A stretch of 64,000 nucleotides of DNA from Chthonomonadaceae bacterium (GTDB lineage: Bacteria; Armatimonadota; Fimbriimonadia; Fimbriimonadales; Fimbriimonadaceae). The stretch spans positions 1,178,001 through 1,242,000 of the forward strand of contig CP054189.1 in the NCBI GenBank assembly GCA_015709495.1. The letters run 5' to 3'. The translations under genes and the position numbers were made by a program. The notes beneath the pieces were generated by a model. It made no database searches. It was given only the letters and a program-made list of their open reading frames with translations, and was not told the DNA's origin. Below, in pieces: positions 1 to 64,000 of this stretch. Numbering within the stretch: the stretch's first letter is position 1; each line of letters opens with the position of its first letter.

Positions 1-892
1 ACGTACTCAGGAGCCGTTGGTGGGCGTCCGCTTGTCGCGCGTGGGTGTCGAAGCCGCCTGCGCTGAAATAGACGATGCGAGTCGCCGGTGAAGTGGCCAA
101 GAGTTGCGCGATCTGCCGGAATCCGTTGCCGAACGCGTCGTTGCCATACTGCTCTGCCGGGGTGAACTGCGAAAGCCTCTTATTGAGTTCGGACATCGCG
201 TCGAATGCGGCGATGTTGGCTTGCTGCACGACTCGCTCGGGCGAGCCTTCCTTTGCTGGCGGACCTTGGATCTGACGCAACATTCGCTCGACGTCAGGGT
301 CGCCGATCATCGATTGGATGTCCGTCAGGCTCGCAAAGCACGGGATGCTTGCATCTTTCGCGTGTAAGGCTCGGGGTCGGTCGGTCGACAGGCCGATGGC
401 ATAGACCGGGTTGAACTTGCCGGACTTGAGTTCGCCGTCCGCATGGCGTCCCAGCCATCCGTAGCGAGGAGTGTCACGCCCCCCGGACTGCCAGATGTCC
501 ATGCTCGAAAAGTGCGACCGATCGGGCCGGGGATAGCCGACGCCTTGAACGATCGCCACCTTGCCCTGCTTGAAAAGCTCGGCAAACCCCGAAAGCCCTG
601 GGTGAAGCCCCAGATTGTCGTCCAGCTTCAGGACCTGCTCTTCGGGGATTCCCAGCGTGGGCCGCAACTGGCGGTACTCGGCGCGGGCGTAGGGAATCAC
701 CGTATTCAACCCGTCGTTCCCGCCGGACAGTTGGCAAACGACGAGCACCGTGTCCTTCAGCCGCTTTCCTCCGGTCGCCTGCCGAATGAGGTCGGCCTTG
801 GCAATCGAGGACAGCCACCGTGGCGAAGTCAGTCCGACGGCGATCAAGCCGCTCATTCGGAAGAGGTCCCTGCGCGAAAGGAAATCGTTCAC
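1..892 (-). CDS. DUF1501 family exported protein (3'-truncated by window edge)
   Basis: The gene runs leftwards off the window, so only the N-terminal 297 codons are visible. The GTG start at 892 has GGAG about 9 nt upstream. The N-terminus contains SRRDLFRMSG followed by a hydrophobic stretch, a twin-arginine export signal. The chain then shows GGNDGLNT near residue 60 and SAGGFDTHA near the truncated end, both typical of DUF1501 proteins (sulfatase/phosphatase-like fold, function unknown). Family members usually sit beside a DUF1800 gene; none is inside the window, so it may lie just beyond the left edge. Family is confident, function unknown. Confidence 0.88.
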   Translation of the reverse strand, partial: MNDFLSRRDLFRMSGLIAVGLTSPRWLSSIAKADLIRQATGGKRLKDTVLVVCQLSGGNDGLNTVIPYARAEYRQLRPTLGIPEEQVLKLDDNLGLHPGLSGFAELFKQGKVAIVQGVGYPRPDRSHFSSMDIWQSGGRDTPRYGWLGRHADGELKSGKFNPVYAIGLSTDRPRALHAKDASIPCFASLTDIQSMIGDPDVERMLRQIQGPPAKEGSPERVVQQANIAAFDAMSELNKRLSQFTPAEQYGNDAFGNGFRQIAQLLATSPATRIVYFSAGGFDTHARQADAHQRLLST

Positions 893-988
893 TTCACTAC
901 TCCCTGCTGATACCTATGGTACAACAGACGCTGAAGAAACGGAGACGTTCAATAGCTTTCGACGAGAAAAGTCCCGCAAACGGGATTC

Positions 989-1654
989 TTACGGGGCGAG
1001 GCGCTCCATTTTCACTCCGCTTACATCCATTCTGTAGGGGAGTCCCTTGTCATCCAGCCACGCCTTGCTGTCCCCCTCGACGACAAGGTGGGCTTTGAGA
1101 GCCTTACCGTTCCACTGAATAGATTCCGTTCCGCGGTATTCGGTCGTTGCCAGCCGCCATCGAAGTTCGTTGACGTCGAAGCGGAAGTACTGGACGGAAT
1201 CGCCGACTTTCGGTGCGTCGCGCAGGAACCAGAATTGGCTGGGATTGAGGCTGGGAGCGGTTGGAGCCAGTTCGACGGTGTGGACTTTTCTCACCCCATT
1301 GACTTCTTCGACGGCGTGAGCGCCCTTCTCGTCGAAGGTGACCACAACCTGTCGCCGCATGCGCGGACCCTCGGAGGTCGTCACGTGAAACACCCTCAAG
1401 GGCTCGCCTTTGCCGCCGTAGGTCGATTCGGTCCTCACGGTGACCTTCCGGCCGCCGACCGCTTCGAGATCGACGCTGAGCTGCACCACCTTGTTCCCAT
1501 CCGGAAGGAGTTTGTGGGTGTAGGTGGAGGAACCGCTCGACGCCCCTTGCATGGTGATTTGGAGCTTGACTTGCCCCCCCGAGAGGTTCTGAGCCGCAAG
1601 GGATGAGGCCCCCACGGCAAGGGCCATCAGCTTGATTAAGGGTCGCGGTTTCAT
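989..1654 (-). CDS. hypothetical exported protein, 221 aa
   Basis: I place the start at ATG 1654 because it gives [20 protein letters not shown] followed by AQN, a plausible signal peptide cleaved near residue 21; the longer frame upstream lies inside the neighbouring oxidoreductase gene. The start overlaps the stop of that gene in an ATGA arrangement, so the two are probably translated together. The mature part looks beta-rich, with many alternating charged and hydrophobic residues and no catalytic motif I recognise. It probably acts in the cell envelope. No function assigned. Confidence 0.7.
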
Positions 1655-2634
1655 GTCGGTTTCAGTAGCAGGCTCGCCGCCCTTTCGCCCGATTCGAAAG
1701 CGTACTCGACCCTCGCGCCATACACGCCGTCTCCTGCGACGACCACGCGAGACATCTTCGAGTTGACCGATTCGAACAGCGATGTGGTTTCGGGGTGGCT
1801 GAACCTGTAGCGGACGACCCCAGCCACTTCGGGCTGATCCCAATCCTTACCGTAAAGACGGGTGACGTAAGAGATCGTAGCGGCGACTATGGTGTCGTCC
1901 TCACTCTCGAAGTTCATCGCGCTGTATCGGGGCCCCAACTGAGCCACGAAAGCCGTATGGCCCTCGGGCGCCCTCTCCGGGCATTTCGCGCTCTCGATGC
2001 TCAGCCAGGTCAAAGGGTGCGTCTGGTCGGGGTCCAGAAGCGCGTGGTATTTGAGGCCCTCGAGCGGCTTTGCGTAGCCCAGCATGGCGCTGAGACAGGA
2101 GCGGTACGAAGCGTTTGCAAGGGCCCTGCTTTCCCCAATCGAGGCGAGGAGCTCCTTCGTGATCGGCACAGGCGGAGTCAGAATCAACGCGTCGAACTCC
2201 TCTCCGGCGACCTCATACCTTGCTTGCGGCAGTGACCCGATCCTCAAGACGTTGGCATCAAATCGAATGTCGAGGCCCTCGCTTAGCCGAAGCGGAAGCT
2301 GCTCGTTTCCCTTGAGGTAAGTGAAACGCGCGAGCATGTTGACCGAAGCGTGGCCCAAAGACGCCCGCAACCCCGAATGCACGAAGATCGGCAGTTCGAC
2401 CTGCACCAGGCCCTCGGTACAAAGTTCTTCGAACATCACGGGCTCAATCGAGCGGCCCCGTGGAGCGATGCTCGTCGCGCCTGTGTCGAAAACGTAGCCG
2501 CCGAGCGAGCGGGTTTCGACTCGGCCCCCGACTCGATCTGATTTTTCGAACACGACGCAATCGATGCCCGCGCGTTTGAGTTGGCGAGCGGCTGCAAGTC
2601 CCGAGATTCCAGCGCCGATAACGGCAACCCTCAA
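1651..2634 (-). CDS. FAD-dependent amine-oxidase/renalase-like oxidoreductase
   Basis: The 327-residue product begins with a dinucleotide-binding fold, [15 protein letters not shown] at residues 5-19, then an acidic residue ending the second strand and RVGGRVETR around residue 40, the usual pattern of flavin amine oxidases. DTGATSI near residue 52 matches renalase-like proteins, and the C-terminal [20 protein letters not shown] is the second FAD-contact motif of the fold. The start codon is TTG with no clear ribosome site. It probably oxidises a small reduced substrate using bound FAD in the cytoplasm. It is the first gene of a coupled pair with the exported protein downstream. Substrate unknown. 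Confidence 0.8.
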
Positions 2635-2780
2635 AGCTGCGCACCCGGCTCGGGCGTTCTTGTCGTTCGAAGGGTGTGCATTGGATCAGTCCCAACAAAG
2701 AGCGAAGGCCCCCGCTCTTGCCCCAGGCCATGTTACTTGAGCCGGAGTTCCCGGCGCACGGCGGTATAATTCGAACTCAG

Positions 2781-3191
2781 ATGCCACAGTCGTTTCATCT
2801 TGCCGTCGTCGCGCCCGACCGAAGCGTCGTTGAGTTGGAGGTCGTTTCGATCGTTGCTCCGGGCCAAGAAGGGTACTTCGGAACGCTCGCGAACCACGTG
2901 CCGTTCGTCGCCGCGCTCAAGGCCGGGCTCCTCGAATACGAACTCCCCGACGGACAGCGCCAATTCGTCGCGCTCGGTGGCGGGTTCTTTGAGATGGACG
3001 GCAAGCGGGCGACGGTGCTCGCCGACAGCGCCGATCTCGCCAGCGAAATCGACGTCGCCAAGGCTCAGCAGGACCTTGAGATGGCGAGGGCCGCTCTGAA
3101 GGGAGAGTCTTCCGAAATGACCACCGAAGAGGCTCAGCGGGCCATCGACGTTGCCATCAGCCGACTCCGCGCTGCCCAAACGAAGCACTAA
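2781..3191 (+). CDS. atpC: F-type ATP synthase epsilon subunit
   Basis: This 136-residue protein has the epsilon-subunit layout: an N-terminal beta-sandwich containing SIVAPGQEGYFGTLANHVPF and GGGFFEMDGKRATVLADSA, followed by a two-helix C-terminal domain from about residue 88 rich in Ala, Glu and Arg. Epsilon couples the central stalk to the rotor and can inhibit ATP hydrolysis. ATG 2781 was chosen over an upstream in-frame start because it begins at the conserved domain and a TATAAT box at 2765-2770 lies just before it. Unusually, no atpD or other ATP synthase gene is adjacent; the flanking genes are a divergent oxidoreductase and a DUF389 protein. Confidence 0.93.
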   Translation: MPQSFHLAVVAPDRSVVELEVVSIVAPGQEGYFGTLANHVPFVAALKAGLLEYELPDGQRQFVALGGGFFEMDGKRATVLADSADLASEIDVAKAQQDLEMARAALKGESSEMTTEEAQRAIDVAISRLRAAQTKH

Positions 3192-3249
3192 CTCCTGGTC
3201 CCCGCCGACTCGCGAGCCCCCATCGTTTCCTTCTGGTTCGAGAAACGGT

Positions 3250-3255
3250 TATCCT
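3250..3255 (+). promoter_or_regulatory. -10 hexamer TATCCT of a probably leaderless transcript
   Basis: The hexamer ends 6 nt before the GTG start at 3262, the distance at which transcription would begin at the start codon. No ribosome-binding site lies between. No clear -35 element is visible. Confidence 0.5.
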
Positions 3256-3261
3256 TATGCC

Positions 3262-4914
3262 GTGATCGATGCCGAGAGCCGACCTTGGTACGACCTGCGG
3301 CCCCGACTGACCCGCGAGCAGCGCAAGGCCGTTTTCAAGGAGATCGAGTCTTCTTCGTCGCCTTCCTGGCGTTTTTGGGTCCTCACGTTTCTCTCGACGG
3401 CGATCGCGGCTTATGGACTTCTCGCGAACAGCACCGCGGTGGTGGTGGGCGCGATGCTGGTCGCCCCTCTTATGGGCCCGATCTTCGGTTTGGCGCTCGC
3501 CACCGTCACAGGCCACGCGGTTCTAATGAAGCGCTCGTTGATCGCCGAGGTCTTCGGCGTGGCGCTCGCCATCGGGGTCGGATGGCTGATCGGTTCGATG
3601 CCCCTCAATATGGGGGCGACGCCGGAGATGCAGGCCCGCATTGCCCCGACTCTCTATGACCTCTTGATCGCGATCTTCTCGGGCATGGCGGGCGCGTATG
3701 CGAGCGCAAACTCTCGCGTCAACGCGGCTCTGCCGGGCGTGGCGATCTCGGTCGCTCTCGTGCCTCCGCTCGCTTCTTGCGGGCTGTATTTGGCGCTGGG
3801 AGAATACTCGGCCAGCCTAGGCGCATTCTTGCTGTTCACCGCCAACTTCTTCGCGATCCAGCTTGCCTCCTGCGGCGTCTACCTCCTTTTCAACCTGGGA
3901 GCGGAGCGAGAGGTTCGCCGGCTTGGGGTCGGCAAGTTCATCGTGCGGTTTACGCCGAGCCTCTTGGGAGTGGCGCTCATGGCGTGGTTCTTGACCGGGA
4001 CCTTGACTCGAATCATTGAGGACAGGAGGCTGCAAACCCAGTTGGTCCGGGAGCTTTCAGAGCAGTTTGCTAAACGAACGGGCGGAAGGCTACAAGGGGC
4101 GCCTGAGATTCGGGAGGAGAACGGGGCGCTCGTCGTCACTGCGGTCGCGCTCACCCCCCGACCCTTCGAGCCGACCCACATCGAAGAGATCGAGGATCGA
4201 CTCTGTCAGGCCTGCGACCGCGACGTGCGCCTGATCGTAAGGTCGATCCAGTCTCGCGACGCGGATCGAGACGGCATCGTGTTTCACACCGCGGGCGAGA
4301 GGCTCGCCTCAGAGATCGCCGAAGAGGGTCGAGCCGTTCTTGGGAGCGCTCGGGATTCCCTTGTGGAGTCGCTCTCCAAGTTTGAAGGAGCAAGCCTGAC
4401 CGATCTTTACCGAACACAGTCGAACGCCAGCCTCGAATTCACCGCCGTGGTGGCTACGCCCGTCCCGATCGGCCCGGAATCCGTCGCCGCCATGGAGGAG
4501 GGGCTGAATCGAAGGCTCGATGCGAAGTCCAGGCTGATCGTCAGGTCGGTTCTCACCCGAGACGCCAACTCCGAGAGGTTCATCTACGATCCCGTCCCGG
4601 AGAAAGCGCCGCGCCTGACTGAATCTCAGATCGCTCTGCAGAAGAGGGTGACGGAAGTGATCGGCCGTCGCATGGCGGAAATCCCCGGTGCGGTCGTGGG
4701 GGAGGTGCAATTCGAGGAGCGCGCAAGCGTTGTGTGGGTGAGGGTTCGGATCGAAGCGCCGGAAGTGGCCGGCCCCGAAGCCGTCCGACGAATCGAGCAA
4801 GACCTGAGGCAATACGTCGACCCGAGACTTCGGCTGCAAGCGCGGTCGGTGGTCTCCGCGACGGCGACGGCTTCGGGTTGGAATCTCGGCGAAATCCCGA
4901 CACCTGAACCCTGA
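3262..4914 (+). CDS. DUF389 family membrane protein with triplicated C-terminal domain
   Basis: The 550-residue product has about six transmembrane helices in residues 40-250, including STAVVVGAMLVAPLMGPIFG and LPGVAISVALVPPLASCG, the hallmark segments of DUF389 proteins (function unknown, proposed transport or stress role). The soluble remainder holds three copies of a roughly 100-residue module. Each contains a Pro-rich turn, an acidic helix and an RLIVRSV-like strand (beginning near residues 290, 395 and 480). GTG 3262 was chosen because the membrane domain starts soon after and a -10 box sits 6 nt upstream; an earlier in-frame start would overlap atpC. Confidence 0.85.
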   Translation: MIDAESRPWYDLRPRLTREQRKAVFKEIESSSSPSWRFWVLTFLSTAIAAYGLLANSTAVVVGAMLVAPLMGPIFGLALATVTGHAVLMKRSLIAEVFGVALAIGVGWLIGSMPLNMGATPEMQARIAPTLYDLLIAIFSGMAGAYASANSRVNAALPGVAISVALVPPLASCGLYLALGEYSASLGAFLLFTANFFAIQLASCGVYLLFNLGAEREVRRLGVGKFIVRFTPSLLGVALMAWFLTGTLTRIIEDRRLQTQLVRELSEQFAKRTGGRLQGAPEIREENGALVVTAVALTPRPFEPTHIEEIEDRLCQACDRDVRLIVRSIQSRDADRDGIVFHTAGERLASEIAEEGRAVLGSARDSLVESLSKFEGASLTDLYRTQSNASLEFTAVVATPVPIGPESVAAMEEGLNRRLDAKSRLIVRSVLTRDANSERFIYDPVPEKAPRLTESQIALQKRVTEVIGRRMAEIPGAVVGEVQFEERASVVWVRVRIEAPEVAGPEAVRRIEQDLRQYVDPRLRLQARSVVSATATASGWNLGEIPTPEP

Positions 4915-4965
4915 CCCCGTCAGTGCGTTCCAGCCAACGGCGCGCGCGATGTTGTACGCTTAGGA

Positions 4966-5535
4966 ATGCGCGGCGCGTCATCGTTGGCTCGCGCCGGAAT
5001 GACCTTGAGTTACTTCTTACGACCTCGCGACTTCGAAAAGGCCGTCGAGCCAGAGCTTTCCGTTCTGTTTCGAGTGGCGCGCCGCATGGGCGCAACTTCT
5101 GAAGAAGCCGAAGACCTTGTGCAAACGACGCTGCTCAAGGCCTACCAGCAATGGGACCGGTTCGATGGCCGGTTCTTGCGGAGTTGGCTCATTCGAATCC
5201 TTCGGAACGAGCGCCTTATGAACCTAAGATCGGCACGGCCGGTCGACAACATCGACGACATCGAACTGGTGGAAGAACCGGATTCCACGTTCTGGTCGGT
5301 GATCGCCGACAGGCTCGATGCCGACGAGATTCTTAGGGCCATTGAGACATTGCCGGAACCCTATCGGCTTGCGGTGCATTTCTGCGATGTAGAAGACATG
5401 ACGTATGAAGAGGCCAGCGAAGCGATGGAGGTTCCGATTGGGACGGTTCGCTCACGGTTGTTCCGAGGGCGAAAGCTCATCCAGCGCCAATTGGCCGGCT
5501 TAGCGGGATCGATTCCCGAATCTGATTTAGAATGA
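4966..5535 (+). CDS. ECF-type RNA polymerase sigma factor
   Basis: The 189-residue protein has region 2 (EEAEDLVQTTLLKAYQQWDRF, split here as sigma2 helices near residues 45-65, then RSWLIRILRN) and region 4 (LPEPYRLAVHFCDVEDMTYEEASEAM... with GTVRSRLFRGRKL near residues 155-175). This is the minimal layout of group 4 sigma factors that redirect RNA polymerase in response to an envelope or redox signal. A TACGCT -10 hexamer ends 5 nt before the ATG. The stop overlaps the start of the membrane protein downstream (ATGA), the usual arrangement for a sigma/anti-sigma pair. Confidence 0.93.
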   Translation: MRGASSLARAGMTLSYFLRPRDFEKAVEPELSVLFRVARRMGATSEEAEDLVQTTLLKAYQQWDRFDGRFLRSWLIRILRNERLMNLRSARPVDNIDDIELVEEPDSTFWSVIADRLDADEILRAIETLPEPYRLAVHFCDVEDMTYEEASEAMEVPIGTVRSRLFRGRKLIQRQLAGLAGSIPESDLE

Positions 5536-6236
5536 ACGTGGACTGGCAGTCGTACCTGGACGGGTCGCTCGAAGGCGAAGAACTCCGGCAAGCAGATTCC
5601 CTGCTCGCCGACGACGCTCGGGCGCAAGCGGAGCTCGAAGCCCTCAAGCGGCTTCGAAGCGCGGTCCGCCAGGCTGCCCTCGCGGAAGCGGTACCCATCG
5701 AGTCGCTGCGGCGCGGCCTCTCCCAGGTTGTCCAGACTCCCAGAGAAGCTCGCCCCGCCCCCCGGCCTTGGTTCCAGTGGTCTTTCGCCGCGGCTGCGGC
5801 GATTCTCGTTCTCGTCATGGCCCTAAGTTGGTTCCGACCTAGCGGTTCTCCTTTCGGATCGGAGCTCGTCGCCGTCAACGGCCAGATGATCAGCGACCCG
5901 GCGTTCGCAAGGGATTGGCTCCGCCAGAACGCCAGCCTCGGCCCCGTGCCGATGGTTAACTTGGCGGGGGTCGCCGACCTCAACCATTGCTGCTACGGCT
6001 CGGGTTGGGCTTGTTACGAGTTCATGGTCGAAGGCAAGGAATACAAGCTCGTGATTCGCGAGCGCACTGAGCAGCTTCCAGGGCAAAAGAGGCTCGTCGA
6101 CGGAGTTCCATTCTACGTCGATGAGGGGATTTGCTGGAGTTGCCCGAACTTCACGTACCAGGTTCTCGGGGGCGACGAAGACACCCGCTGGAAGGTTGCC
6201 ATCGAAGCGGCGGCGCAGACTCTGCACCGATCCTGA
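5532..6236 (+). CDS. probable anti-sigma factor with periplasmic cysteine-rich domain
   Basis: The 234-residue product starts 4 nt inside the sigma gene. Residues 1-65 form a charged cytosolic domain (SYLDGSLEGEELRQADSLLA) resembling the short N-terminal helices of anti-sigma proteins but lacking the HxxxCxxC zinc motif. One membrane helix spans about 84-101. The outer domain carries NHCCYGSGWAC (H152, C153, C154, C161) and CWSC (201-204), which could bind metal or form reactive disulfides. I infer that it holds the sigma factor at the membrane and responds to metal or redox state outside the cytoplasm. Its role rests on gene order and topology. Confidence 0.75.
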   Translation: MNVDWQSYLDGSLEGEELRQADSLLADDARAQAELEALKRLRSAVRQAALAEAVPIESLRRGLSQVVQTPREARPAPRPWFQWSFAAAAAILVLVMALSWFRPSGSPFGSELVAVNGQMISDPAFARDWLRQNASLGPVPMVNLAGVADLNHCCYGSGWACYEFMVEGKEYKLVIRERTEQLPGQKRLVDGVPFYVDEGICWSCPNFTYQVLGGDEDTRWKVAIEAAAQTLHRS

Positions 6237-6245
6237 GCGGCTCGC

Positions 6246-7157
6246 TTAGGGTCGCAGGACTTCGAGTTCGGCGATCACGTGGTGCGGATCGAACTTCAGG
6301 GCTTCCCGAAACGCCTCTCGGGCGTCGTCACCGCGCCCAAGCCGCCGCAAGGCGATCCCCCGTTGCGCGTGAGCCTCGGCGTACCTCGGGTTGAGCCTTA
6401 CTGCGGTATCGAGGTGGTCGAGGGCCTGGCCGAGCCGGTCGAGTTCCAACAGAACCTGCGCATACTTGCAATGCAGGTCAGGGTAGTGCCCGACGGCTCG
6501 CAGCGCGATCTCATAGTGCGCAGCTGCTTGGTCGAATCTCCCTTCCTTGGCGTACCCTTCGGCGACGGTGACGTAGAAGCTCTCGCCTTGGCTACTCCCT
6601 TCGAGCGCGTTTTCGAGCAACTTGCAAACACCTTCCGCGTCCTGGGCCCGGATCGCCCTCAGCAACGCCTCATGTTCGGAGCGCTCTCGGAACCGAGACG
6701 CGACCTCAGGGAATTCTGCGCTGGCGAGCGCGGCCTCCCAGTTTTCGCTTTGTACGTGAATCATCGCTCGCAGAAGCGCGGCGTCGGCGTAATTGGGGTT
6801 CAGCGCAAGAGCCTCTTCCAAGGAGGACTGGGCCTTGGCGGGCTCGTTCATCGAGAAGTACGCCCAGGCCAAGCGGAAGCGTAGGTCGGCGTAGTCTGGC
6901 CGGACCGCTACCGCCTCGCTCAGGTGAGAGGCTGCCACATCGAATCTGCCGCTGATCGCAAACGCAAAGGCAAGCCGCGAATGCGCCTGCACCCAGTATT
7001 CTTCGGCCGTTTTGCGGAGGGCGGGCTCGCATCTCTGTTCGAGGCAACGCCTCAACGCTTCTACAGCTTCTTCAAAGGAGCCTGCCTCAAACGCTCGGAT
7101 TCCGGCGTCGAAGTCCGCGTTGCGGCCAAAACCAAACCACCTCGTGACCAGTGCCAT
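6246..7157 (-). CDS. tetratricopeptide repeat protein, 303 aa
   Basis: From residue 15 onward the protein is made of TPR units, for example AVRPDYADLRFRLAWAYFSM, LALNPNYADAALLRAMIHVQ and VRLNPRYAEAHAQRGIALRR, with about seven repeats in two blocks. TPR arrays act as scaffolds for protein partners; no partner is identifiable. No signal peptide or membrane helix is seen, so it is probably cytoplasmic. ATG 7157 was chosen over an upstream start because a CATAAT hexamer lies 10 nt before it. The gene faces the sigma/anti-sigma pair tail to tail with a 9-nt gap. Confidence 0.85.
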   Translation of the reverse strand: MALVTRWFGFGRNADFDAGIRAFEAGSFEEAVEALRRCLEQRCEPALRKTAEEYWVQAHSRLAFAFAISGRFDVAASHLSEAVAVRPDYADLRFRLAWAYFSMNEPAKAQSSLEEALALNPNYADAALLRAMIHVQSENWEAALASAEFPEVASRFRERSEHEALLRAIRAQDAEGVCKLLENALEGSSQGESFYVTVAEGYAKEGRFDQAAAHYEIALRAVGHYPDLHCKYAQVLLELDRLGQALDHLDTAVRLNPRYAEAHAQRGIALRRLGRGDDAREAFREALKFDPHHVIAELEVLRP

Positions 7158-7310
7158 CGATAGCTCAATTATGGTTAGAAATCGCCCCGTCAAGAGAGCG
7201 ATTTATCGAGGACTTTGGCCGTCCTGGCCCACCCTTCGGCCGCTCCATCGGCAATCAAACGGACGGCCGCCAAGGCGCGTTCGCTTCGCTTCACCGGGCA
7301 GCAGCGGGAA

Positions 7311-8117
7311 TCACGCTTCGAATTCCATGCCGTCGAACCCCACCTCGATCCCGTGGGGGTTGAGCAGCGATTCGAGCTCGGCGTGCGTGCATTCGCCGTT
7401 ATGGGAATGGTGGGTTGTGACCACCCTGGAATTGTCACCCAAAAAACCCATTTCGCGAAGCCGCTCCACCACCCGAATGCAGTCTCCAATATCGAGGTGT
7501 CCTTCGTACGAAGTGGCTGCGCCGCCTTCGGTGCATTCGATCACCAGCGCGTGGGCCACCCTCCCCGAAAGGAACTCAAACGTCTCTTCGTCCCAAACGC
7601 CCGTGTCGGTCGCATAAAGGAGCGTTCGGCCGTCCCTCTCGATGAGGAAATTCAAGCTGTCTTCCTCCGGGACGTGTTGGGCGCGAATCGAGGTGATCGA
7701 ATAGGGGCCGTGCGTGAACCCCTGGAAGCTGCGGGTTTCAACGAGATCGATCGGCCAGTTGGGGTAGCGTTCTCGCGCCATCGCGCAGACCGTCGCGTTG
7801 CCATAGACCGAAAAGCAGAGGTACTCCAGGTTCGAAAACGGGAACATCCCGTACTGCAGTTCCTCGACGGCGAAGTGGTCGGCGTGGCTGTGCGTGATCA
7901 GGAGGGCGGTCCAGTCCCTCACATCGAGCTGATCGCGGTGGATGTGCGCGAGGGTGTCCGGGGGGAGGTCGATCTTGAGTGAACCATCGACGAGCGCCGC
8001 GGATCGGGTTCGCATATCCTTGCCCCCGTGTTGGCGCGCAAACTGGCTCACCCGCGTATTGGAAAGGAATGCGGGGATCCCGTCTGCTGCGCCTGTTCCG
8101 AGCAAGCGTACAACCAT
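7311..8117 (-). CDS. metallo-beta-lactamase fold hydrolase (PhnP/RNase Z-like)
   Basis: The 268-residue protein opens with VVRLLGTGAADGIPAF, the first strand and glycine turn of the fold, and carries the metal motif THSHADH at residues 75-81. Later ligands are probably DTG near residue 165 and the ECTEGG and TTHHSH segments. This layout matches PhnP-type phosphodiesterases and RNase Z relatives that use two metal ions to cleave phosphodiesters. No C-P lyase genes are present, so a phosphonate role is not supported. ATG 8117 was chosen because it sits directly before the conserved first strand. It lies 32 nt downstream of the DUF1015 gene and is probably co-transcribed. Confidence 0.82.
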   Translation of the reverse strand: MVVRLLGTGAADGIPAFLSNTRVSQFARQHGGKDMRTRSAALVDGSLKIDLPPDTLAHIHRDQLDVRDWTALLITHSHADHFAVEELQYGMFPFSNLEYLCFSVYGNATVCAMARERYPNWPIDLVETRSFQGFTHGPYSITSIRAQHVPEEDSLNFLIERDGRTLLYATDTGVWDEETFEFLSGRVAHALVIECTEGGAATSYEGHLDIGDCIRVVERLREMGFLGDNSRVVTTHHSHNGECTHAELESLLNPHGIEVGFDGMEFEA

Positions 8118-8149
8118 GAGGTTCTCTTTCGCCAGAATAAGACCAACCG

Positions 8150-9430
8150 TTAGTTCTCGAACAAATCGAAGGACCAAAGGACTAGGCCGCTCAGCAGTTT
8201 GGGATAGTAGTACGTGCTCTTTTGGGGCATCTTTTCGCCGCCCAAAGCGATCTCTTTCATGTCTTCGACAGAGGGCGGGTTCATGAGGAACGCATAGGCG
8301 CCCGATTGGGTCGCGCCGAGCGCCTCTTCGGGGTCTCGGGTATAGCTAAAGAAGTCTTGGCCGGTCAGCCCCAAGGCTTTCTCGAAGACCACCTTGTGCA
8401 GAATGGTCACGTCAAGCTTCTTGTACCTCGGACTGTTGTCGCCTTCGACCCACCGGGCTGCGAGGTCTGGGTCTTCGAGGCACAGCAGCATCCCCACGCC
8501 TCCTGGCTGAGCGACGCCCAACACGCGGGTGTCGTCCGCTCGGAGGCGGTTCAACTCGGAAAGTAGCTGCTCGTTCGGCAGTCTTCGGGTGTTAAATCGC
8601 GTTTGCAGCGCCTGATCCACCTTCATGGGGCTCAGCGGCATCTCCTTGACGATCCGGTGCGTCGGCAGGATCACAAGGCCAGGATCGGCCATGCTGCCGA
8701 GCGCCATGAGCATGAAGTCCTCCGCCACGACCCCTTCCTTCTCGCCGATCGACTCGCGATAGGTTCTCGAAGTCTCGTAACGATGGTGGCCGTCCGCGAT
8801 CCAAACTCTTCGGTCCTGCATCGCACGGGTGAGCGCGGCGACGGCCTCCGGGTCGGAGATCAGTTCGAGTCGATGCGAGACCCCGTCCGGCCCGTCATAC
8901 GTGGCGAGGAGTTCTGCGGGGGCTGAGGCGAGCGCGTCGAAGCCCGACCCATCGTCGTCCTCGAACAGCCCATAAATTGGCTCGACGATGGCTTGGGTCG
9001 CCTCCATGAGCCGGAGCCGGTCCTCTTTGTGCTTGGGAAAAGTCTCCTCATGGGGCAGGACGACGCCCTTTTCGTAAGGCTCGGTTTTGAGAAGCGCGAA
9101 GAACGAGGTCCTTGTGACGGGCTCTTGCCTACCGGGAATCGAAAACGTTTGAACGTAGCGATAGTAGCCCAGCCCAGGGTCCACGGCCAGTTGGCCTTCC
9201 CTCCGCCATTCTGCCAGGCGGGCCGAACTGCGGCCGTATTTCACGAACTTGCTTCGGTCGTCCGGCAATTGCTCGGGAAGCGTGATCCAGACGATGTTCT
9301 TGGGGTTCTTGGCCGCAAAGGCGTCCCGTTCCTCTGGCGACAACACATCGTAGGGAGGGGCGACCAACTCGTCGATCGGGCCTGCCGACTGGCTGAAGCG
9401 CAATGCGCGGAACGGGCGGATCGTTGCCAT
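8150..9430 (-). CDS. DUF1015 family protein, 426 aa
   Basis: The sequence begins IRPFRALRF and continues with VAPPYDVLSPEERDAF, then contains VWIADGHHRYETSRTYRE near residue 215 and ILPTHRIV near residue 255, all signatures of the DUF1015 family. These are cytosolic proteins often found near serine or D-3-phosphoglycerate metabolism; no biochemical activity is firmly known. ATG 9430 was chosen because a TAAACT -10 hexamer ends 8 nt upstream, while the alternative ATG 18 nt earlier would lie within the promoter. The gene diverges from the polyprenyl synthase gene. Confidence 0.87.
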   Translation of the reverse strand: MATIRPFRALRFSQSAGPIDELVAPPYDVLSPEERDAFAAKNPKNIVWITLPEQLPDDRSKFVKYGRSSARLAEWRREGQLAVDPGLGYYRYVQTFSIPGRQEPVTRTSFFALLKTEPYEKGVVLPHEETFPKHKEDRLRLMEATQAIVEPIYGLFEDDDGSGFDALASAPAELLATYDGPDGVSHRLELISDPEAVAALTRAMQDRRVWIADGHHRYETSRTYRESIGEKEGVVAEDFMLMALGSMADPGLVILPTHRIVKEMPLSPMKVDQALQTRFNTRRLPNEQLLSELNRLRADDTRVLGVAQPGGVGMLLCLEDPDLAARWVEGDNSPRYKKLDVTILHKVVFEKALGLTGQDFFSYTRDPEEALGATQSGAYAFLMNPPSVEDMKEIALGGEKMPQKSTYYYPKLLSGLVLWSFDLFEN

Positions 9431-9438
9431 CGGTTCCC

Positions 9439-9444
9439 AGTTTA
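9439..9444 (-). promoter_or_regulatory. -10 hexamer TAAACT for the DUF1015 gene
   Basis: On the minus strand the hexamer ends 8 nt before ATG 9430. Together with the plus-strand TACACT at 9474-9479 it packs two divergent promoters into 56 bp, each fitting a leaderless mRNA. Confidence 0.5.
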
Positions 9445-9473
9445 CCAATCAGGACGAACTGGGCTTGGATGGG

Positions 9474-9479
9474 TACACT
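9474..9479 (+). promoter_or_regulatory. -10 hexamer TACACT deciding a GTG start
   Basis: It ends 7 nt before GTG 9487, so transcription should begin at the start codon. An upstream in-frame ATG (9469) would lie inside or before this promoter and is therefore unlikely to be used. Confidence 0.5.
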
Positions 9480-9486
9480 CCTTTCG

Positions 9487-10365
9487 GTGGAAGTTGAGTC
9501 TGTTCTCGCAAGTTACGCTTCCCAAATCGACGAACGGCTCGACCAACTTCTGCCCCCCGAATCCCTCGAACCTGCCGTATTGCATGAGGCGATGCGCTAC
9601 TCTTGCCTCGCTCCAGGGAAGCGGATTCGACCCGCGCTCTGCACAGCGAGTTGCGAAGCGGCCGGAGGTTCGGTGTCGCAGGCCCGGGACGCGGGCTGTG
9701 CGCTTGAGTTCGTCCATTGCTTCTCGCTGATTCACGACGATCTTCCCGCCATCGACAACGACGATTACAGGCGAGGGAGGCCCACGTGCCACAAGCGGTT
9801 CGGTGAGGCGATGGCGATCCTCGCGGGGGACGCCCTCTTCGCGCTAGCCTTTCAGACTCTGGCCTCGATCCCGGCGCCTGCCGAGGCGATCCGCGATTCG
9901 ATACAGGAGTTGGCGCTCGCCGCGGGTTCAGCGGGTCTGGTAGGGGGCGAGGTCATGGACGTTCTGGCCGAGAACACATCCCCTTCGAAACCGGAAGTGC
10001 TCGCCATCCACGGCCGAAAGACCGGGGCGCTCCTCGCCGCAAGCTGCGCCATTGGCGGGATCATGGCGCGCGCCTCGGACGAACAGGTCAGGAGGCTTCG
10101 CCAATTCGGCCACGCGCTTGGGCTGGCGTTTCAGATCACCGACGACGTACTCAACGAGACCTCTTCGCTTTCGGTGCTGGGCAAGGCCGCCGGTTCGGAT
10201 CGTCGCAAGGAGAAGGCGACGCTGCCAAGGGTCGAGGGCGTATCCGGATCGGTCTCCGAAGCCCAGACTTATGCAAGCCGCGCCGTTTCGCTGCTGGGCG
10301 ATGAGTTCGCCGATGTTTCGACCCTCGCCCAAATCGCCCAATTTGTGGTCCACCGTGCAACTTAG
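9487..10365 (+). CDS. trans-isoprenyl diphosphate synthase (FPP/GGPP synthase family)
   Basis: The 292-residue protein has GKRIRPAL (44-51), the first aspartate-rich motif DDLPAIDNDDYRRG from residue 84, KTGALL (178-183) and the second motif FQITDDVLN at 215-223. The family condenses isopentenyl diphosphate with allylic diphosphates, using Mg2+ held by the two motifs, to make C15-C20 precursors for quinones and carotenoids. The last aspartate of the second DDxxD is Asn (N223), a departure from most members. The GTG start at 9487 follows a -10 box by 7 nt. Product chain length cannot be read with confidence. Confidence 0.9.
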   Translation: MEVESVLASYASQIDERLDQLLPPESLEPAVLHEAMRYSCLAPGKRIRPALCTASCEAAGGSVSQARDAGCALEFVHCFSLIHDDLPAIDNDDYRRGRPTCHKRFGEAMAILAGDALFALAFQTLASIPAPAEAIRDSIQELALAAGSAGLVGGEVMDVLAENTSPSKPEVLAIHGRKTGALLAASCAIGGIMARASDEQVRRLRQFGHALGLAFQITDDVLNETSSLSVLGKAAGSDRRKEKATLPRVEGVSGSVSEAQTYASRAVSLLGDEFADVSTLAQIAQFVVHRAT

Positions 10366-10379
10366 CGAGCAAAAGTGCC

Positions 10380-10385
10380 GATAAT
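10380..10385 (+). promoter_or_regulatory. -10 hexamer GATAAT for the lipoprotein gene
   Basis: It ends 7 nt before ATG 10393 and excludes the upstream GTG at 10375 as the start. This gives the lipoprotein its own promoter immediately after the prenyl synthase gene. Confidence 0.45.
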
Positions 10386-10392
10386 CGCCAAT

Positions 10393-11421
10393 ATGCGACT
10401 GCTGTCTTACACCATCTTGCTGGGCATGGGCTCGTTGCTCCTTTGGGGATGTGGCGAAGAACCTCAGCTTTCGACAGAAAAGCCTTTGGGCGTCGAGGCC
10501 CAAGCGCCTGCGGGTGAAAAGGTCAAGGCCGATCGGCCGATCCTCATCGAGGAGCCCCCGGCTCAAGAGGATGAGGCCACCGTTCTGGCCGCGGCCGAAG
10601 ATAACGAACCCGCGCCGATTCCCGCAAGCGAAGGCGCCAAGGCGTCGGGCACCGGAATCGTCGGCAAGTGGCGGGGCGAGATTACGGTCGACGTAGGGGA
10701 TCCAAGCGACCCTGCCGCCGCAATGGCGCAGCAGTTTGCAGCGATGTTCTCAGGGAACCTCCGACTGGAAATCGACTCCAAGCTTCAGTTCACGATGTCC
10801 TTAATGGGAGTCCCGATCGAAGGAAGCGTCAAAACTTCCGGCAACAAGGTCACGCTCGACCCCGCTACGATTGCCGGGCTTTCAAAAGCAGAGGCTCAAG
10901 CCCAGCAGCCTAACTCCAAAATCGAAACCCTATCGGGAACCCTGAGCGCCGACGGCAAGACGCTGACGCTGATGGGCGACAACCCTGCCGAAGGAACGAT
11001 GATCTTCCGACGGGACACTCGCCCGGCTCGCAAGATCGGCCCTTCGAAGGTCTCCGGTGAACTTGAAAGGAGCCTCGTGGGGCGGTTCGCCGCAGACCCA
11101 AAATCCTTGGATGCGGATGGCTCCCCTGAGCAGGCGAGGATGCTCCGTTCTCTGGTGGGGTCGATGGCTCTGGTCCTCCATCCCGACCGAACGTTCGACC
11201 TCCTTTCGTTCATGGACATTTGGGGAACCTGGGAGGCTAAAGGCGATCGGCTCTATCTCAGGCCCGTCGAGCTGATGGGGATGTCGGTAGCAGAGGCCAA
11301 AGCGAAAGGCACGACTGCTTCGCCTATGGAGGCGACGATTTCCAGCGGCGGAACGGTACTGTCGATCGCAGAAGGGGGCCCTGGGGGGTCCGAATTGAGG
11401 TTCAAGAAGGCGAAGTCCTAA
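10393..11421 (+). CDS. hypothetical lipoprotein, 342 aa
   Basis: The N-terminus MRLLSYTILLGMGSLLLWGC is a lipoprotein signal with LLWGC as the lipobox, so Cys20 is probably acylated and the protein is membrane-anchored outside the cytoplasm. Residues 25-80 are low complexity and rich in Glu, Ala and Pro, a linker. Two similar halves follow, each beginning with a GKWRGEI or GRFAADP segment and containing beta-rich stretches such as TLSGTLSADGKTLTLMG. This resembles duplicated lipocalin-like envelope domains, but the match is weak. The gene converges with the rhomboid-like gene, overlapping by 4 bp. Confidence 0.75.
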   Translation: MRLLSYTILLGMGSLLLWGCGEEPQLSTEKPLGVEAQAPAGEKVKADRPILIEEPPAQEDEATVLAAAEDNEPAPIPASEGAKASGTGIVGKWRGEITVDVGDPSDPAAAMAQQFAAMFSGNLRLEIDSKLQFTMSLMGVPIEGSVKTSGNKVTLDPATIAGLSKAEAQAQQPNSKIETLSGTLSADGKTLTLMGDNPAEGTMIFRRDTRPARKIGPSKVSGELERSLVGRFAADPKSLDADGSPEQARMLRSLVGSMALVLHPDRTFDLLSFMDIWGTWEAKGDRLYLRPVELMGMSVAEAKAKGTTASPMEATISSGGTVLSIAEGGPGGSELRFKKAKS

Positions 11422-12176
11422 CTCCGCTTGTCTGCGTCGTCGTCGAGGCTCGATTCAAAGAGCTTCTTGAGCCTCTCGCGCTCTTCGCGTTCCTTCTCAC
11501 GGCGCTTGACCTCCTCAAAGTAGGGCTCGCCGTAGACCTTCCCACGCCCGGTGGTCGCTTTCTTGGGTCCAGTTGCGCCCCATGAAGGGAGTTTGTTCGC
11601 CGCATAGAGGTAGGCGAGGATGAGAGGCGCAGCCGCAAACGGGGCGAGTTGCGGCGCTTGCGGCATCGAAAAGAACACGAGTCCCGCGGAGAGCCAAGCG
11701 AGCCACTTGCCGGAAATCGGCAATACGAACATCAGCGTGACTTGAGCGGTGGCGTTGCGCGTGCCCCAAATCACCGTGAACGCAGCGATCGAATTCCAGG
11801 GTGAGGCCATTGCGCCCGCGCCCCCAACGATGAGGTGACCCACCCACACAGAAAGAGCGCAAAGCGCGGAGAACCCAAGCCACAGCCCCCCCATCCGCAG
11901 AGGGCCGTCGCGCCTCTCGATGTCGCCGCCGATCCCCCAGAGCCACAGGGAAGCGAACAGCACCGTAAACACCGCGCTGGGCGGGATCGAGAACGGATAC
12001 GTTAGCGCCGTCCAGGGAGCCTGCCACAGGCGCTCAGGAAAAAAGGCGAGGGCGCTCCAATCCAAGACTTGGACATACGCCAAGACGTAGCTCAGAACGA
12101 TCGCCCCGACGAGAGCCGTCGTCGCTGGCTGCCGTAATCTGGCCAACCCCGAGCCCGAGGTTCCGAAACTACCCAT
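11418..12176 (-). CDS. rhomboid-like membrane protein, 252 aa
   Basis: There are five to six hydrophobic helices between residues 20 and 195, followed by a basic and acidic cytosolic tail (EEVKRREKEREERERLKKLF). The arrangement recalls rhomboid-family proteins, with W-rich segments and a final tail, but the catalytic GxSG motif is not evident; the nearest is ASPWNS near residue 123. It is therefore more likely an inactive rhomboid relative than a protease. A CATAAT hexamer ends 8 nt before the ATG, with GAAGGG between. Family membership is tentative. Confidence 0.6.
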   Translation of the reverse strand: MGSFGTSGSGLARLRQPATTALVGAIVLSYVLAYVQVLDWSALAFFPERLWQAPWTALTYPFSIPPSAVFTVLFASLWLWGIGGDIERRDGPLRMGGLWLGFSALCALSVWVGHLIVGGAGAMASPWNSIAAFTVIWGTRNATAQVTLMFVLPISGKWLAWLSAGLVFFSMPQAPQLAPFAAAPLILAYLYAANKLPSWGATGPKKATTGRGKVYGEPYFEEVKRREKEREERERLKKLFESSLDDDADKRS

Positions 12177-12285
12177 GTCCCTTCATTATGCCTACCGAAC
12201 GCCTCATCCTCAAAACCTCTTCTTCCAATGCCACGTAAGAACTGACGCCGTTCGCTACAATGGAGGCGAGCCGCCGAGGATTTGT

Positions 12286-12744
12286 ATGCGTTACTACGTC
12301 GTTTGGCCCAATGGACAGCGATTCGGCCCCGCCGACCTCGCAACGCTCAATCAATGGGCGAGAGAAAACCGAATTGGCCCCTCGACGACGCTCGCAGAGG
12401 AGGGCACCGGGCGCACCTTTCCAGCCACTCAATTGCCAGGGCTCGACCTCACGCCCCTCAATCCGAGTTCCTTCACGTCTCAATACGACCCCGCGCTTTC
12501 GCCGTACCGGGTGGACTATGGGGCCAAGTCGCCGGCCTCTACGGAGGTCATTCTTGCGTGGGTTTTCGGAGGGTTGGGGCTGTTCTGCTGCCCCGCTTTT
12601 GGCTTGGCTGGGATCATCCTCAGCGCAGTCGCCCTTCAGAAACGGCAGAACTCGGCCATGGCCGCGCTGATCTTCTGCATTTTTGCGACGCTGATCGGCT
12701 TCTTCGCCAGCGCTTTCCTTCCGTCCGTCAATTTCATCACGTAG
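12286..12744 (+). CDS. GYF_2-domain (DUF4339) membrane protein
   Basis: The first 50 residues, MRYYVVWPNGQRFGPADLAT and onward through WARENRIGPSTTLA, form the small GYF_2/DUF4339 domain, normally a protein-interaction module. A Pro/Ser linker follows, then two membrane helices at about residues 90-112 and 122-145. ATG 12286 is preceded by GAGGA at about 6 nt and, further upstream, TACAAT at 12256-12261. Longer readings of the frame begin inside the promoter region. Neighbours give no functional link. Confidence 0.8.
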   Translation: MRYYVVWPNGQRFGPADLATLNQWARENRIGPSTTLAEEGTGRTFPATQLPGLDLTPLNPSSFTSQYDPALSPYRVDYGAKSPASTEVILAWVFGGLGLFCCPAFGLAGIILSAVALQKRQNSAMAALIFCIFATLIGFFASAFLPSVNFIT

Positions 12745-12789
12745 GGCTGCCGGCATCGGGGTAATGTCACAAGGGTTGGCGCATCCCCT

Positions 12790-14991
12790 ATGTCGACTCC
12801 TACCCTGAACCTTGAGGGCTCCGCGGAAAGTGAGAATCGGCTGTTCGTCGTCGAGTCGGATCTCGCTCGGGACGGCCGGATCGCCCGTTCGCGCCTGGTC
12901 GTAACGTCCGGGGCGGTGTTTCGGCACGAACTGTCGCCCGGCGGAGAGGAACTCATCGAGAGCTGGCCGCTCGCGGAGTTGGCGGAACCCAGCATCGAAG
13001 AGTTGGTGGACGCTTGCGCTCTCGTGGTACGGCGCGACGGCCAATGGGTCGAGTTGCTTCGGGCGACTCATGCCCGCAAGAAGCAGTTCGCCGCGGCACA
13101 GGCCAAACTCGCGGAGCTTCTTACGGAGGGCGAGACACAAGGCGAACTCGAACCGATCCGGCAGTGCCCCAAATGCGGCCGGCCCCTTCCCGAGGACTCC
13201 GACATTTGCGTCGCGTGTCTGAACCGTGGCAAGACGCTACTGCGGCTGTTTGGCTTCGTCCGGCCCTACCGTTGGCGGATCCTTTGGGCGACGGCGCTCA
13301 TTCTCTTCGGGACCTTGATCGAGTTGCTCCCTCCCTACTTGACGCAGCATCTCGTCGACGACGTTCTGACCCACGGCAACGTCGCACTTTTCGGCTGGCT
13401 GATCGGCGCGCTGGTGGTTTCCCGACTGCTGCTGATGGTGGTGCAGATCGCCCGCGGCCGCAACATCGCGTATCTCAGCAGTTCGGTGGCGATCGACATT
13501 CGGACGATGCTGTTCCACAAGCTCCTGAGCCAGTCGCTTTCGTTCTTCGATCGCCGCAACGTGGGCTCGATCATGTCCCGCATGACCAACGATACCGGCG
13601 CGTTGTACGACGTGCTGGTCGATGGCGTCCCGATCACGATCAACCAGGCGGCGCTCTTGCTCGGGGTCCCCATCGCCATGCTGATCGTGAACTGGGAGAT
13701 CGCGCTGTGGGCCATCTTGCCGATTCCGTTCGTACTCGTTGCCGTTCGGATTTTTCGGCGGAGGATGATGCGGGTCTGGAGCCGGTTCTGGCATAGCTGG
13801 TCGCGGCTCACCAGTACGCTGAGCGGAGTTTTGCAAGGCACTCGCGTGGTCAAGGCGTTCTACGGGGAGTCTCGCGAGGAACGGAAGTTCGAACGGCGCG
13901 TCCGCGACCTGGCGCAAGCAGGCTACACGGCGGAAGTCGGCTGGTCGAACCTCTTTCCCGCGGTGGTCTTTACCATGAGCATCTCGGGGTTCCTCGTTTG
14001 GTGGGTCGGCGGGCAAGCCGTTTTGGACGGCAGGCTGACTCTTGGGGAACTCACGGCGTTCATCGGATACCTTGCGCTCCTCTCCCAGCCGCTCATGATG
14101 ATCCAGCGCATCATCGATTGGACGAGCCGGAGCCTCACTGCCGCTGAGCGGGTGTTTGAGGTTTTGGACATGCCGGTGGAGGTTCAAGAGGCGCAGGACG
14201 CGGTTGCGATCGACGCGATTCGAGGCGATGTGGAGTTCCGAGGCGTGCGGTTCGGCTATGACCTCTCGCATGAAGTGATCCGAGGCATCGACCTGAGCGT
14301 TCGGGCCGGTCAAATGGTCGGGATCGTAGGGCGCAGCGGCGCGGGCAAATCGACGCTCATCAACCTGCTGATGCGGTTCTATGATCCGACTGAGGGAACG
14401 CTCGAGATCGACGGCATCGACCTGCGCCAGATCCGGGTCGAGGACTATCGGAGGCAGGTCGGCGTGGTCCTGCAGGAGTCGTACCTGTTTCCGGGTTCGA
14501 TCCGAGACAATATCGCCTACGGACGGTCGGACGCCTCGCTCGAAGAGATCATCGAGGCTGCGAATGCCGCCAACGCGCATGACTTCATCATGTCGCTGCC
14601 AGACGCCTATGACACCTACGTCGGCGAACGGGGCCAAAGGCTCTCGGGAGGGGAAAGGCAGCGCATCGCCATCGCGCGAGCCATATTGCACAACCCCAGA
14701 ATCCTTGTTCTCGACGAGGCGACTTCGAGCGTCGACACCGAAACCGAGCGCCAGATTCACGAAGCCTTGGAGCGCCTCGTCCATGGACGAACTGTGTTCG
14801 CAATCGCCCACCGCTTGAGCACCCTGCGGAACGCGGACCTTTTGATCCTCATGGACGAAGGCAAGATCGTCGAGCAAGGGACCCATGAAGAGTTGATGGC
14901 TAAGGCCGACGGCAAGTACGCTTCGCTGGTCAACATGCAGCTTGAGATCGCGAAGGTGCGCGAGAGCTTCGTGTTCACGGAGGAGGAATGA
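12790..14991 (+). CDS. ABC transporter, fused permease-ATPase with N-terminal zinc ribbon
   Basis: The 733-residue half-transporter has six membrane helices between about residues 160 and 450 and an ATPase domain with Walker A GRSGAGKST (about 515), signature LSGGERQR and Walker B ILVLDEAT. This is the exporter type (MsbA/LmrA-like), which works as a dimer. Unusual are an N-terminal soluble domain (1-115) and a zinc-ribbon-like CPKC...CVAC (C126, C129, C140, C143) just before the first helix; these may sense a ligand or metal. The gene overlaps the downstream dehydrogenase by 4 nt, so the two may share a substrate pathway, which I cannot identify. Confidence 0.92.
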   Translation: MSTPTLNLEGSAESENRLFVVESDLARDGRIARSRLVVTSGAVFRHELSPGGEELIESWPLAELAEPSIEELVDACALVVRRDGQWVELLRATHARKKQFAAAQAKLAELLTEGETQGELEPIRQCPKCGRPLPEDSDICVACLNRGKTLLRLFGFVRPYRWRILWATALILFGTLIELLPPYLTQHLVDDVLTHGNVALFGWLIGALVVSRLLLMVVQIARGRNIAYLSSSVAIDIRTMLFHKLLSQSLSFFDRRNVGSIMSRMTNDTGALYDVLVDGVPITINQAALLLGVPIAMLIVNWEIALWAILPIPFVLVAVRIFRRRMMRVWSRFWHSWSRLTSTLSGVLQGTRVVKAFYGESREERKFERRVRDLAQAGYTAEVGWSNLFPAVVFTMSISGFLVWWVGGQAVLDGRLTLGELTAFIGYLALLSQPLMMIQRIIDWTSRSLTAAERVFEVLDMPVEVQEAQDAVAIDAIRGDVEFRGVRFGYDLSHEVIRGIDLSVRAGQMVGIVGRSGAGKSTLINLLMRFYDPTEGTLEIDGIDLRQIRVEDYRRQVGVVLQESYLFPGSIRDNIAYGRSDASLEEIIEAANAANAHDFIMSLPDAYDTYVGERGQRLSGGERQRIAIARAILHNPRILVLDEATSSVDTETERQIHEALERLVHGRTVFAIAHRLSTLRNADLLILMDEGKIVEQGTHEELMAKADGKYASLVNMQLEIAKVRESFVFTEEE

Positions 14992-16010
14992 GTTTGGAAC
15001 AACCCCTGAGAGTCGGCATTGTCGGTTGCGGGAACATCAGCGATATCTATCTTCGAAACTTGGAGAAGTTCGAAGAAACCGCGGTCGTGGCCGTGACGGA
15101 CCTTGACGCCGGCAAGGCTCAGGTGGCGGCGCGTGACTACGGTGTCGAGGTCGAACCGGACGTAGCCTCGCTGCTCGCGCGGTCCGACGTCGATCTCGTT
15201 CTGAACTTGACCGTCCCCGCCGCGCACTTTGAAGTGAGCCTCAGGGCACTCGAAAGCGGAAAGCACGTGTACAGCGAAAAGCCGCTGGTGCTCACGGTCG
15301 CTGAGGGCAATGCATTGGTCGATCTTGCGGAGAAGAACCGGCTCCTGTTGGGCTGCGCGCCGGATACGGTACTGGGCGCAGGCATCCAGACGTGCGTAGC
15401 TCTCGTCGATCGAGGCGAAATTGGCGAGGTCGTGGGCGCCAACGCCTTCATGCTGTGCGCGGGGCATGAGAGTTGGCATCCCTCGCCGGAGTTCTATTAC
15501 AGGCCTGGAGGAGGCCCGCTCTTTGATATGGGGCCGTACTACCTTGCCGCTCTCTTTTTTCTTTTGGGAGAAGTCGACGAAGTCTGCGGGCTCCATCGCG
15601 CCACCTTTCCCACTCGAACGATCACCAGCCAACCGCTTGCAGGAGCGGTCATTCAAGTTGAGACGCCCACGCATATAGCGCTCACTATGCACCATGTATC
15701 GGGCGCTATATCGTCCCTGACGACAAGCTTTGACGTACAGGCCTCCCTGCTTCCTCCGATCGAGTTGTATGGGACAGAAGGGACGCTGCTCGTCCCCGAT
15801 CCGAACACCTTTGGCGGCCCGGTTCGGCTGAAGAGAAAAGGCGCACCGGACTGGGTGGATGTCGAACTCGAGTTCGAGTTCGCGGAGAACTCTCGCGGCC
15901 TTGGGGTGAGGGATATGGCGATCGCGCTGCGCGAAGGCCGCGATCCTGAGGTTAGCGGCGAACTCGCGCTCCAGGCCCTCGAGATTATGGAAAGCGTGCT
16001 GTCGGACTGA
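14988..16010 (+). CDS. Gfo/Idh/MocA family NAD(P)-dependent oxidoreductase
   Basis: The 340-residue protein begins with a Rossmann fold, VGIVGCGNISDIYLRNL (residues 9-25), and has the family motif SEKPLVLTVAEG near residue 95, with the conserved EKP lysine. The C-terminal half is the beta-sheet substrate domain. Family members oxidise or reduce sugars and inositols. The start overlaps the stop of the ABC exporter gene (ATGA), so the two are co-translated. The sugar substrate is not deducible. Confidence 0.9.
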   Translation: MSLEQPLRVGIVGCGNISDIYLRNLEKFEETAVVAVTDLDAGKAQVAARDYGVEVEPDVASLLARSDVDLVLNLTVPAAHFEVSLRALESGKHVYSEKPLVLTVAEGNALVDLAEKNRLLLGCAPDTVLGAGIQTCVALVDRGEIGEVVGANAFMLCAGHESWHPSPEFYYRPGGGPLFDMGPYYLAALFFLLGEVDEVCGLHRATFPTRTITSQPLAGAVIQVETPTHIALTMHHVSGAISSLTTSFDVQASLLPPIELYGTEGTLLVPDPNTFGGPVRLKRKGAPDWVDVELEFEFAENSRGLGVRDMAIALREGRDPEVSGELALQALEIMESVLSD

Positions 16011-16021
16011 GCGCGGGGTCG

Positions 16022-17098
16022 TCAGGCGCGCTCATAAAGGTAAACGGACTCGTGCAGTTTGTTCGTGGTCCCATCATGGACGGCGAAATTCCCACCCTTG
16101 TAGATTCGCCCACCTGCGAACGCCCCGTCTTTGCGCAAGGCGTAGAAGTTCAGATCGAAGTTGGGAAAGCCCGGCTTATGAAGGAGGCGGGGCGATTTGG
16201 TTTGTTCGCAGACCCGTTTGAGTACGTCGAGGATGGCTTCCGCAGGTTCCAGGCCCCTCTTCATGTTCTCGACGACTGTTCGGCCCCCGCAACTCAGAAT
16301 GTTCGCCTCGCCGCGTCCCGTCGATCCACAGGCCCCCACTTCTCCATCCACATAAAGTCCCGCGCCGATGATGGGCGAGTCCCCTACGCGGCCGGGAATC
16401 TTGTAAGCGAGCCCGCTGGTGGTCGTACACCCACCTAGCTCGCCTTCGGCCGTGAGGCACAGACACGAAATCGTCCCCGTGGGTCGGCGGAAGCTGCCCT
16501 CGGTAGAGGTGGGTTGCACCTTCTGAAAGTCGGCGCGGATTTCGTCGTCGTCGAGCCAGTCGTCGTCTTTACTCAACCTCGTTTTCCAGCGCAGCCAAGC
16601 TTGGCGAGCCCGTTCCGTGAGCAACTCCTCCTCCTTGAATCCCATGAGCCGGGCGAACTGAAGTGCCCCTTCGCCGACCAGGAACACATGATCCGTGCGC
16701 TCCATCACGACCTTGGCAACTTGGGAGGGATTCTTGATGTTGCGTAGCGCTCCAACGGCGCCAGCCCTCATGGTTGGCCCGTGCATCACGCACGCGTCGA
16801 GTTCGACAACCCCGAGTTCGTTGGGCAGGCCTCCGAAACCCACGCTCATGTCGTTGGGGTCGGATTCGACGATGCTGACGCCCTGTACGGCGGCGTCCAC
16901 GGGGTCGCCCTGTGAGGACAGCACCTCGAAAGCCCTCGCCGTTGCGCGCAGACCGTTCGCCGAACTGACCGCGATCGCGCTCGTGGGGCGCCCGATTCCG
17001 CTCGCTTCGGCGGCCTTTGAGGCGAGCGGTAGGCTCGAAAGCCCGGCCACGACTCCGGTTTGGAGCAGCGTTCGTCGCGAAAGTTTGGGACTTGCCAT
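16022..17098 (-). CDS. N4-(beta-N-acetylglucosaminyl)-L-asparaginase family hydrolase, Tat-exported
   Basis: The N-terminus SRRTLLQTGVVAGLSSLPLA is a twin-arginine signal, so this Ntn-hydrolase should act in the periplasm. The 358-residue chain shows VDAAVQGVSIVESDP, GGLPNELGVVELDA and, before the predicted autocleavage site, RPTGTISC with T209 as the likely new N-terminal nucleophile. After it come GRVGDSPIIGAGLYVD and GACGSTGRGEA, typical of aspartylglucosaminidases. These remove Asn-linked GlcNAc from glycopeptides or cleave related asparagine derivatives. AAGGG lies about 6 nt upstream of the ATG. It sits head to head with the large glycosidase-esterase gene. Confidence 0.88.
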   Translation of the reverse strand: MASPKLSRRTLLQTGVVAGLSSLPLASKAAEASGIGRPTSAIAVSSANGLRATARAFEVLSSQGDPVDAAVQGVSIVESDPNDMSVGFGGLPNELGVVELDACVMHGPTMRAGAVGALRNIKNPSQVAKVVMERTDHVFLVGEGALQFARLMGFKEEELLTERARQAWLRWKTRLSKDDDWLDDDEIRADFQKVQPTSTEGSFRRPTGTISCLCLTAEGELGGCTTTSGLAYKIPGRVGDSPIIGAGLYVDGEVGACGSTGRGEANILSCGGRTVVENMKRGLEPAEAILDVLKRVCEQTKSPRLLHKPGFPNFDLNFYALRKDGAFAGGRIYKGGNFAVHDGTTNKLHESVYLYERA

Positions 17099-17184
17099 GA
17101 CGCCCTTCGAATTCGGCGCCCGAAGGGGGATTCCTTCCTAACTCGGGTTGGTTCGCAGTATCATGGTCGAGGGAGGGACCGAGA

Positions 17185-20100
17185 GTGTTCATGCTCGCAT
17201 TCGCCGTCTTCGCTGGGATCCAAGAGCCCGCGGGACCTTGGGAGTTCGGAAAAAGGGAGATCGAGGCCGCCGTCCGGGTTCAGGCCCCCTCGTCCGAGGT
17301 CCCCATTCGAAGGAAGTATGACAAGGGGCTGCCACCTGAGGCGTTCCGCGTCGCCTTCGGAAAAGCCGCAATCGAAGTTGCGTCGAGCGATGATCGTGGG
17401 GCGATGTATGGGGCGTTAGATGCGGCGGAGCGTCTTGCTGCGGCCAAGTTGTCCGAACTCGCCGGAAAGGAGTTTCGAGGGAGTCCCAAGTTCGCGGACC
17501 GAGGATGGAACCTGTTCCTTCCTTTGCCCTGGGACTACCTTGCGAACCGGATCGACCCGTCCTCAGAAGCGCTGGCCGATCCAAAGCGATGGTTCTTCCA
17601 CGACGAGGACTACTGGCGGACCCTGCTCGATCAAATGGCTCGAAGCCGACTCAATTGGCTCGACATTCACGGGCCTTACGATCTCGACACCACGCGCTTT
17701 CCCAACCTCTTCGCCTACTTTGTCTCCAGCGCGAAGTACCCCCTCGTCGGCCCATCGCCCGAAGTCAAGGCGAAGAACCTGACCCAACTGCGCAAGGTTA
17801 TCGACATGGCGCACGCCAGGGGCATTCGGGTGAGCCTGATGTCGTACGAAGCTCGGTTCGACACGCCTCACAACCCCAGTCCCCCGTACGCCGCCACGGA
17901 GGAGAACCTCTACGAGTACACGCAAGAGGTGGTAGCCGAAACCATCCGCAAACTGCCCCGGTTGGATGCGCTCGGGTTCCGGATCGGGGAAAGCGGCCGC
18001 GGTCCCGAGTTCTTCCGGTGCTATCTGGACGCCTTGAAGGAAACGGACTCCCCTCTGCCGCTCCTCACGAGATCTTGGGTGACACGCAAAGCGCGGGTGC
18101 TACCGCTCGCCAAGAGCGCCCGCGATTTCACGGTCCAAATCAAGTACAACGGCGAGCAGTGGGCCGCGCCCTACATCATGGCCGGCGGCCGAACCGGTGA
18201 GTGGTACAGCTATTTTTGGGAGGACTATCTCAGCGATTGGGGCCGCGAGACCGCAGCGGCGAGTTGGAGGGGCCGACCTATCGAGAAGGGAGCTTGGCCC
18301 AGTCAACCGTACAAAGTCGTCTGGCAGGTGCGCGACAACGGCACCCACCGGATCTTCCCGATCTTTCAACCCCAGTGGATTCGCAGGTCGATCGAGGCGA
18401 TGGACCTCGGAACCACATCGGGATTCACGGTCGAGCCCCTGAGCGCCTATTTCCCTCAGTCCCCCGCGTACTACTCCCAGCGCCCCAGCGCCTTTCGGTG
18501 GATTCACCAGCGGGACGAGCTGTTCATGATGCAATGGGGTCGGTTGGGCTATGACCCCTCGACCCCGGAGGACGTGTTCGTAAGGGCGCTTGGACGCAAG
18601 TTCCAACTGCGGAACCCAGAAGCGCTCGCAGTTGCTTGGTCGAACCTCAGCCGTATCATCCCAGTCGCGTTTCTGGCGTACTCGATCGGCCCCGACCATC
18701 GCAGCCATGCGCCCGAACTCGAGTGGGGCGGTTCTGTGGAATCGTTTCTCGAACGGGACCCCTTCGACTCCCACGTGTTTCGTTCTCCCAGAGAGACGGT
18801 CGCGGCAAAGACCCTTGGCGCCGGCGACGGCAGGATCGGATTTGAGGAGGCGGCCGACCTTCTCGACTTGCTTCGGTCGCGGGCCGCTCCTGCCTTTCGA
18901 ACGCTCGAATGGGGAGGTTCTCCCGGTTCGGGCCTAGCGGAGATCGGGGTTGCTCTTCGGCAACTCGATCGCCTCGGCGCGTATTATGCCGCCAGGTTCC
19001 GTGGAGCACTGGCCTATGCGCGATTTCAGTCTTCGGGCGAACGGTCCGACCTCGAAGACGCGGCAAGGCAAGCATGCGCAGCTTACGAGGCGTGGGATCA
19101 ACTCGCCAACTCCCCCGACGGCCACTCGTACCGACCTTTCACCGACCGGCTCCGCATGAGGACGCACGACTTCCATTGGAGTCTCGAATTGCCCAAACTG
19201 CTCGCGGAAAGGGAACGATTCCTGGAGCTTGCGGGGTGGACGCAGCCCCTGCTCCCTCGGCCCCTGATTCGAAACTGGGCCGAGCCCCCCCGCCACGCGA
19301 AGCTCACCTGGGACGAAGCTGACGGAAAAATCACGGCGCGCATCTCCTCGGAGGGCATCCGCCGCGCCTGGCTCCTGCATAAGCCCCTGCCGAGTTCAAC
19401 GTTTTTCCACAAGCTGCCTATGGAGCAACGCGACGGGCACTTCGTCGCCTCGATTCCTAGGCTTCCGGCGGGACACGCTTTGGCGGCCGAGATCGAGACT
19501 TCCTGCCGGGTGTGGCGGGTGCCTTGGTGGCTCCACGAAAGGCCCTATCTCGTCGTGCCGTCGAAGCCCCAGAGGACTCCACCTTACTTCAGTTCTGAAG
19601 AAGCGCTCGCTCACCTCGACCCTCGATCCCTCGACCCCCAGGAGCACGGCTGGCTCGTGGTGAGTTCGCGCGGCTGGAGCTTCTTCAGTCGATTCCCAAG
19701 CGGGCAAAGGCGGAAGCTCTTAGAACCCCTTGCGAAGGGAATGAAGATGCTGATTCTCCAGCAGGACTTCGCGTCGGGGCGATACTCGCTGGACTTTCTG
19801 GGGGAAAGCCCCGACTTTGAATCGAGGCGGGTGGGCGTTTTCGAACCCGGCGGTGCGCTCGGGCTCGAACGGATCGAAGACCCTGAGATTCTTTGGCAGC
19901 CCATGCGAGCGCAAGCGGATTGGGAGGTTTTCGGCAACGGAGGGGTCGCTCGCAAGAAGGTCGGCAAGGGCGAAGTTTGGGTGGTCCAGGCGAGGCTTCT
20001 GCAACGCTTACATCTGCCCGCAGCCAGCCGCTCGCTCGCCGCGCTCGTCAGGCAAACGGCTGCGTCCGGGCCTGCGATTCTGCTCGATACCGGCACCGAA

Positions 20101-22047
20101 GGTGGGGACTACGTGACTTCGGTTTTGCCGGACTTCTACAACTCGCTTGGCCTTTCGTTCCTTACGCTGGGTGAGGTCGTGGCCTCCGAGCAGGGCCTTC
20201 GCGCCTTCGAACCTGTCGCCGCGCCCAAGTCGGATCAGAGCGTCTTGGAGGGGCGAGGGCCCGCGATGATGGCGGCTTTCCTAAAAGAGAAGGTCGAAGC
20301 GGCGGCCGCGCGCCCCGTCCCATCCTCTGTGGCCGAGTTCGAAATCGAGCGGGAGCGGCGTCGGCGGGAACTGATGCGAAGCCTTGGCTTAGACCCCTTA
20401 CCTCCCCGAACGCCGCTGAACGCCCAGGTCACCGGGGTCGTCCAACGGGCGGGGTATCGGATCGAGAAGCTGCTCTTCGAGAGCCGCCCCCAGTTTTTCG
20501 TTACGGCGAATCTCTACCTTCCCGACCCTCTGCCCCAAGGAAAGCTGCCCGTAATCGTGAACCCCCATGGCCACTGGCAGCACAAGAAGCAAGAGCCGGT
20601 CGTGCAAACGAGGGCCATCTCGCAGGCTCTGGCCGGATACCTCGCCGTAGTGGTGGACTCGCCGGGCCATAGCTTCGAAGGCGGCGCGCCCGTCGAACGG
20701 AGGTTCGCGGGCACCCATAACGACCTCCGGCTGCTGTTGGGTTCGATGAACACGACCTCGGTGTATGTTTGGGACCTCGTTCGCACGCTCGACTACCTCG
20801 AAACCCGGCCTGAGGCCGACATGACTCGCGTCGGAATCACCGGGGCCTCAGGGGGTGGGCTGGCCACGGCTTACGCTTTCGCCGCCGAGCCCCGCTTCAC
20901 CTGCGCCGTTCCGGTCGTTTACGCTTCGAGCCTCGAGGTCAACGCCAACAACGGGTGCCTCTGCAACCATGTGCCGGCCACGCTCCGAGTCGGAGACCGC
21001 GCGGACGTGCTCGCGATTCGGGCGCCCAAGCCCGTGTTCGTCATCGGGGCGCAGGACGATCCCGAGTTCCCGCCCGAGGGCACGAAACGCACCGGAGAGA
21101 AACTCAAGGAAACCTACGCGCTTCTTGGCAAGGAAGGCCTCTCGCAGTACCGCGTGTTCGACGGGCCGCACGATTACAACCGGGCGATGCGGGAGGCTGC
21201 CATGGGTTTCTTCGACCTGCACCTCCGAAGGCGGGGCAACGGTACGCCAGTCCCTGAGCCGACGATTCAACCCGAGCCTGCCGGGTCGGAGTCGCTTCGA
21301 GTCGTAGCTGAGGAGATCGAAGGCAGGTCGATGTTGGATTTGGCTCGGGAGGCCCTCGCGTCGGCTCCTCCGACGACCTGGGATGACACGGTGGCCCTGA
21401 ATGGCGGGCTGCCGCTGCCCGTTCCGCTGGATTGGACGGAGGAGCGTTCGAGCGAAGGCAAGATTTTCGCGTCGTTCGAATCCGAGTCAGGTCTGAGGGT
21501 TCCCGCGGTCATCTGGACGCCGGGGGCTCAGGCGAGAGCGGTCGTCGTCCTCATTAGCGAAGGCGGCAAGGTGCGGGCCCAGCAGGAATTCGGCGTGGAG
21601 CGGCTTGTGCAATCAGGCCTTGCGGTGATGGCGATCGACGTGCGGGGGTTCGGGGAGTTGCCGGGACTCGATGCCAGGTTGATGGCGTATCTCGGAACTG
21701 CGGATACGTTCGCCATGGCTTGGGATACGGCAAGAGCCGCAGTCGCCGCCCAGCGGTTCGCGAATCGGGTCGTGCTCGCCGGAAAAGGAACCGCCGCCTC
21801 GCAGATCGTCCTCTATGCTGCCCTCATGGAACCGTCAATCGACCGGGTTTTGGGCATCGAGGGCCTGAGGGGCTTTGCGGACGCCTTCGACGCCCGCGTG
21901 CCGACGTATTCGGTCATGCCTCGCGCGAACCTTTCCGCATCGCTCGCAACTCTCCGACAGAAGGTCGGGGCGCGTGGCGTCTGGACGTTCCTTGGCGATC
22001 GGCCGCTCGACCCCACCGAGGCCGTGCTCGACCTCCTGCGACCCTGA
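17185..22047 (+). CDS. giant fusion: glycosidase-like domain, middle domain and two alpha/beta-hydrolase domains (1,620 aa)
   Basis: GTG 17185 has GGAGGG 7 nt upstream. A short hydrophobic N-terminus suggests export. Residues 20-110 resemble the N-terminal domain of GH20/GH67 enzymes (SDDRGAMYGALDAAERL), followed by a barrel-like region (RGWNLFLPLPWDYL, LDIHGPYDLD). Residues 800-1050 look like a glutamine-amidotransferase-like or beta-sandwich domain. From about 1075 comes an acetyl-xylan-esterase-like hydrolase with VNPHGHW, nucleophile elbow GASGGG (S1222) and a GPHDYN histidine. A final hydrolase-like domain (about 1400-1620) has GKGTAA where the serine elbow should be, so it is probably inactive. 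It likely deacylates and trims plant or microbial glycans. Exact substrates are unknown. Confidence 0.8.
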   Translation: MFMLAFAVFAGIQEPAGPWEFGKREIEAAVRVQAPSSEVPIRRKYDKGLPPEAFRVAFGKAAIEVASSDDRGAMYGALDAAERLAAAKLSELAGKEFRGSPKFADRGWNLFLPLPWDYLANRIDPSSEALADPKRWFFHDEDYWRTLLDQMARSRLNWLDIHGPYDLDTTRFPNLFAYFVSSAKYPLVGPSPEVKAKNLTQLRKVIDMAHARGIRVSLMSYEARFDTPHNPSPPYAATEENLYEYTQEVVAETIRKLPRLDALGFRIGESGRGPEFFRCYLDALKETDSPLPLLTRSWVTRKARVLPLAKSARDFTVQIKYNGEQWAAPYIMAGGRTGEWYSYFWEDYLSDWGRETAAASWRGRPIEKGAWPSQPYKVVWQVRDNGTHRIFPIFQPQWIRRSIEAMDLGTTSGFTVEPLSAYFPQSPAYYSQRPSAFRWIHQRDELFMMQWGRLGYDPSTPEDVFVRALGRKFQLRNPEALAVAWSNLSRIIPVAFLAYSIGPDHRSHAPELEWGGSVESFLERDPFDSHVFRSPRETVAAKTLGAGDGRIGFEEAADLLDLLRSRAAPAFRTLEWGGSPGSGLAEIGVALRQLDRLGAYYAARFRGALAYARFQSSGERSDLEDAARQACAAYEAWDQLANSPDGHSYRPFTDRLRMRTHDFHWSLELPKLLAERERFLELAGWTQPLLPRPLIRNWAEPPRHAKLTWDEADGKITARISSEGIRRAWLLHKPLPSSTFFHKLPMEQRDGHFVASIPRLPAGHALAAEIETSCRVWRVPWWLHERPYLVVPSKPQRTPPYFSSEEALAHLDPRSLDPQEHGWLVVSSRGWSFFSRFPSGQRRKLLEPLAKGMKMLILQQDFASGRYSLDFLGESPDFESRRVGVFEPGGALGLERIEDPEILWQPMRAQADWEVFGNGGVARKKVGKGEVWVVQARLLQRLHLPAASRSLAALVRQTAASGPAILLDTGTEGGDYVTSVLPDFYNSLGLSFLTLGEVVASEQGLRAFEPVAAPKSDQSVLEGRGPAMMAAFLKEKVEAAAARPVPSSVAEFEIERERRRRELMRSLGLDPLPPRTPLNAQVTGVVQRAGYRIEKLLFESRPQFFVTANLYLPDPLPQGKLPVIVNPHGHWQHKKQEPVVQTRAISQALAGYLAVVVDSPGHSFEGGAPVERRFAGTHNDLRLLLGSMNTTSVYVWDLVRTLDYLETRPEADMTRVGITGASGGGLATAYAFAAEPRFTCAVPVVYASSLEVNANNGCLCNHVPATLRVGDRADVLAIRAPKPVFVIGAQDDPEFPPEGTKRTGEKLKETYALLGKEGLSQYRVFDGPHDYNRAMREAAMGFFDLHLRRRGNGTPVPEPTIQPEPAGSESLRVVAEEIEGRSMLDLAREALASAPPTTWDDTVALNGGLPLPVPLDWTEERSSEGKIFASFESESGLRVPAVIWTPGAQARAVVVLISEGGKVRAQQEFGVERLVQSGLAVMAIDVRGFGELPGLDARLMAYLGTADTFAMAWDTARAAVAAQRFANRVVLAGKGTAASQIVLYAALMEPSIDRVLGIEGLRGFADAFDARVPTYSVMPRANLSASLATLRQKVGARGVWTFLGDRPLDPTEAVLDLLRP

Positions 22048-22052
22048 TCGCC

Positions 22053-23021
22053 ATGTCCGAACTGCGCTACCACCCCTTCCTCGAAACGTGGGTCATGACC
22101 GCGACGCACAGACAAGACCGAACCTTCCTACCTCCGTCGGATTTCTGCCCGCTCTGCCCGACTCAGGCCGGGGGCTTTCCCACGGAAATCCCCGCCGAGG
22201 ACTTCGACATCGTCGTGTTCGAAAACCGCTTTCCCTCGTTGCGGCGAAACCCGGAACCTCCCGCAGTCGAAGGCCTTGCGATGGCCCCTGTACGGCCCAG
22301 CAACGGAGTCTGTGAGGTCGTGGTGTACACCCCCGAACATGCGGGCAGCTTCGCCGACCTCTCGCTGCAGAAGGTGGAGCGCCTGGTGAGGGTCTGGAAG
22401 GACCGCTACGTCGAGCTTTCTTCGATCCCAGAGGTGGAGTACGTATTCATCTTTGAGAACAAGGGGCGAGAAATCGGCGTGACTCTCAGCCATCCTCATG
22501 GCCAGATCTACGCTTGCCCCTACATCCCGGCCACGCTCGCTCAGGAACTCGCCTCGGAGCGCAGGTATTGGGAGGCGACGGGCAAGACGCTCTGGGGCGA
22601 CTGGTTGGGGGCCGAGCTTGCGGATGGCCGCAGGGTGATCGTCGAGAACTCTGAGTTCGTCGCCGTCGTGCCTTACTTCGCGCGGTATCCCTTCGAAGTC
22701 TGGGTCGTGGCCAGGCGAGAGGTTCGCTCGCTCGCATTGGCCAACGAGGCGACGCTGGACGCTCTCGCGGACTTGCTTCTGAAGGTGGCTCGAGCTTATG
22801 ACCGGCTCTTTGGGTTCTCGCTGCCGTACGTTATGGCGATGCACCAAGAGCCCGCCGCGCCTGGGTATGAATTCACCCGCCTTCATGTGGAGTTCTATCC
22901 GCCGCACCGGACGCACGACAAGCTGAAGTACCTTGCCGGAAGCGAGGCCGGCGCAGGGGCGTTTATCAACGATACGCTCCCGGAGTCCAGCGCCGCCCGC
23001 CTCCGCGCGTGCGTGGAGTAG
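22053..23021 (+). CDS. galT: galactose-1-phosphate uridylyltransferase
   Basis: The 322-residue protein has the GalT active-site motif SHPHGQIYACPY (nucleophilic histidine in HPHGQ), preceded by IFENKGREIGVTL, and the zinc-site CPLC near residue 32. It exchanges UMP between UDP-glucose and galactose-1-phosphate in the Leloir pathway. ATG 22053 follows the stop of the giant glycosidase gene by 5 nt, so the two are probably co-expressed, which fits sugar release followed by metabolism. galK and galE are not in the window. The product is slightly shorter than typical GalT. Confidence 0.93.
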   Translation: MSELRYHPFLETWVMTATHRQDRTFLPPSDFCPLCPTQAGGFPTEIPAEDFDIVVFENRFPSLRRNPEPPAVEGLAMAPVRPSNGVCEVVVYTPEHAGSFADLSLQKVERLVRVWKDRYVELSSIPEVEYVFIFENKGREIGVTLSHPHGQIYACPYIPATLAQELASERRYWEATGKTLWGDWLGAELADGRRVIVENSEFVAVVPYFARYPFEVWVVARREVRSLALANEATLDALADLLLKVARAYDRLFGFSLPYVMAMHQEPAAPGYEFTRLHVEFYPPHRTHDKLKYLAGSEAGAGAFINDTLPESSAARLRACVE

Positions 23022-23038
23022 GTTGGGAGACGGAACGG

Positions 23039-23401
23039 TCACGAATTGCCTTGCCGATCGACGCCCATCTCGCCAGGGGGCGACAAAACGTCCAACACCA
23101 GGGAGTCCTCAAGCGCCTCGACGCCGTGGGGAAAGTCCGACGGCAGGTGGATGGCCGTCCCGCCTTCGACGACGACCTCGCGATAGTCCTCCGACCCGGG
23201 CTGCCCGAGCTTCCAAAGAACGCTTCCGGATACCACGAAGGCGATTTGCTCATTGGGATGGGAGTGGCTCTGGACCACGCAACCCTTGGCAAGCTGCACA
23301 TGAGCCCAAAGCATGTGGCTACCGAACACCCTTCTTCGCGTGAGCTTGTCGATGGGTCGGTCGGCTTCGATCTCTTCAACCTTGAAAACGGCGGCGGACA
23401 T
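23039..23401 (-). CDS. cupin-domain protein, 120 aa
   Basis: A single small cupin barrel. The first motif reads SHSHPNEQIAFVVSG near residues 45-60, with His/His/Glu metal ligands, and the second motif is LPSDFPHGVEAL. Such proteins bind a divalent metal and act as small dioxygenases, isomerases or sensors; nothing points to a specific reaction. A TAGACT -10 hexamer ends 7 nt before the ATG, fitting a leaderless mRNA. It converges with galT across a 17-nt gap. Confidence 0.85.
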   Translation of the reverse strand: MSAAVFKVEEIEADRPIDKLTRRRVFGSHMLWAHVQLAKGCVVQSHSHPNEQIAFVVSGSVLWKLGQPGSEDYREVVVEGGTAIHLPSDFPHGVEALEDSLVLDVLSPPGEMGVDRQGNS

Positions 23402-23408
23402 AGAATCC

Positions 23409-23414
23409 AGTCTA
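23409..23414 (-). promoter_or_regulatory. -10 hexamer TAGACT for the cupin gene
   Basis: Read on the minus strand, the hexamer ends 7 nt before the ATG at 23401 with no ribosome site between. Confidence 0.5.
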
Positions 23415-23541
23415 TCCGAGAAGTCGGGCGAGGGGCACCCGGCTACGCGGTTTCTTGCGAACTCAGGAGGTCAGGCGGCGACCTCGCACTCCAAAACACC
23501 CTCTATGAGCCTCTGCCGGTAGACCAAGGTGCAAGGACTCC

Positions 23542-25476
23542 CTATCCCTTCAAGTGCTCACGAAGTGATCTCAGATACTCCTCCGGCCAACTTCCATAGG
23601 GTACGGCTCGATCCAGGTGCTCGATCGACAAGGGAAGCGACGCTTCCTGCAATCGCCGTCCGTTCACAAATGCAATGCACTGCAAGTATCTCTGCTTGCC
23701 AAGCAAATACTTACCCCTCAAAGCGGCCCCAATATCAGTATGCAGTTGACTTCCCTTGAGCGTTGCCGCAACACCTGCCAGAGTCGTCCAGAGGACGGGA
23801 TAGCCTGAAAGCAGGCTCTCGGCATCCGGTTCTGCACACTTGATCACGAGTTCAGTCGACATGCGAAGTTCGACCGTTACGTCCTTTCGGTCACATGCTT
23901 CGTCAGAAGGGTCCCCTCCTCGACCGGCCGCAACCCACTTGAGCAGGTTAGCGCTACTCGCCGAGGAGACGCTCATCGGGACGCTCGCCGAACCAAGCCT
24001 CTCCAGGGCCCTCCAAGTGGCCGCCGGGACCGTAGATAGGAAGGAACCCAAGTAGTATGACACCTGAGATGTGGGGTGGGAAATCAGGCAGTTCCTGTAA
24101 AGGAGGTACCGAAGGTACCGCTGCAGTGATCCTTGCGTTGAGCCAGGTCCTGCGCCGAACAAGAAGTCCCATTCAATCTTGGGGTCCCGTGCCGGTAGCC
24201 TGCTGATGAATGTCGCCAATGACGACCTGTCGAGGAACAGTGCGTGCGCCAGGTTCTGCCTTTGCGGCGTTATCAGAACCCGCCGCTCTGTAACACGAAA
24301 CCCTATGATCCCCTTGCTGACCAAAATGCGAACCACATTCTGGGGAGTCTCGTTCGTACTTAGTATCAAATCGTCCATAGCCTGATCGGGTAGCCAGGCT
24401 ACGACTAACCGGTTCGTCGTGGCACTTACCCAATGCGCTATATCCTGAAAGACAGTCGCGACAGGGTCCTCTATTGTTGGCTCCGCGATTGGCAAAGGAA
24501 GGGGTTCAGGGTTGGAAGCTTGAGCGGCAATGTTCTCGGCTGCCTTCAGTAGTTGAGTTACCATGTCACGAGCGGGCTGAGAGAGCATACGAACGCCAGG
24601 TGCCGCGCGTTCGAGGATTCCTGGCATTATGGCGGGTGGCGCACGGACCGGAAGGTCGACAGAAGCCTCGTCTATGAGCGAGCCTCGATCGTATATCCTT
24701 AGTCGTAGGGTGATGTCCTCCCACATAGGCATAACGGTCAGAATCGCCACTGGTTCGCTGGGCGGAGACTGAATTCGGTCAAAGAACTCTCGCCACGGTC
24801 TTGCGTAGGCCGTGGTCGGGATCGAGTCCGCTGCCAGCCATTCCTTTGCCATGGACATCACCTGGGAATAGGAACGAAGAGCGCTTTGCGCTCTCAACCC
24901 GATGGGGCGCTGATGCCCCGTGGGGTGTGACGAGAAACTCACCGTTGTTCCCGGCGGGATCCGAGCCAATGCGTCTGGACCGACGATTGCGATGAATTCA
25001 TCCAACAGACCGTCCGCTGGAAGTCTGGGGGTATACCCGCGTAACGCAGACGTAGCGTCTGGATTCCCCAGGTTGGACCTCAGTTCAGCAAGTTGATTGG
25101 AGAGCATCGCCAGAGCAACATCTGGAGCCCACGTTTTACGCCCGTTAACGCGGCCCCTTATCGCCTCTGCTCGAAGATCTCGTTCGTAAGCGATGGACTC
25201 CTTGAGTGATTCGGTCGATTGTTCGAGTACAAGCGTATCCCCATCCGCCACCCATTCAGCCCCAACATAGGATGCAACCGCTTCAGCTTCTTCCAATGAG
25301 GCTGCGGTCGGCTTCGCTACGTTCGAGACAATGATGACCCTGTTACGAAGTTCCGCGGACGCCCGATAGGACGTGCCACTTCGGAGGGTCAAATCCTCAC
25401 AGAAGGCCTGTATCGTTCCGACAAACGGCACCCAAGTGGGGAATGCGGCTATCGCGACCGTAGCGACGACCAACAT
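23542..25476 (-). CDS. hypothetical exported protein, 644 aa
   Basis: The first 25 residues are hydrophobic (MLVVATVAIAAFPTWVPFVG), a probable signal peptide or anchor. I recognise no domain in the remainder. Visible features are an Ala/Glu-rich N-terminal third, a stretch with VVRILVSKGIIGFRVTERRV near residue 390 that recalls short secretin or STN-like beta-alpha units, and a mixed C-terminal region with several cysteines. The DNA looks less G+C-rich and uses more A/T-ending codons than neighbouring genes, a possible sign of transfer. It starts 12 nt after a small Cys-rich secreted peptide and is probably co-translated with it. Confidence 0.72.
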   Translation of the reverse strand: MLVVATVAIAAFPTWVPFVGTIQAFCEDLTLRSGTSYRASAELRNRVIIVSNVAKPTAASLEEAEAVASYVGAEWVADGDTLVLEQSTESLKESIAYERDLRAEAIRGRVNGRKTWAPDVALAMLSNQLAELRSNLGNPDATSALRGYTPRLPADGLLDEFIAIVGPDALARIPPGTTVSFSSHPTGHQRPIGLRAQSALRSYSQVMSMAKEWLAADSIPTTAYARPWREFFDRIQSPPSEPVAILTVMPMWEDITLRLRIYDRGSLIDEASVDLPVRAPPAIMPGILERAAPGVRMLSQPARDMVTQLLKAAENIAAQASNPEPLPLPIAEPTIEDPVATVFQDIAHWVSATTNRLVVAWLPDQAMDDLILSTNETPQNVVRILVSKGIIGFRVTERRVLITPQRQNLAHALFLDRSSLATFISRLPARDPKIEWDFLFGAGPGSTQGSLQRYLRYLLYRNCLISHPTSQVSYYLGSFLSTVPAATWRALERLGSASVPMSVSSASSANLLKWVAAGRGGDPSDEACDRKDVTVELRMSTELVIKCAEPDAESLLSGYPVLWTTLAGVAATLKGSQLHTDIGAALRGKYLLGKQRYLQCIAFVNGRRLQEASLPLSIEHLDRAVPYGSWPEEYLRSLREHLKG

Positions 25477-25488
25477 GTGCCTGTCTTC

Positions 25489-25716
25489 TCAAGGCAACGG
25501 GTGACACTCGCACCACAGACTTTGGCCTGAGCCGTGTGTATCGCAGATCAGGCCATTTGCCGAATTGCAGGAGCCGACGTCACAGAAATACGTGCCTGAC
25601 TGCGAATCATACGTTTTCTGACATCGAACCAGCGGCCCTGGTGGATCAGCAAGGGCCAACGTCAACACTGTGGCCATCAATACTGTCGGGACACAAACCA
25701 TAAGCGATTTCATCAT
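25489..25716 (-). CDS. small secreted six-cysteine peptide
   Basis: The product of about 75 residues starts with a clear signal peptide (MMKSLMVCVPTVLMATVLTL then ALA), leaving a mature chain of about 52 residues with six cysteines spaced C-x12-C-x4-C-x8-C-x10-C-x1-C. The even number and short length suggest a disulfide-bonded fold. ATG 25716 was chosen because AGGAGG lies 6 nt upstream; an ATG two codons earlier directly abuts the ribosome site. The neighbouring 644-residue exported protein follows by 12 nt. A secreted effector, inhibitor or structural partner are all possible. No family is recognised. Confidence 0.65.
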   Translation of the reverse strand: MMKSLMVCVPTVLMATVLTLALADPPGPLVRCQKTYDSQSGTYFCDVGSCNSANGLICDTHGSGQSLWCECHPLP

Positions 25717-25866
25717 TCCCATCCTCCTGACCTACGAAGTCGCTGCTACCTCCCCCCTGAGCGGAATGTCAATACCTGTGTAACAATACCGGAAAAGTAC
25801 CAGGCCACATCCTCATCTCCGCCGCTTTGCCCGGCGAGGGGTTCCATCACGTAGAATAGGTCAGAG

Positions 25867-27252
25867 ATGCCTCGAACCCTTTTCGACAAAGTCTGGGACG
25901 CGCATGTCGTCGCCGAGATTCCCGGCGGGGGCGCGCTGATTTACATCGACCGCCACCTGGTCCACGAAGTCACCTCGCCGCAGGCCTTCGATGGCTTGCG
26001 CGAAGCCGGGCGCCGCGTACGAAGACCCGACCTCACCTTCGCCACGGTCGACCACAACGTCCCCACCGACGGCAGGCCCATCGACGAATCCTCTCTTTCG
26101 GGGCAGCAGCTCAAGGCCCTCGAAACCAACTGCCGCGAATTTGGGGTGCCTTTGTTTGGGTATCAGCAGTCGGGGCAAGGGATCGTCCATGTGATCGGCC
26201 CCCAGCTTGGGCTCACTCTGCCAGGGCTGACCCTCGTTTGCGGAGACAGCCATACCTCGACCCACGGAGCTTTCGGCGCGCTGGCGTTTGGGATCGGGAC
26301 GACCGAAGTCGAACACGTCCTCGCCACCCAAACCCTCCGAACCCCCGGCAAGCCGAAGTCCCTGGGCATCGAGGTCAGCGGCCACCTGCAAAGGGGCGTC
26401 ACCGCAAAGGACGTGATCCTCGCGGTTATCCGCAAGCTGGGGGCGAGCGGGGGCACGGGGTTTGTGGCCGAATACTACGGCGAGACGATTGCGAGCCTGC
26501 CGATGCACGCCCGAATGACGATCTGCAACATGTCGATCGAAATGGGCGCCCGGGCCGGGATGATCGCCCCTGACGACGTGACCTTTGCCTACATCGCCGA
26601 GGGCGACCGCCCCTACGCCCCTCAAGGAGAGGAGTTGGAGCGATGGATTTCGGAATGGAGGCTGCTGCGCACGGATTCGCCGGATGCCTTCGATCGGAGA
26701 GAGTCGCTCGAAGCAGGGAGCCTCCAGCCCCAGGTCAGTTGGGGGACGACCCCCGCGATGACGGCGGACGTCACGGGCAGCGTTCCCGAACCCGCGGACA
26801 AGTCCGAGGAGCGCGCCCTAATGTACATGGACCTCAGGCCGGGAACTCCGATGCAGGACATCCCGGTGAACGTGGTGTTCATCGGTTCCTGTACGAACTC
26901 CCGGATCGAGGACCTGCGGGATGCCGCCCGTCTTGCAGAGGGGAAGCGAGTGGCGAGCGGAGTGCGGGCGCTCGTAGTGCCCGGCAGTCAGCAGGTTCGG
27001 GAGCAGGCAGAGCGCGAGGGACTCGATCGCGTGTTTCGAGAGGCCGGCTTTGAGTGGCACTATTCGGGCTGTTCGATGTGTCTGGGGATGAACGGCGACG
27101 TGGTCAGGCCCTTCGAGCGTTGCGCCTCGACCAGCAATCGACCCTACGAAGGTCGTCAGGGTCCTTCGTCGCGCACGCACCTCGTGAGTCCGCTCACTGC
27201 GGCAGCGACGGCCCTCCGGGGCAAAATCGCCGATCCGCGCGACCTTTGTTGA
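25867..27252 (+). CDS. leuC: 3-isopropylmalate dehydratase large subunit
   Basis: The 461-residue protein belongs to the aconitase superfamily, with the 4Fe-4S ligands in [12 protein letters not shown] and GCSMCLGMN, and [20 protein letters not shown] near residue 125. The C-terminal [15 protein letters not shown] and [14 protein letters not shown] are LeuC signatures. It isomerises 2- to 3-isopropylmalate in leucine synthesis together with LeuD. leuD does not follow; the next gene is cytochrome b on the opposite strand. A TAGAAT hexamer at 25852-25857 ends 9 nt before the ATG. Homoaconitase is a less likely alternative. Confidence 0.92.
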
Positions 27253-27260
27253 GCCGTTCG

Positions 27261-28427
27261 CTACTCCTGCGCCGAGGCGGTCGGTGGCCCGGCATGGGCG
27301 CCCGGGGGAGGCGTTTCGAGAATCCCCTTCAGCGTCATGACTCCGATCATCAGGATCACCGCGATCCCCGCCACAATGATCCACTGGCGACGCGCGGGGT
27401 GTCGCGAGGGCGACCGGTCGAGCCAAGGCAGGAACAGCATCCCAATGCTGACAAGCCCTGGCACGATGATCGTAGCGACGACTTCGTAGCCGGCGGGCAT
27501 GATCTTCAGAAGCTCATAGAGTCCCAGGAAGTACCACTCGGGCCGTGGGGAGAAGTCCGTCCCCGTAGGATCGGCGATGGCCTCCAAAGCAGGAGGAAAC
27601 GCCAGCGCCAAGTAGGCGACGATTCCCATCCCGCCCAAGACGACCACAGCGTCTTTGAAGAGTTGAACCGGGTAAAAAGGCACGGGCTTCCCCCGTTGCG
27701 GCAAGACGGGCCCGGCGATATGGTGACGCCGCACGAGATATAGGTGCAGCCCCGTACACACGATCAGCAGCGCGGGCAAGAGCATCACGTGGATCGCATA
27801 GAACCTCGTGAGGGTGAGCGCGCCGACCTCTTCGCCGCCCCGAACCAGCGCCATGAGTTGCTCGCCGATCCCCGGGACCGTCCCGGCGATGCGCGTGCCG
27901 ACCACCGTAGCCCAGTACGCCTTCTGGTCCCACGGCAAGAGGTAGCCAGTGAACGAGAAGCCCAGAATCAGGTTGAAGATGATGCATCCGACGAGCCACG
28001 TAAGCTCCCGCGGCTTCTTGTAGGAGCCCCAGAAGAACACCCGCAGGATGTGCAGTACGGTTACGATGACGATGGCTGTCGAGCCCCAAACGTGGAGCCC
28101 GCGCACGAACGAACCGAGCGGCACCTCGTAGGTGATGTGCTTGACGCTGGCGTGGGCGTCTTGGGTCGATGGCGAATAGAACATCGCCAATGCAAACCCC
28201 GTTACAAACTGAAACAGAAGCAGCGTGAGAAGCAGGTTCCCCAGCGTCTGCCACCACCCTACGCCGGGAGGCATCGGCTCATCGAGATTCTTGCGGACGA
28301 AGCCCCACCAGCCCAAACGAAGCTCCATCCAGTCGCCGAAACTGGGACGATCCCGGCGAAGCTCTTCCTCCACCGGGAGTTCTTCGGTTCGCGTTGTGGG
28401 GCGTTCGGGAGTGAGGCTATCCGGCAT
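27261..28427 (-). CDS. cytochrome b of a bc/b6f-type quinol complex
   Basis: The 388-residue protein carries both the b6-like N-terminal and subunit-IV-like C-terminal halves. Heme ligand pairs are H112/H126 and H213/H228, the latter with the 14-residue spacing of cytochrome b6. The quinol-site motif PEWY lies in RPEWYFLGLYELLK. About eight membrane helices are predicted. It oxidises menaquinol together with the Rieske protein encoded just upstream. It is the last gene of the operon beginning with the molybdenum subunit at 33557. No separate cytochrome c1 gene is present; the diheme domains of the neighbouring fusion may accept its electrons. Confidence 0.94.
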   Translation of the reverse strand: MPDSLTPERPTTRTEELPVEEELRRDRPSFGDWMELRLGWWGFVRKNLDEPMPPGVGWWQTLGNLLLTLLLFQFVTGFALAMFYSPSTQDAHASVKHITYEVPLGSFVRGLHVWGSTAIVIVTVLHILRVFFWGSYKKPRELTWLVGCIIFNLILGFSFTGYLLPWDQKAYWATVVGTRIAGTVPGIGEQLMALVRGGEEVGALTLTRFYAIHVMLLPALLIVCTGLHLYLVRRHHIAGPVLPQRGKPVPFYPVQLFKDAVVVLGGMGIVAYLALAFPPALEAIADPTGTDFSPRPEWYFLGLYELLKIMPAGYEVVATIIVPGLVSIGMLFLPWLDRSPSRHPARRQWIIVAGIAVILMIGVMTLKGILETPPPGAHAGPPTASAQE

Positions 28428-28430
28428 GGT

Positions 28431-28940
28431 CTACACCTTCTTTTGAATCCAGATCTTCCCGTCTTCGACTTTGACGGGATACGTGATCAAGGGTTTGGGC
28501 GGAGGTCCGGAAACCACGTTCCCGTCCGCATCGAACACGCCTCCGTGGCAAGGGCAAAGGTAACGCTCCTTGCCCTCGACCCAGGTTACTCGGCAACCTA
28601 AGTGCGTGCAGGTAGGGTCGAATGCGACGACGTCTTCGCCCGAGCGCTTCAGGAAAACCGTGTACTTGCGGTCGACTACGGCGAACCCATCTCGGATTCT
28701 CAGGATGTACGAGGTCTCCCTCGTTTGGCCCGGACCCAGTTCCGCGTCGTCCAGAATCGGCACCCAGTTGCTCTTCGATCGCCGCATCACGGGGGAGCCA
28801 ATGAACCCGAGCACGGGGCCGACGACGACGGCGCCCACCACCAGGTTGATGGCCGCCACCAGCCAGCCGAGAACGGTGCGTCGGGCCGGTTTCGGCGGGT
28901 CGCTGGCGGTGTTGTTTGCTTGTTTGCGGTTCGTCTTCAT
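28431..28940 (-). CDS. Rieske 2Fe-2S protein
   Basis: The 169-residue product has the cluster motifs CTHLGC (C111, H113) and CPCHGG (C129, H132), with C116 and C131 positioned for the stabilising disulfide. The N-terminus carries ARRTVLGWL then a hydrophobic segment (residues 22-48), a Tat signal-anchor. It moves electrons from quinol at cytochrome b to a cytochrome c. The gene ends 3 nt before cytochrome b and starts 28 nt after the fused Fe-S/cytochrome c/membrane protein, so it is in the same operon. Confidence 0.94.
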   Translation of the reverse strand: MKTNRKQANNTASDPPKPARRTVLGWLVAAINLVVGAVVVGPVLGFIGSPVMRRSKSNWVPILDDAELGPGQTRETSYILRIRDGFAVVDRKYTVFLKRSGEDVVAFDPTCTHLGCRVTWVEGKERYLCPCHGGVFDADGNVVSGPPPKPLITYPVKVEDGKIWIQKKV

Positions 28941-28968
28941 GGTTTCGAGCGGAGTTGAGCCAAATCCA

Positions 28969-31053
28969 TCAGGGGTAATAGCGGAGATTCACGGGTCCAT
29001 CGAAATTGGGGTCGAGAGTCTTCATCAGGTCCTCGGCGATGCGCTGCGACTTGTGGTGCCGCCCCGGCGAAGGCTCGCGAGAAAAGCCCAGCTCGACGCC
29101 GCTCTTGACGATCTCTTCGCACAATCGGGTGAGAGCGACCATGGTCGGGACGATCCAGACGTGCATGAATCGGGTGAACGGCGCGGTCGCGAGCAGAAGA
29201 AGTACCGACGCCAAGTGCCACAGATAGATCGGCTGAACCCAACCGGTCAGACCCGTGCGCTTCATCACGACGACGAGGAACCCACTCAGCAGCGTGTTGA
29301 GCAGGAGGTTGAGGAAAAGGAAGTCGCGGCCTTGGGTCACGCCGTTGTCGATGTACTCGTCGGTCCTGTACCGAACCATCACAGCGAACACGCCCGCGAG
29401 CGCGGCGACTCCTGAAAGGATCGGCAAGAGCTTGAGCGGATCGAACAGCGGCATCTCTGCCCGCGTCGGATTGAATATCTGAATCAAGACATCCGCGAGC
29501 ATCAGGCCGACGAAGCCATAGAGGATCAATCCGTGGAGAAACCACCGCATCTTGTTCCTACGCCAGAGCGAAGCCACCAAGAACCCGTCCACGATCAGCG
29601 ACCAAGTGGCGATGCCGAACGCTCGCAGTACCCCGAACTTCTTGACCGCGCTCCAAAGCTGCTTGGGGGCCGACAGTCGAATCCAATAGAGCCAAACCTT
29701 CGTGCCGAAAACGAAAGCGAACAGCGTCACGAACAGGAACACGATCGCGACGTTCTTTGTCGAAAGGAACTGCCCGACCTTGAAGGCGAGGGGGATCAGA
29801 TTCTCGTCCCAAGGCTTCTGCTTGACCTCTTGGTAGACCTGAGCAACCTGTTCGTCGGAGAGTTCCGACTCCTTAGTGGCGGGCATCATGCCCTTTCCTT
29901 TGCGAACGATCTGGTGAAACTCTTCTTCGGTCAGTTTCGTTTGGGCGATCGGAGGTCCCAGCCCCCCCATAGCCGACAGGCCGTGACACCCCATGCAACT
30001 CGATGTCGCGTACAACTCGTCGGGAGGTGGGGCCTTGGCGATCTCGATGTCGGCGGCCCCCAGTTCCTCGAAGATTAGTTCCATGTCTTCGTCGGAGAGG
30101 TCGGAGTCCGGAGTCGGAGGCATCGCGCCCTTGCCCTCTCGAACGAGCTGTGCGAACTCCCACTTGTCGAGGGCCAAAGGAACGATAGCAGGGCCGGGGT
30201 CGCCCTTCCCAGCGGGCCCGTGACAACTCGCGCACATCGAACTCTCGTAGGCGTGCATTTCGCCCTCATGATCCTGAGCCTGAACCGAGGACACCAGCGA
30301 GGCAAGCCCGATCCCAAGAAGCGCAAGGACCGTAGCAAGCTTCCCGCCTGATCTCGATCCTCGAGTTGGCAGGGGTTCGGCGCGCTCGGGGGCGGCTCTT
30401 CCGCCCAGAGTCGCAGAATCCTGCGAAGCCATCGTGCCGAGATAACACCCTGCCGGTTTCGTCCCCGCTTGGGGGAGCAACGGGAAGGGATAGCGCTTCG
30501 TTTGCACCTTTTCCTGTTCGATATAGGTTGAAATCTCGCTGGTGGGGTCGTCGAGGTCGCCGAAGATTCTCGCGTGGGTCGGGCACGCCACCACACAGGC
30601 CGGATCGAGCCCTTCGTCCACCCGCTGCACGCAGTACGTACACTTCCGGGCGACGTTGGGCTGAAGCCGCGGCTTGACGAAGTCCCTCTCGTAAGGCTCG
30701 TCTTCGTTCAAGTACCAGGCGTCCTTTTCTTGAAGGATGATGTTGCCGTAGGGGCAGGACGACACGCAAGCGCCAGTACCTCGACACCTGTCCTGATCGA
30801 TCAGCACGACGCCGTCTTGCCTCTTAAAGATCGCCTTATTGGGGCAGGCCTTGAGGCAGGGCGGGTTCTCGCAGTGGTAACAGAGCATCGGCAGGTACAC
30901 GCGCTTCGTGTGCGGATACTTGCCGGCTTCGATGTTCAGGACCCGCGCGAAGAAGACGTCGACGGGCGTGCCGTTCTCTTGTTTGCAGGCTACCGTGCAG
31001 GCATCGCATCCGATGCACCGCGTCAGGTCGATGAGCATCGCGAGGCGGGCCAT
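28969..31053 (-). CDS. fused NarH/DmsB-like Fe-S, diheme cytochrome c and NarI-like membrane subunit
   Basis: One uninterrupted 694-residue frame joins three parts. Residues 1-170 are a four-cluster ferredoxin subunit: C13/16/19/23, C58/61/66/70, C90/T93/C96/C100 and C138/141/153/157; the Cys-to-Thr change at 93 predicts a 3Fe-4S cluster, as in NarH. A hydrophobic helix (239-256, ending VQA) leads to two cytochrome c domains with CASCH (274-278) and CMGCH (353-357) and probable Met ligands in GAMPP and GMMPA. From about 430 to 665 come five or six helices resembling the cytochrome b subunit of nitrate reductases. The start shares one base with the stop of the upstream molybdenum subunit. It should carry electrons between quinol, hemes c and the catalytic subunit. 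Fusion is directly seen; electron path is inferred. Confidence 0.88.
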   Translation of the reverse strand: MARLAMLIDLTRCIGCDACTVACKQENGTPVDVFFARVLNIEAGKYPHTKRVYLPMLCYHCENPPCLKACPNKAIFKRQDGVVLIDQDRCRGTGACVSSCPYGNIILQEKDAWYLNEDEPYERDFVKPRLQPNVARKCTYCVQRVDEGLDPACVVACPTHARIFGDLDDPTSEISTYIEQEKVQTKRYPFPLLPQAGTKPAGCYLGTMASQDSATLGGRAAPERAEPLPTRGSRSGGKLATVLALLGIGLASLVSSVQAQDHEGEMHAYESSMCASCHGPAGKGDPGPAIVPLALDKWEFAQLVREGKGAMPPTPDSDLSDEDMELIFEELGAADIEIAKAPPPDELYATSSCMGCHGLSAMGGLGPPIAQTKLTEEEFHQIVRKGKGMMPATKESELSDEQVAQVYQEVKQKPWDENLIPLAFKVGQFLSTKNVAIVFLFVTLFAFVFGTKVWLYWIRLSAPKQLWSAVKKFGVLRAFGIATWSLIVDGFLVASLWRRNKMRWFLHGLILYGFVGLMLADVLIQIFNPTRAEMPLFDPLKLLPILSGVAALAGVFAVMVRYRTDEYIDNGVTQGRDFLFLNLLLNTLLSGFLVVVMKRTGLTGWVQPIYLWHLASVLLLLATAPFTRFMHVWIVPTMVALTRLCEEIVKSGVELGFSREPSPGRHHKSQRIAEDLMKTLDPNFDGPVNLRYYP

Positions 31054-33557
31054 CAGTCGTTGTTCCTTGTTGCGGTTCCGATCGGGCGTCTCTCGGAATC
31101 GAGCGCCCTATCCTTTGAGTTCACCTTCCGAACGTCTACGCGCGTGTCTTTCCAGTGTTGGCCGGGAGCATAGACCGCCGGGAGGTAGTAGTTCTCGTGC
31201 GTGGGTTTGATCTTCTGGTGGGTGTGGACGCTATGGTACTTTCCCTCGGCAAGGTACCGATGCCACCATGCGTGGTCGGTGCAGAGAACCCCCGGCTTGA
31301 TTCCTTCCGTCACGAGCGCCCAGAGCCGGTAGGAGCCGTTGTTGTTAAACACCTCGACTTCGTCCCCGTCGTGAATCCCTCTCGCCGCCGCGTCGATCGG
31401 GTGGATTTCGATCACGGGCTTGCGGTTGAGGTTGAGCAACACGGGGTTGTTGCTGTGGGTCGAGTGAACGCGCCACTTGCTGTGCGGAGTCATGATGCAG
31501 AACGGCAGTTTCTGATCCTCGTCGGGCAGGTGAGAGAACCCAGCCTTGTAGACGGGTAGGTTTTCTCCCAACTTCGTGAACGCGTCTTCTTCCTTGTAGA
31601 ACTCCATGCGCCCGGTCTTGAGGAATTCGCGTTGCGACCCTTCGGGGAACGGGTAGGCCCGCGGAGGGAACAGCTTGAAGTCGTGGAACTGCTCGTCGCA
31701 TCCCACCTCAGGGTCGTGTACCTTCAGCCGAACCGGCCCCTCCTTCAACTGCTCGATGGTGATCCCCTCGACCTCCTTGCCTCCGCCGTCGAGCATCTTC
31801 TGAATGGCGGTCCACTCGTCGACGTCGAAGTACTTCAGCAGCGTGGGGTCAACCCGCCTCACGAGCTCGCGCGCGATCCAGAACTCCGTGCGGGAGTTGT
31901 ATTGAGGCTTCACGACCTCGTTTTGAATCTGCAGGTAGGGGTGGCAAGAAGTTCCTACCAACTCCACCTTTTCCCAAAAGGTCGGGCAGGGGAGCACGAC
32001 GTCCGCGTACTCGCAGGTCGGGCTCATCGAGAAGTCCTGCACCACGAACAGGTCGAGGGCGTCGATCGAGTCCTTCAGAGGCGCGGACCACTCAGTAACC
32101 AAGGGGTTGGCGTGGGAGCAGAAGAGCGCCTTGAATCCGTCTTTCGGGTACTTGATCTTGGGGTTGATCGTTTCGGTCGGACCCCCCAGGACGAAGTAGT
32201 GCATCGGCACGTTGTTGGGGCGTTTGCCTTCGGGGAACCACCATGGCGAGACATCGAGCCTGAAGTGGTGCTGGCCCGAATAGATCGAGACGGACTCTCC
32301 CGGCTTGCCGTGCGCCCCTGCGAGGGCCGAGAACAGCAGGATCGCTCGAATGGTGAGGTCGCCGTGCAGCCGGTGGTTGATCCCCATGCCGATAATGATC
32401 GAACTGGGTCGTTGGGTGGCGTAATCGCGAGCCAGCTTACGAATCGTCGTCGCTGGGATGTCACTGATCGTCTCGACGTATTCGGGCCGGTACTCTTCGC
32501 GCGAAACGACGTCCTCAATCAACTGAAACACCGGAGTGATCTCAACGCTCTTGCCTTCGATCGTGGCCTGTCGCGTTCCGCGGAAAGCGGGCCGAAGGTC
32601 GTCGGGCAGTTTTAGGGTGTCCTTGGGCAGAACGAAGAACCCGTCTTTTCCTTCATCCCACACGACGAACTCGTCGCTCCCACCCAAACCTACATCGGAA
32701 GCTCTCAATCGCTGGCCGTTGTCGCTTCGGACGAGGGTCGCGCAGTCGGTGAAGGTCTTGAGGAAGTCCCAATCCACCAGGTCCTCGTTGATCAGCACTT
32801 GGCACATCGAAAGCGCGAGCGCTCCGTCGGTGCCGGGGTTGATCGGCAGCCAGTAGTCGGCGCCCTTGGCGGTCTGGCTGCACCGCGGGTCGATGCAGTA
32901 AATCTGGCAGTTGTTCCGTTGCTTGGCGTATTGCGTGAGAAACTTCGCGTCGGGGATGCGGGTCTGGAAGACGTTGCTGGACCACAAGATCGCGGTCTTG
33001 GCGTGTCCCCAACTCTTGGTCTCGCATTCCACGCAGTCGATCCCGAAGGTGTGCGTGAATCCCATCGAGATGTCGCCGTTGAAGTCATACGCGGTCGCGA
33101 ACGACATTCCGAGCAGCGCCGCCATCCGCACTTGCGCGCCCTTTTGAACGTATCCCGTGCCGACGACTTGGTTGAAGAGCAGCATGTGGTCGGCGCCGTG
33201 ATCCCGAATGATCCGCTTCATGTGCTCGGCGATGTGGTCGAGCGCCTCGTCCCACGTCGCCTCTTTCCACTTGCCTTCGCCTCGCGCGCCCTGACGAATG
33301 AGCGGTGTCTTGATGCGGTCAGGTCCGTAGATGAGGTGGGTCATCGACATCCCGCGCAGGCATCCTCGAGGGTTGTACTCCTGGCAGGGGTAGTCGGCCG
33401 CAGGCTTGAGGTCGACGATCACATCGTCGACGACGGTCGCAAGCCAACCGCACGCCCCCGTGCAATTGGGGCTGTCCGTGGTGCGAACGACCTTCTGGTT
33501 CTCGCGGGAGGGCGCCGCTTGTTTCGTGCGGCCCGGAACTGCATGTCGAGTTGCCAT
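31053..33557 (-). CDS. type II DMSO-reductase family molybdenum subunit (nitrate reductase-like)
   Basis: The 834-residue protein matches the NarG branch: NCTGACGW and YNPRGCLRG supply C32, C36 and C66 of the FS0 cluster, with D28 where NarG has a histidine. YDFNGDISMG places D162 at the molybdenum-ligand position, and WSSNVFQTRIPDAKF follows as in NarG. The C-terminal THSNNPVLLNLNRKPVIEIH belongs to the molybdopterin-binding domain. There is no twin-arginine signal, so it is probably cytoplasmic. It binds Mo-bis-MGD and reduces an oxyanion; nitrate is inferred from the divergent NarK gene. No NarJ-type chaperone is adjacent. Length is shorter than NarG (about 1,200 aa). Confidence 0.88.
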   Translation of the reverse strand: MATRHAVPGRTKQAAPSRENQKVVRTTDSPNCTGACGWLATVVDDVIVDLKPAADYPCQEYNPRGCLRGMSMTHLIYGPDRIKTPLIRQGARGEGKWKEATWDEALDHIAEHMKRIIRDHGADHMLLFNQVVGTGYVQKGAQVRMAALLGMSFATAYDFNGDISMGFTHTFGIDCVECETKSWGHAKTAILWSSNVFQTRIPDAKFLTQYAKQRNNCQIYCIDPRCSQTAKGADYWLPINPGTDGALALSMCQVLINEDLVDWDFLKTFTDCATLVRSDNGQRLRASDVGLGGSDEFVVWDEGKDGFFVLPKDTLKLPDDLRPAFRGTRQATIEGKSVEITPVFQLIEDVVSREEYRPEYVETISDIPATTIRKLARDYATQRPSSIIIGMGINHRLHGDLTIRAILLFSALAGAHGKPGESVSIYSGQHHFRLDVSPWWFPEGKRPNNVPMHYFVLGGPTETINPKIKYPKDGFKALFCSHANPLVTEWSAPLKDSIDALDLFVVQDFSMSPTCEYADVVLPCPTFWEKVELVGTSCHPYLQIQNEVVKPQYNSRTEFWIARELVRRVDPTLLKYFDVDEWTAIQKMLDGGGKEVEGITIEQLKEGPVRLKVHDPEVGCDEQFHDFKLFPPRAYPFPEGSQREFLKTGRMEFYKEEDAFTKLGENLPVYKAGFSHLPDEDQKLPFCIMTPHSKWRVHSTHSNNPVLLNLNRKPVIEIHPIDAAARGIHDGDEVEVFNNNGSYRLWALVTEGIKPGVLCTDHAWWHRYLAEGKYHSVHTHQKIKPTHENYYLPAVYAPGQHWKDTRVDVRKVNSKDRALDSERRPIGTATRNND

Positions 33558-33630
33558 TTTCTGTCGTCCTCTGTCCTTGATCCTGTTCGGCCTGGACCCA
33601 CGAGCATGGTGCCTCAGGCAACTTGCTCGC

Positions 33631-33652
33631 CGCTATGAGCCGGATCATAGCG
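33631..33652. promoter_or_regulatory. inverted repeat between divergent nar-like genes, candidate operator
   Basis: Arms CGCTATGA and TCATAGCG are perfect 8-bp complements around the 6-nt centre GCCGGA. The site lies 74 bp upstream of the molybdenum-subunit start and 162 bp upstream of the NarK start, in the only sizeable gap of the cluster. It does not match FNR or NarL consensus sites. Confidence 0.45.
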
Positions 33653-33813
33653 AACTAAACTTGCCATCGTGGTCAATAATATACTTTGGAATCGGATGAG
33701 TGCCGCAACCCCGGTCGGGAGTTGTCGAAGGCGCGCCCCAAGCCCCTCAAGGCTGAGGTGTTCGGCGTTCCGGCAACTGCGCTTCGATCGGGTAGGTAGG
33801 AGAAGACGAACTA

Positions 33814-35307
33814 GTGAGCCAACGAGCCGTCGCCAACCGCGTATTGTTCCTCAACACACTCGCCTTTGCCGTTTGCTTCGGAGTGTGGACCCTCTATGGC
33901 GTCCTCGTCACGTTTATCGCGGACTCGGGGGTGATGACCTTTGATCGAGCGCAAATGGGGTGGCTCCTAGGCGTTCCAATCCTGACTGGCGCGGTCATGC
34001 GCTTGCCCGTGGGGATGCTCTGCGCGAGATACGGCGGAAAACCTGTGTACATCGGGGTCATGCTCGTCTCTGCGGTGGCTTTGTTCTTGACGAGCTTTGC
34101 TAGTACCTACGCCCAGTTGCTTTGGGGTGGATTCGCGTTTGGGATAGCAGGCGCTTCGTTCGCGGTGGGAATCGCGTACTCGTCGATCTGGTTTCCAAGG
34201 GAGAGCCAAGGCACAGCGCTCGGCATTTTTGGGATGGGCAACGTGGGTACGGCAGCCACGAGCTTCGCCGCGCCTCTCCTTCTCCAGTCGTTCACCAACA
34301 AGGGTGCGAATCCGGAGGCTTGGCGTCAGCTCCCCCAACTTTATGCGGCGATCACCGTCGCAATGGTGGTCGTATTCGCGCTCTTCACGGTGCATCGGAA
34401 GGACGAAACTGCGGCGCAGAAGACCTGGGGCGGCATGCTCGCGCCCCTCCGCGATGTGCGGGTCTGGCGCTTTGGACTCTATTACTTCTTGGTTTTTGGC
34501 GGGTTCGTCGCCCTGGCTCAGTGGTTGATCCCCTACTACCTCAACGTGTACGACATGCCCTTGGCGACGGCGGGGCTGATGGCCGCGATGTTCAGCTTGC
34601 CTTCGGGGCTCAGTCGATCTCTCGGCGGATGGATCGCGGATCGCATCGGGGCTCGGACCACCATGTACTGGGTGCTAAGTTCGTGCGCCGTGTTCTTCCT
34701 CTTGCTGGTCGCCCCTCGGATGGAGATTCGATCGCCAGGCGAAGGCGTGCTTGCCGAGCGGGCGGGAAAGATCACGTCGGCTACTCCCGACCGGATCACT
34801 TTGGAGACGAACACAGGTACGCTCGAATATCCCCTCAAGACGTTGCCGAACTCGCGGCTCGAATCTGAAGACGGCGCCCTGATTTTCCCCACGTTCACCA
34901 GTTGGCAGGAACCGATCGTGAAGGCGGGAGACGAAGTCAAGAAGCGGACCCTCTTGGCGCGCGGGACGACCGAGGTGTTCTTTCAGGCCAACGTGTGGGT
35001 GTTTTCCACTATCGTGCTGTTCGCAGGCATCATGATGGGTGTGGGGATGGCCGCGGTCTATCGTCACATCCCCGACTATTTTCCGCACGATGTTGGCGTT
35101 GTGGGAGGCATCGTCGGAGTGCTCGGTGGCCTTGGCGGGTTTTTCTTTCCGATCATTTTCGGTTATCTCCTCAAGTGGACCGGCCTTTGGACGACGTGCT
35201 GGCTGTTCCTGATGGCGATCGCGCTGATTTGTCTGATCTGGATGCACATCGTGATCCTGCGAATGAGCAAGAACCTCAAGCCGGCGGGTCCCCTCGATCG
35301 GCATTGA
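33814..35307 (+). CDS. narK: NarK-type nitrate/nitrite transporter with inserted soluble domain
   Basis: The 497-residue MFS protein has the two nitrate signatures: GIFGMGNVGTAATSFAAPLL near 138-157 and GVVGGIVGVLGGLGGFFFPI near 428-447. R63 (AVMRLPVG) and R268 (LSRSLGGW) match the substrate-binding arginines of NarK. Unusually, about 90 hydrophilic residues (302-390) sit between two helices, with VKAGDEVKKRTLLARG resembling a biotinyl/lipoyl-type hammerhead. It should exchange nitrate and nitrite across the inner membrane. GTG 33814 has AGGAG about 12 nt upstream. It diverges from the nitrate-reductase-like operon. Confidence 0.9.
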   Translation: MSQRAVANRVLFLNTLAFAVCFGVWTLYGVLVTFIADSGVMTFDRAQMGWLLGVPILTGAVMRLPVGMLCARYGGKPVYIGVMLVSAVALFLTSFASTYAQLLWGGFAFGIAGASFAVGIAYSSIWFPRESQGTALGIFGMGNVGTAATSFAAPLLLQSFTNKGANPEAWRQLPQLYAAITVAMVVVFALFTVHRKDETAAQKTWGGMLAPLRDVRVWRFGLYYFLVFGGFVALAQWLIPYYLNVYDMPLATAGLMAAMFSLPSGLSRSLGGWIADRIGARTTMYWVLSSCAVFFLLLVAPRMEIRSPGEGVLAERAGKITSATPDRITLETNTGTLEYPLKTLPNSRLESEDGALIFPTFTSWQEPIVKAGDEVKKRTLLARGTTEVFFQANVWVFSTIVLFAGIMMGVGMAAVYRHIPDYFPHDVGVVGGIVGVLGGLGGFFFPIIFGYLLKWTGLWTTCWLFLMAIALICLIWMHIVILRMSKNLKPAGPLDRH

Positions 35308-35637
35308 AGGCAATGAGCGCTCCGTCTGGTTGGGGACCCTCGAACCCTGCGGCTTGGAAACCGGTCGCTCCCCAGCGCGAGCGGCACGCTCGCGTTCCCT
35401 GAATAGCGGGCATCGCTCAGCCTCGCCCGATCCTCTGAGGGAACGAATTCCATTGTGGGTCTGCGCTACGGTCCAGGGGAGAACTCCCGTCTAACGCTCT
35501 GACGCCATTGCCGAACTGGCCGCTCGAAGGGCAAAACCATTGGGAGCGGGGTTCGGCAGGTCACAAAGCGGCTCTCCGATGCGGATATCCCATTGTGGAA
35601 TTGCGCCAGCTCGGCGCCTTCACGAAAGGAGCATTGC
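35308..35637. other. intergenic region after narK
   Basis: I see no credible gene in these 330 bases. They hold a strong hairpin at 35374-35396 and, near the right end, the ribosome site of the PEP-CTERM gene. The phrase CCATTGTGG occurs twice (about 35450 and 35590), too short to call a repeat. Confidence 0.5.
35374..35396 (+). terminator. hairpin, possible narK terminator
   Basis: AGCGCGAGCG and CGCTCGCGTT pair (8 perfect GC-rich base pairs plus a G-T and an A-T) around a GCA loop, 66 nt after the narK stop. The T tract that follows is weak (TTCCCT), so it may be a repeat-type palindrome rather than a true terminator. Confidence 0.45.
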
Positions 35638-36402
35638 ATGAAACATCGACTTCGGATAGGCCTTGCTTTGGCGGTCTTTGCTCTCATGACCCAGGCCCAG
35701 AGTGTGGGGCGCATTGTTGTAAACAATGACGAGTGGACACTCAGAGACTCGGGCTTTTTCGACCCCAACGACCCGGACGATTTCGCTCTTAACGTGGCAA
35801 ACTGGTTTGCGGGGGGCTTAGGGAATTTTCGAAGCTGGACGACCAACTCTGCGCTAGGAGGAACGAGTCTCAACGCCACTCTGACGGGGGCAGGACATAC
35901 GTGGACGCATAGCATCGGCGGCACGTTTGACCTTCCCGCGCTGATGGCCTACGACGGCATCTTTCTGGCCAGGTACGCGAGCGACCTCCCGTCCGCCACT
36001 GTCGCGCCCGTCCTCACGGACTACGTCAACGCAGGCGGTAACGTATACATCGCAGCGGGCACAGGGATCGGCGGCTCTGCAGGAGAGGCGGAATATTGGA
36101 ACGCCTTCTTGAACAACTTTGGCCTCGGGCTCGTCGGGACCACTTACAACGGCATTTCCGGCAGCATTGCGATCTCCTCGCCTCACGCGATTTTTGCTGG
36201 AGTCGACCACCTCTACCAGAACAACGGCAACGACGTCGTGGACCTCGACGGCGCAGACCCTAAGAACCAGGTGCTGGTTTCGCAAGGGGGCCACGGCCTC
36301 TATGCGGTGTACGATCCCGTTCCTGAGCCTGCTTCGGCGGTCGCGCTGTCGGCTGGTGTCGTCGGCTTGCTCCGGCGACGAAGTCGGAGGTTGAGTCGAT
36401 AA
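35638..36402 (+). CDS. PEP-CTERM sorted exported protein
   Basis: The 254-residue product has a signal peptide (MKHRLRIGLALAVFALMTQA) and ends with a PEP-CTERM tail: VPEP at 228-231, a hydrophobic helix (SAVALSAGVVGLL) and RRRSRRLSR. Such tails are recognised by an exosortase, which anchors or releases the protein at the cell surface. The middle is rich in Gly, Asn and Asp, and AYDGIFLARYASDL resembles a Rossmann-like or ThuA-like strand, but no enzyme is identified. AAAGGAG lies about 7 nt before ATG 35638. The exosortase gene is not in the window. Confidence 0.9.
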   Translation: MKHRLRIGLALAVFALMTQAQSVGRIVVNNDEWTLRDSGFFDPNDPDDFALNVANWFAGGLGNFRSWTTNSALGGTSLNATLTGAGHTWTHSIGGTFDLPALMAYDGIFLARYASDLPSATVAPVLTDYVNAGGNVYIAAGTGIGGSAGEAEYWNAFLNNFGLGLVGTTYNGISGSIAISSPHAIFAGVDHLYQNNGNDVVDLDGADPKNQVLVSQGGHGLYAVYDPVPEPASAVALSAGVVGLLRRRSRRLSR

Positions 36403-36490
36403 GAAGGTAGGTTTCTCCTTGTCGGTCGATGATTGAGTGTGCGAAGCTTGCTTCTAACGTGCAAAGCACGAAGTGAGTTATGCGCATTGG

Positions 36491-36752
36491 GCAGGGGCCA
36501 TGCGAGACGCATGCGCTCCCGGGTCCGAGTCTCTGTCAGTGTTTTTGGGAGGGGCCATGCGAGACGCGTGCGTTCCTGGGGCCGAGTCTCTGTGGGCACA
36601 CTAGGCAGGGGCCATGCGAGACGCATGCGCTCCTGGGGCCGAGTCTCTGTCAGTGTTTTTGGGAGGGGCCATGCGAGACGCGTGCGCTCCCGGGGCCGAG
36701 TCTCTGTGGGCACACTAGGCAGGGGCCATGCGAGACGCATGCGTTCCTGGGG
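36491..36752. repeat. five tandem copies of a 57-bp repeat
   Basis: The core GGGGCCATGCGAGACGC begins at 36494, 36551, 36608, 36665 and 36722, exactly 57 bp apart. Units alternate between two variants (GACGCATGCG with a spacer ending in GTGTTTTTGGG, and GACGCGTGCG with a spacer GTGGGCACACTAGG), making a 114-bp higher-order repeat; the fifth copy is partial. Each core can fold as CATGCG-AGA-CGCATG or a wobble version. Because 57 is divisible by 3, open frames run through both strands, but they continue into a tRNA or overlap a real gene, so I treat the array as noncoding. Confidence 0.9.
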
Positions 36753-36765
36753 CTGAAGCAGAATC

Positions 36766-36839
36766 TGGCTGCCCGCCAAGGATTCGAACCTCGATTAACT
36801 GGGCCAGAACCAGTCGTCCTGCCATTAGACGAGCGGGCA
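36766..36839 (-). tRNA. tRNA-Gln (anticodon CTG)
   Basis: The minus strand folds as a complete cloverleaf: acceptor TGCCCGC/GCGGGCA, discriminator G, encoded CCA, anticodon arm ACTGG-TTCTGGC-CCAGT with CTG anticodon, and T-arm GAGG-TTCGAAT-CCTT. It abuts the 57-bp repeat array. Confidence 0.93.
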
Positions 36840-36921
36840 GCGCGTCGGCTGACCATTGGTACCCGATTCGAACGAGATCGCACAACTCAGGTGGGCCGAA
36901 TGTGTATGATCGGGGGCGGTT

Positions 36922-37542
36922 ATGGAATCCGAACTCGCAGTCACCCATTTGCGCGGCGCTTGTCCCCGGATGGCCGCGCTCGTCGAGGAGGTTGGCCCTT
37001 GCCTCTTGCATTCGCACTCTCGAACCGACAGCGTCTTTGAGTACCTCACCCGCGCGATCGTGTTCCAGCAACTCAGCGGCAAGGCGGCCAGCACGATCCA
37101 CGCGCGGCTGATGGGGCTGTTTCCGGACAAGGAGCATCCTTCGCCGGAGGACTTCCTCGGTACACCGCCGGAGCGGATGAGGGAGGCAGGGGTGTCGGCA
37201 TCCAAAGCGAGCTACTTGATCGGCTTGGCCCGACAAGTGGCCGAGGGTCTGCCGGACGTCGCCGCGCTCGCCGATCTACCCGATGACGAAGTGGTGGGAG
37301 TTTTGGGGAGCGTCAAGGGGATCGGAGTCTGGACGGCGCAAATGTTCCTCCTCTTTCGCCTGCAGCGGCCCGATGTTTGGCCCGTCGACGATACGGGAGT
37401 CAAGAACGGACTTCGGAAGCTGTATGAGTTGGAGAAGGTTCCGAATCGCGGCCACGCCGAGGAACTGGGAGTGCCGTTCCGGCCGTTCCGCAGCTATGCG
37501 GCTTGGTATCTCTGGCGCAGCCTCGATCTCCGCGCGCCCTGA
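36922..37542 (+). CDS. DNA-3-methyladenine glycosylase II (AlkA-type HhH-GPD)
   Basis: The 206-residue protein has the helix-hairpin-helix LGSVKGIGVWTAQMFLLF at 128-145 followed by WPVDDTG with the catalytic aspartate at 156 or 157, the HhH-GPD signature. FEYLTRAIVFQQLSGKAAST near 39-57 is the conserved N-terminal helix pair. It removes alkylated purines from DNA in base excision repair. It lacks AlkA's extra N-terminal domain, as in many bacterial homologs. A TATGAT hexamer at 36905-36910 lies 11 nt before the ATG. Confidence 0.9.
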   Translation: MESELAVTHLRGACPRMAALVEEVGPCLLHSHSRTDSVFEYLTRAIVFQQLSGKAASTIHARLMGLFPDKEHPSPEDFLGTPPERMREAGVSASKASYLIGLARQVAEGLPDVAALADLPDDEVVGVLGSVKGIGVWTAQMFLLFRLQRPDVWPVDDTGVKNGLRKLYELEKVPNRGHAEELGVPFRPFRSYAAWYLWRSLDLRAP

Positions 37543-37547
37543 CGCCT

Positions 37548-38219
37548 TCAATCCAGCCGCGTGGTCGAGAGCACGCCTTCGACCGATAGCAAGACCGCGA
37601 TGAGGTTGGGCTCCTGCGCGCTGACGGTGAGCTGAATCCACGTCTCGGAGTCGGCCCGCACGATCTGCACCTCTCCGACCTGGCACCCCTTTTCGGAAAG
37701 CGCATCCAGCACTCGGGAAACGACGTCGAGACTGCTGATTCGGAGGAGCATGCGTTTGGGGTGGGCAGTAGGGGCGACCCGCCGCTCGAATCGATCGACC
37801 AAGCTAAGCGTGATCAACGCGAACAACGTCCCGATGACGGCGACCAGGAAATACGAACCCCCGGCGCTCACGGCCATGCCGATGCCGGCCGTCGCCCAGA
37901 TGCTCGCGGCGGTCGTGAGCCCTTTGATCTCCGCTCCGAGACGCATGATGGTCCCTGCTCCGAGGAACCCCACTCCCGTCACGATTTGCGCGGCGATCCT
38001 TCCGGGGTCCCCATCAGGAGAAAACCCTCTGCTGACTTCGCTGAAGAGGATCACACCCAGCGCCATCAACATGTGTGTGCGGATTCCTGCGGGCCGCCCA
38101 TGAAGCTCGCGCTCCCACCCGATCGCTCCCGCCAAAACGACCCCAACCCCCATCTTCACAAGGATTTCGAGGACCAGCCTCGTGTCCGCTTGGAACCCTT
38201 GCTGAAGCCACTCACCCAT
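37548..38219 (-). CDS. MgtC/SapB family membrane protein
   Basis: The 223-residue product has four to five helices in residues 15-135 with GAIGWERELHGRPAGIRTHM, TGVGFLGAGTIMR and GLTTAASIWATAGIGMAVSAG, the defining MgtC motifs. A soluble ACT-like domain follows (about 150-223). Family members affect Mg2+ homeostasis and ATP synthase activity, though most homologs are uncharacterised. ATG 38219 is used; an in-frame TTG nine bases upstream directly abuts the previous stop and is an alternative. It is probably co-transcribed with the large hydrolase upstream. Confidence 0.88.
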   Translation of the reverse strand: MGEWLQQGFQADTRLVLEILVKMGVGVVLAGAIGWERELHGRPAGIRTHMLMALGVILFSEVSRGFSPDGDPGRIAAQIVTGVGFLGAGTIMRLGAEIKGLTTAASIWATAGIGMAVSAGGSYFLVAVIGTLFALITLSLVDRFERRVAPTAHPKRMLLRISSLDVVSRVLDALSEKGCQVGEVQIVRADSETWIQLTVSAQEPNLIAVLLSVEGVLSTTRLD

Positions 38220-38228
38220 CGCTCGCAA

Positions 38229-40721
38229 TCACTCCTTTGAAGCTGCGACGCCCTCTCGCCAGGCGGTTTGAGCGGGGTCGAGCTTCCAGTCGGATCCGAA
38301 GTAGCCTGCGGCTAGGACCCCTTCGAGCCCAGTCCGCAGGACCGCAGGTTCAAACACGCACCAGTCCGGGTAGGCGACCCCGGAAACGAAGTAAGGCAGA
38401 CGGTCGGCAAGGCGAAAACCCGTCATGCCCGAACCCGAGACGACTCCCACCATCGCCCGAGAAGCTCCCTTTCTCGGTTGAAGAAACAGGCAAGCAAGCT
38501 GATCTCCGACGAACTGCCGGTCACCCACACGGACTCGGCCCCGCCGGACCTCGAGGGGGCTCTCGCCCAGAAGCCATCCCCAAAGCGCGTGGGTATCGGC
38601 GTTGCCATAGAGGATGAGGTTGCGAAGGCCCGGATGGTCGCGGCCGACTGGACCCGGCTCGTGGACTTCGGGCTTGAAGTCGACGTCCGCCACTACGAGC
38701 GGCGCCCCGTTGCCTCGGTACCAGAACTGCTGGGCGTCGAAGCGCGCCTTCGCCCGGGCCCAGGCGGTCTCCCCGGAGGTACCCCTCGTCCCGTAGACGA
38801 AGATCATTCGATTCTCGAAAACCTCCTTGAACGGTCGAACGTGCTTCGGAAACGACTCGGTAGGAAACCTCGAACCGTCGAACACCCACCTTCCTTCGGC
38901 CCACTTCAGGGTGATCCACGCTCCTGCTCGTCCGGCGGTGGGGACGGGAACGATCTGCCCGTCGATTTCAATCGGAAATGGGTTCTTGGCGCTGTCGATC
39001 GCTTCGGGCGCAAAGGACAGCCTCTGGACGTTGGAGGTGACGCCCGAAAGGCCCGAAATCGTCTTCCGAAACGAAACGGAGCTTTGCGCGAGGGGCGCGC
39101 GCTGCAGGTCGATGCGGATCCAAGACATCGTGTTGGAGACCGAAGGGTTGAACGTGACGAATTCGACTTGCCGCGCCCCGGAGAAAGGCTCGCTCTTCGC
39201 CGCCTGCAACCATTCCATGAGCGGAGGCCAATCGACGCAATCCGCCCCCGGCGCGGCGTCACCATCCCACCAATGGCCCGCTCCGGGCTGCTCGTGATAT
39301 CGGAACGTCCTGCCGATCGCTTCCAGCGCCGACTTCATGCTGCGAGCTTCGCGAACGGGCACGTTGTCGTCCTTGTCTCCGTGTAGGATGTACACGTTCT
39401 GTTTGCTTGAGTTGCGAACGAGGCCGAGCGTGTCGCTGGGGTTGGCGGCCCGCGAAAACAGGTCCGCAATTCTTGAGGAAGGCTCGATTCGCTGCCCTCC
39501 GGCATAGCTAAAGAAGCTCACCCACCCCGCGCTTGGCGCCATCGCTGAGAAGAGGTCGGGAAAGGTCAGCCCTAGATACCACGCGCCGTGGCCCCCCATC
39601 GAATGCCCCGTGACGTACGTTCGCGAGCGGTCGGCCTGGAGCTTCTGCGAAGCGAGCTCGAGCACTTCGAGAGCGTCCTTACGCCCCCAATCTTCCCAGT
39701 CGAACCCATACGGCCTGCGGTTGGTGGGCGCGACGAGGTTCGCCCAAGGCTTGGGCGAGTAAGCGTCTGCTTGTCCGATGGCCTCGACGGATGCGCCGTG
39801 GGTTGAGAGAATCAGGGCCTTTCCGGGCGCGTCGTCGGTCGCAGGATTGAGCGCATAGTATTGAACGCTGCCATCGATCTGGCTGAGAAACGTAACTTTG
39901 CGAGTTTGGCGAGGCCCTCGCACCCTCAGTTGCGCTTTCTGGAAGTCGAGCATTCGATCGGAGTGGATCAGCGTGAGCTTGAGGTCGGCCGTCGAACCTT
40001 CTGTCGTAGCGGAGGGAACGATTCGAATCGCCGCCTTGTAGGTCGAGAGGGGTTCGAGCGCTGGGATCTCCGTGTCGGCGGCTTTCCCACCTTCTACTTG
40101 CGTGCGAACGACGAGCCCGGTGAGCGGCGACCGCGTGGCGTTGACCAGAATCACGCCAGCCCAATTCGGGGCTGAATCTCCTTCCAACAGGTCCGGAAGC
40201 GTCGCGTCCGATAGGTTGAAAAAGGCGCTGTCGGGTGGCGGGGTCAGCTTGGCTCTGAAGTTGCCTCGGCCCGAGGCGAACAGCAAGGCGTTCGGCCCCT
40301 CTTTCAGATCGACCGGGAGCTTCGAGTAGCCGTAGCCATAGGGGTCGCCCGCAAGGGGCTCTCCGTTCACGTACGCCATCCCGTGCCCCGTCGCTTCGAG
40401 GATTGCGACCTCGCGTTGCGGATGCTCTACTTCGAAGTACGCGTACCCGCCTGAAAACGCCGAGCCCCGAATCGAGCCGTCTTCTTCCGCCACGAGCCGT
40501 TCCCAGCTTCGCTTGGCCTCTCCAAACTCGATTTCGGCGCTGATTTCAGGCTTGGCGAAGGTTCCGGCAACGATAGCGTACTGAACCGCGTCGAGGGGAA
40601 ACGGAACCCGGCCGCCCCGGGTCACTCCCCGGATGGCGAGGCCCTCGCGGAGTTCGATAGGCAGCTTCGATTGGGCCGGTTCGGCCGACAGGAGGAGAAG
40701 AAGGCTGAGGGCGAGGTGCAT
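38229..40721 (-). CDS. large secreted alpha/beta hydrolase (prolyl-oligopeptidase-like esterase), 830 aa
   Basis: ATG 40721 gives a clear signal peptide ([18 protein letters not shown]) and has AAGGA upstream; longer forms would overlap the divergent promoter. Residues 25-300 are beta-rich. The hydrolase domain includes [11 protein letters not shown], nucleophile elbow [10 protein letters not shown] near residue 375, [14 protein letters not shown] with the acid, and GAGHWWDGD with the histidine. The C-terminal 300 residues are unassigned and include a repeated nucleotide-binding-like strand. It probably hydrolyses esters or peptides outside the cytoplasm. It is followed immediately by the MgtC gene. 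Confidence 0.85.
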
Positions 40722-40772
40722 GGCAGTTCCTTTTCTTGGCGAGGTCGTCGAGCGCCGGTAGAATGCTACTCG

Positions 40773-41354
40773 ATGCAGTATTCGAGAGAGGATGCTTGGA
40801 GCCTTCTGTGTGAACATACGAAGTCGGAATCGTTGCGACGGCATTGCTTGGGCGTGGCGGTCTGTTTGGAAGGCTACGCCTCCAAGCTAGGCCAGGACCG
40901 CGACCTGTGGTGGATCGTCGGGCTGCTTCATGACTTCGACTACGAGGCTCATCCTGACGAGCACCCAGCTTGGGGAATGAGGCTGATGGAGTCGGCAGGT
41001 TGGCCCGAAGAGGTGATTCGAGCGATTGGCTCGCACAACGACAGGCTCGGAATCCCTCGGCTATCAGCGCTGGAAAAGCACTTGTTCGCTTGCGACGAGC
41101 TGAGCGGGTTCCTCACGGCTGTCACCTACGTCCGGCCCTCGAGGAGCATTCTCGAGGTGGAAGTGAAAAGCGTGCTGAAGAAACTCAAAGACAAGTCCTT
41201 CGCCGCTGGGGTTCACCGCGAAGAGGTGTTCCAAGGCGCGGACGAAATCGGCCTCCCGCTCGAAGAACACATTCAGAACCTCATCGAATTCCTGCGCGCT
41301 GAGGCGGAATCGCTGGGCCTGAAAGGGACGATCGCCGCCACGAGCGAATCGTGA
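40773..41354 (+). CDS. HD-domain phosphohydrolase, 193 aa
   Basis: The HD motif is visible as [16 protein letters not shown], then [20 protein letters not shown] with H53-D54 and further histidines, the layout of small HDIG-type proteins acting on nucleotides or related phosphates. The start at ATG 40773 is fixed by a TAGAAT -10 hexamer ending 8 nt upstream; the longer frame overlaps the divergent hydrolase gene. The C-terminus is helical and acidic. The exact substrate is unknown. Confidence 0.85.
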
Positions 41355-41405
41355 AGCCGTTTGAAGCGTCGGTCAGATAGAAGTCATCCCGGAGATAGAA
41401 CGAAG

Positions 41406-41993
41406 ATGGACGTGTTGCTCTCGCTGTTGTGTGCGGTCTCGTTCGCGGGCCCGAGGTCGGGTCCAGCGAGTTTTGAGGCGACGCCCAAGCTCTTGACTCA
41501 GGCGCAGACTTCGGGGACCTTGGCCTGGAAGCGGACGAGCCTCGAAGAGTTGCAGATGAGCGTCGAATTGCCCGTCGCTCCAGAGAAGATCCGACTCGAA
41601 TTGAACTCAGCGACGATGCGTCAAATCAGCCAAGTTCAATCGTACAAGGCCGTTGTGGACGAGGTCCTTTTCCGGTTCACGTTCGTCACATACGCGGCCG
41701 GCGCGGAGGTCGACTTGCAGCGCGCGTCTGACGGAGCGATCTCGAACCTGCGAGGAACTTCGGGCGTGACGGAGTTGAAGTACAAGACCGAGCGAACCAA
41801 GGTGAGCGCCCTCGAAGCGCTCCGGATCGAGGCGACGTACCAGTTCCGCGCCTCTCCGGTGAGCTACATCGCGTTGATCGTCGGGGACGGGCAGCGACTC
41901 TGGCAAGCGTCGGCGATGTATCGCACCGCAAGCGCTTCCCAAGAGCAAACCGCCAAGCGCGTAATGGCATCCGTTACGATTTCCAAGGAGTAG
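41406..41993 (+). CDS. hypothetical secreted protein, 195 aa
   Basis: MDVLLSLLCAVSFAGPRSGP is a signal peptide. The mature part is beta-rich with no recognised motif; it includes LEELQMSVELPVAPEKIRLE and a C-terminal segment with RVMASVTISK. A TTG in the same frame 45 nt upstream is less likely because it precedes the signal peptide and GGAG lies just before ATG 41406. It lies between the HD gene and ferritin. No function assigned. Confidence 0.65.
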   Translation: MDVLLSLLCAVSFAGPRSGPASFEATPKLLTQAQTSGTLAWKRTSLEELQMSVELPVAPEKIRLELNSATMRQISQVQSYKAVVDEVLFRFTFVTYAAGAEVDLQRASDGAISNLRGTSGVTELKYKTERTKVSALEALRIEATYQFRASPVSYIALIVGDGQRLWQASAMYRTASASQEQTAKRVMASVTISKE

Positions 41994-42029
41994 CCGCCGC
42001 TGGTACACTCCCCGCTGAGGGGTGATGCA

Positions 42030-42506
42030 ATGATTACGGAAAAGTCAGCCGAACTCTTGACCGAGCAAATTGGCAGCGAACTGGCTGCGAGCCACAACTA
42101 TAGAGGGATCGCGCTCTACTTCGCGAGGCAGAGTCTGATGGGGTGGGCCAAGCTCTTCATGGACCAAGCCGCCGAAGAGCGGGAGCACGCAGAGAAGATC
42201 ATCGCCTTCCTCGTCGACAACGAAGTGCCCTTCGATCTGCCCGCCATCGGTGCTGCGACCACGCGGTTCAGTTCAGCTCTCGAAGCCACCCAAGCCGCGC
42301 TCGACAGCGAACGCAAGGTTTCCGGGCAGTTTCGCACTCTATCGAGCGTTTCCCTCGAAGAGGACGATTACACGACCTTCCAGTTCTTGCAGTGGTTCAT
42401 CGAGGAGCAGGTCGAAGAGGAAGCCAAGATGCAGGCGCTCATCGATCTCATCAACAGCGGAATCAACCTATTCCAAGCGGAATCGCTGATCGAGAAGTTC
42501 GCCTGA
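42030..42506 (+). CDS. bacterial ferritin (FtnA-type)
   Basis: The 158-residue four-helix protein has all ferroxidase residues in the FtnA positions: E17, Y24, E50, H53, E94 and Q127, with EEREHAEKI and FIEEQVEEEAKMQAL spanning the second and fourth helices. It stores iron by oxidising Fe2+ at the diiron centre within a 24-subunit shell. A TACACT box near 42002 and GAGG about 14 nt upstream precede the ATG. The conserved site makes the family call firm. Confidence 0.95.
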   Translation: MITEKSAELLTEQIGSELAASHNYRGIALYFARQSLMGWAKLFMDQAAEEREHAEKIIAFLVDNEVPFDLPAIGAATTRFSSALEATQAALDSERKVSGQFRTLSSVSLEEDDYTTFQFLQWFIEEQVEEEAKMQALIDLINSGINLFQAESLIEKFA

Positions 42507-42514
42507 CCCGGCAG

Positions 42515-43339
42515 CTACTTGATGCTTCCCAGCGTGATGCCCTTCACGAAGTACCGTTGTGTGAAGAGGAACACCATCAAGAGGGGCAGCATCACGATGA
42601 CGGCTGCCGTCATCTGCAGCGGCCAGTTCGTGCCCCCATAGCTGTTCTTGAAGATGGAGAGCCCGACCTCGAGAGTGCGCATCTCGGTCGTGTTGGTGAA
42701 GATCAACGGATTGAAGAAGTCCGTCCAAACGCCAATGAAGGTGAACGCTCCCGCAGTAGCAAGGGCAGCCCTGCTGAGCGGAAGGGCGATCTTCCAGTAG
42801 ATTCGAAGGTCGCCCGCTCCGTCGATGCGCGCTGCTTCCTCGAGTTCTAAGGGGATTTGGAGGAAGAACTGCCTCAGCAGGTACACCGAAAACGCCGAAC
42901 TCACTCCGGGCACGATCAGGGCCATGAAAGTGTCGAGCCATTGCAGGTCGCGGAGGAGCAAGTACACGGGAATCTGCGTCACGGGTCCGGCGAACATCAT
43001 CGAACCCAAAAACAGTCCGAAAACCCAGCCCCTGCCCTTGAACCTCAAGCGAGCGAATCCATAGGCCGCCAGCGAGGTGATCAGGAGTTGAAGGACTACA
43101 ACGCTCACCGCGGTGACGGCCGAGTTCACGAAGAACCGCGCCACCGGAAGGGTCTCGTGCCGGAGCACGAAGTCGTAATTCGACCACTGGGGCTGGTGAG
43201 GGATGAGGTGTTCGATGCTCGGAATCTCGGATTTCCTCGGATGAAGCGAGACCAATACCATCCAAACGAACGGCGCCATCAGAAACGCCGCCAACGCGAG
43301 CATCAACAAGTACGAGGCTAGGGTCTTAAAGGCCTTCAT
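42515..43339 (-). CDS. carbohydrate ABC transporter permease, MalG type
   Basis: The 274-residue protein has six membrane helices and the EAA loop ELEEAARIDGAGDLRIYWKIALPLS that contacts the ATPase. This is the second permease of a CUT1 family importer. It overlaps the upstream permease by 4 nt. The operon ends here and no ATPase gene follows, so a shared MsmK-like ATPase elsewhere is likely. Confidence 0.92.
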   Translation of the reverse strand: MKAFKTLASYLLMLALAAFLMAPFVWMVLVSLHPRKSEIPSIEHLIPHQPQWSNYDFVLRHETLPVARFFVNSAVTAVSVVVLQLLITSLAAYGFARLRFKGRGWVFGLFLGSMMFAGPVTQIPVYLLLRDLQWLDTFMALIVPGVSSAFSVYLLRQFFLQIPLELEEAARIDGAGDLRIYWKIALPLSRAALATAGAFTFIGVWTDFFNPLIFTNTTEMRTLEVGLSIFKNSYGGTNWPLQMTAAVIVMLPLLMVFLFTQRYFVKGITLGSIK

Positions 43340-44226
43340 GACGCCGAATAGCCCTCAAGTTGCCGCCTCATCAATCGGAATTGGAGAAGCGAGATGCCGC
43401 CGATGATGACCAGCAGAACGAACGACTTGGCCGATGCGAGGCCCGTGTTGAAGTTGACCCAAGCCTCCGTATAGATGTGGTAGCCAACCACATCGGTGGA
43501 GTCCTCCGGACCTCCCTTGGTCATCATGTACACGGGGGTGAACACCTGCATCGCGCCGATGGTCGAGGTGATGAGGACGAAGATGGTGGTCGGGGCGAGC
43601 ATCGGGAGCGTCACACTCCAAAAGCTCCTCAGCTTGCCGGCCCCATCGAGTTCCGCTGCTTCGTAGAGCGATTGGGGGATTCCCACGAGGCCCGCGAGAT
43701 ACAGCACCATTTTGGGGCCGAGTCCGGTCCAGATCGACATGAACGCCAGCGCCCACATCGCCCACGTGGAGTCCTGAAGAAAGGCGATGCTGCGGACCCC
43801 GATCATCCGCAAAAGGAGGTTGAGCATCCCCGTTTCGGGCAGAAAGACGTAGATCCAAAGCATCGACACCGCGACTCCCGAAGAGATCGCGGGGATGTAG
43901 TAAAGCGTGCGAAAGATCGTAACCCCCCGGAGCTTCTGGTTGACGAGAAGCGCCACTCCCAGCGCCACCGCCATTCCCGCAGGAACCGAGACCGCCGTGT
44001 ACCGGAATGAGTTCCATAGGGCGTTCCAAAAGGGGCCCTCGGTGAACGACCAGACGTAGTTCTGAAGGAAGACGAACTCGGGGGAATCCTTGAACAGCCG
44101 CCACTTGAACAAACTGATGTAAAGGGCGAATCCCATCGGAAACAGGGCGAAAACGACGAGGTGGAGGGTCGCGGGCGCAACGAACAACCAGCCCAGCCGG
44201 CTCTCCCTCCTTCGCAGCAGGCTCAT
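43336..44226 (-). CDS. carbohydrate ABC transporter permease, MalF type
   Basis: The 296-residue product has six membrane helices and the EAA motif YEAAELDGAGKLRSFWSVTLPML near residues 185-207. It forms the permease heterodimer with the next gene. Its start overlaps the stop of the binding-protein gene by 4 nt, so the three genes are translated as a unit. Confidence 0.92.
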   Translation of the reverse strand: MSLLRRRESRLGWLFVAPATLHLVVFALFPMGFALYISLFKWRLFKDSPEFVFLQNYVWSFTEGPFWNALWNSFRYTAVSVPAGMAVALGVALLVNQKLRGVTIFRTLYYIPAISSGVAVSMLWIYVFLPETGMLNLLLRMIGVRSIAFLQDSTWAMWALAFMSIWTGLGPKMVLYLAGLVGIPQSLYEAAELDGAGKLRSFWSVTLPMLAPTTIFVLITSTIGAMQVFTPVYMMTKGGPEDSTDVVGYHIYTEAWVNFNTGLASAKSFVLLVIIGGISLLQFRLMRRQLEGYSAS

Positions 44227-45536
44227 CGCTTGGCGAACTCCCTATCGATCCGGGAGGCGGCTCGGCGCAACGCCTCTCGCACCGGGACGTCGTTGTTTAG
44301 AATCGAATCGATCATCGACCGGCCCACGTTTTCGACGATCTCATAGCTTTCGACCCGAGAACCGTACGGAGGCCTTGCCGAAGGGACGATGGGCAAGAAT
44401 TGGGCTTCGATGGGGTCGGCAGCGCGCTCACGGCTGATATCCTTTCGCGCGCTCACGGCGATCCCGCTCGAGTTGTAAACCCTCTGAACCTCCGCGCTCG
44501 TCCAGTAGCGAATGAACTCCCAAGCCTCTTCGGGGTGCTTGCAATCCTTGGGTATGGCCAGCCCCGCTTCGTAGAAAACCGTGTGAGGCTCGGGGGTGTT
44601 GTGGGGCAGATGCGCCACTCCGAGCCGCTCCCAGTCGATCAGGGGTTTCCCCGAGCCGTCCTTGGGCGCGTTCTTGTATCCGGTTAGCGCCCAGTGCCCC
44701 ATGACGACCATCGCCGCCTTGCCGTGAACGAACGGGTCCGCGCCCATCGCTTGCATCTCCGAGAGGGACGGGGCGACCTTGTGCCTTTTCACGAGGTCCC
44801 GCAAAAACGTGAGAGTCTCCACGTTGGGGTCGCTGTCCAAATAGCCCGTGGCCTTGCTCCCGTCCGGCGAAAGGACGTCGCCCCCGTTGTTCCAAAGCCA
44901 CATCACCCACGCAGGCATCCAGTTGGTGAAGACGAAGCCGTACTGGACGGGAGGCAATCCGGGGTCCTTGGCGGGAATCGTGAGTTTCTGGGCGATCTCG
45001 AAGAATTCCGCGAAGGTCCAGTTGGGATCGGGGTAGGGGACGCCCGCTTTGTCGAAGAGGTCCTTGTTGTAATAAACGACCATGGGCGTGAAGTCGATGG
45101 GGATCGCATAGAGCTTGTCGCCGCGACGCGCGATATCGACCACGTTGGGGTAAAGATCGCTGAGATCGAACTCAGGGTCTGCCTCGACGAACGGACGGAG
45201 GTCGGTGAGAAGTCCGTTGTTGACGAAAACCGCCGCACTGCTTGCGTCGAGAACCATTACTTCCGGCTGCGTACCGGCGACGAAGTTGAGGAGCATTTTG
45301 GGGACGTATTCCCCCGGAATGTTCTCGATCTTCAATCGAACGCCGGGATGGTCGCGCTCGAACCTGCGATAAAGGTCCTTGACGAGACGGTCGTAGTCGT
45401 TGTCCTCTCCGGCCCCGCCCCAATTCGTCAGGCGCAGCACGACTCCGCCCTCATCAGGCGAGTCGCAACCAGAAAAAGCCGCCGGAAAGAAGGCGACTGC
45501 GGCAGCGATGCCCAGAGCGCGGAGGAAAGACTTCAT
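44223..45536 (-). CDS. sugar ABC transporter substrate-binding lipoprotein
   Basis: The 437-residue protein has a lipoprotein signal ending FSGC (Cys24) and the CUT1 binding-protein fold, with VVLRLTNWGGAGEDND, VMVLDASSAAVFVNNGLL and PIDFTPMVVYYNKDLFDKAG. It captures an oligosaccharide or sugar and delivers it to the two permeases encoded downstream. Substrate cannot be predicted; the glycan-degrading enzymes elsewhere in the window give only weak context. Confidence 0.92.
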   Translation of the reverse strand: MKSFLRALGIAAAVAFFPAAFSGCDSPDEGGVVLRLTNWGGAGEDNDYDRLVKDLYRRFERDHPGVRLKIENIPGEYVPKMLLNFVAGTQPEVMVLDASSAAVFVNNGLLTDLRPFVEADPEFDLSDLYPNVVDIARRGDKLYAIPIDFTPMVVYYNKDLFDKAGVPYPDPNWTFAEFFEIAQKLTIPAKDPGLPPVQYGFVFTNWMPAWVMWLWNNGGDVLSPDGSKATGYLDSDPNVETLTFLRDLVKRHKVAPSLSEMQAMGADPFVHGKAAMVVMGHWALTGYKNAPKDGSGKPLIDWERLGVAHLPHNTPEPHTVFYEAGLAIPKDCKHPEEAWEFIRYWTSAEVQRVYNSSGIAVSARKDISRERAADPIEAQFLPIVPSARPPYGSRVESYEIVENVGRSMIDSILNNDVPVREALRRAASRIDREFAKR

Positions 45537-45594
45537 TGCCTCAGCCGTTTCTACCTCCGAATGGCGTCTGGGAGGAGAAAAACGCGAAAAGAAG

Positions 45595-45659
45595 GGGTCC
45601 TAAAATCAGGAGGGGCCGGAATGTATCCCGACCCCGTTGCCACTCCTGATTTAGTCCCC
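45595..45659. other. long imperfect hairpin upstream of sugar ABC importer
   Basis: AAATCAGGAG (45603-45612) and CTCCTGATTT (45643-45652) are perfect complements; pairing extends outward through GGGTCC/AGTCCCC with two mismatches and inward through GGGG/CCCC. The stem totals about 17 bp outside and 4-6 bp inside. It lies 60-120 bp upstream of the binding-protein ATG. Confidence 0.5.
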
Positions 45660-45857
45660 TTTCGGACTTTATGCGGCGCTAAGAGCGCCTAACCAAGAAG
45701 TCTCGCCTTTCTAATGAGAAGCCTCATATAGGGATTGTCCGAAACGGCCCTTGTTGTGACGAAGAACCTTCCCATCCCATGCAAACAAGCATTTTTGCCA
45801 GGCTCTCCAAACTCCTTCCATGCGCTGTTTCGAGTCACAAAGCGGCAAGTCATCCTG

Positions 45858-45863
45858 TACAAT
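45858..45863 (+). promoter_or_regulatory. -10 hexamer TACAAT, leaderless start
   Basis: Ends 6 nt before ATG 45870, so the mRNA should begin at the start codon. It excludes the upstream TTG at 45735. Confidence 0.55.
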
Positions 45864-45869
45864 TCTGTA

Positions 45870-46514
45870 ATGGCTGGCCTCTCTTCAACCGAACGCTCGT
45901 TTTCCGATTCCGCCGTTAGGGCAAGGACCGGGAGGAGCTGGGATCAGTGGTTCGACGTTCTCGACGCCGCAGGGGCGGAGTCGATGGAACATCCAGCGAT
46001 CGCGAGGTGGCTTCGGAGCGAACAGGGCGTGTCGCTCTGGTGGTCGCAAATGATCACCGGCGAGTATGAGAAGGCTCGGGGGCGCAGGGTCCGCAACCAG
46101 ATGCCGGACGGGTTTCAGATCAGCGTTTCCAGGACTCTCAACTCGCCGCTGGAAAAGGCATGGAGGGCACTTGCGCAAGAGTCCGACCTTGTGCGCTGGT
46201 ACGCCAAAGACGCCGCGATCGACTTCCGAAAAGGGGGTGTTTGGGGCAGTCCGAACTCAGGCAGGGGAGTTCTGACCACCCTGAACCCGCTTAAGAACTT
46301 CATTCTCAAATGGGAACAAGCCGCATTCACGCCGGGGTCTGTGGTCGAGTTCTCGTTGACCCCCAAGGGCGACGGCCGATGTGTGGTGACGCTGCAGCAT
46401 CGAAAGATCGCGTTGCAAGAGGAGGCCTCCGAGCTTCGGGATCAGTGGTCGGGGCGCCTCGATTCGTTGCGCGGTTACCTCGAAACGGGCCAAGGCTCGC
46501 CTGTCGAGGAGTGA
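45870..46514 (+). CDS. SRPBCC/AHSA1-domain protein with N-terminal DUF4287-like helix domain
   Basis: Residues 10-70 (SWDQWFDVLDAAGAESMEHP, then WWSQMITGEYEKARGRR) resemble the DUF4287 helical domain. Residues 80-210 form a START/AHSA1 fold beginning with VSRTLNSPLEKAWRAL and containing WYAKDAAIDFRKGGVWG and VVTLQHRKI. SRPBCC folds bind small hydrophobic ligands or act as chaperone activators; the role here is unknown. ATG 45870 directly follows a -10 hexamer. The product is soluble and probably cytoplasmic. Confidence 0.78.
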   Translation: MAGLSSTERSFSDSAVRARTGRSWDQWFDVLDAAGAESMEHPAIARWLRSEQGVSLWWSQMITGEYEKARGRRVRNQMPDGFQISVSRTLNSPLEKAWRALAQESDLVRWYAKDAAIDFRKGGVWGSPNSGRGVLTTLNPLKNFILKWEQAAFTPGSVVEFSLTPKGDGRCVVTLQHRKIALQEEASELRDQWSGRLDSLRGYLETGQGSPVEE

Positions 46515-46537
46515 GTCCAAGTTAACCCAGGCGGGGG

Positions 46538-47212
46538 TCACTCCTGCGGAGCGGTCTCGATCGCCTCGGCGATCCGGTCCCTGAGTTCGTCGGCGAGCGC
46601 CCTTGCTCTCCGGTGCGAGAACTTGGTCAGCAGGTTGAAGCAGAGGCCGCCGAGGGTGAGGACGCCGGCGGCTAGACCCGCGGCAAGCCAACCTAGGCCC
46701 TGCTCAGAAAGCGCGCCGACCAGGATCACGGAAGTAATGAACGCAGGGTGGAGCGTCATCAAGGCCTGAAAGAGGGCGTTCGACTTTACCTTGAGCTTGG
46801 TACGGCCTTTCCGCGAAGTGACCTCGATCCGGGCTTGCCCCGCCCCGACCCATGCCGACATCGTCAAGGTGCGCCCGACTTGAGCCATGTGAGGCTGGCC
46901 GGCGTTGGCCAGAGGCTTGATGCCTTCGACCACCAAGTCGAAGTTCTTCGGGTCGAGCTCTCCCTCTACGACGCGCACGAACTCTTCCGTAAGGTGAAGC
47001 AGTCCCTTTTCGCTGGTCTCCTCCCGTGCGGTCTCGCGGAGGGCTTGCGCCAGTGCGGACGCCGAGACTCCGACCTCCGCAGCGATCCGCTCGAGTTCTT
47101 GAGGGGTGATTCCTGGACGGAAGGTCGCTTGCAGTTCTTGGTCGCTGATCTCGACTGCGCGTCGAATGATTTGAGCGGCCTCTTCTTCGCTGAAAAGCCG
47201 ATGTTCCGGCAT
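46538..47212 (-). CDS. hypothetical membrane protein with N-terminal SHOCT-like region, 224 aa
   Basis: The N-terminal 65 residues ([20 protein letters not shown], then [19 protein letters not shown]) look like a short helical regulatory domain. Residues 90-135 are beta-rich. Two helices span about 150-195, followed by a basic helix. ATG 47212 was chosen because CAGAAT ends 6 nt upstream; an earlier GTG would precede the promoter. No specific family or function is recognised. Confidence 0.65.
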
Positions 47213-47301
47213 GAAGGCATTCTGCCACACGCGGGGGGCAAGCGCTTCGCAGCAGGACCCAATCCGGGACCGCGGGCGGCCAGTTGGTACAATCTCGTTC
47301 C

Positions 47302-47389
<88 letters not shown>

Positions 47390-47413
47390 ACTTCCGCCAA
47401 GATGCCGCGCGGG

Positions 47414-48106
47414 CTATCCCGATTTCTTAAGAAGGTGCGCGAACTTCTGGCGGAACTTCAGCACTTTAGGCTGAATGATCGCGCTGCAGTAGCCCGCGTT
47501 CATTTTGGCGCGCTCCTCGGGGCTCGCCTTTTCGTATTTGGCGTAGTAGTCCTGGTGGTACTCCTCGGCGCGGGTGTAGTTCACCAGCGGTTCGACGGTG
47601 GTAACCAAGGGGTTCTGCCATATCTTCTCGTCGGCGATCTCCTTCCTGATGCGCTCTGCTCTGGCCTTCTCCTCCTCGTCGGCATAGAAGATCGCCGAGC
47701 GGTATTGGGTGCCGGAGTCCGGGCCTTGCCGGTTCAACGTGGTCGGGTCGTGAATCGTGAAGAAAATGCGGAGCAGGTCGTCTGCCGCAATCACTTTGGG
47801 ATCGAAGACCACCCGAATCGCCTCGGCATGTCCGGTCGTGCCCGAACACACCTCTTGGTAGGACACTCCGGCTCGCGAACCGCCTGCGTAGCAGCTCTCG
47901 ACGAACTGTACGCCCTTGAGCTCCTCGAAGAGGACCTCGAGGCACCAGAAGCACCCTCCCGCGACGACGAGCGACTTCCTGCCATCGGGGGTTGCGACTT
48001 GGCTCATGGGAGTTTGAGATTGTGACCGACTTGGGGCCGGGAACACCGCGCACGCGACCGAAGAAGCGGCAAGCATCGAAATCAGGACCTTAATCATGAG
48101 GCGCAT
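47414..48106 (-). CDS. msrA: peptide methionine sulfoxide reductase A, lipoprotein form
   Basis: The active-site motif GGCFWCLE lies at about residues 50-57, with [20 protein letters not shown] and a C-terminal AGYC that provides a resolving cysteine. It reduces (S)-methionine sulfoxide in proteins. An N-terminal hydrophobic segment with SSVAC fits a lipoprotein signal, so the enzyme may protect envelope proteins. The start could be ATG 48106 (GGAGG only 3 nt upstream) or ATG 48097 (12 nt); I chose the longer form. Confidence 0.9.
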
Positions 48107-48509
48107 CGCCCTCCACACCTTAGCCTAACGAGACCTTCCGGCGGAAAGTTTCGTTGGGGGCATGCGCCAGCCTTTGTTCGGAGCGAAAAACAGTTCATCA
48201 GTCTCCAATCGGCCGTCGAACCCAAATTCAGACCCGCGAAACGAATACGTTTGATCCCTCAGCCCCCGCCGGGGTTGAGGGTCTATTCCGTGAAGGCTGG
48301 AGGGACGGGGAGCAAGATGATCCAAAACGCGAAACGATCCAAGAGTCCGTTGCTACTCGACACCGCTCGACGCTCGTAGGCTCAGGTACGAGCCTGACGG
48401 CTCGGGGCACGGCTCTTAGTTTGTTACTGGAGGTCGGGCAGGGCCCTCGTGCTCGGACGAGACCCTCAACCCCATGGGGATTGAGGGATGAAAGGATGAT
48501 TTCGAAGGC
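48107..48509. other. intergenic region holding repeat element copy 1
   Basis: These 403 bases contain the full-length palindrome-bounded element at 48256-48487, about 130 bp of unassigned sequence between msrA and the element, and the 3' flank of the 795-residue lipoprotein gene. No protein-coding gene was supported. Confidence 0.6.
48256..48487. repeat. palindrome-bounded interspersed repeat, copy 1 (full length)
   Basis: Left hairpin 48256-48281 (CCCTCAGCCCC, loop CGCC, GGGGTTGAGGG) and right hairpin 48463-48487 (CCCTCAACCCC, AT, GGGGATTGAGGG) enclose a core that matches copy 2. Shared blocks include TCCGTTGCTACTCGACACC at 48346-48364 and a 21-bp identical block at 48372-48392 with internal hairpin CTCGTA/TACGAG. 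Outer ends read TTTGATCCCTCAG and TTGAGGGATGAAA, an imperfect terminal inverted repeat. It lies just after the 3' end of the lipoprotein gene. No transposase is present. Confidence 0.8.
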
Positions 48510-50897
48510 TTACTTGGTGATTGTGACAGGCCACGCCCCGGGGAACCGCCACAGTGAAACGCTTCGTGCGTAGTCGAGGACCTCTTGCAGAGTCGGAGGT
48601 TCACCGAAGCCCCAGCCGCTTCCCCCAGTAAGGGAGAACCCGTGGTGTCCTGAAGCGGGCTGGAAGGCACTGAACGGTGGGCCAGTGATATCGACCGGAC
48701 CCCACCAGTATGCGTCGAAGCCTTGGGCTCGGTAGCTTGTCGCGCCCGGGACGTCCGGGAATTGGACGAAGGTCTCCCACCATGAAGACCACCCTCCGTA
48801 TCCCCCTTCCACGCCACCGGCAACCTCAATCGTCCCATAGAGGACGCTCGGGTCCGTTTCGACCTTCACGTCCGCGCTCGCCTGCCCGATAAAGATGCGC
48901 TTCGCTCGATCCAGGCGGAACAGTTGCACCGTCACCTTGTCGGTACCTTCGGAACTCCCCGCGACGTAGGTCACCTCTCTGGGTCCAACCTTTTCGAGCT
49001 CACCGTTAAACGAACCGGCGGTTCCGTGGGTAACCCACTTGTATTCAAATACCTCGTTTTCCGGCAGGGCTGGGGTTACGAAGACCTCCAATCCCATCGA
49101 CTCTCCTGGCTTGATCGCCACGAGCACGGGCGAGATCGCCATGCGGGCGACTCGAACGTCGACCGTCGCTTCAGCCTTACCGAGGCTCTTCCACTCGTTG
49201 TCCTCGAACAAGAACGCTTCCACGGTCACCTTGTCCGAGACGTCAATGCCGTAAGGGCTCCACGCAGCATAAACAACCTTGTCCTTCGAACTCTCGAAGT
49301 TGTTCCCTTCATGGATCCCGTCTTTGAGCCGCCCGTACTGCCCGGTGCAAGTCCAGTGGTACTTGAGGAGTTCTCCCGTCCCCGAGGCATCCGGAACCCG
49401 CGCGGTCAGTTCCGCTTCGGCGTCGGAGCCCACGACTTGGTAGGGAGGGTCGAGAAGAACCTCCGAGCGGTTCGTAATTACTTCGACGATTTCCGCTTGC
49501 TTTGACCGCACAATATCGACGACCTGAGCGGATGCATCGAGCGAAAGCAAAACTGCGTCGATGATCTTGAGCATTCCCGAAATGTTCGTAAAGCCGACTT
49601 TGAGGTCTCCGGCGTTCGGTAGTTTAAGTCCGACCTTGTCCATCATCGACTGAATCGCATCGATGCAGGCGTTTTGGAACTGCTCTGACTCCACAACCCA
49701 CTCCAAGAGCGTCAGCACGATCTGGCTCGGAGAAGGAGGTTGAGCGTTGGGTTCGAGTGCCTCGGCAATTCCCGGCACTTCCTGCACCCGTTCGAGGAAC
49801 CAAGTAACCGCTTCAAGACCTTCCGCCGATCCCAGCAACTGCTCGAAGTACTCCTTGTTCGCGGGTATCACTACCTTGAGCAAGACCGGCAAGAAGAGAT
49901 CGAGAGCGAGGGACCGCAAGGCGAGCTCCCGGTACTCCTGCTTCCGGCTCTCAGGGAGAGAAACGATATCCCCAGCAATGAAGCCGATCCCGATGAAGGT
50001 CACGTTGTATTTCGTCTTGATGGCCGACGCCGGGCGCACCGGCACGGTCACGGGGTCAGAGATAACCGGAGCATAGGCTACTTTGCCACTAATGAGGTCG
50101 CCTAAGGCGCCGACGACCGAAGTCACTCCTGTCGTCGGGCTAAGCTTCACCTTGGTGATCTCCTGGGGCGCATCGTGCTCGACGTTATCTTCGGTGGTGT
50201 AAGAAACCTGATCGACGTACGCCAAGGTTCGTCGTCGTCGCTGATTGATGGCTCGAATCGACTCAAGTCCCTCATGGACGACCGAGTTGCCATAGCCGCC
50301 ATCGACCGGGTTGATCAAGATGCCCCTGCCTTCGGGGGCGTTCAGAATGTTGCCCGCCGCAATGTTGAGGGCGGAGGCAATCTCGCTGTCGTTGTTGCCT
50401 ACCGCGAGCGGATCGATCTGCATCCGTTCGGCGATCTTGGCTGCGACAGCCGCCAATTCGGGATGTCCCTTTAGCTGGCTTTGGATCTCCTCGCTAACCT
50501 CGGGAGGTGTCAAGAAGCCCGCAAGCGCCAGGTACGCAAGGAACTCGGCCGTCGACTCAGCGGTCACGAGAGTGTTCCCGCCGCCCACATATCCGTAAAG
50601 CACGACATCATCGCCCGAGAACACGGTCACCGGCATAGGACCGCCTGTGATGACCGGCACGGTGAAGTCGCCTGCGCTGGTTACAGGGGCCGTTCCGAAA
50701 GGAGTGCTTGCGCGCAAGGTGTCCAGGGCCAGGACGACCCCGGCGGGCAAGACCACCCGACCGGAGCCAGAACCCAAGGTGAAGAGGGCGCCGTTTCCTC
50801 CTCCGGGGATCGTGCCGTTCCCGCCGCAACTCATTGTCGCGATCCAGGCAGCGAGAACGAGGAAGCAAGCTAACCATCCTTTTACTGAACGCATCAT
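48510..50897 (-). CDS. large hypothetical lipoprotein with Ig-like domains, 795 aa
   Basis: The signal ends with MSC (Cys24), a lipobox, followed by a Gly/Asn-rich linker. Residues 35-110 form one beta-sandwich-like region, 120-430 are mainly helical, and from about 490 two or three Ig-like beta domains follow (VVGSDAEAELTARVPDASG, VLVAIKPGESMGLEVFVTPA). The C-terminus is rich in Gly, Trp and Tyr. No enzymatic motif is seen; an envelope-bound binding or structural role is likely. TATACT at 50905-50910 ends 7 nt before the ATG, favouring the first of two adjacent ATGs. Base composition is less G+C-rich than the chromosome average here. Confidence 0.75.
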   Translation of the reverse strand: MMRSVKGWLACFLVLAAWIATMSCGGNGTIPGGGNGALFTLGSGSGRVVLPAGVVLALDTLRASTPFGTAPVTSAGDFTVPVITGGPMPVTVFSGDDVVLYGYVGGGNTLVTAESTAEFLAYLALAGFLTPPEVSEEIQSQLKGHPELAAVAAKIAERMQIDPLAVGNNDSEIASALNIAAGNILNAPEGRGILINPVDGGYGNSVVHEGLESIRAINQRRRRTLAYVDQVSYTTEDNVEHDAPQEITKVKLSPTTGVTSVVGALGDLISGKVAYAPVISDPVTVPVRPASAIKTKYNVTFIGIGFIAGDIVSLPESRKQEYRELALRSLALDLFLPVLLKVVIPANKEYFEQLLGSAEGLEAVTWFLERVQEVPGIAEALEPNAQPPSPSQIVLTLLEWVVESEQFQNACIDAIQSMMDKVGLKLPNAGDLKVGFTNISGMLKIIDAVLLSLDASAQVVDIVRSKQAEIVEVITNRSEVLLDPPYQVVGSDAEAELTARVPDASGTGELLKYHWTCTGQYGRLKDGIHEGNNFESSKDKVVYAAWSPYGIDVSDKVTVEAFLFEDNEWKSLGKAEATVDVRVARMAISPVLVAIKPGESMGLEVFVTPALPENEVFEYKWVTHGTAGSFNGELEKVGPREVTYVAGSSEGTDKVTVQLFRLDRAKRIFIGQASADVKVETDPSVLYGTIEVAGGVEGGYGGWSSWWETFVQFPDVPGATSYRAQGFDAYWWGPVDITGPPFSAFQPASGHHGFSLTGGSGWGFGEPPTLQEVLDYARSVSLWRFPGAWPVTITK

Positions 50898-50904
50898 GAG
50901 GAAC

Positions 50905-50910
50905 AGTATA
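50905..50910 (-). promoter_or_regulatory. -10 hexamer TATACT for the large lipoprotein gene
   Basis: On the minus strand it ends 7 nt before ATG 50897, again fitting a leaderless transcript. The region up to the GH95 start (51194) otherwise shows no gene. Confidence 0.5.
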
Positions 50911-51181
50911 AGGCAATCATGCGAAATTTGGCACGAAAATTCTCATAGTGGAGAATAGTGTCTCGACTGAAGGCAGGGCCGCTGCTCGGCACTGCTAGGA
51001 GGAACAAGCCGGCTCTGCGAACGTGTGCAAGGAAGGAAACCTCGCCAAATCGCCGCAACCATCACCGCCCGAAGCAACCGAGAACCGTGCGAAGGCGCCT
51101 ACGGACCAATGAACGTCTTGATCCTGCGGCCCACAGGACGGAAGCTGCTTTGTCGATCCCCGCTCGCTCTCGGCCAAGGAG

Positions 51182-51187
51182 TAAGAT
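51182..51187 (+). promoter_or_regulatory. -10 hexamer TAAGAT for the GH95 gene
   Basis: Ends 6 nt before ATG 51194; the mRNA would start at the initiation codon. Confidence 0.5.
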
Positions 51188-51193
51188 TCCTCA

Positions 51194-53908
51194 ATGACTC
51201 TCGCGGTCCTTGCAGTGGTAGTAGCTCTCCCGACTTCGCAGTCCCTCATCCTCGACTACTCCGCACCGGCAGCAAGGTGGGAAGAGGCGCTGCCCGTGGG
51301 AAACGGACGACTCGGCGCGATGGTATTCGGCGGGGTCGACCGAGAACGAATCCAACTGAACGAAGACACCCTATGGGCTCAGGGGCCGGTCCCCGTAACC
51401 CCCGAACGAGCGGGCGAAGTTATCCGCCAAGCGCGCCAGATGTTCTTCGAGGGTCGGGGCCGCGAGGCGCAAGACCTCATCCATAAAGAGGCCATGACGC
51501 CCGCCATCGAGCCTCGAAGCTACCAACCCCTTGGCGACCTCCTGATCGACATGAAGTTCCCGCACCGAAGGGTCGCGGAGCCCCTCGCGCTTGGCAACTG
51601 GAAAAAGGGACCCGTCGCGGCGACGCCTGACCCCGCCTGGGCTCGGCCGGAGTTCGACGACTCGGGGTGGGAGCCGGGCGACCTTTCAGTTCCCGAACGA
51701 TCATGGGCGGCGTTTCGAACGGATTTCGTCGTGCCCGAGAAGCTGCAAGGTTCCTCATGGAACGCAATCGAACTCAGCCCGATCGACGACGCCTCGATCC
51801 TGTTCCTCGACGGCGAGCGATTGGGAGAAACCAAGCAGTGGAATCAAGCGCACCGGCTCCGATTCCCCAGGCCGCTGACCCCCGGAAAGCACGTCCTTGC
51901 GGCGTTCGTACGCAACGACGGGGGGCCGGGGGGCTTCGCAGAACGGGTCCGGCTGCTTTGCGAAACGCCTGCCGAGGGCTACACCCGAATGCTCGACCTC
52001 GATTCTGCGGTCGCGACGACAAAGTTCGAGGTCGACGGCGTCACCTACACACGAGAGGTCATCGCCTCGGCTCCCGATCAGGTGGCCGCCCTTCGAATCA
52101 CGGCTTCGAAGCCCGGCGCGCTCGACTTCGATTTCGTCCTTCAAAGGCAAGAGGGAGCGAAGGGGATGGCCGCCGGCAAGGGTAGGCTGAAACTCCTCGG
52201 AGCGGCAGGACATGGCGGGGACAAACAAGGGGTCGTGTTCCATGCGATCGCTTCCTGCCGCGCGGACGGGCACCTCACTCAATCGGAAGAGAGGATTGAG
52301 ATCCGGGGGGCGACGAGCGCGACGGTCCTCGTCGCAGCGTCCACGAACTACAACCGATCGAACCCCCACGCGCCGCTCGGCGACAACCTCTCGGTGAAGA
52401 ACGCATCGACCCTCGATCGGGCTGAGCTTCGAACCTGGGAGGAACTCAAATCTCGAAGCGTTCAAGACCACCGAAGACTCTTTCGGAGGGTCGACCTGAA
52501 CCTGGGGCAGGCGCTGGCCGGGCGAACGATCCCGGACCGGCTCGAGGCCTATCGTAAGGGAGCTGAAGACCCCGCGCTCGAAGCGCTGTACTTCCAGTAT
52601 GGCCGCTACCTCCTCATCGGCTCCTCGCGCCCAGGCACGATGCCCGCCAACCTACAGGGCATTTGGAACGAGCACCTAGAAGCCCCTTGGAACTCGGACT
52701 ATCACATCAACATCAACCTGCAAATGAACTACTGGCTCGCGGAAGTCGCCAATCTCTCCGAGCTTCATGAACCGTTTTTCTGGCTTAACGAAGGACTGAT
52801 GCCCGCCGGACGCGAAGAAGCGCGCAAGCTTGGGTGCAGGGGAATCGCCTATTACCACGTTACCGACGCTTGGCTCTGGACCGCGCTCTACGGCCATCCG
52901 CAATGGGGGATGTGGCCGATGGGTGCGGCCTGGAACTCGCAGCACTTCATGGAGCACTACCGGTTTACCGGCGACCGTTGGTTCCTGCGCGAGCACGCGC
53001 TTCCCTTCTTGCAGGCTAATTGCGAGTTTCTGCTCGATTGGCTCGTGGAAGACCCGAAAACGGGCAGGCTCGTATCGGGGCCGACGACCTCGCCGGAAAA
53101 CACTTACCTCGTCGAGGGCAAGCCGCTCTACCTGTCGATGGGCGTGACGATGGACCAGATGATCGCTTGGGACGTATTTCAGAACTACCTTGAGGCAGTC
53201 GCGACCCTTGGCGTCTCGGGTCCGCTGGTCGATCGAGTCCGAAAGGCCCTAGCCAACCTGAAGCTGCCTGAAATCGGCGCGGATGGGCGAATTCTCGAAT
53301 GGGGCGAGGCCTATCAGGAAGCTGAACCCGGCCATCGTCACATGTCGCACCTCTTTGGGCTTCATCCGGGGAGGCAGATCACTCGGGCAAACCGACAGCT
53401 CTTCGAGGCCGCTCGAAAGACGCTGGAGGACCGGCTCAGCCACGGGGGCGGCCACACGGGTTGGTCGAGGGCCTGGATCGTCAGCTTCTTCGCCAGGCTC
53501 AAAGACGGTGGCCAAGCTCAGGACCACCTCCGGCAACTGCTTTCGAAATCGACGCTCCCGAATCTGCTCGACGACCACCCCCCGTTTCAAATCGACGGAA
53601 ACTTCGGGGGAGCGGCCGGGATCGCCGAGATGCTGGTCCAAAGTCACGACGGCAAGATCGAACTGCTGCCCGCGCTTCCTTCGGCTTGGCCCCAAGGCTT
53701 GGTCCGCGGCCTCCGAGCGCGCGGAGGGTTCGAGGTCGAAATCGCGTGGGCGAACGGCCGGTTCGAATCCGCTCGGATCCTGAGTCTTCGAGGCGGAGAA
53801 TGCAAGGTCGAGTACCAGGGAAAACCTCTTGCAGTTAAGCGCCTTAAGCCAGGAGAAACCTTGCGCTTGTCGGGCGAGTCGACCCCTCCGTCCCCGCGCT
53901 CTCGCTGA
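51194..53908 (+). CDS. GH95 family alpha-L-fucosidase/galactosidase, 904 aa
   Basis: A hydrophobic N-terminus suggests export. GH95 motifs are clear: EEALPVGNGRLGAMVFGGV near residue 35, EAPWNSDYHININLQMNYW around residue 500 with the substrate-binding Asn residues, and FQIDGNFGGAAGIAEML near the C-terminus with the catalytic Asp. The family inverts alpha-1,2-linked fucose or related galactosides. A beta-sandwich of about 130 residues (about 135-265, with FDDSGWEPGDLSVP and FLDGERLGETKQWN), like GH2-type sugar-binding domains, is inserted in the N-terminal region. The -10 TAAGAT ends 6 nt before the ATG. Confidence 0.93.
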   Translation: MTLAVLAVVVALPTSQSLILDYSAPAARWEEALPVGNGRLGAMVFGGVDRERIQLNEDTLWAQGPVPVTPERAGEVIRQARQMFFEGRGREAQDLIHKEAMTPAIEPRSYQPLGDLLIDMKFPHRRVAEPLALGNWKKGPVAATPDPAWARPEFDDSGWEPGDLSVPERSWAAFRTDFVVPEKLQGSSWNAIELSPIDDASILFLDGERLGETKQWNQAHRLRFPRPLTPGKHVLAAFVRNDGGPGGFAERVRLLCETPAEGYTRMLDLDSAVATTKFEVDGVTYTREVIASAPDQVAALRITASKPGALDFDFVLQRQEGAKGMAAGKGRLKLLGAAGHGGDKQGVVFHAIASCRADGHLTQSEERIEIRGATSATVLVAASTNYNRSNPHAPLGDNLSVKNASTLDRAELRTWEELKSRSVQDHRRLFRRVDLNLGQALAGRTIPDRLEAYRKGAEDPALEALYFQYGRYLLIGSSRPGTMPANLQGIWNEHLEAPWNSDYHININLQMNYWLAEVANLSELHEPFFWLNEGLMPAGREEARKLGCRGIAYYHVTDAWLWTALYGHPQWGMWPMGAAWNSQHFMEHYRFTGDRWFLREHALPFLQANCEFLLDWLVEDPKTGRLVSGPTTSPENTYLVEGKPLYLSMGVTMDQMIAWDVFQNYLEAVATLGVSGPLVDRVRKALANLKLPEIGADGRILEWGEAYQEAEPGHRHMSHLFGLHPGRQITRANRQLFEAARKTLEDRLSHGGGHTGWSRAWIVSFFARLKDGGQAQDHLRQLLSKSTLPNLLDDHPPFQIDGNFGGAAGIAEMLVQSHDGKIELLPALPSAWPQGLVRGLRARGGFEVEIAWANGRFESARILSLRGGECKVEYQGKPLAVKRLKPGETLRLSGESTPPSPRSR

Positions 53909-53911
53909 TAT

Positions 53912-53936
53912 CCCTCAAATCCCGTGGGGTTAAGGG
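53912..53936. repeat. palindrome-bounded repeat, copy 3 (left-end fragment)
   Basis: Hairpin CCCTCAAATCCC-GT-GGGGTTAAGGG with mismatches. Fifteen bases before and into it (TCGCTGATATCCCTC) are identical to the left edge of copy 2 at 54083-54097, and they include the GH95 stop codon. Only the left end of the element is present. Confidence 0.6.
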
Positions 53937-54010
53937 TCTGCTCTGGAGAGCTGCGAACGAGAGAACCCCGCGGAGCCACGAGCGATTGGGCGGGTCTGCT
54001 CCCGCCGCAG

Positions 54011-54033
54011 CACCCCAAAACGAGTTTGGGGTG
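54011..54033 (+). terminator. strong hairpin downstream of GH95, possible terminator
   Basis: CACCCCAAA and TTTGGGGTG pair perfectly over 9 bp around ACGAG. No T tract follows, so termination is uncertain; it could also be part of an interspersed repeat. Confidence 0.4.
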
Positions 54034-54091
54034 GCACAAGTGGGGAGTAGTTTTGTGCTATGGGTTGGGCACCTGCTGCTATCGCTGATAT

Positions 54092-54311
54092 CCCTCTACC
54101 CCGGCGGGGTTGAGGGTCCGTACCGGGTAACTGGGAATGAGAGAATCCAATGACTCGAAACGACCCAGGGGTCCGTTGCTACTCGACACCCTCGATGCTC
54201 GTAGGCTCAGGTACGAGTTCAACGGCTCGGGGCACGGTTGCTTGTGGATGGAGGAGGTCGGGCCGCGCCGTGGTGCTTGGACGAGACCCTCAACCCCACG
54301 GGGGTTGAGGG
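54092..54311. repeat. palindrome-bounded interspersed repeat, copy 2 (full length)
   Basis: Left hairpin 54092-54116 (CCCTCTACCCC, GGC, GGGGTTGAGGG) and right hairpin 54287-54311 (CCCTCAACCCC, ACG, GGGGTTGAGGG, perfect 11-bp arms) enclose a core sharing long identical blocks with copy 1, including 54172-54190 and 54197-54217. It lies 15 bp beyond the stop of the immunity-like gene, in the same orientation relative to that gene as copy 1 to its own neighbour. Confidence 0.8.
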
Positions 54312-54325
54312 ATGAAAAACCGTAA

Positions 54326-54772
54326 TCACATTGCCCGTAGTGCTGCTTCGAGGATACCATCGATCTCTCCCGGAGAATCTTCTGATCGAACTCGCCTATA
54401 GCCCAGAATAGTCTGGCCCTCAACACTTCTAACAAGCGCGCGCTCTACGAAACCGTCCGTGAGTCTTCGATAGTGCGCAGCGTCACCTCTCTGTATCGGT
54501 CCCTCCCAGCCACGGTCTTCGACAGCAAGTTCAGCGAAAAGCCTTAAGACTACGACGTTAACATCCCGATCCATCTTGAGCAGTTCATGGGGAGTCTGAT
54601 CGCTGAGGCCCACGGATTGGAGAGCCTTTTGCACTGCCACCCGTTCTGCTTCGGAACCCTTCGGCCAGTTGACTTTGAAATGCTCAGCCTTGAGCAAGCG
54701 CCAGGTTGCGAAGCCTATAAGCAGGAGAACGAATAGCGCGGCAATCAGAATCACGACTCGTCGGAATTTCAT
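54326..54772 (-). CDS. small membrane-anchored protein, candidate immunity partner
   Basis: ATG 54772 starts MKFRRVVILIAALFVLLLIG, a single membrane helix, followed by a soluble domain of about 120 residues rich in Arg, Glu and Leu (VAVQKALQSVGLSDQTPHEL, RLTDGFVERALVRSVEGQ). The gene begins 16 nt after the stop of the RHS-tip protein, the usual position of an immunity gene behind a polymorphic toxin. The longer upstream frame overlaps the toxin coding region and is unlikely. No immunity family is recognised, so its role is inferred only from position and topology. Confidence 0.6.
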   Translation of the reverse strand: MKFRRVVILIAALFVLLLIGFATWRLLKAEHFKVNWPKGSEAERVAVQKALQSVGLSDQTPHELLKMDRDVNVVVLRLFAELAVEDRGWEGPIQRGDAAHYRRLTDGFVERALVRSVEGQTILGYRRVRSEDSPGEIDGILEAALRAM

Positions 54773-54788
54773 GTCGGAACACAATCTT

Positions 54789-56849
54789 TCAGGGCAGCCA
54801 GCCGTTTCCTTTGCAGCAGTCATGACATTTCTGGACATCACCTTTCCATCCGCCGCGTATTGTCTCTCCGCATTCCCAACCATCGTTCGTCGCGTCAATG
54901 TCGTCCGACTCGACGGTGCCGCCAAAGAGCGCGTCGCCGACTTCTTTGTAGTACCCAACCGTCGGAGGGCACCACCATGTACAACGATTCTGGGCTAGAC
55001 ATCCGGCCATACAATGCAGGTACTTGTCGCCGCCTACAAGTGTGTCCAGAGTTGGCATCACTCGGTTCTTAAGACAAAAAACGCAGCCAGGCAGCGTGCC
55101 GACTTCGAAAGGTCGGATCCCCGGACAGAACTTTGGTGGCCAAAATGGGAGTGGATCCCCCCTCTTTTCCACGTGAGGGGCCCTCTTTTGCCTTAGGCCG
55201 AGGGGCCGAAGCCCGTCAGGATCAACATAGGTTGTGGGGTTGTCCATCGCATAAGCGTACGGATGCTCTCCACCTAACCTCTCGGCCAAGCGAGCCTCCG
55301 TCAAGAACCGTCCCAATCCCGCCATATACGGCCTTCGTCCTGGGACCCCACCTGGAAACGGCGGGCCGACGCTGGGCTCCGACGGAATTCCCGGAACATG
55401 GGGCTGCTGTGTCTCCGCTTGCCAACTCGGAACCGTAGGCAGCGGCCGTCCGAGGGCCTGTGCCACCAGAGCTTCTTGCCTCGCCTTGCTTTCTCTGTTC
55501 ATTCGATCCACCTCTTCCATCATCTTCTTCTGGCGCTCTTTCGCCATCTGGTTCATTCTGAGAACCTCTCCCGTCAAGTGCTCCATCAGCCATTTGGCAA
55601 ACGGAACGGGAATTCGCCATGGTCCACGAATCGACTCGTCGGGAAGGATGAAAGACAGCATTGCGTGATCGCCACGGTTCTCCAAGTGCGTCCTGCTCCC
55701 TTCCGGGATGTCCTGCAGAGCCATCTGCCTGCCGATCTCGCATTTCACCTTCGGATATGCCCCCGAGAGCCATTGCGGGTACTTGTCGAAGTCGGGCTCT
55801 TCATGTGGCGGGACGATCAAGTCGTTGTCGAGGTCCAGCGGATCGCCCGTGAAGCCGAATCCGAGCTTCAAGCAAGCGTCCACCACCCTCTGAACCGCTT
55901 CCGTAGTGTCGAGACCGAATTCAAAAACGGCCTCTGCCATTCCGACTCCGAGCTTGTGAATCTCTGCGTCCAGAACCCGAATCTTACCGAGCGTTTCGTC
56001 GAACCGAACGAGGCCCAGCGCATTACCCCGCTCTCGCTCCACGATCTGTGCGGCGACCTGCAGTGACATGAATAGCGCTTCCCTCGGGTTCTCGGGACGG
56101 TATCCGACGCTCAGCGCCCTTCCCAGAGAGTTCATGCTCTTCGCCAGGTCGCCATCGATCGGCGACATGTCGAAACCCTTACGCCGGAGTACATCATTGA
56201 CCTTGAGATCAAGCACGTAGGACTGGATGAAGGTCAGTTGGTGAAGCCGCGCCGGATCGGAGTCGTCCTTGAGCGCTCGTTCGTCTTCGCATCGGTCCAC
56301 GTACTGAACCCAAGCGTGTCCGATCTCGTGCGCGAACACAGTCTCGTGCGCCCTTGCCGCGTCCAAACGAAGGACCATGGAATCAGGGACGACTGCGGTG
56401 TCGAGGCTGTTGTGAAAGGGCGCCTCCCAAGTGCGGATGTGCGGGACGGTATCCACAACCATGAGAATCTTCGTTGTACACCGATCCACTGCCGAGACAA
56501 AATCCATGAACCGCTTCGACATGTTTGTCGGCTCGATGATCGGATACAGGTCTTCTGGATGGCCTTTGCCGCCTTGATTCCAGCGCTTCAGGGTGTTCGC
56601 GGTTGGGAGATACGCGTGACCTTGGACAACGAACTCCAATCCGTGTGCGCTTCTGAAGCTCTGGCCAACCTCGGGAAGGCCAAGCTGCCTTGCCGCGATG
56701 TTGTTCCGTTCTGTTCGACAAGCGACTTCGATCGCAAGCTCCGGGTCGTCGACTCGCTTGTAGTCCCGTGAGAACACCTGCGTCCGCCAGTCGATCGCAG
56801 GGCCCAGATGTGCTTTCTCAAATCTTCGCCGAAATTCCTTGGGCGACAT
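54789..56849 (-). CDS. HExxH metallopeptidase-like protein with RHS-core tip and Cys-rich C-terminal domain
   Basis: The 686-residue protein has a zinc motif FAHEIGHAW (H174, E175, H178) in its N-terminal half, a charged helical stretch at 428-465, a Pro-rich linker (470-505), then an RHS-core segment (RPYMAGLGRFLTEARLAERL at 506-525, YAYAMDNPTTYVDPDGL at 531-547). RHS proteins carry toxins directly after the DPxG site. Here the last 139 residues hold eleven cysteines, with DKYLHCMAGC and GWECGE, and could be a toxin. ATG 56849 follows TACAAT by 6 nt. No YD repeats or export signal are present. The small membrane gene behind it may give immunity. Confidence 0.75.
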   Translation of the reverse strand: MSPKEFRRRFEKAHLGPAIDWRTQVFSRDYKRVDDPELAIEVACRTERNNIAARQLGLPEVGQSFRSAHGLEFVVQGHAYLPTANTLKRWNQGGKGHPEDLYPIIEPTNMSKRFMDFVSAVDRCTTKILMVVDTVPHIRTWEAPFHNSLDTAVVPDSMVLRLDAARAHETVFAHEIGHAWVQYVDRCEDERALKDDSDPARLHQLTFIQSYVLDLKVNDVLRRKGFDMSPIDGDLAKSMNSLGRALSVGYRPENPREALFMSLQVAAQIVERERGNALGLVRFDETLGKIRVLDAEIHKLGVGMAEAVFEFGLDTTEAVQRVVDACLKLGFGFTGDPLDLDNDLIVPPHEEPDFDKYPQWLSGAYPKVKCEIGRQMALQDIPEGSRTHLENRGDHAMLSFILPDESIRGPWRIPVPFAKWLMEHLTGEVLRMNQMAKERQKKMMEEVDRMNRESKARQEALVAQALGRPLPTVPSWQAETQQPHVPGIPSEPSVGPPFPGGVPGRRPYMAGLGRFLTEARLAERLGGEHPYAYAMDNPTTYVDPDGLRPLGLRQKRAPHVEKRGDPLPFWPPKFCPGIRPFEVGTLPGCVFCLKNRVMPTLDTLVGGDKYLHCMAGCLAQNRCTWWCPPTVGYYKEVGDALFGGTVESDDIDATNDGWECGETIRGGWKGDVQKCHDCCKGNGWLP

Positions 56850-56855
56850 GCCAAC

Positions 56856-56861
56856 ATTGTA
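56856..56861 (-). promoter_or_regulatory. -10 hexamer TACAAT deciding the start of the RHS-tip gene
   Basis: Ends 6 nt before ATG 56849 on the minus strand. It rules out a 100-codon longer N-terminal extension that would read through the repeat copy at 56898-56933. Confidence 0.55.
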
Positions 56862-56897
56862 CGATCGATTTGCGTGGAACGCACCCGAAATCATCCC

Positions 56898-56933
56898 TTC
56901 ATCCCTCAACCCCCAGCGGGGTTGAGGGATGAA
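56898..56933. repeat. solo palindrome of the interspersed repeat family, copy 4
   Basis: TTCATCCCTCAACCCC and GGGGTTGAGGGATGAA are perfect 16-bp complements around the loop CAGC. It carries both outer ends of the larger element with no core, as if copies had lost their middle or as if the ends had joined. It lies 3' of pilQ and 49 bp upstream of the RHS-tip start. Confidence 0.75.
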
Positions 56934-57015
56934 AACTCCGCGCGGGCTAAGGGCTGAGACCGCATTGCACGTTGGGTGAGTGGAGGTCCCCAATTCCCCC
57001 ATGACCCAAGAGAGC

Positions 57016-57041
57016 GGCCCGCGACTCGAGAGCCGCGGGCC
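57016..57041 (-). terminator. hairpin downstream of pilQ
   Basis: GGCCCGCG and CGCGGGCC pair perfectly with CTCGAG in the loop, 32 nt after the pilQ stop. No long T tract follows on the minus strand, so it is a possible terminator of the pilus operon only. Confidence 0.45.
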
Positions 57042-57072
57042 TGCAAGGGGGGACACCCAGTCCGATCGGCAG

Positions 57073-59814
57073 TTACTTGTCCGTGCCCTCTCCCGTACCC
57101 TTCTGGGTCGGGTCGGCTGCGCGGCCCCGGTCGTCCGCCGACACCTCACGAACCGTCAAGAAGAACACGACTTCGGTTCGGTCCTTGGTTCGCTCGGTGC
57201 GGCTGAAGAGCGCACCGATGATCGGCAGGTCCTTGAGGATCGGGATCCCGCTGGTGGTCCTCCGGTCGTCGTCTTGGATCATTCCGCCCAGGGCGATCGT
57301 CTCGCCGCTGTTCAGAATCACCTGGCTCTGCGTATACCGCTCGATCGTCTGAGGGAGGTTGCCGCCGCCAGGGACGGGCGTGAACCCCTTGAGGATCGTC
57401 AGGCTGGGACCGAGGTCCAGAGCGATCTTCCCGTCTGCGCCGATCCGCGCGACGACGGACATCTCGACGCCCACGTTGAGCTCGCCGATGATGATCGACG
57501 TGCCCTGTTGCGACGCCTGAATGGTCTTGATGTACTGGACCTTTTCGCCCACGAACAACGAGGCGGGTTTGCCGTGGATGGCGATGAGGTTCGGCCGGGC
57601 GATTAGTTTCTGAGTTCCGGCGAGTTGGTCGAGCGTAGCGAGGATGTCGGTCGTGCCTCCGCCGGCCCAGCGAAGCGTTCCGCTGATCGTACCGGGGCTC
57701 GAAGCCGTCGCTCCGGTGCCTTGATTGACTCGGATCGGCTGAACCGTTCCGCCTGTCAGAAGGCTCCAATCGATACCCATCGCAATCGCTTCTTCCTTAC
57801 TCAGAGAAACGACGCGCAGGTCGACGGCGACCATCTTAGGGGCCTTGTCGATCACGCCGATGAGTTCGAACGCCTCGGCGATCTGAGCCTTGGTTCCTCG
57901 AACGAGGAGTTGCATCGGCTCCGAGCCGAGTTCACGGCTGGTCTGCGAAGCCATACCCTGGGCAGCGGCCCGCTCGGCTTCGCCGCCTTGGCCCTGCGCT
58001 GAGGCTTGGCCTCCGGCTTCGCCGCCTTGCGCGGTCGAGGTCGTAGTCGACTTGAGGGTTCCGCCTTGGCCGAGCGTTCGGTTACCCTTTGGATCGCGTT
58101 GCTCCCAGAGTTCCGCGTCCTTCTTCCGGGTGAAGGTCCCCCCGGACATCAGCGGGTCCACCGGCGAGGGCATCAGTGAGGCTTGCAGGCCTCTGATCCT
58201 CTGCTGCAGTTCAAAGGCGGCTTCGATCGGCTCGACATATTTGAGGTCGATCACCTGATACAGTCGCTCGGCGTCGGCAGCCGTCTCCGGGTAGTGGACG
58301 CTGGTCGCGTCGCAGATGGCGCGGTCGAGCGACCGGGCGAATCCGTCCAGCTTGTCGAGGGCCTCGGTGGGCCCAGAGAGCATGAGCAGCGATTGCGAGC
58401 TTTCCGCGCCCACGTCCGTCGCGACGCTATCGCTCACTTGGAACGCAGCGCTGTTCGGGTCGCGGTCGATGAGGTTCTTCACGGCCTCGCGAATGCGGGC
58501 GAGTTGAGAGCTGTAGATCGGCACGACGCGCGTGTCGATGTTGGCTGCGACTCCCAAGCGAGCGGCGCGGATGATCTCCTGATCGAGTTCGCGCACCAGA
58601 TGCTCGACATCTCCTAGGCGAGCGCGGCTTCCGATCAGAACGAGGTAGGGGTCCTTTTGCTTTGCGCCGTCGGTGATTCCAGCCGTGGCCTCGATCGCCG
58701 TCGAAGTGGCGCTCGCCTGTCCTCCCTGCCCCGATGAGGCTCCCTGGCTTCCGGACTTGCCGTCCGCGCCCATAGTCGCCTGGTCGAGGGACTTGATTTG
58801 CAGTCGCTCGCTCGGCAGGACGATCTCATATCGTCCCTTCAAGGTGTCTTGGGGGATCGCCTTCAGCACGGTCGCTTTGATGTGGACTCCCTCGCCGCTT
58901 TCCAGGTTCACGACCCGGGTTTCGCTGGGGACATCGAGGTTGCCGCCGATCTGCTGCAGCGCCATCGCGAACTTGTCGACCGGCGTGACGACGAAGGTGT
59001 TGTTGACCTTCGCGTAGCGTAGCCCGGCCATCGAAGTCACGAAGTCGAGCGCTTCCGTCACTGTGACGTTCGCAAGGGCGACGGTGATCGCGCCCTTGAC
59101 TTCAGGCGAGGTCACGATGTTCACTCCGGCCTGCAATGAGAGCGCCTTGAGGATCTGAACGACGTTGGTCTCCACGAAGTCGAGGGTCACTCGATCGCCT
59201 GACGGACGGTCGAACACGATGGTGTTCGGCGCACTGTCTGCCACCATCCGATTCCAATCGGGGTCCTTGCTGCCCAGAACCTTGTGAGCGGGTTCGAGCG
59301 GAGGAACGCGATCGGGGAACGGCGCGGCCTTTGGTGAGGCTGGCTCAGTGGCCTTGGCCGGGGTCTGCACCTTTTCCGCAGGTCCTGATTGGGCCGTCGG
59401 ATTCACGCTCGTGATCGCGTTAGGCGCGGCGTCGGTAAGCGCGTTGCCCCACGTCACGCTCCAGCCCGTGGCGTTCTGCGTGATTTGGGGTTTTTGCGGC
59501 TCGTCGAACACGAAGAGCACCCAAACTTGGGGGGGCTTCGCGTTTTGCCAGCCGTACGAGACGTAGCGCAACCCGTTCGCCCGCACCCGCTTGTAATCGG
59601 CGCTGCCGGACAGGTTGCCGTCGAAGACGAACTTGTGGTTCTTTCCTCCGTTGAGGACGGTGACTGAGGGTTTGCTCAGCCCTGTCCCAACGATCTGGAA
59701 AGTCTGTTTTTCCTTGCTCGTTTCGACTCCGGTCAATGTGGCTTGCGCGAGCGAAAAGGCGGCAACCGCCAACCCGCTCGAAGCCAATATCACTCGAAGC
59801 ATCTTAGTTGTCAT
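57073..59814 (-). CDS. pilQ: type IV pilus secretin PilQ, 913 aa
   Basis: The product has a signal peptide (MTTKMLRVILASSGLAVAAF), an AMIN domain (about 25-115), an STN domain (about 205-275, SLQAGVNIVTSPEVKGAITV) and the C-terminal secretin pore (about 660-890) ending GIPILKDLPIIGALFSRTER. It forms the outer-membrane channel for pili. A Gly/Ala/Gln-rich insert (GQGGEAGGQASAQG-type) lies between the N-domains. ATG 59814 has GGAGGG upstream and overlaps pilP by 11 nt. It is the last pilus gene visible in the operon. Confidence 0.93.
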   Translation of the reverse strand: MTTKMLRVILASSGLAVAAFSLAQATLTGVETSKEKQTFQIVGTGLSKPSVTVLNGGKNHKFVFDGNLSGSADYKRVRANGLRYVSYGWQNAKPPQVWVLFVFDEPQKPQITQNATGWSVTWGNALTDAAPNAITSVNPTAQSGPAEKVQTPAKATEPASPKAAPFPDRVPPLEPAHKVLGSKDPDWNRMVADSAPNTIVFDRPSGDRVTLDFVETNVVQILKALSLQAGVNIVTSPEVKGAITVALANVTVTEALDFVTSMAGLRYAKVNNTFVVTPVDKFAMALQQIGGNLDVPSETRVVNLESGEGVHIKATVLKAIPQDTLKGRYEIVLPSERLQIKSLDQATMGADGKSGSQGASSGQGGQASATSTAIEATAGITDGAKQKDPYLVLIGSRARLGDVEHLVRELDQEIIRAARLGVAANIDTRVVPIYSSQLARIREAVKNLIDRDPNSAAFQVSDSVATDVGAESSQSLLMLSGPTEALDKLDGFARSLDRAICDATSVHYPETAADAERLYQVIDLKYVEPIEAAFELQQRIRGLQASLMPSPVDPLMSGGTFTRKKDAELWEQRDPKGNRTLGQGGTLKSTTTSTAQGGEAGGQASAQGQGGEAERAAAQGMASQTSRELGSEPMQLLVRGTKAQIAEAFELIGVIDKAPKMVAVDLRVVSLSKEEAIAMGIDWSLLTGGTVQPIRVNQGTGATASSPGTISGTLRWAGGGTTDILATLDQLAGTQKLIARPNLIAIHGKPASLFVGEKVQYIKTIQASQQGTSIIIGELNVGVEMSVVARIGADGKIALDLGPSLTILKGFTPVPGGGNLPQTIERYTQSQVILNSGETIALGGMIQDDDRRTTSGIPILKDLPIIGALFSRTERTKDRTEVVFFLTVREVSADDRGRAADPTQKGTGEGTDK

Positions 59815-60502
59815 TAGGGGTCCCTCCCACATTGAGCGTGATCGTTTCGCCACGGTGTTTCACGGTCACCGAACCGCGCGACACGTTGGTGACTCGGCTG
59901 TTCTCGTCGATCGAACTGCCAAGAGGCACCAACCTCTGATTGCCTTGACCATCGGTGAACACCGCCGCCGGACGTTTTCCTAAGATCACGCCTGACAGCC
60001 GGTAGGCAAAAACGTTTGGATCGGGGATTGGATTTGGGCCACCTGCGCCAGCATCCATTCCCGGAAGGTTCGGAATCGTTCCTCCGATTTCAGGGCGGTA
60101 GGGGTCGAGCCCCGGATCGCGCGGAGGATGGTAGGTTGGAGGCGGGCTCCTCGGCGACTGCACTTGCGTCTGAGACGCGTCGGAAACTTCGAGAACTCCC
60201 GACCTTTCGCTGAACGGGTCTCTTTGAGGAAGAGTCATCAGCGCGTAAAGACCCTGAATCGGGTTGGCTTCGGGAGCGACTTTGCCTTCCGCTTGCGGCT
60301 CCTCGGCGGGGCGCGCGTCTTCTGAAGCCACTTGTTGTGCCGCGCCCTTCTTGGCTGCTTCCTTGGGGGCGACGGACTTCTTGGCCGCAGGTTCGTTCGA
60401 CGCGCCCATCTGGACGAATTGGAACGCGCCGACCCCGAAGAACAGCGCCCCCAGTACGCCGATCACAATTATCTTCTTCTTGTCGTTCATGTTCGTACTC
60501 AT
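59804..60502 (-). CDS. pilP: pilus assembly lipoprotein-like PilP homolog, 232 aa
   Basis: A short cytosolic head precedes one membrane helix (about 11-30), then a long Pro/Ala/Lys-rich linker, and a C-terminal beta domain (LSGVILGKRPAAVFTDGQGN, SRGSVTVKHRGETITLNVGG) like PilP/GspC HR domains. It connects PilNO to the PilQ secretin. The start overlaps pilO (ATGA) and the stop overlaps pilQ. Unlike typical PilP it has an anchor helix rather than a lipobox. Assigned by position plus C-terminal fold. Confidence 0.82.
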   Translation of the reverse strand: MSTNMNDKKKIIVIGVLGALFFGVGAFQFVQMGASNEPAAKKSVAPKEAAKKGAAQQVASEDARPAEEPQAEGKVAPEANPIQGLYALMTLPQRDPFSERSGVLEVSDASQTQVQSPRSPPPTYHPPRDPGLDPYRPEIGGTIPNLPGMDAGAGGPNPIPDPNVFAYRLSGVILGKRPAAVFTDGQGNQRLVPLGSSIDENSRVTNVSRGSVTVKHRGETITLNVGGTPNDN

Positions 60503-61242
60503 CCTCGGCTTGGAGCGGTGTTCATGGCCACCTTGGGTCCTGCTGATTTCGAGTCAGACTTCGAGGGCGGAGTCGTGGGCTCGGTGGCCTTGTCCGAATC
60601 CGACTTCGGCGGGTCCTCTTCGTCGAGTCCGGCGGCAGCCCGCGCGGCGGCGTCCATCATTTCGAGTTCAGCCGGAGTCGGGCGGAACACGAAGGTTCGG
60701 AGTTCGACCACGACATCCAGTTGCTTCGCTGCCGTCGATCCGGGTTCGTTCTTGGGTGTAAGCGCAACGGACCGGGCCGCTACGATCTTGGGAAACTTCT
60801 TGAGCGATTCGATGAAGGCCAGCGCGTTGTCGAACGGCCCTCGGCCACGAATCTCGATCAGGAGTTCCACATAGGGCTTCTTTTCCTTCTTGGGCTTCTT
60901 CGATTTATCGGCCGCCGCCGGGATGGGACGGACGCCAAACACACGAATCCCGCTGTTTGTCCCGTACTGCTCGAGTTCCTTGAGGAACGTCGGAATGTAC
61001 GCAAACTCCGGGATGCCTTTTTCGAGGTGCTCGAGCCGAAGCTGGGCTTCCGTCAATTCATTCTCGACCTTGGCAAGGTCCTTTTCGACCTCCGAAAACT
61101 CCTTCGCTTGCACTCGAAGCCGATCGAGCTTGGTGGACTTCTCCGAAGTCGCCGAGTACAGCCAGAAGGTCGCTCCCCCGCCAACCAAGATGCTTGCGAG
61201 CGCGAGGGCTATCCAAGGAACCGCATTGGTTGTCTTCTTCAT
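60499..61242 (-). CDS. pilO: type IV pilus alignment protein PilO
   Basis: The 247-residue protein has one N-terminal membrane helix (about 8-28), a coiled coil (35-80, with LDRLRVQAKEFSEVEKDLAK), and a ferredoxin-like periplasmic domain (PYVELLIEIRGRGPFDNALA, with the phase FIESLKKFPKIV). PilO dimerises with PilN and aligns the machine. The C-terminus is extended and rich in Asp, Ser and Lys. It overlaps pilN by 4 nt and pilP by 4 nt. Confidence 0.9.
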   Translation of the reverse strand: MKKTTNAVPWIALALASILVGGGATFWLYSATSEKSTKLDRLRVQAKEFSEVEKDLAKVENELTEAQLRLEHLEKGIPEFAYIPTFLKELEQYGTNSGIRVFGVRPIPAAADKSKKPKKEKKPYVELLIEIRGRGPFDNALAFIESLKKFPKIVAARSVALTPKNEPGSTAAKQLDVVVELRTFVFRPTPAELEMMDAAARAAAGLDEEDPPKSDSDKATEPTTPPSKSDSKSAGPKVAMNTAPSRG

Positions 61243-61847
61243 GCCGAGCCTCCTTCAGGCTTCTTGTCGGTCTTCTTGGGCTGGACCAACTCGGTGCCCT
61301 GCACGTTGGCTGTGACTTCGAACTCGATCCCTTTGGCTTGGCCGATCATCTTCTCTTGAGCCACTTTGAGGGTGACGGTTTCGAGGTCCTCGCATCCTTG
61401 GAGGCGCAAGATGAACTCGCCGACGGGTTCGAGCCGGTTGCTCAGCCCCTGGAAAGTCGCCTGTACGGGCTTCGATTGGTCGCTGCCGCTCGACCTCAGC
61501 CCTGTAAGCCACATCTCCGAAGGCGTGTTCTTGGAGAGGTGCGAGAGCACCCGCGTCCAACGATCCGTCATCAGGTGCGCGTCTTCCAAAGTCGTCAGTC
61601 GAGGGTAAAGCTCGCTCAGCGCGGCGCCGTGCTCGTCGATCTTCTGGCGGAGCGGCTTCAGCTTCTGGACCTTGGCTTGCAGCCGGGCGATTTCGCTGTC
61701 CATCGACTCGGACAGGAAAAGCATCGAGCCCGATCCGATGAGCCCCAGTGCGGCCGAGCCGAGGAATGCCCAGAAAGCGATCCGCGTCCCGCGCTCGGCC
61801 CGCTGGTTGATCTGGCGCTGTTCTTCGATTAGGTTGATCAATGGCAT
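61239..61847 (-). CDS. pilN: type IV pilus assembly protein PilN
   Basis: The 202-residue protein begins MPLINLIEEQ, the conserved PilN tail that binds PilM, then has a helix at about 20-45, a coiled coil, and a beta domain with ITLRLQGCEDLETVTLKV-type strands. ATG 61847 was chosen because the conserved motif starts there; it lies 14 nt after the pilM stop. Confidence 0.92.
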   Translation of the reverse strand: MPLINLIEEQRQINQRAERGTRIAFWAFLGSAALGLIGSGSMLFLSESMDSEIARLQAKVQKLKPLRQKIDEHGAALSELYPRLTTLEDAHLMTDRWTRVLSHLSKNTPSEMWLTGLRSSGSDQSKPVQATFQGLSNRLEPVGEFILRLQGCEDLETVTLKVAQEKMIGQAKGIEFEVTANVQGTELVQPKKTDKKPEGGSA

Positions 61848-61861
61848 GGTATTGCTCCGAA

Positions 61862-62962
61862 TTAGGCGGCGTTCTTCAGCCAAGCCGGGTCGCTCCTGAG
61901 GGCTAGGCCGATCGCCAAGCCCCACTCCTCGCCTGCGCCAGTCTCAGCGCTCTCCGGCGCCTGCATGTGGGGTCCGCTGAAGGCGCCCAACGTGTTTGCG
62001 GAAACGCCGAGCTTGTGGCTCATATACTCGTCGAGCCCCCTCAGCTTCGACCCTCCCCCGGTCAGCAAGATCAAGTCGACGTGGCCTCCCTGATCGGCTT
62101 CGTTGAGCTGGGACTGGTAATAGTTGAGGGAGCGGCGCATCTCCCTCACAAGATCGTCCACATGAGGCTGAATCACCCGAAGAGGAGGGTTTTCCTTAGG
62201 CTTACCATCGTCGATCAGTTCTTTGATGGTGAGTTGCGCCTTACCCTCTTCCGCTTCGAGGTTCGAAAGCTTGAAATACGAACCCAGCGCCTCGGTCAGG
62301 AGGTTGCCGCCCTGGGAGATCGAGCGGGTCATCGCGAAGCGCCCGTTGCGAACCACGCTCATGTTCGTCTTGCTGGCGCCGATGTCGACCAGCGCGATCG
62401 TCTTGTCGCGCCAATCGTTCGAAGCCGACACCTCGACGAGACCCCGATAAGCGGCAAACATCTCGACGTCTACGGCCTCAACTTCGAGCCCCGCTTGTTC
62501 ACAAGCCGCCACGCGGCTCGAAATGACGTCCTTCGGGGCAGCGACGATCAGGACGTCCATTTGTCCGTCTTCGCTCTTGCCGAGAATCTCAAACTCGATG
62601 TAGCTGTCCTCGACCGACGAGGGGACGTACCGTCCTGCCTCAAACTTGATGGATTTTCGGAGGGTCGCCTCGCTCATCGACGGCATGCGGACCGTCCGGA
62701 CGACGACTGTTCCGCCGCCCACCGCGATGTTCGCGGCGTTGGAGCCAATGTGAGCCTCGCGCAGGAGTTGTCTGATTGCCATCCCCACTGACTGAGGATC
62801 GACCACGACCCCATCGCGAATCGCGTCCGCCGGGGTCTCGATGGCGGCCATATTGCCGATCTCCCAACCGCTCTGCGCCGGAAGAAGCTCGACCGCGCGG
62901 ATGTGGTTCGAGCCCATGTCCAAGCCCACGATGGACTTCTTTCTCAGAAAACTAAGCGACAT
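61862..62962 (-). CDS. pilM: actin-like pilus assembly ATPase PilM
   Basis: The 366-residue protein opens SIVGLDMGSNHIRAVEL, the actin-like phosphate-1 motif, and contains ALVDIGASKTNMSVVRNGR (phosphate 2) and LILLTGGGSKLRGLDEYMS (adenosine loop). It forms the cytosolic ring that holds the PilN tail. The start overlaps the HTH gene's stop by 11 nt. Confidence 0.94.
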   Translation of the reverse strand: MSLSFLRKKSIVGLDMGSNHIRAVELLPAQSGWEIGNMAAIETPADAIRDGVVVDPQSVGMAIRQLLREAHIGSNAANIAVGGGTVVVRTVRMPSMSEATLRKSIKFEAGRYVPSSVEDSYIEFEILGKSEDGQMDVLIVAAPKDVISSRVAACEQAGLEVEAVDVEMFAAYRGLVEVSASNDWRDKTIALVDIGASKTNMSVVRNGRFAMTRSISQGGNLLTEALGSYFKLSNLEAEEGKAQLTIKELIDDGKPKENPPLRVIQPHVDDLVREMRRSLNYYQSQLNEADQGGHVDLILLTGGGSKLRGLDEYMSHKLGVSANTLGAFSGPHMQAPESAETGAGEEWGLAIGLALRSDPAWLKNAA

Positions 62963-63470
62963 TAGAGTTACCTCCGGATCGGAACGACTCGAGCGTGAGC
63001 CATTCGTCCAAACTGGCCTTGGGGAATCGCCAGCGGCCTTCAATCGAAACCGCGGGCACGACGCCCTCGCGCGCCATATCGTCGAGAGCGGCCGGGGAAA
63101 TCCGCAGGTATCTCGCGGCTTCTCGTAGCGTCATCGTGCTGTGCTGCGTTCCTGCGACCGCGCGGAAGAGCTCGCTGAGTTGCTCGGGCGCGAGGAATAG
63201 CTCCAGGCGAACGACGTTGCCTCCTGCGATCGGAAGCGAAGGCGGTTCAGGAGCGGCCACCGGTTCCGTAGTGATCGCGTCGACGGTGAGCGGCCGGGGC
63301 TGCGGCGCAGGCTGGTCCGCTCCAGAAGCCAAAGCGGGCTCTGCGAATTGGGCTTCGGGCTGCGACTGCTTCTCAGGGGTTTCCCCCATCGGATTCACAT
63401 TCATGGATTTCTCCTCGGGTTCGGGCCGCTTCAGTTGCGCTGCCTGTCGAATCGCATCCGCCAAGTTCAT
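62952..63470 (-). CDS. excisionase/MerR-like HTH protein in pilus operon, 172 aa
   Basis: Residues 1-85 are a low-complexity Pro/Glu/Ala linker. From about 112 lies an HTH_17-type module: MTLREAARYLRISPAALDDM then GVVPAVSIEGRWRFPKASLD, the recognition-helix pattern of excisionase-like DNA-binding or target-site proteins. Its placement between an ExeA-like ATPase and pilM suggests it serves the pilus machine or its regulation rather than phage excision. The stop overlaps pilM and the start overlaps the ATPase stop. Confidence 0.78.
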   Translation of the reverse strand: MNLADAIRQAAQLKRPEPEEKSMNVNPMGETPEKQSQPEAQFAEPALASGADQPAPQPRPLTVDAITTEPVAAPEPPSLPIAGGNVVRLELFLAPEQLSELFRAVAGTQHSTMTLREAARYLRISPAALDDMAREGVVPAVSIEGRWRFPKASLDEWLTLESFRSGGNSNVA

Positions 63471-64000
63471 GCCGCACGCTCCCGGTTCCCGGTGAACTCG
63501 GCGATCACTTCGTGCATAAGGAACCCGTCGATCATCTGAGCTTTCTTCGCCATCCCCACCATCAGCGCGTTATCGGCCATCTGGCAGATCAGGCGAGGAG
63601 TGCCATCGGTGTACTTGTGCATCTCGTAAATCGCATCGGGGGTGAACGCACTATGGTCGCCCGAATAGCCGGCCACCCGCAGCCGGTGCTCCACCAGCGC
63701 GCCGGACTCCTGAACGTCGAGCTTATCGAGCAGGTACCGGATCGACATCCTCTGTTCGAGCGCGGGGACCTTTGCGAGCTTATCCCTGAGTTCGAGCTGG
63801 CCCAGAAGCAGCAAACTGATCAGGAACTGGTCGTTCATTTGGCAGTTCAGGAGCAAGCGGAGCTCTTCGAGCGTCTGAGTCGAGCGAATCAGGTGAGCCT
63901 CGTCGATCATCAGCACCACTTGCTGGCCCCGCTCATAGAAGCTGACGAGGACGTTGTGGAGTTCTTGCACCAACACCTGCCGGTTGCGAGTCGTAGCGGG
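63467..64000 (-). CDS. ExeA/GspA-like AAA ATPase (truncated by window edge)
   Basis: Only the C-terminal 177 codons are inside the window; the start lies beyond 64000. The visible part has Walker B VVLMIDEAH (with helicase-like DEAH), sensor 1 LISLLLLGQLELRDKL and a Sensor 2 arginine (GTPRLICQMADNALM). ExeA/GspA proteins help assemble secretins in the peptidoglycan layer, which fits a gene at the head of a pilus operon. The start ATG in the shorter reading is inside the domain and not used. Confidence 0.83.
   Translation of the reverse strand, partial: PATTRNRQVLVQELHNVLVSFYERGQQVVLMIDEAHLIRSTQTLEELRLLLNCQMNDQFLISLLLLGQLELRDKLAKVPALEQRMSIRYLLDKLDVQESGALVEHRLRVAGYSGDHSAFTPDAIYEMHKYTDGTPRLICQMADNALMVGMAKKAQMIDGFLMHEVIAEFTGNRERAA

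Follow-up and report, generated by a model that had tools for sequence, protein, structure and literature searches.

In other nitrate reductases NarH, cytochrome c and NarI are separate proteins, as a preliminary description of this DNA pointed out and as we agree, and quinol-oxidising NarGHI enzymes and bc-fed periplasmic reductases are usually treated as separate designs. In the window (the whole stretch of 64,000 nucleotides that we analysed, from a bacterium of the Armatimonadota), one open reading frame joins an Fe-S domain, cytochrome c domains and a membrane cytochrome b domain, which raises the question of what such a chain does and whether its being one piece matters. We believe, with moderate confidence, that the frame encodes the electron-transfer part of a membrane-bound, cytoplasm-facing nitrate reductase that has a dedicated Rieske/cytochrome b quinol oxidase, and the operon hints at a complex in which nitrate reduction is linked to a quinol oxidase that pumps protons. 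More tentatively, and leaning slightly towards doubt, we propose a new class of energy-conserving nitrate reductase in which a Q-cycle oxidase and a cytoplasm-facing Mo enzyme form one complex bridged by a cytochrome c/b subunit, made in some lineages as a polyprotein with the Fe-S wire. The parts are of known kinds, and the combination and the fused precursor are undescribed as far as the open literature shows. Our searches (for the fusion and for Armatimonadota nitrate reductases) found no description of the operon, which is weak evidence of novelty given that most subscription papers fall outside the scope of such searches.

The frame had been described as a single run of 694 codons. This and its coordinates are borne out, to which the strand must be added: it is the minus strand, where an ATG at 31053 leads to a stop at 28969-28971 with no internal stops, and the plus strand of 28969-31053 has four stops. 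The four Fe-S motifs, two CxxCH sites and membrane domain noted earlier are all present in the one chain, both by motif and by Pfam (Fer4_11, 1.1e-23; Cytochrome_CBB3 in two stretches, 1.6e-27; Nitrate_red_gam, 1.7e-5). The features are collected in Table 1.

Table 1. Genes of the operon, domains of the fused protein and the neighbouring transporter, in window positions
Feature	Position	Strand	Basis
Catalytic subunit, 834 aa, Mo-bisMGD oxidoreductase, type II DMSO-reductase family	31053..33557	minus	
Fused Fe-S / cytochrome c / membrane cytochrome b protein, 694 aa	28969..31053	minus	reading frame, Pfam
Fe-S electron-transfer domain, residues 1-205, PsrB/ArrB/NarH superfamily	30439..31053	minus	structure-database matches
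Variable linker, residues 206-234	30352..30438	minus	comparison with relatives
Internal signal peptide homologue, residues 235-259, candidate cleavage VQA/QD after 259	30277..30351	minus	
Cytochrome c domain 1, CASCH at residue 274, GKGAMPP Met	30046..30267	minus	
Cytochrome c domain 2, CMGCH at residue 353, GKGMMPA Met, class I fold (1wve_C)	29806..30030	minus	
Membrane cytochrome b domain, residues 421-650, NarI/QmoC/EtfD-type fold, invariant H507, H613, H631	29104..29793	minus	
Conserved C-terminal tail, residues 651-694 (EPSPGRHHKS...RYYP), predicted cytoplasmic	28972..29103	minus	
Rieske [2Fe-2S] protein, 169 aa, twin-Arg N-terminus, both cluster motifs	28431..28940	minus	
bc-type cytochrome b, 388 aa, four His ligands, PEWY, no CxxCH	27261..28427	minus	
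NarK-family MFS nitrate/nitrite transporter, divergent from operon	33814..35307	plus	

Most relatives have two genes where the window has one, as would be seen if a lost stop or a frameshift in assembly or sequencing had created the fusion. The test set beforehand was whether an independent assembly shows a stop codon or frameshift around 30430; another genome of the species (G159, a single contig) shows neither. Its fused gene is intact, 694 aa long and 98.99% identical. Of the codons that differ, 18 do so synonymously and 7 non-synonymously (dN/dS ~0.12), and three of the seven amino-acid differences fall in the linker. The fusion is also found in G001, G005, G015, G031, G044, G048, G068, L062, L066 and L068, and on the operon-protein tree, the root of which is unplaced, the fused or split state changes at least three times, as does the one- or two-heme state. 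Because the gene is intact in the second genome, with mostly synonymous differences, we reject an artefact, to which we attach next to no probability.

The Fe-S domain has ArrB (6cz7_B, E 1.1e-42) and PsrB (2vpw_B, E 7e-40) as its best solved relatives and scores 78.6 bits against the narH model, below the cut-off of 524. Its four motifs are C13-C23, C58-C70, C90-C100 and C138/141/153/157. Motif III reads C90-R-G-T-G-A-C96-V-S-S-C100, with Thr93 at the second Cys position, and the relatives displayed are alike in this. In NarH, where the second Cys of this motif is also replaced, the fourth cluster is [3Fe-4S], and by analogy that of the fused protein is probably [3Fe-4S] as well. In the full-length AF2 model the Fe-S part is poor (pLDDT mostly <60), the membrane domain is mostly above 90, and the model from residue 346 on has a mean pLDDT of 75.

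The two cytochrome c domains are both class I, each with a later GKG[AM]MP Met, and are identical at 28 of 63 residues (44%); we take them to be a tandem, lineage-specific duplication. The two heme sites of the preliminary description are thus present and are an exception, as most relatives have one heme. Domain 2 is the conserved copy and domain 1 the extra one, and among the fused proteins examined only those of the window's species and of G031 carry two.

We looked for homologues in 61 related genomes and 29 named loci. Some lineages have the protein as a single chain, and most encode it in two genes lying side by side. Where it is split, the Fe-S gene stops shortly past the conserved tail of the Fe-S domain, and a textbook Sec signal peptide, typically ending in A-x-A/Q (the slash marks the predicted cut), stands at the start of the cytochrome gene. 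What had been noted as a membrane helix at about residues 235-259 turns out to be the homologue of this signal peptide. The hydrophobic segment and an A-x-A-like site before Q or N are retained in all ten fused proteins scanned (VQA/QD, AQA/QS, ARA/NE and ALA/QD, with small residues at -3 and -1). We rejected internal re-initiation as a source of a separate cytochrome: the window has no in-frame ATG, GTG or TTG just before the segment, so the chain must be made whole. Given the retained signal peptide, the fused precursor may be cut by signal peptidase after synthesis, with the candidate site after residue 259, and the working complex may then hold the same subunits as that of the two-gene relatives. 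The Bradyrhizobium FbcH precursor, from which cytochrome b and c1 are reportedly released by signal peptidase, is similar in that two respiratory subunits are made as one chain with the signal peptide of the cytochrome c internal. It differs in that other subunits are involved and that cleavage of the fused protein is a prediction from sequence. A search of the open literature for a paper on FbcH cleavage found none.

All members of the window's own clade on the operon-protein tree (the window, G001 and G015) are fused, and both states occur under one genus label (G015 fused, G164 split). The family offers repeated instances of subunits being joined or separated at a signal peptide. In another locus, from a low-coverage Armatimonadota MAG (L067, 6706-10056), a frame of 1116 codons joins most of the Mo subunit, the Fe-S domain, the cytochrome c and the membrane domain, which could reflect a more extensive fusion or a misassembly.

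The label "NarI-like" fits the membrane domain by fold; by sequence the domain is nearer to QmoC and TcuB. Its model matches NarI (1q16_C) with Z ~10.6 and EtfD with Z ~12, values that are suggestive given that this is a helical bundle. It scores 25.0 bits against Pfam PF02665, slightly above the cut-off of 22.9, and 17.2 bits against the narI model, which has a cut-off of 105.55. Among NCBIfam models, QmoC (7e-15) and TcuB outscore NarI (0.0035), and all of these matches are below the curated cut-offs. The domain therefore shares a fold with NarI and EtfD and a weak sequence similarity with QmoC and TcuB, and differs from all four in falling below each curated cut-off and in having three invariant His. 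An hmmsearch of profile A1 against the PDB returned repeat-protein noise and cytochromes c only.

H613 and H631 align with H187 and H205 of NarI, and H507 is on the second membrane helix. One bis-His heme in this domain is well supported. With three invariant His as against the four heme ligands of NarI, a second heme b would lack an invariant partner ligand, and the heme b count is the weakest point of the transmembrane path that we propose below. Residue 586 (29296-29298) is Asn in the window, whereas a membrane His is conserved at this position in most relatives: 21 of the 22 rows aligned have it, and it is absent from the window, G159, basal members and Bacillota. The Asn is not a sequencing error, since the second genome of the species has it too.

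The gene for the catalytic subunit lies just upstream, and its stop overlaps the start of the fused gene (TGATG). The locus had been called nar-like, which its context supports through NarK and the phylogeny of the catalytic subunit does not. The subunit scores 236.8 bits against TIGR01580 (NarG), far from the cut-off of 1084, and its best model, TIGR03479, is also below cut-off. On our tree it forms a clade of its own with Bacillota sequences, outside NarG and pNarG, a position to be read with caution given the long branch. The Asp of an "NGD" motif aligns with the Mo-ligand Asp of NarG in all members. The His position of the FS0 motif (H-x3-C-x3-C) is Asp in 13 of 13 members aligned, Bacillota included, where NarG, haloarchaeal NarG and ClrA have His.

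Because the subunit falls outside the NarG clade and its FS0 ligand differs, we base the substrate on NarK and context and not on clade: it is probably nitrate. The transporter keeps the nitrate-signature motifs of E. coli NarK (over the part of NarK available), and a NarK-type gene is near the operon in 11 of 21 loci. These conserved motifs beside many copies of the operon count against a different substrate, such as chlorate, perchlorate, selenate or another oxyanion, reduced by an unchanged electron path, and we found no chlorite dismutase in the window's own genome. We consider such a substrate improbable, and some observations do point to it: the best solved relative of the subunit (5e7o_A/4ydd_A, 1.3e-110) is an enzyme that we take to be the perchlorate reductase PcrA, a type II enzyme; a plasmid relative with 32% identity adjoins a chlorite-dismutase-family gene; and there is the separate clade. 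Apart from this, we noted that the NarK-type transporters share an insert of ~75 residues that E. coli NarK does not have; it lies ahead of the last membrane helices and, judged by eye, is probably beta-rich.

On which side of the membrane would the Mo enzyme work? By eye, we saw no Tat signal (RR plus a hydrophobic stretch) at the N-terminus of the catalytic subunit, and Tat-like N-termini in ClrA, haloarchaeal NarG, DmsA and the chlorite-dismutase-linked relative. The Fe-S part lacks an export signal and the Mo subunit lacks a Tat signal, so both are predicted to be cytoplasmic, with the c-hemes outside. The preliminary description had electrons crossing the membrane within one polypeptide. 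The crossing agrees with this predicted topology; the fusion is not required for it, because in most relatives two neighbouring genes serve the same purpose, and the chain may in any case be cut.

The order Mo, Fe-S, cytochrome c/b, Rieske and cytochrome b, in one orientation, is found in 19 of the 21 relatives fetched. All 21 have the last four genes, and the Mo gene was not seen in L035, which starts at a contig end, and in L031. We found the five-gene operon again in named Armatimonadota MAGs. The Rieske cluster motif and the PEWY of cytochrome b are kept in 32 of 32 loci tested, and in all of these cytochrome b is without CxxCH. We recognised no cytochrome c1 gene in the operon, where the fused protein is the sole carrier of c-heme. 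Because the Rieske/cytochrome b pair lacks cytochrome c1, the cytochrome c of the fused protein is the obvious acceptor. The Rieske gene is also the only one in its genome, which has ActB-like ACIII genes and one COX1 gene forming another branch. Since this is the only Rieske gene despite the ACIII genes, the Rieske/cytochrome b module appears dedicated to the Mo enzyme. A CRP-type regulator is near the operon in some loci.

Based on this arrangement, we infer the following path. Quinol would be oxidised at the Qo site of the Rieske/cytochrome b pair in a Q cycle, and the high-potential electron would pass to the outer cytochrome c domain or domains of the fused protein, substituting for the absent cytochrome c1. 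From there it would move to the heme or hemes b of the membrane domain, inward along the Fe-S chain and on to Mo. Nitrate would enter through the neighbouring NarK-type transporter and be reduced inside, and the inward electrons and the protons consumed inside would add an electrogenic step to the Q cycle. The signal peptide would export the cytochrome part, and signal peptidase may then cut the chain.

The quinol oxidation that the preliminary description assigned to the fused chain is one option only, given that the operon has a quinol oxidase of its own, the Rieske/cytochrome b pair without c1. In that option the membrane domain would oxidise quinol as NarI does, cytochrome c would be an outward side branch to periplasmic acceptors, comparable to Thermus NarC, and the Rieske and cytochrome b genes would be an ordinary bc complex that is a neighbour in the operon by chance. 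Three Desulfosporosinus/Peptococcaceae loci (L071-L073) speak for it. These are uncharacterised three-gene operons homologous to the operon core, with 51-53% identity in the Mo subunit, 57-61% in the Fe-S subunit and 32-35% in the membrane subunit. They differ in that the Fe-S and membrane subunits are separate and that the fetched DNA has no cytochrome c, Rieske or cytochrome b gene, and for this reason the membrane subunit is probably able to accept electrons from quinol. Thermus NarC has been proposed as such a branch (PMC7694296), and nrfHA in the window's own genome is a possible periplasmic acceptor. Against this, cytochrome c, Rieske and cytochrome b are conserved together in Armatimonadota, there is no separate c1, the operon's Rieske is the only one in the genome, and nrfA in the same genome is interrupted by a transposase gene. 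We regard direct quinol oxidation as a serious rival, perhaps the ancestral mode, and still as an unlikely account of this operon; electron entry from the Rieske/cytochrome b pair through cytochrome c is the reading we prefer. It fits the physiology in part, as the genome has nrfHA, though with nrfA interrupted.

The complex might also run in reverse, oxidising nitrite and sending electrons outward to cytochrome c like a Nitrobacter-type NXR. A cytoplasm-facing Mo enzyme, a membrane cytochrome b and an outer cytochrome c are indeed the Nitrobacter layout (PMC7694296), and the genome has a homologue of the anammox type of NxrA. This homologue is found in 6 of 61 relatives as against 22 of 61 for the operon, the dedicated Rieske/cytochrome b suits quinol-driven reduction better, and CRP-type regulators near several copies fit anaerobic use. 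We give nitrite oxidation by this complex very little credence. The NxrA-like enzyme does count against our preferred reading, a nitrate reductase fed by its own Rieske/cytochrome b pair, in another way, in that it could itself handle nitrate or nitrite. It is encoded at G000:C1:1694295-1697888 (L044, L088), is 1197 aa long with a Tat-like N-terminus and aligns along its whole length with Kuenenia nitrite oxidoreductase subunit A (7b04_B, 1706 bits). Behind its gene come NxrB-like, NarJ-like and ethylbenzene-dehydrogenase-like genes, and an ACIII-type ActB/NrfD cluster is beside them.

Several known systems share parts of this arrangement. In Streptomyces coelicolor, Nar1 co-purifies with bcc-aa3, and a proposed route takes electrons from QcrC to heme bD of NarI1 (PMC7931247). 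The shared design is a cytoplasmic-type nitrate reductase with a proposed feed from the cytochrome c of a bc complex through the b hemes of NarI. It differs in having separate operons, a canonical NarGHI and a bc complex shared with the oxidase, whereas the window has the bc genes and the cytochrome c inside the reductase operon. In Campylobacter jejuni, Qcr drives Nap, with bc-driven nitrate reduction demonstrated by gene deletion (PMC6195509). The haloarchaeal nar operons (L076-L078), in which narB encodes a Rieske protein and narC a cytochrome b beside narG and narH (PMC2483277), likewise group these two with a type II Mo enzyme and the Fe-S subunit that serves it. However, the haloarchaeal enzyme is described as outward-facing, the N-terminus is Tat-like in the three copies that we fetched, neither a NarI-like subunit nor a cytochrome c is annotated in the operon, and the enzyme belongs to a different clade; the operon also has its own TorD/NarJ gene, which the window's operon lacks. 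In Thermus NarCGHJI, an added diheme cytochrome c interacts with NarI (PMC7694296), but the proteins are separate, NarG and NarI are canonical, and the operon is described without Rieske or cytochrome b.

One operon of the Armatimonadota thus holds the genes for the kind of bc-fed, cytoplasm-facing nitrate reductase proposed in Streptomyces, which makes that proposal testable with bc genes that are not shared with an oxidase operon. The series from three genes to five genes with the split form and on to the fused form suggests how a simple reductase could gain a Q cycle.

The cytochrome/membrane part is present in 37 of 291 Armatimonadota genomes searched. Outside this phylum, the genome scan found it in one Acidobacteria-labelled MAG, one Methanoregulaceae-labelled one and distant Bacillota. 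The copy titled Methanoregulaceae archaeon (L056, JADZEW010000018.1) is a typical Armatimonadota operon, and this is probably a mislabelled or mixed bin. Members of the Armatimonadota have been reported in anammox reactors (PMC7358590, PMC6828613), where the conversion of nitrate to nitrite matters.

NirK was found in none of the 61 genomes. NrfA is present in 10 of 22 genomes with the operon and 6 of 39 others (Fisher p 0.016, kinship ignored). That fewer than half of the operon genomes have NrfA, and none has NirK, counts against our preferred reading. In the window's own genome nrfHA is at G000:C1:2467900-2471200 (L086), the gene that interrupts nrfA is an ISL3-family transposase gene, and other relatives have nrfA intact. 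Within the window, we also noted short in-frame repeats between two genes at 36433-36779, with units like GRGHARRMRSWGRVSVGTL and WEGPCETHALLGPSLCQCF in two frames.
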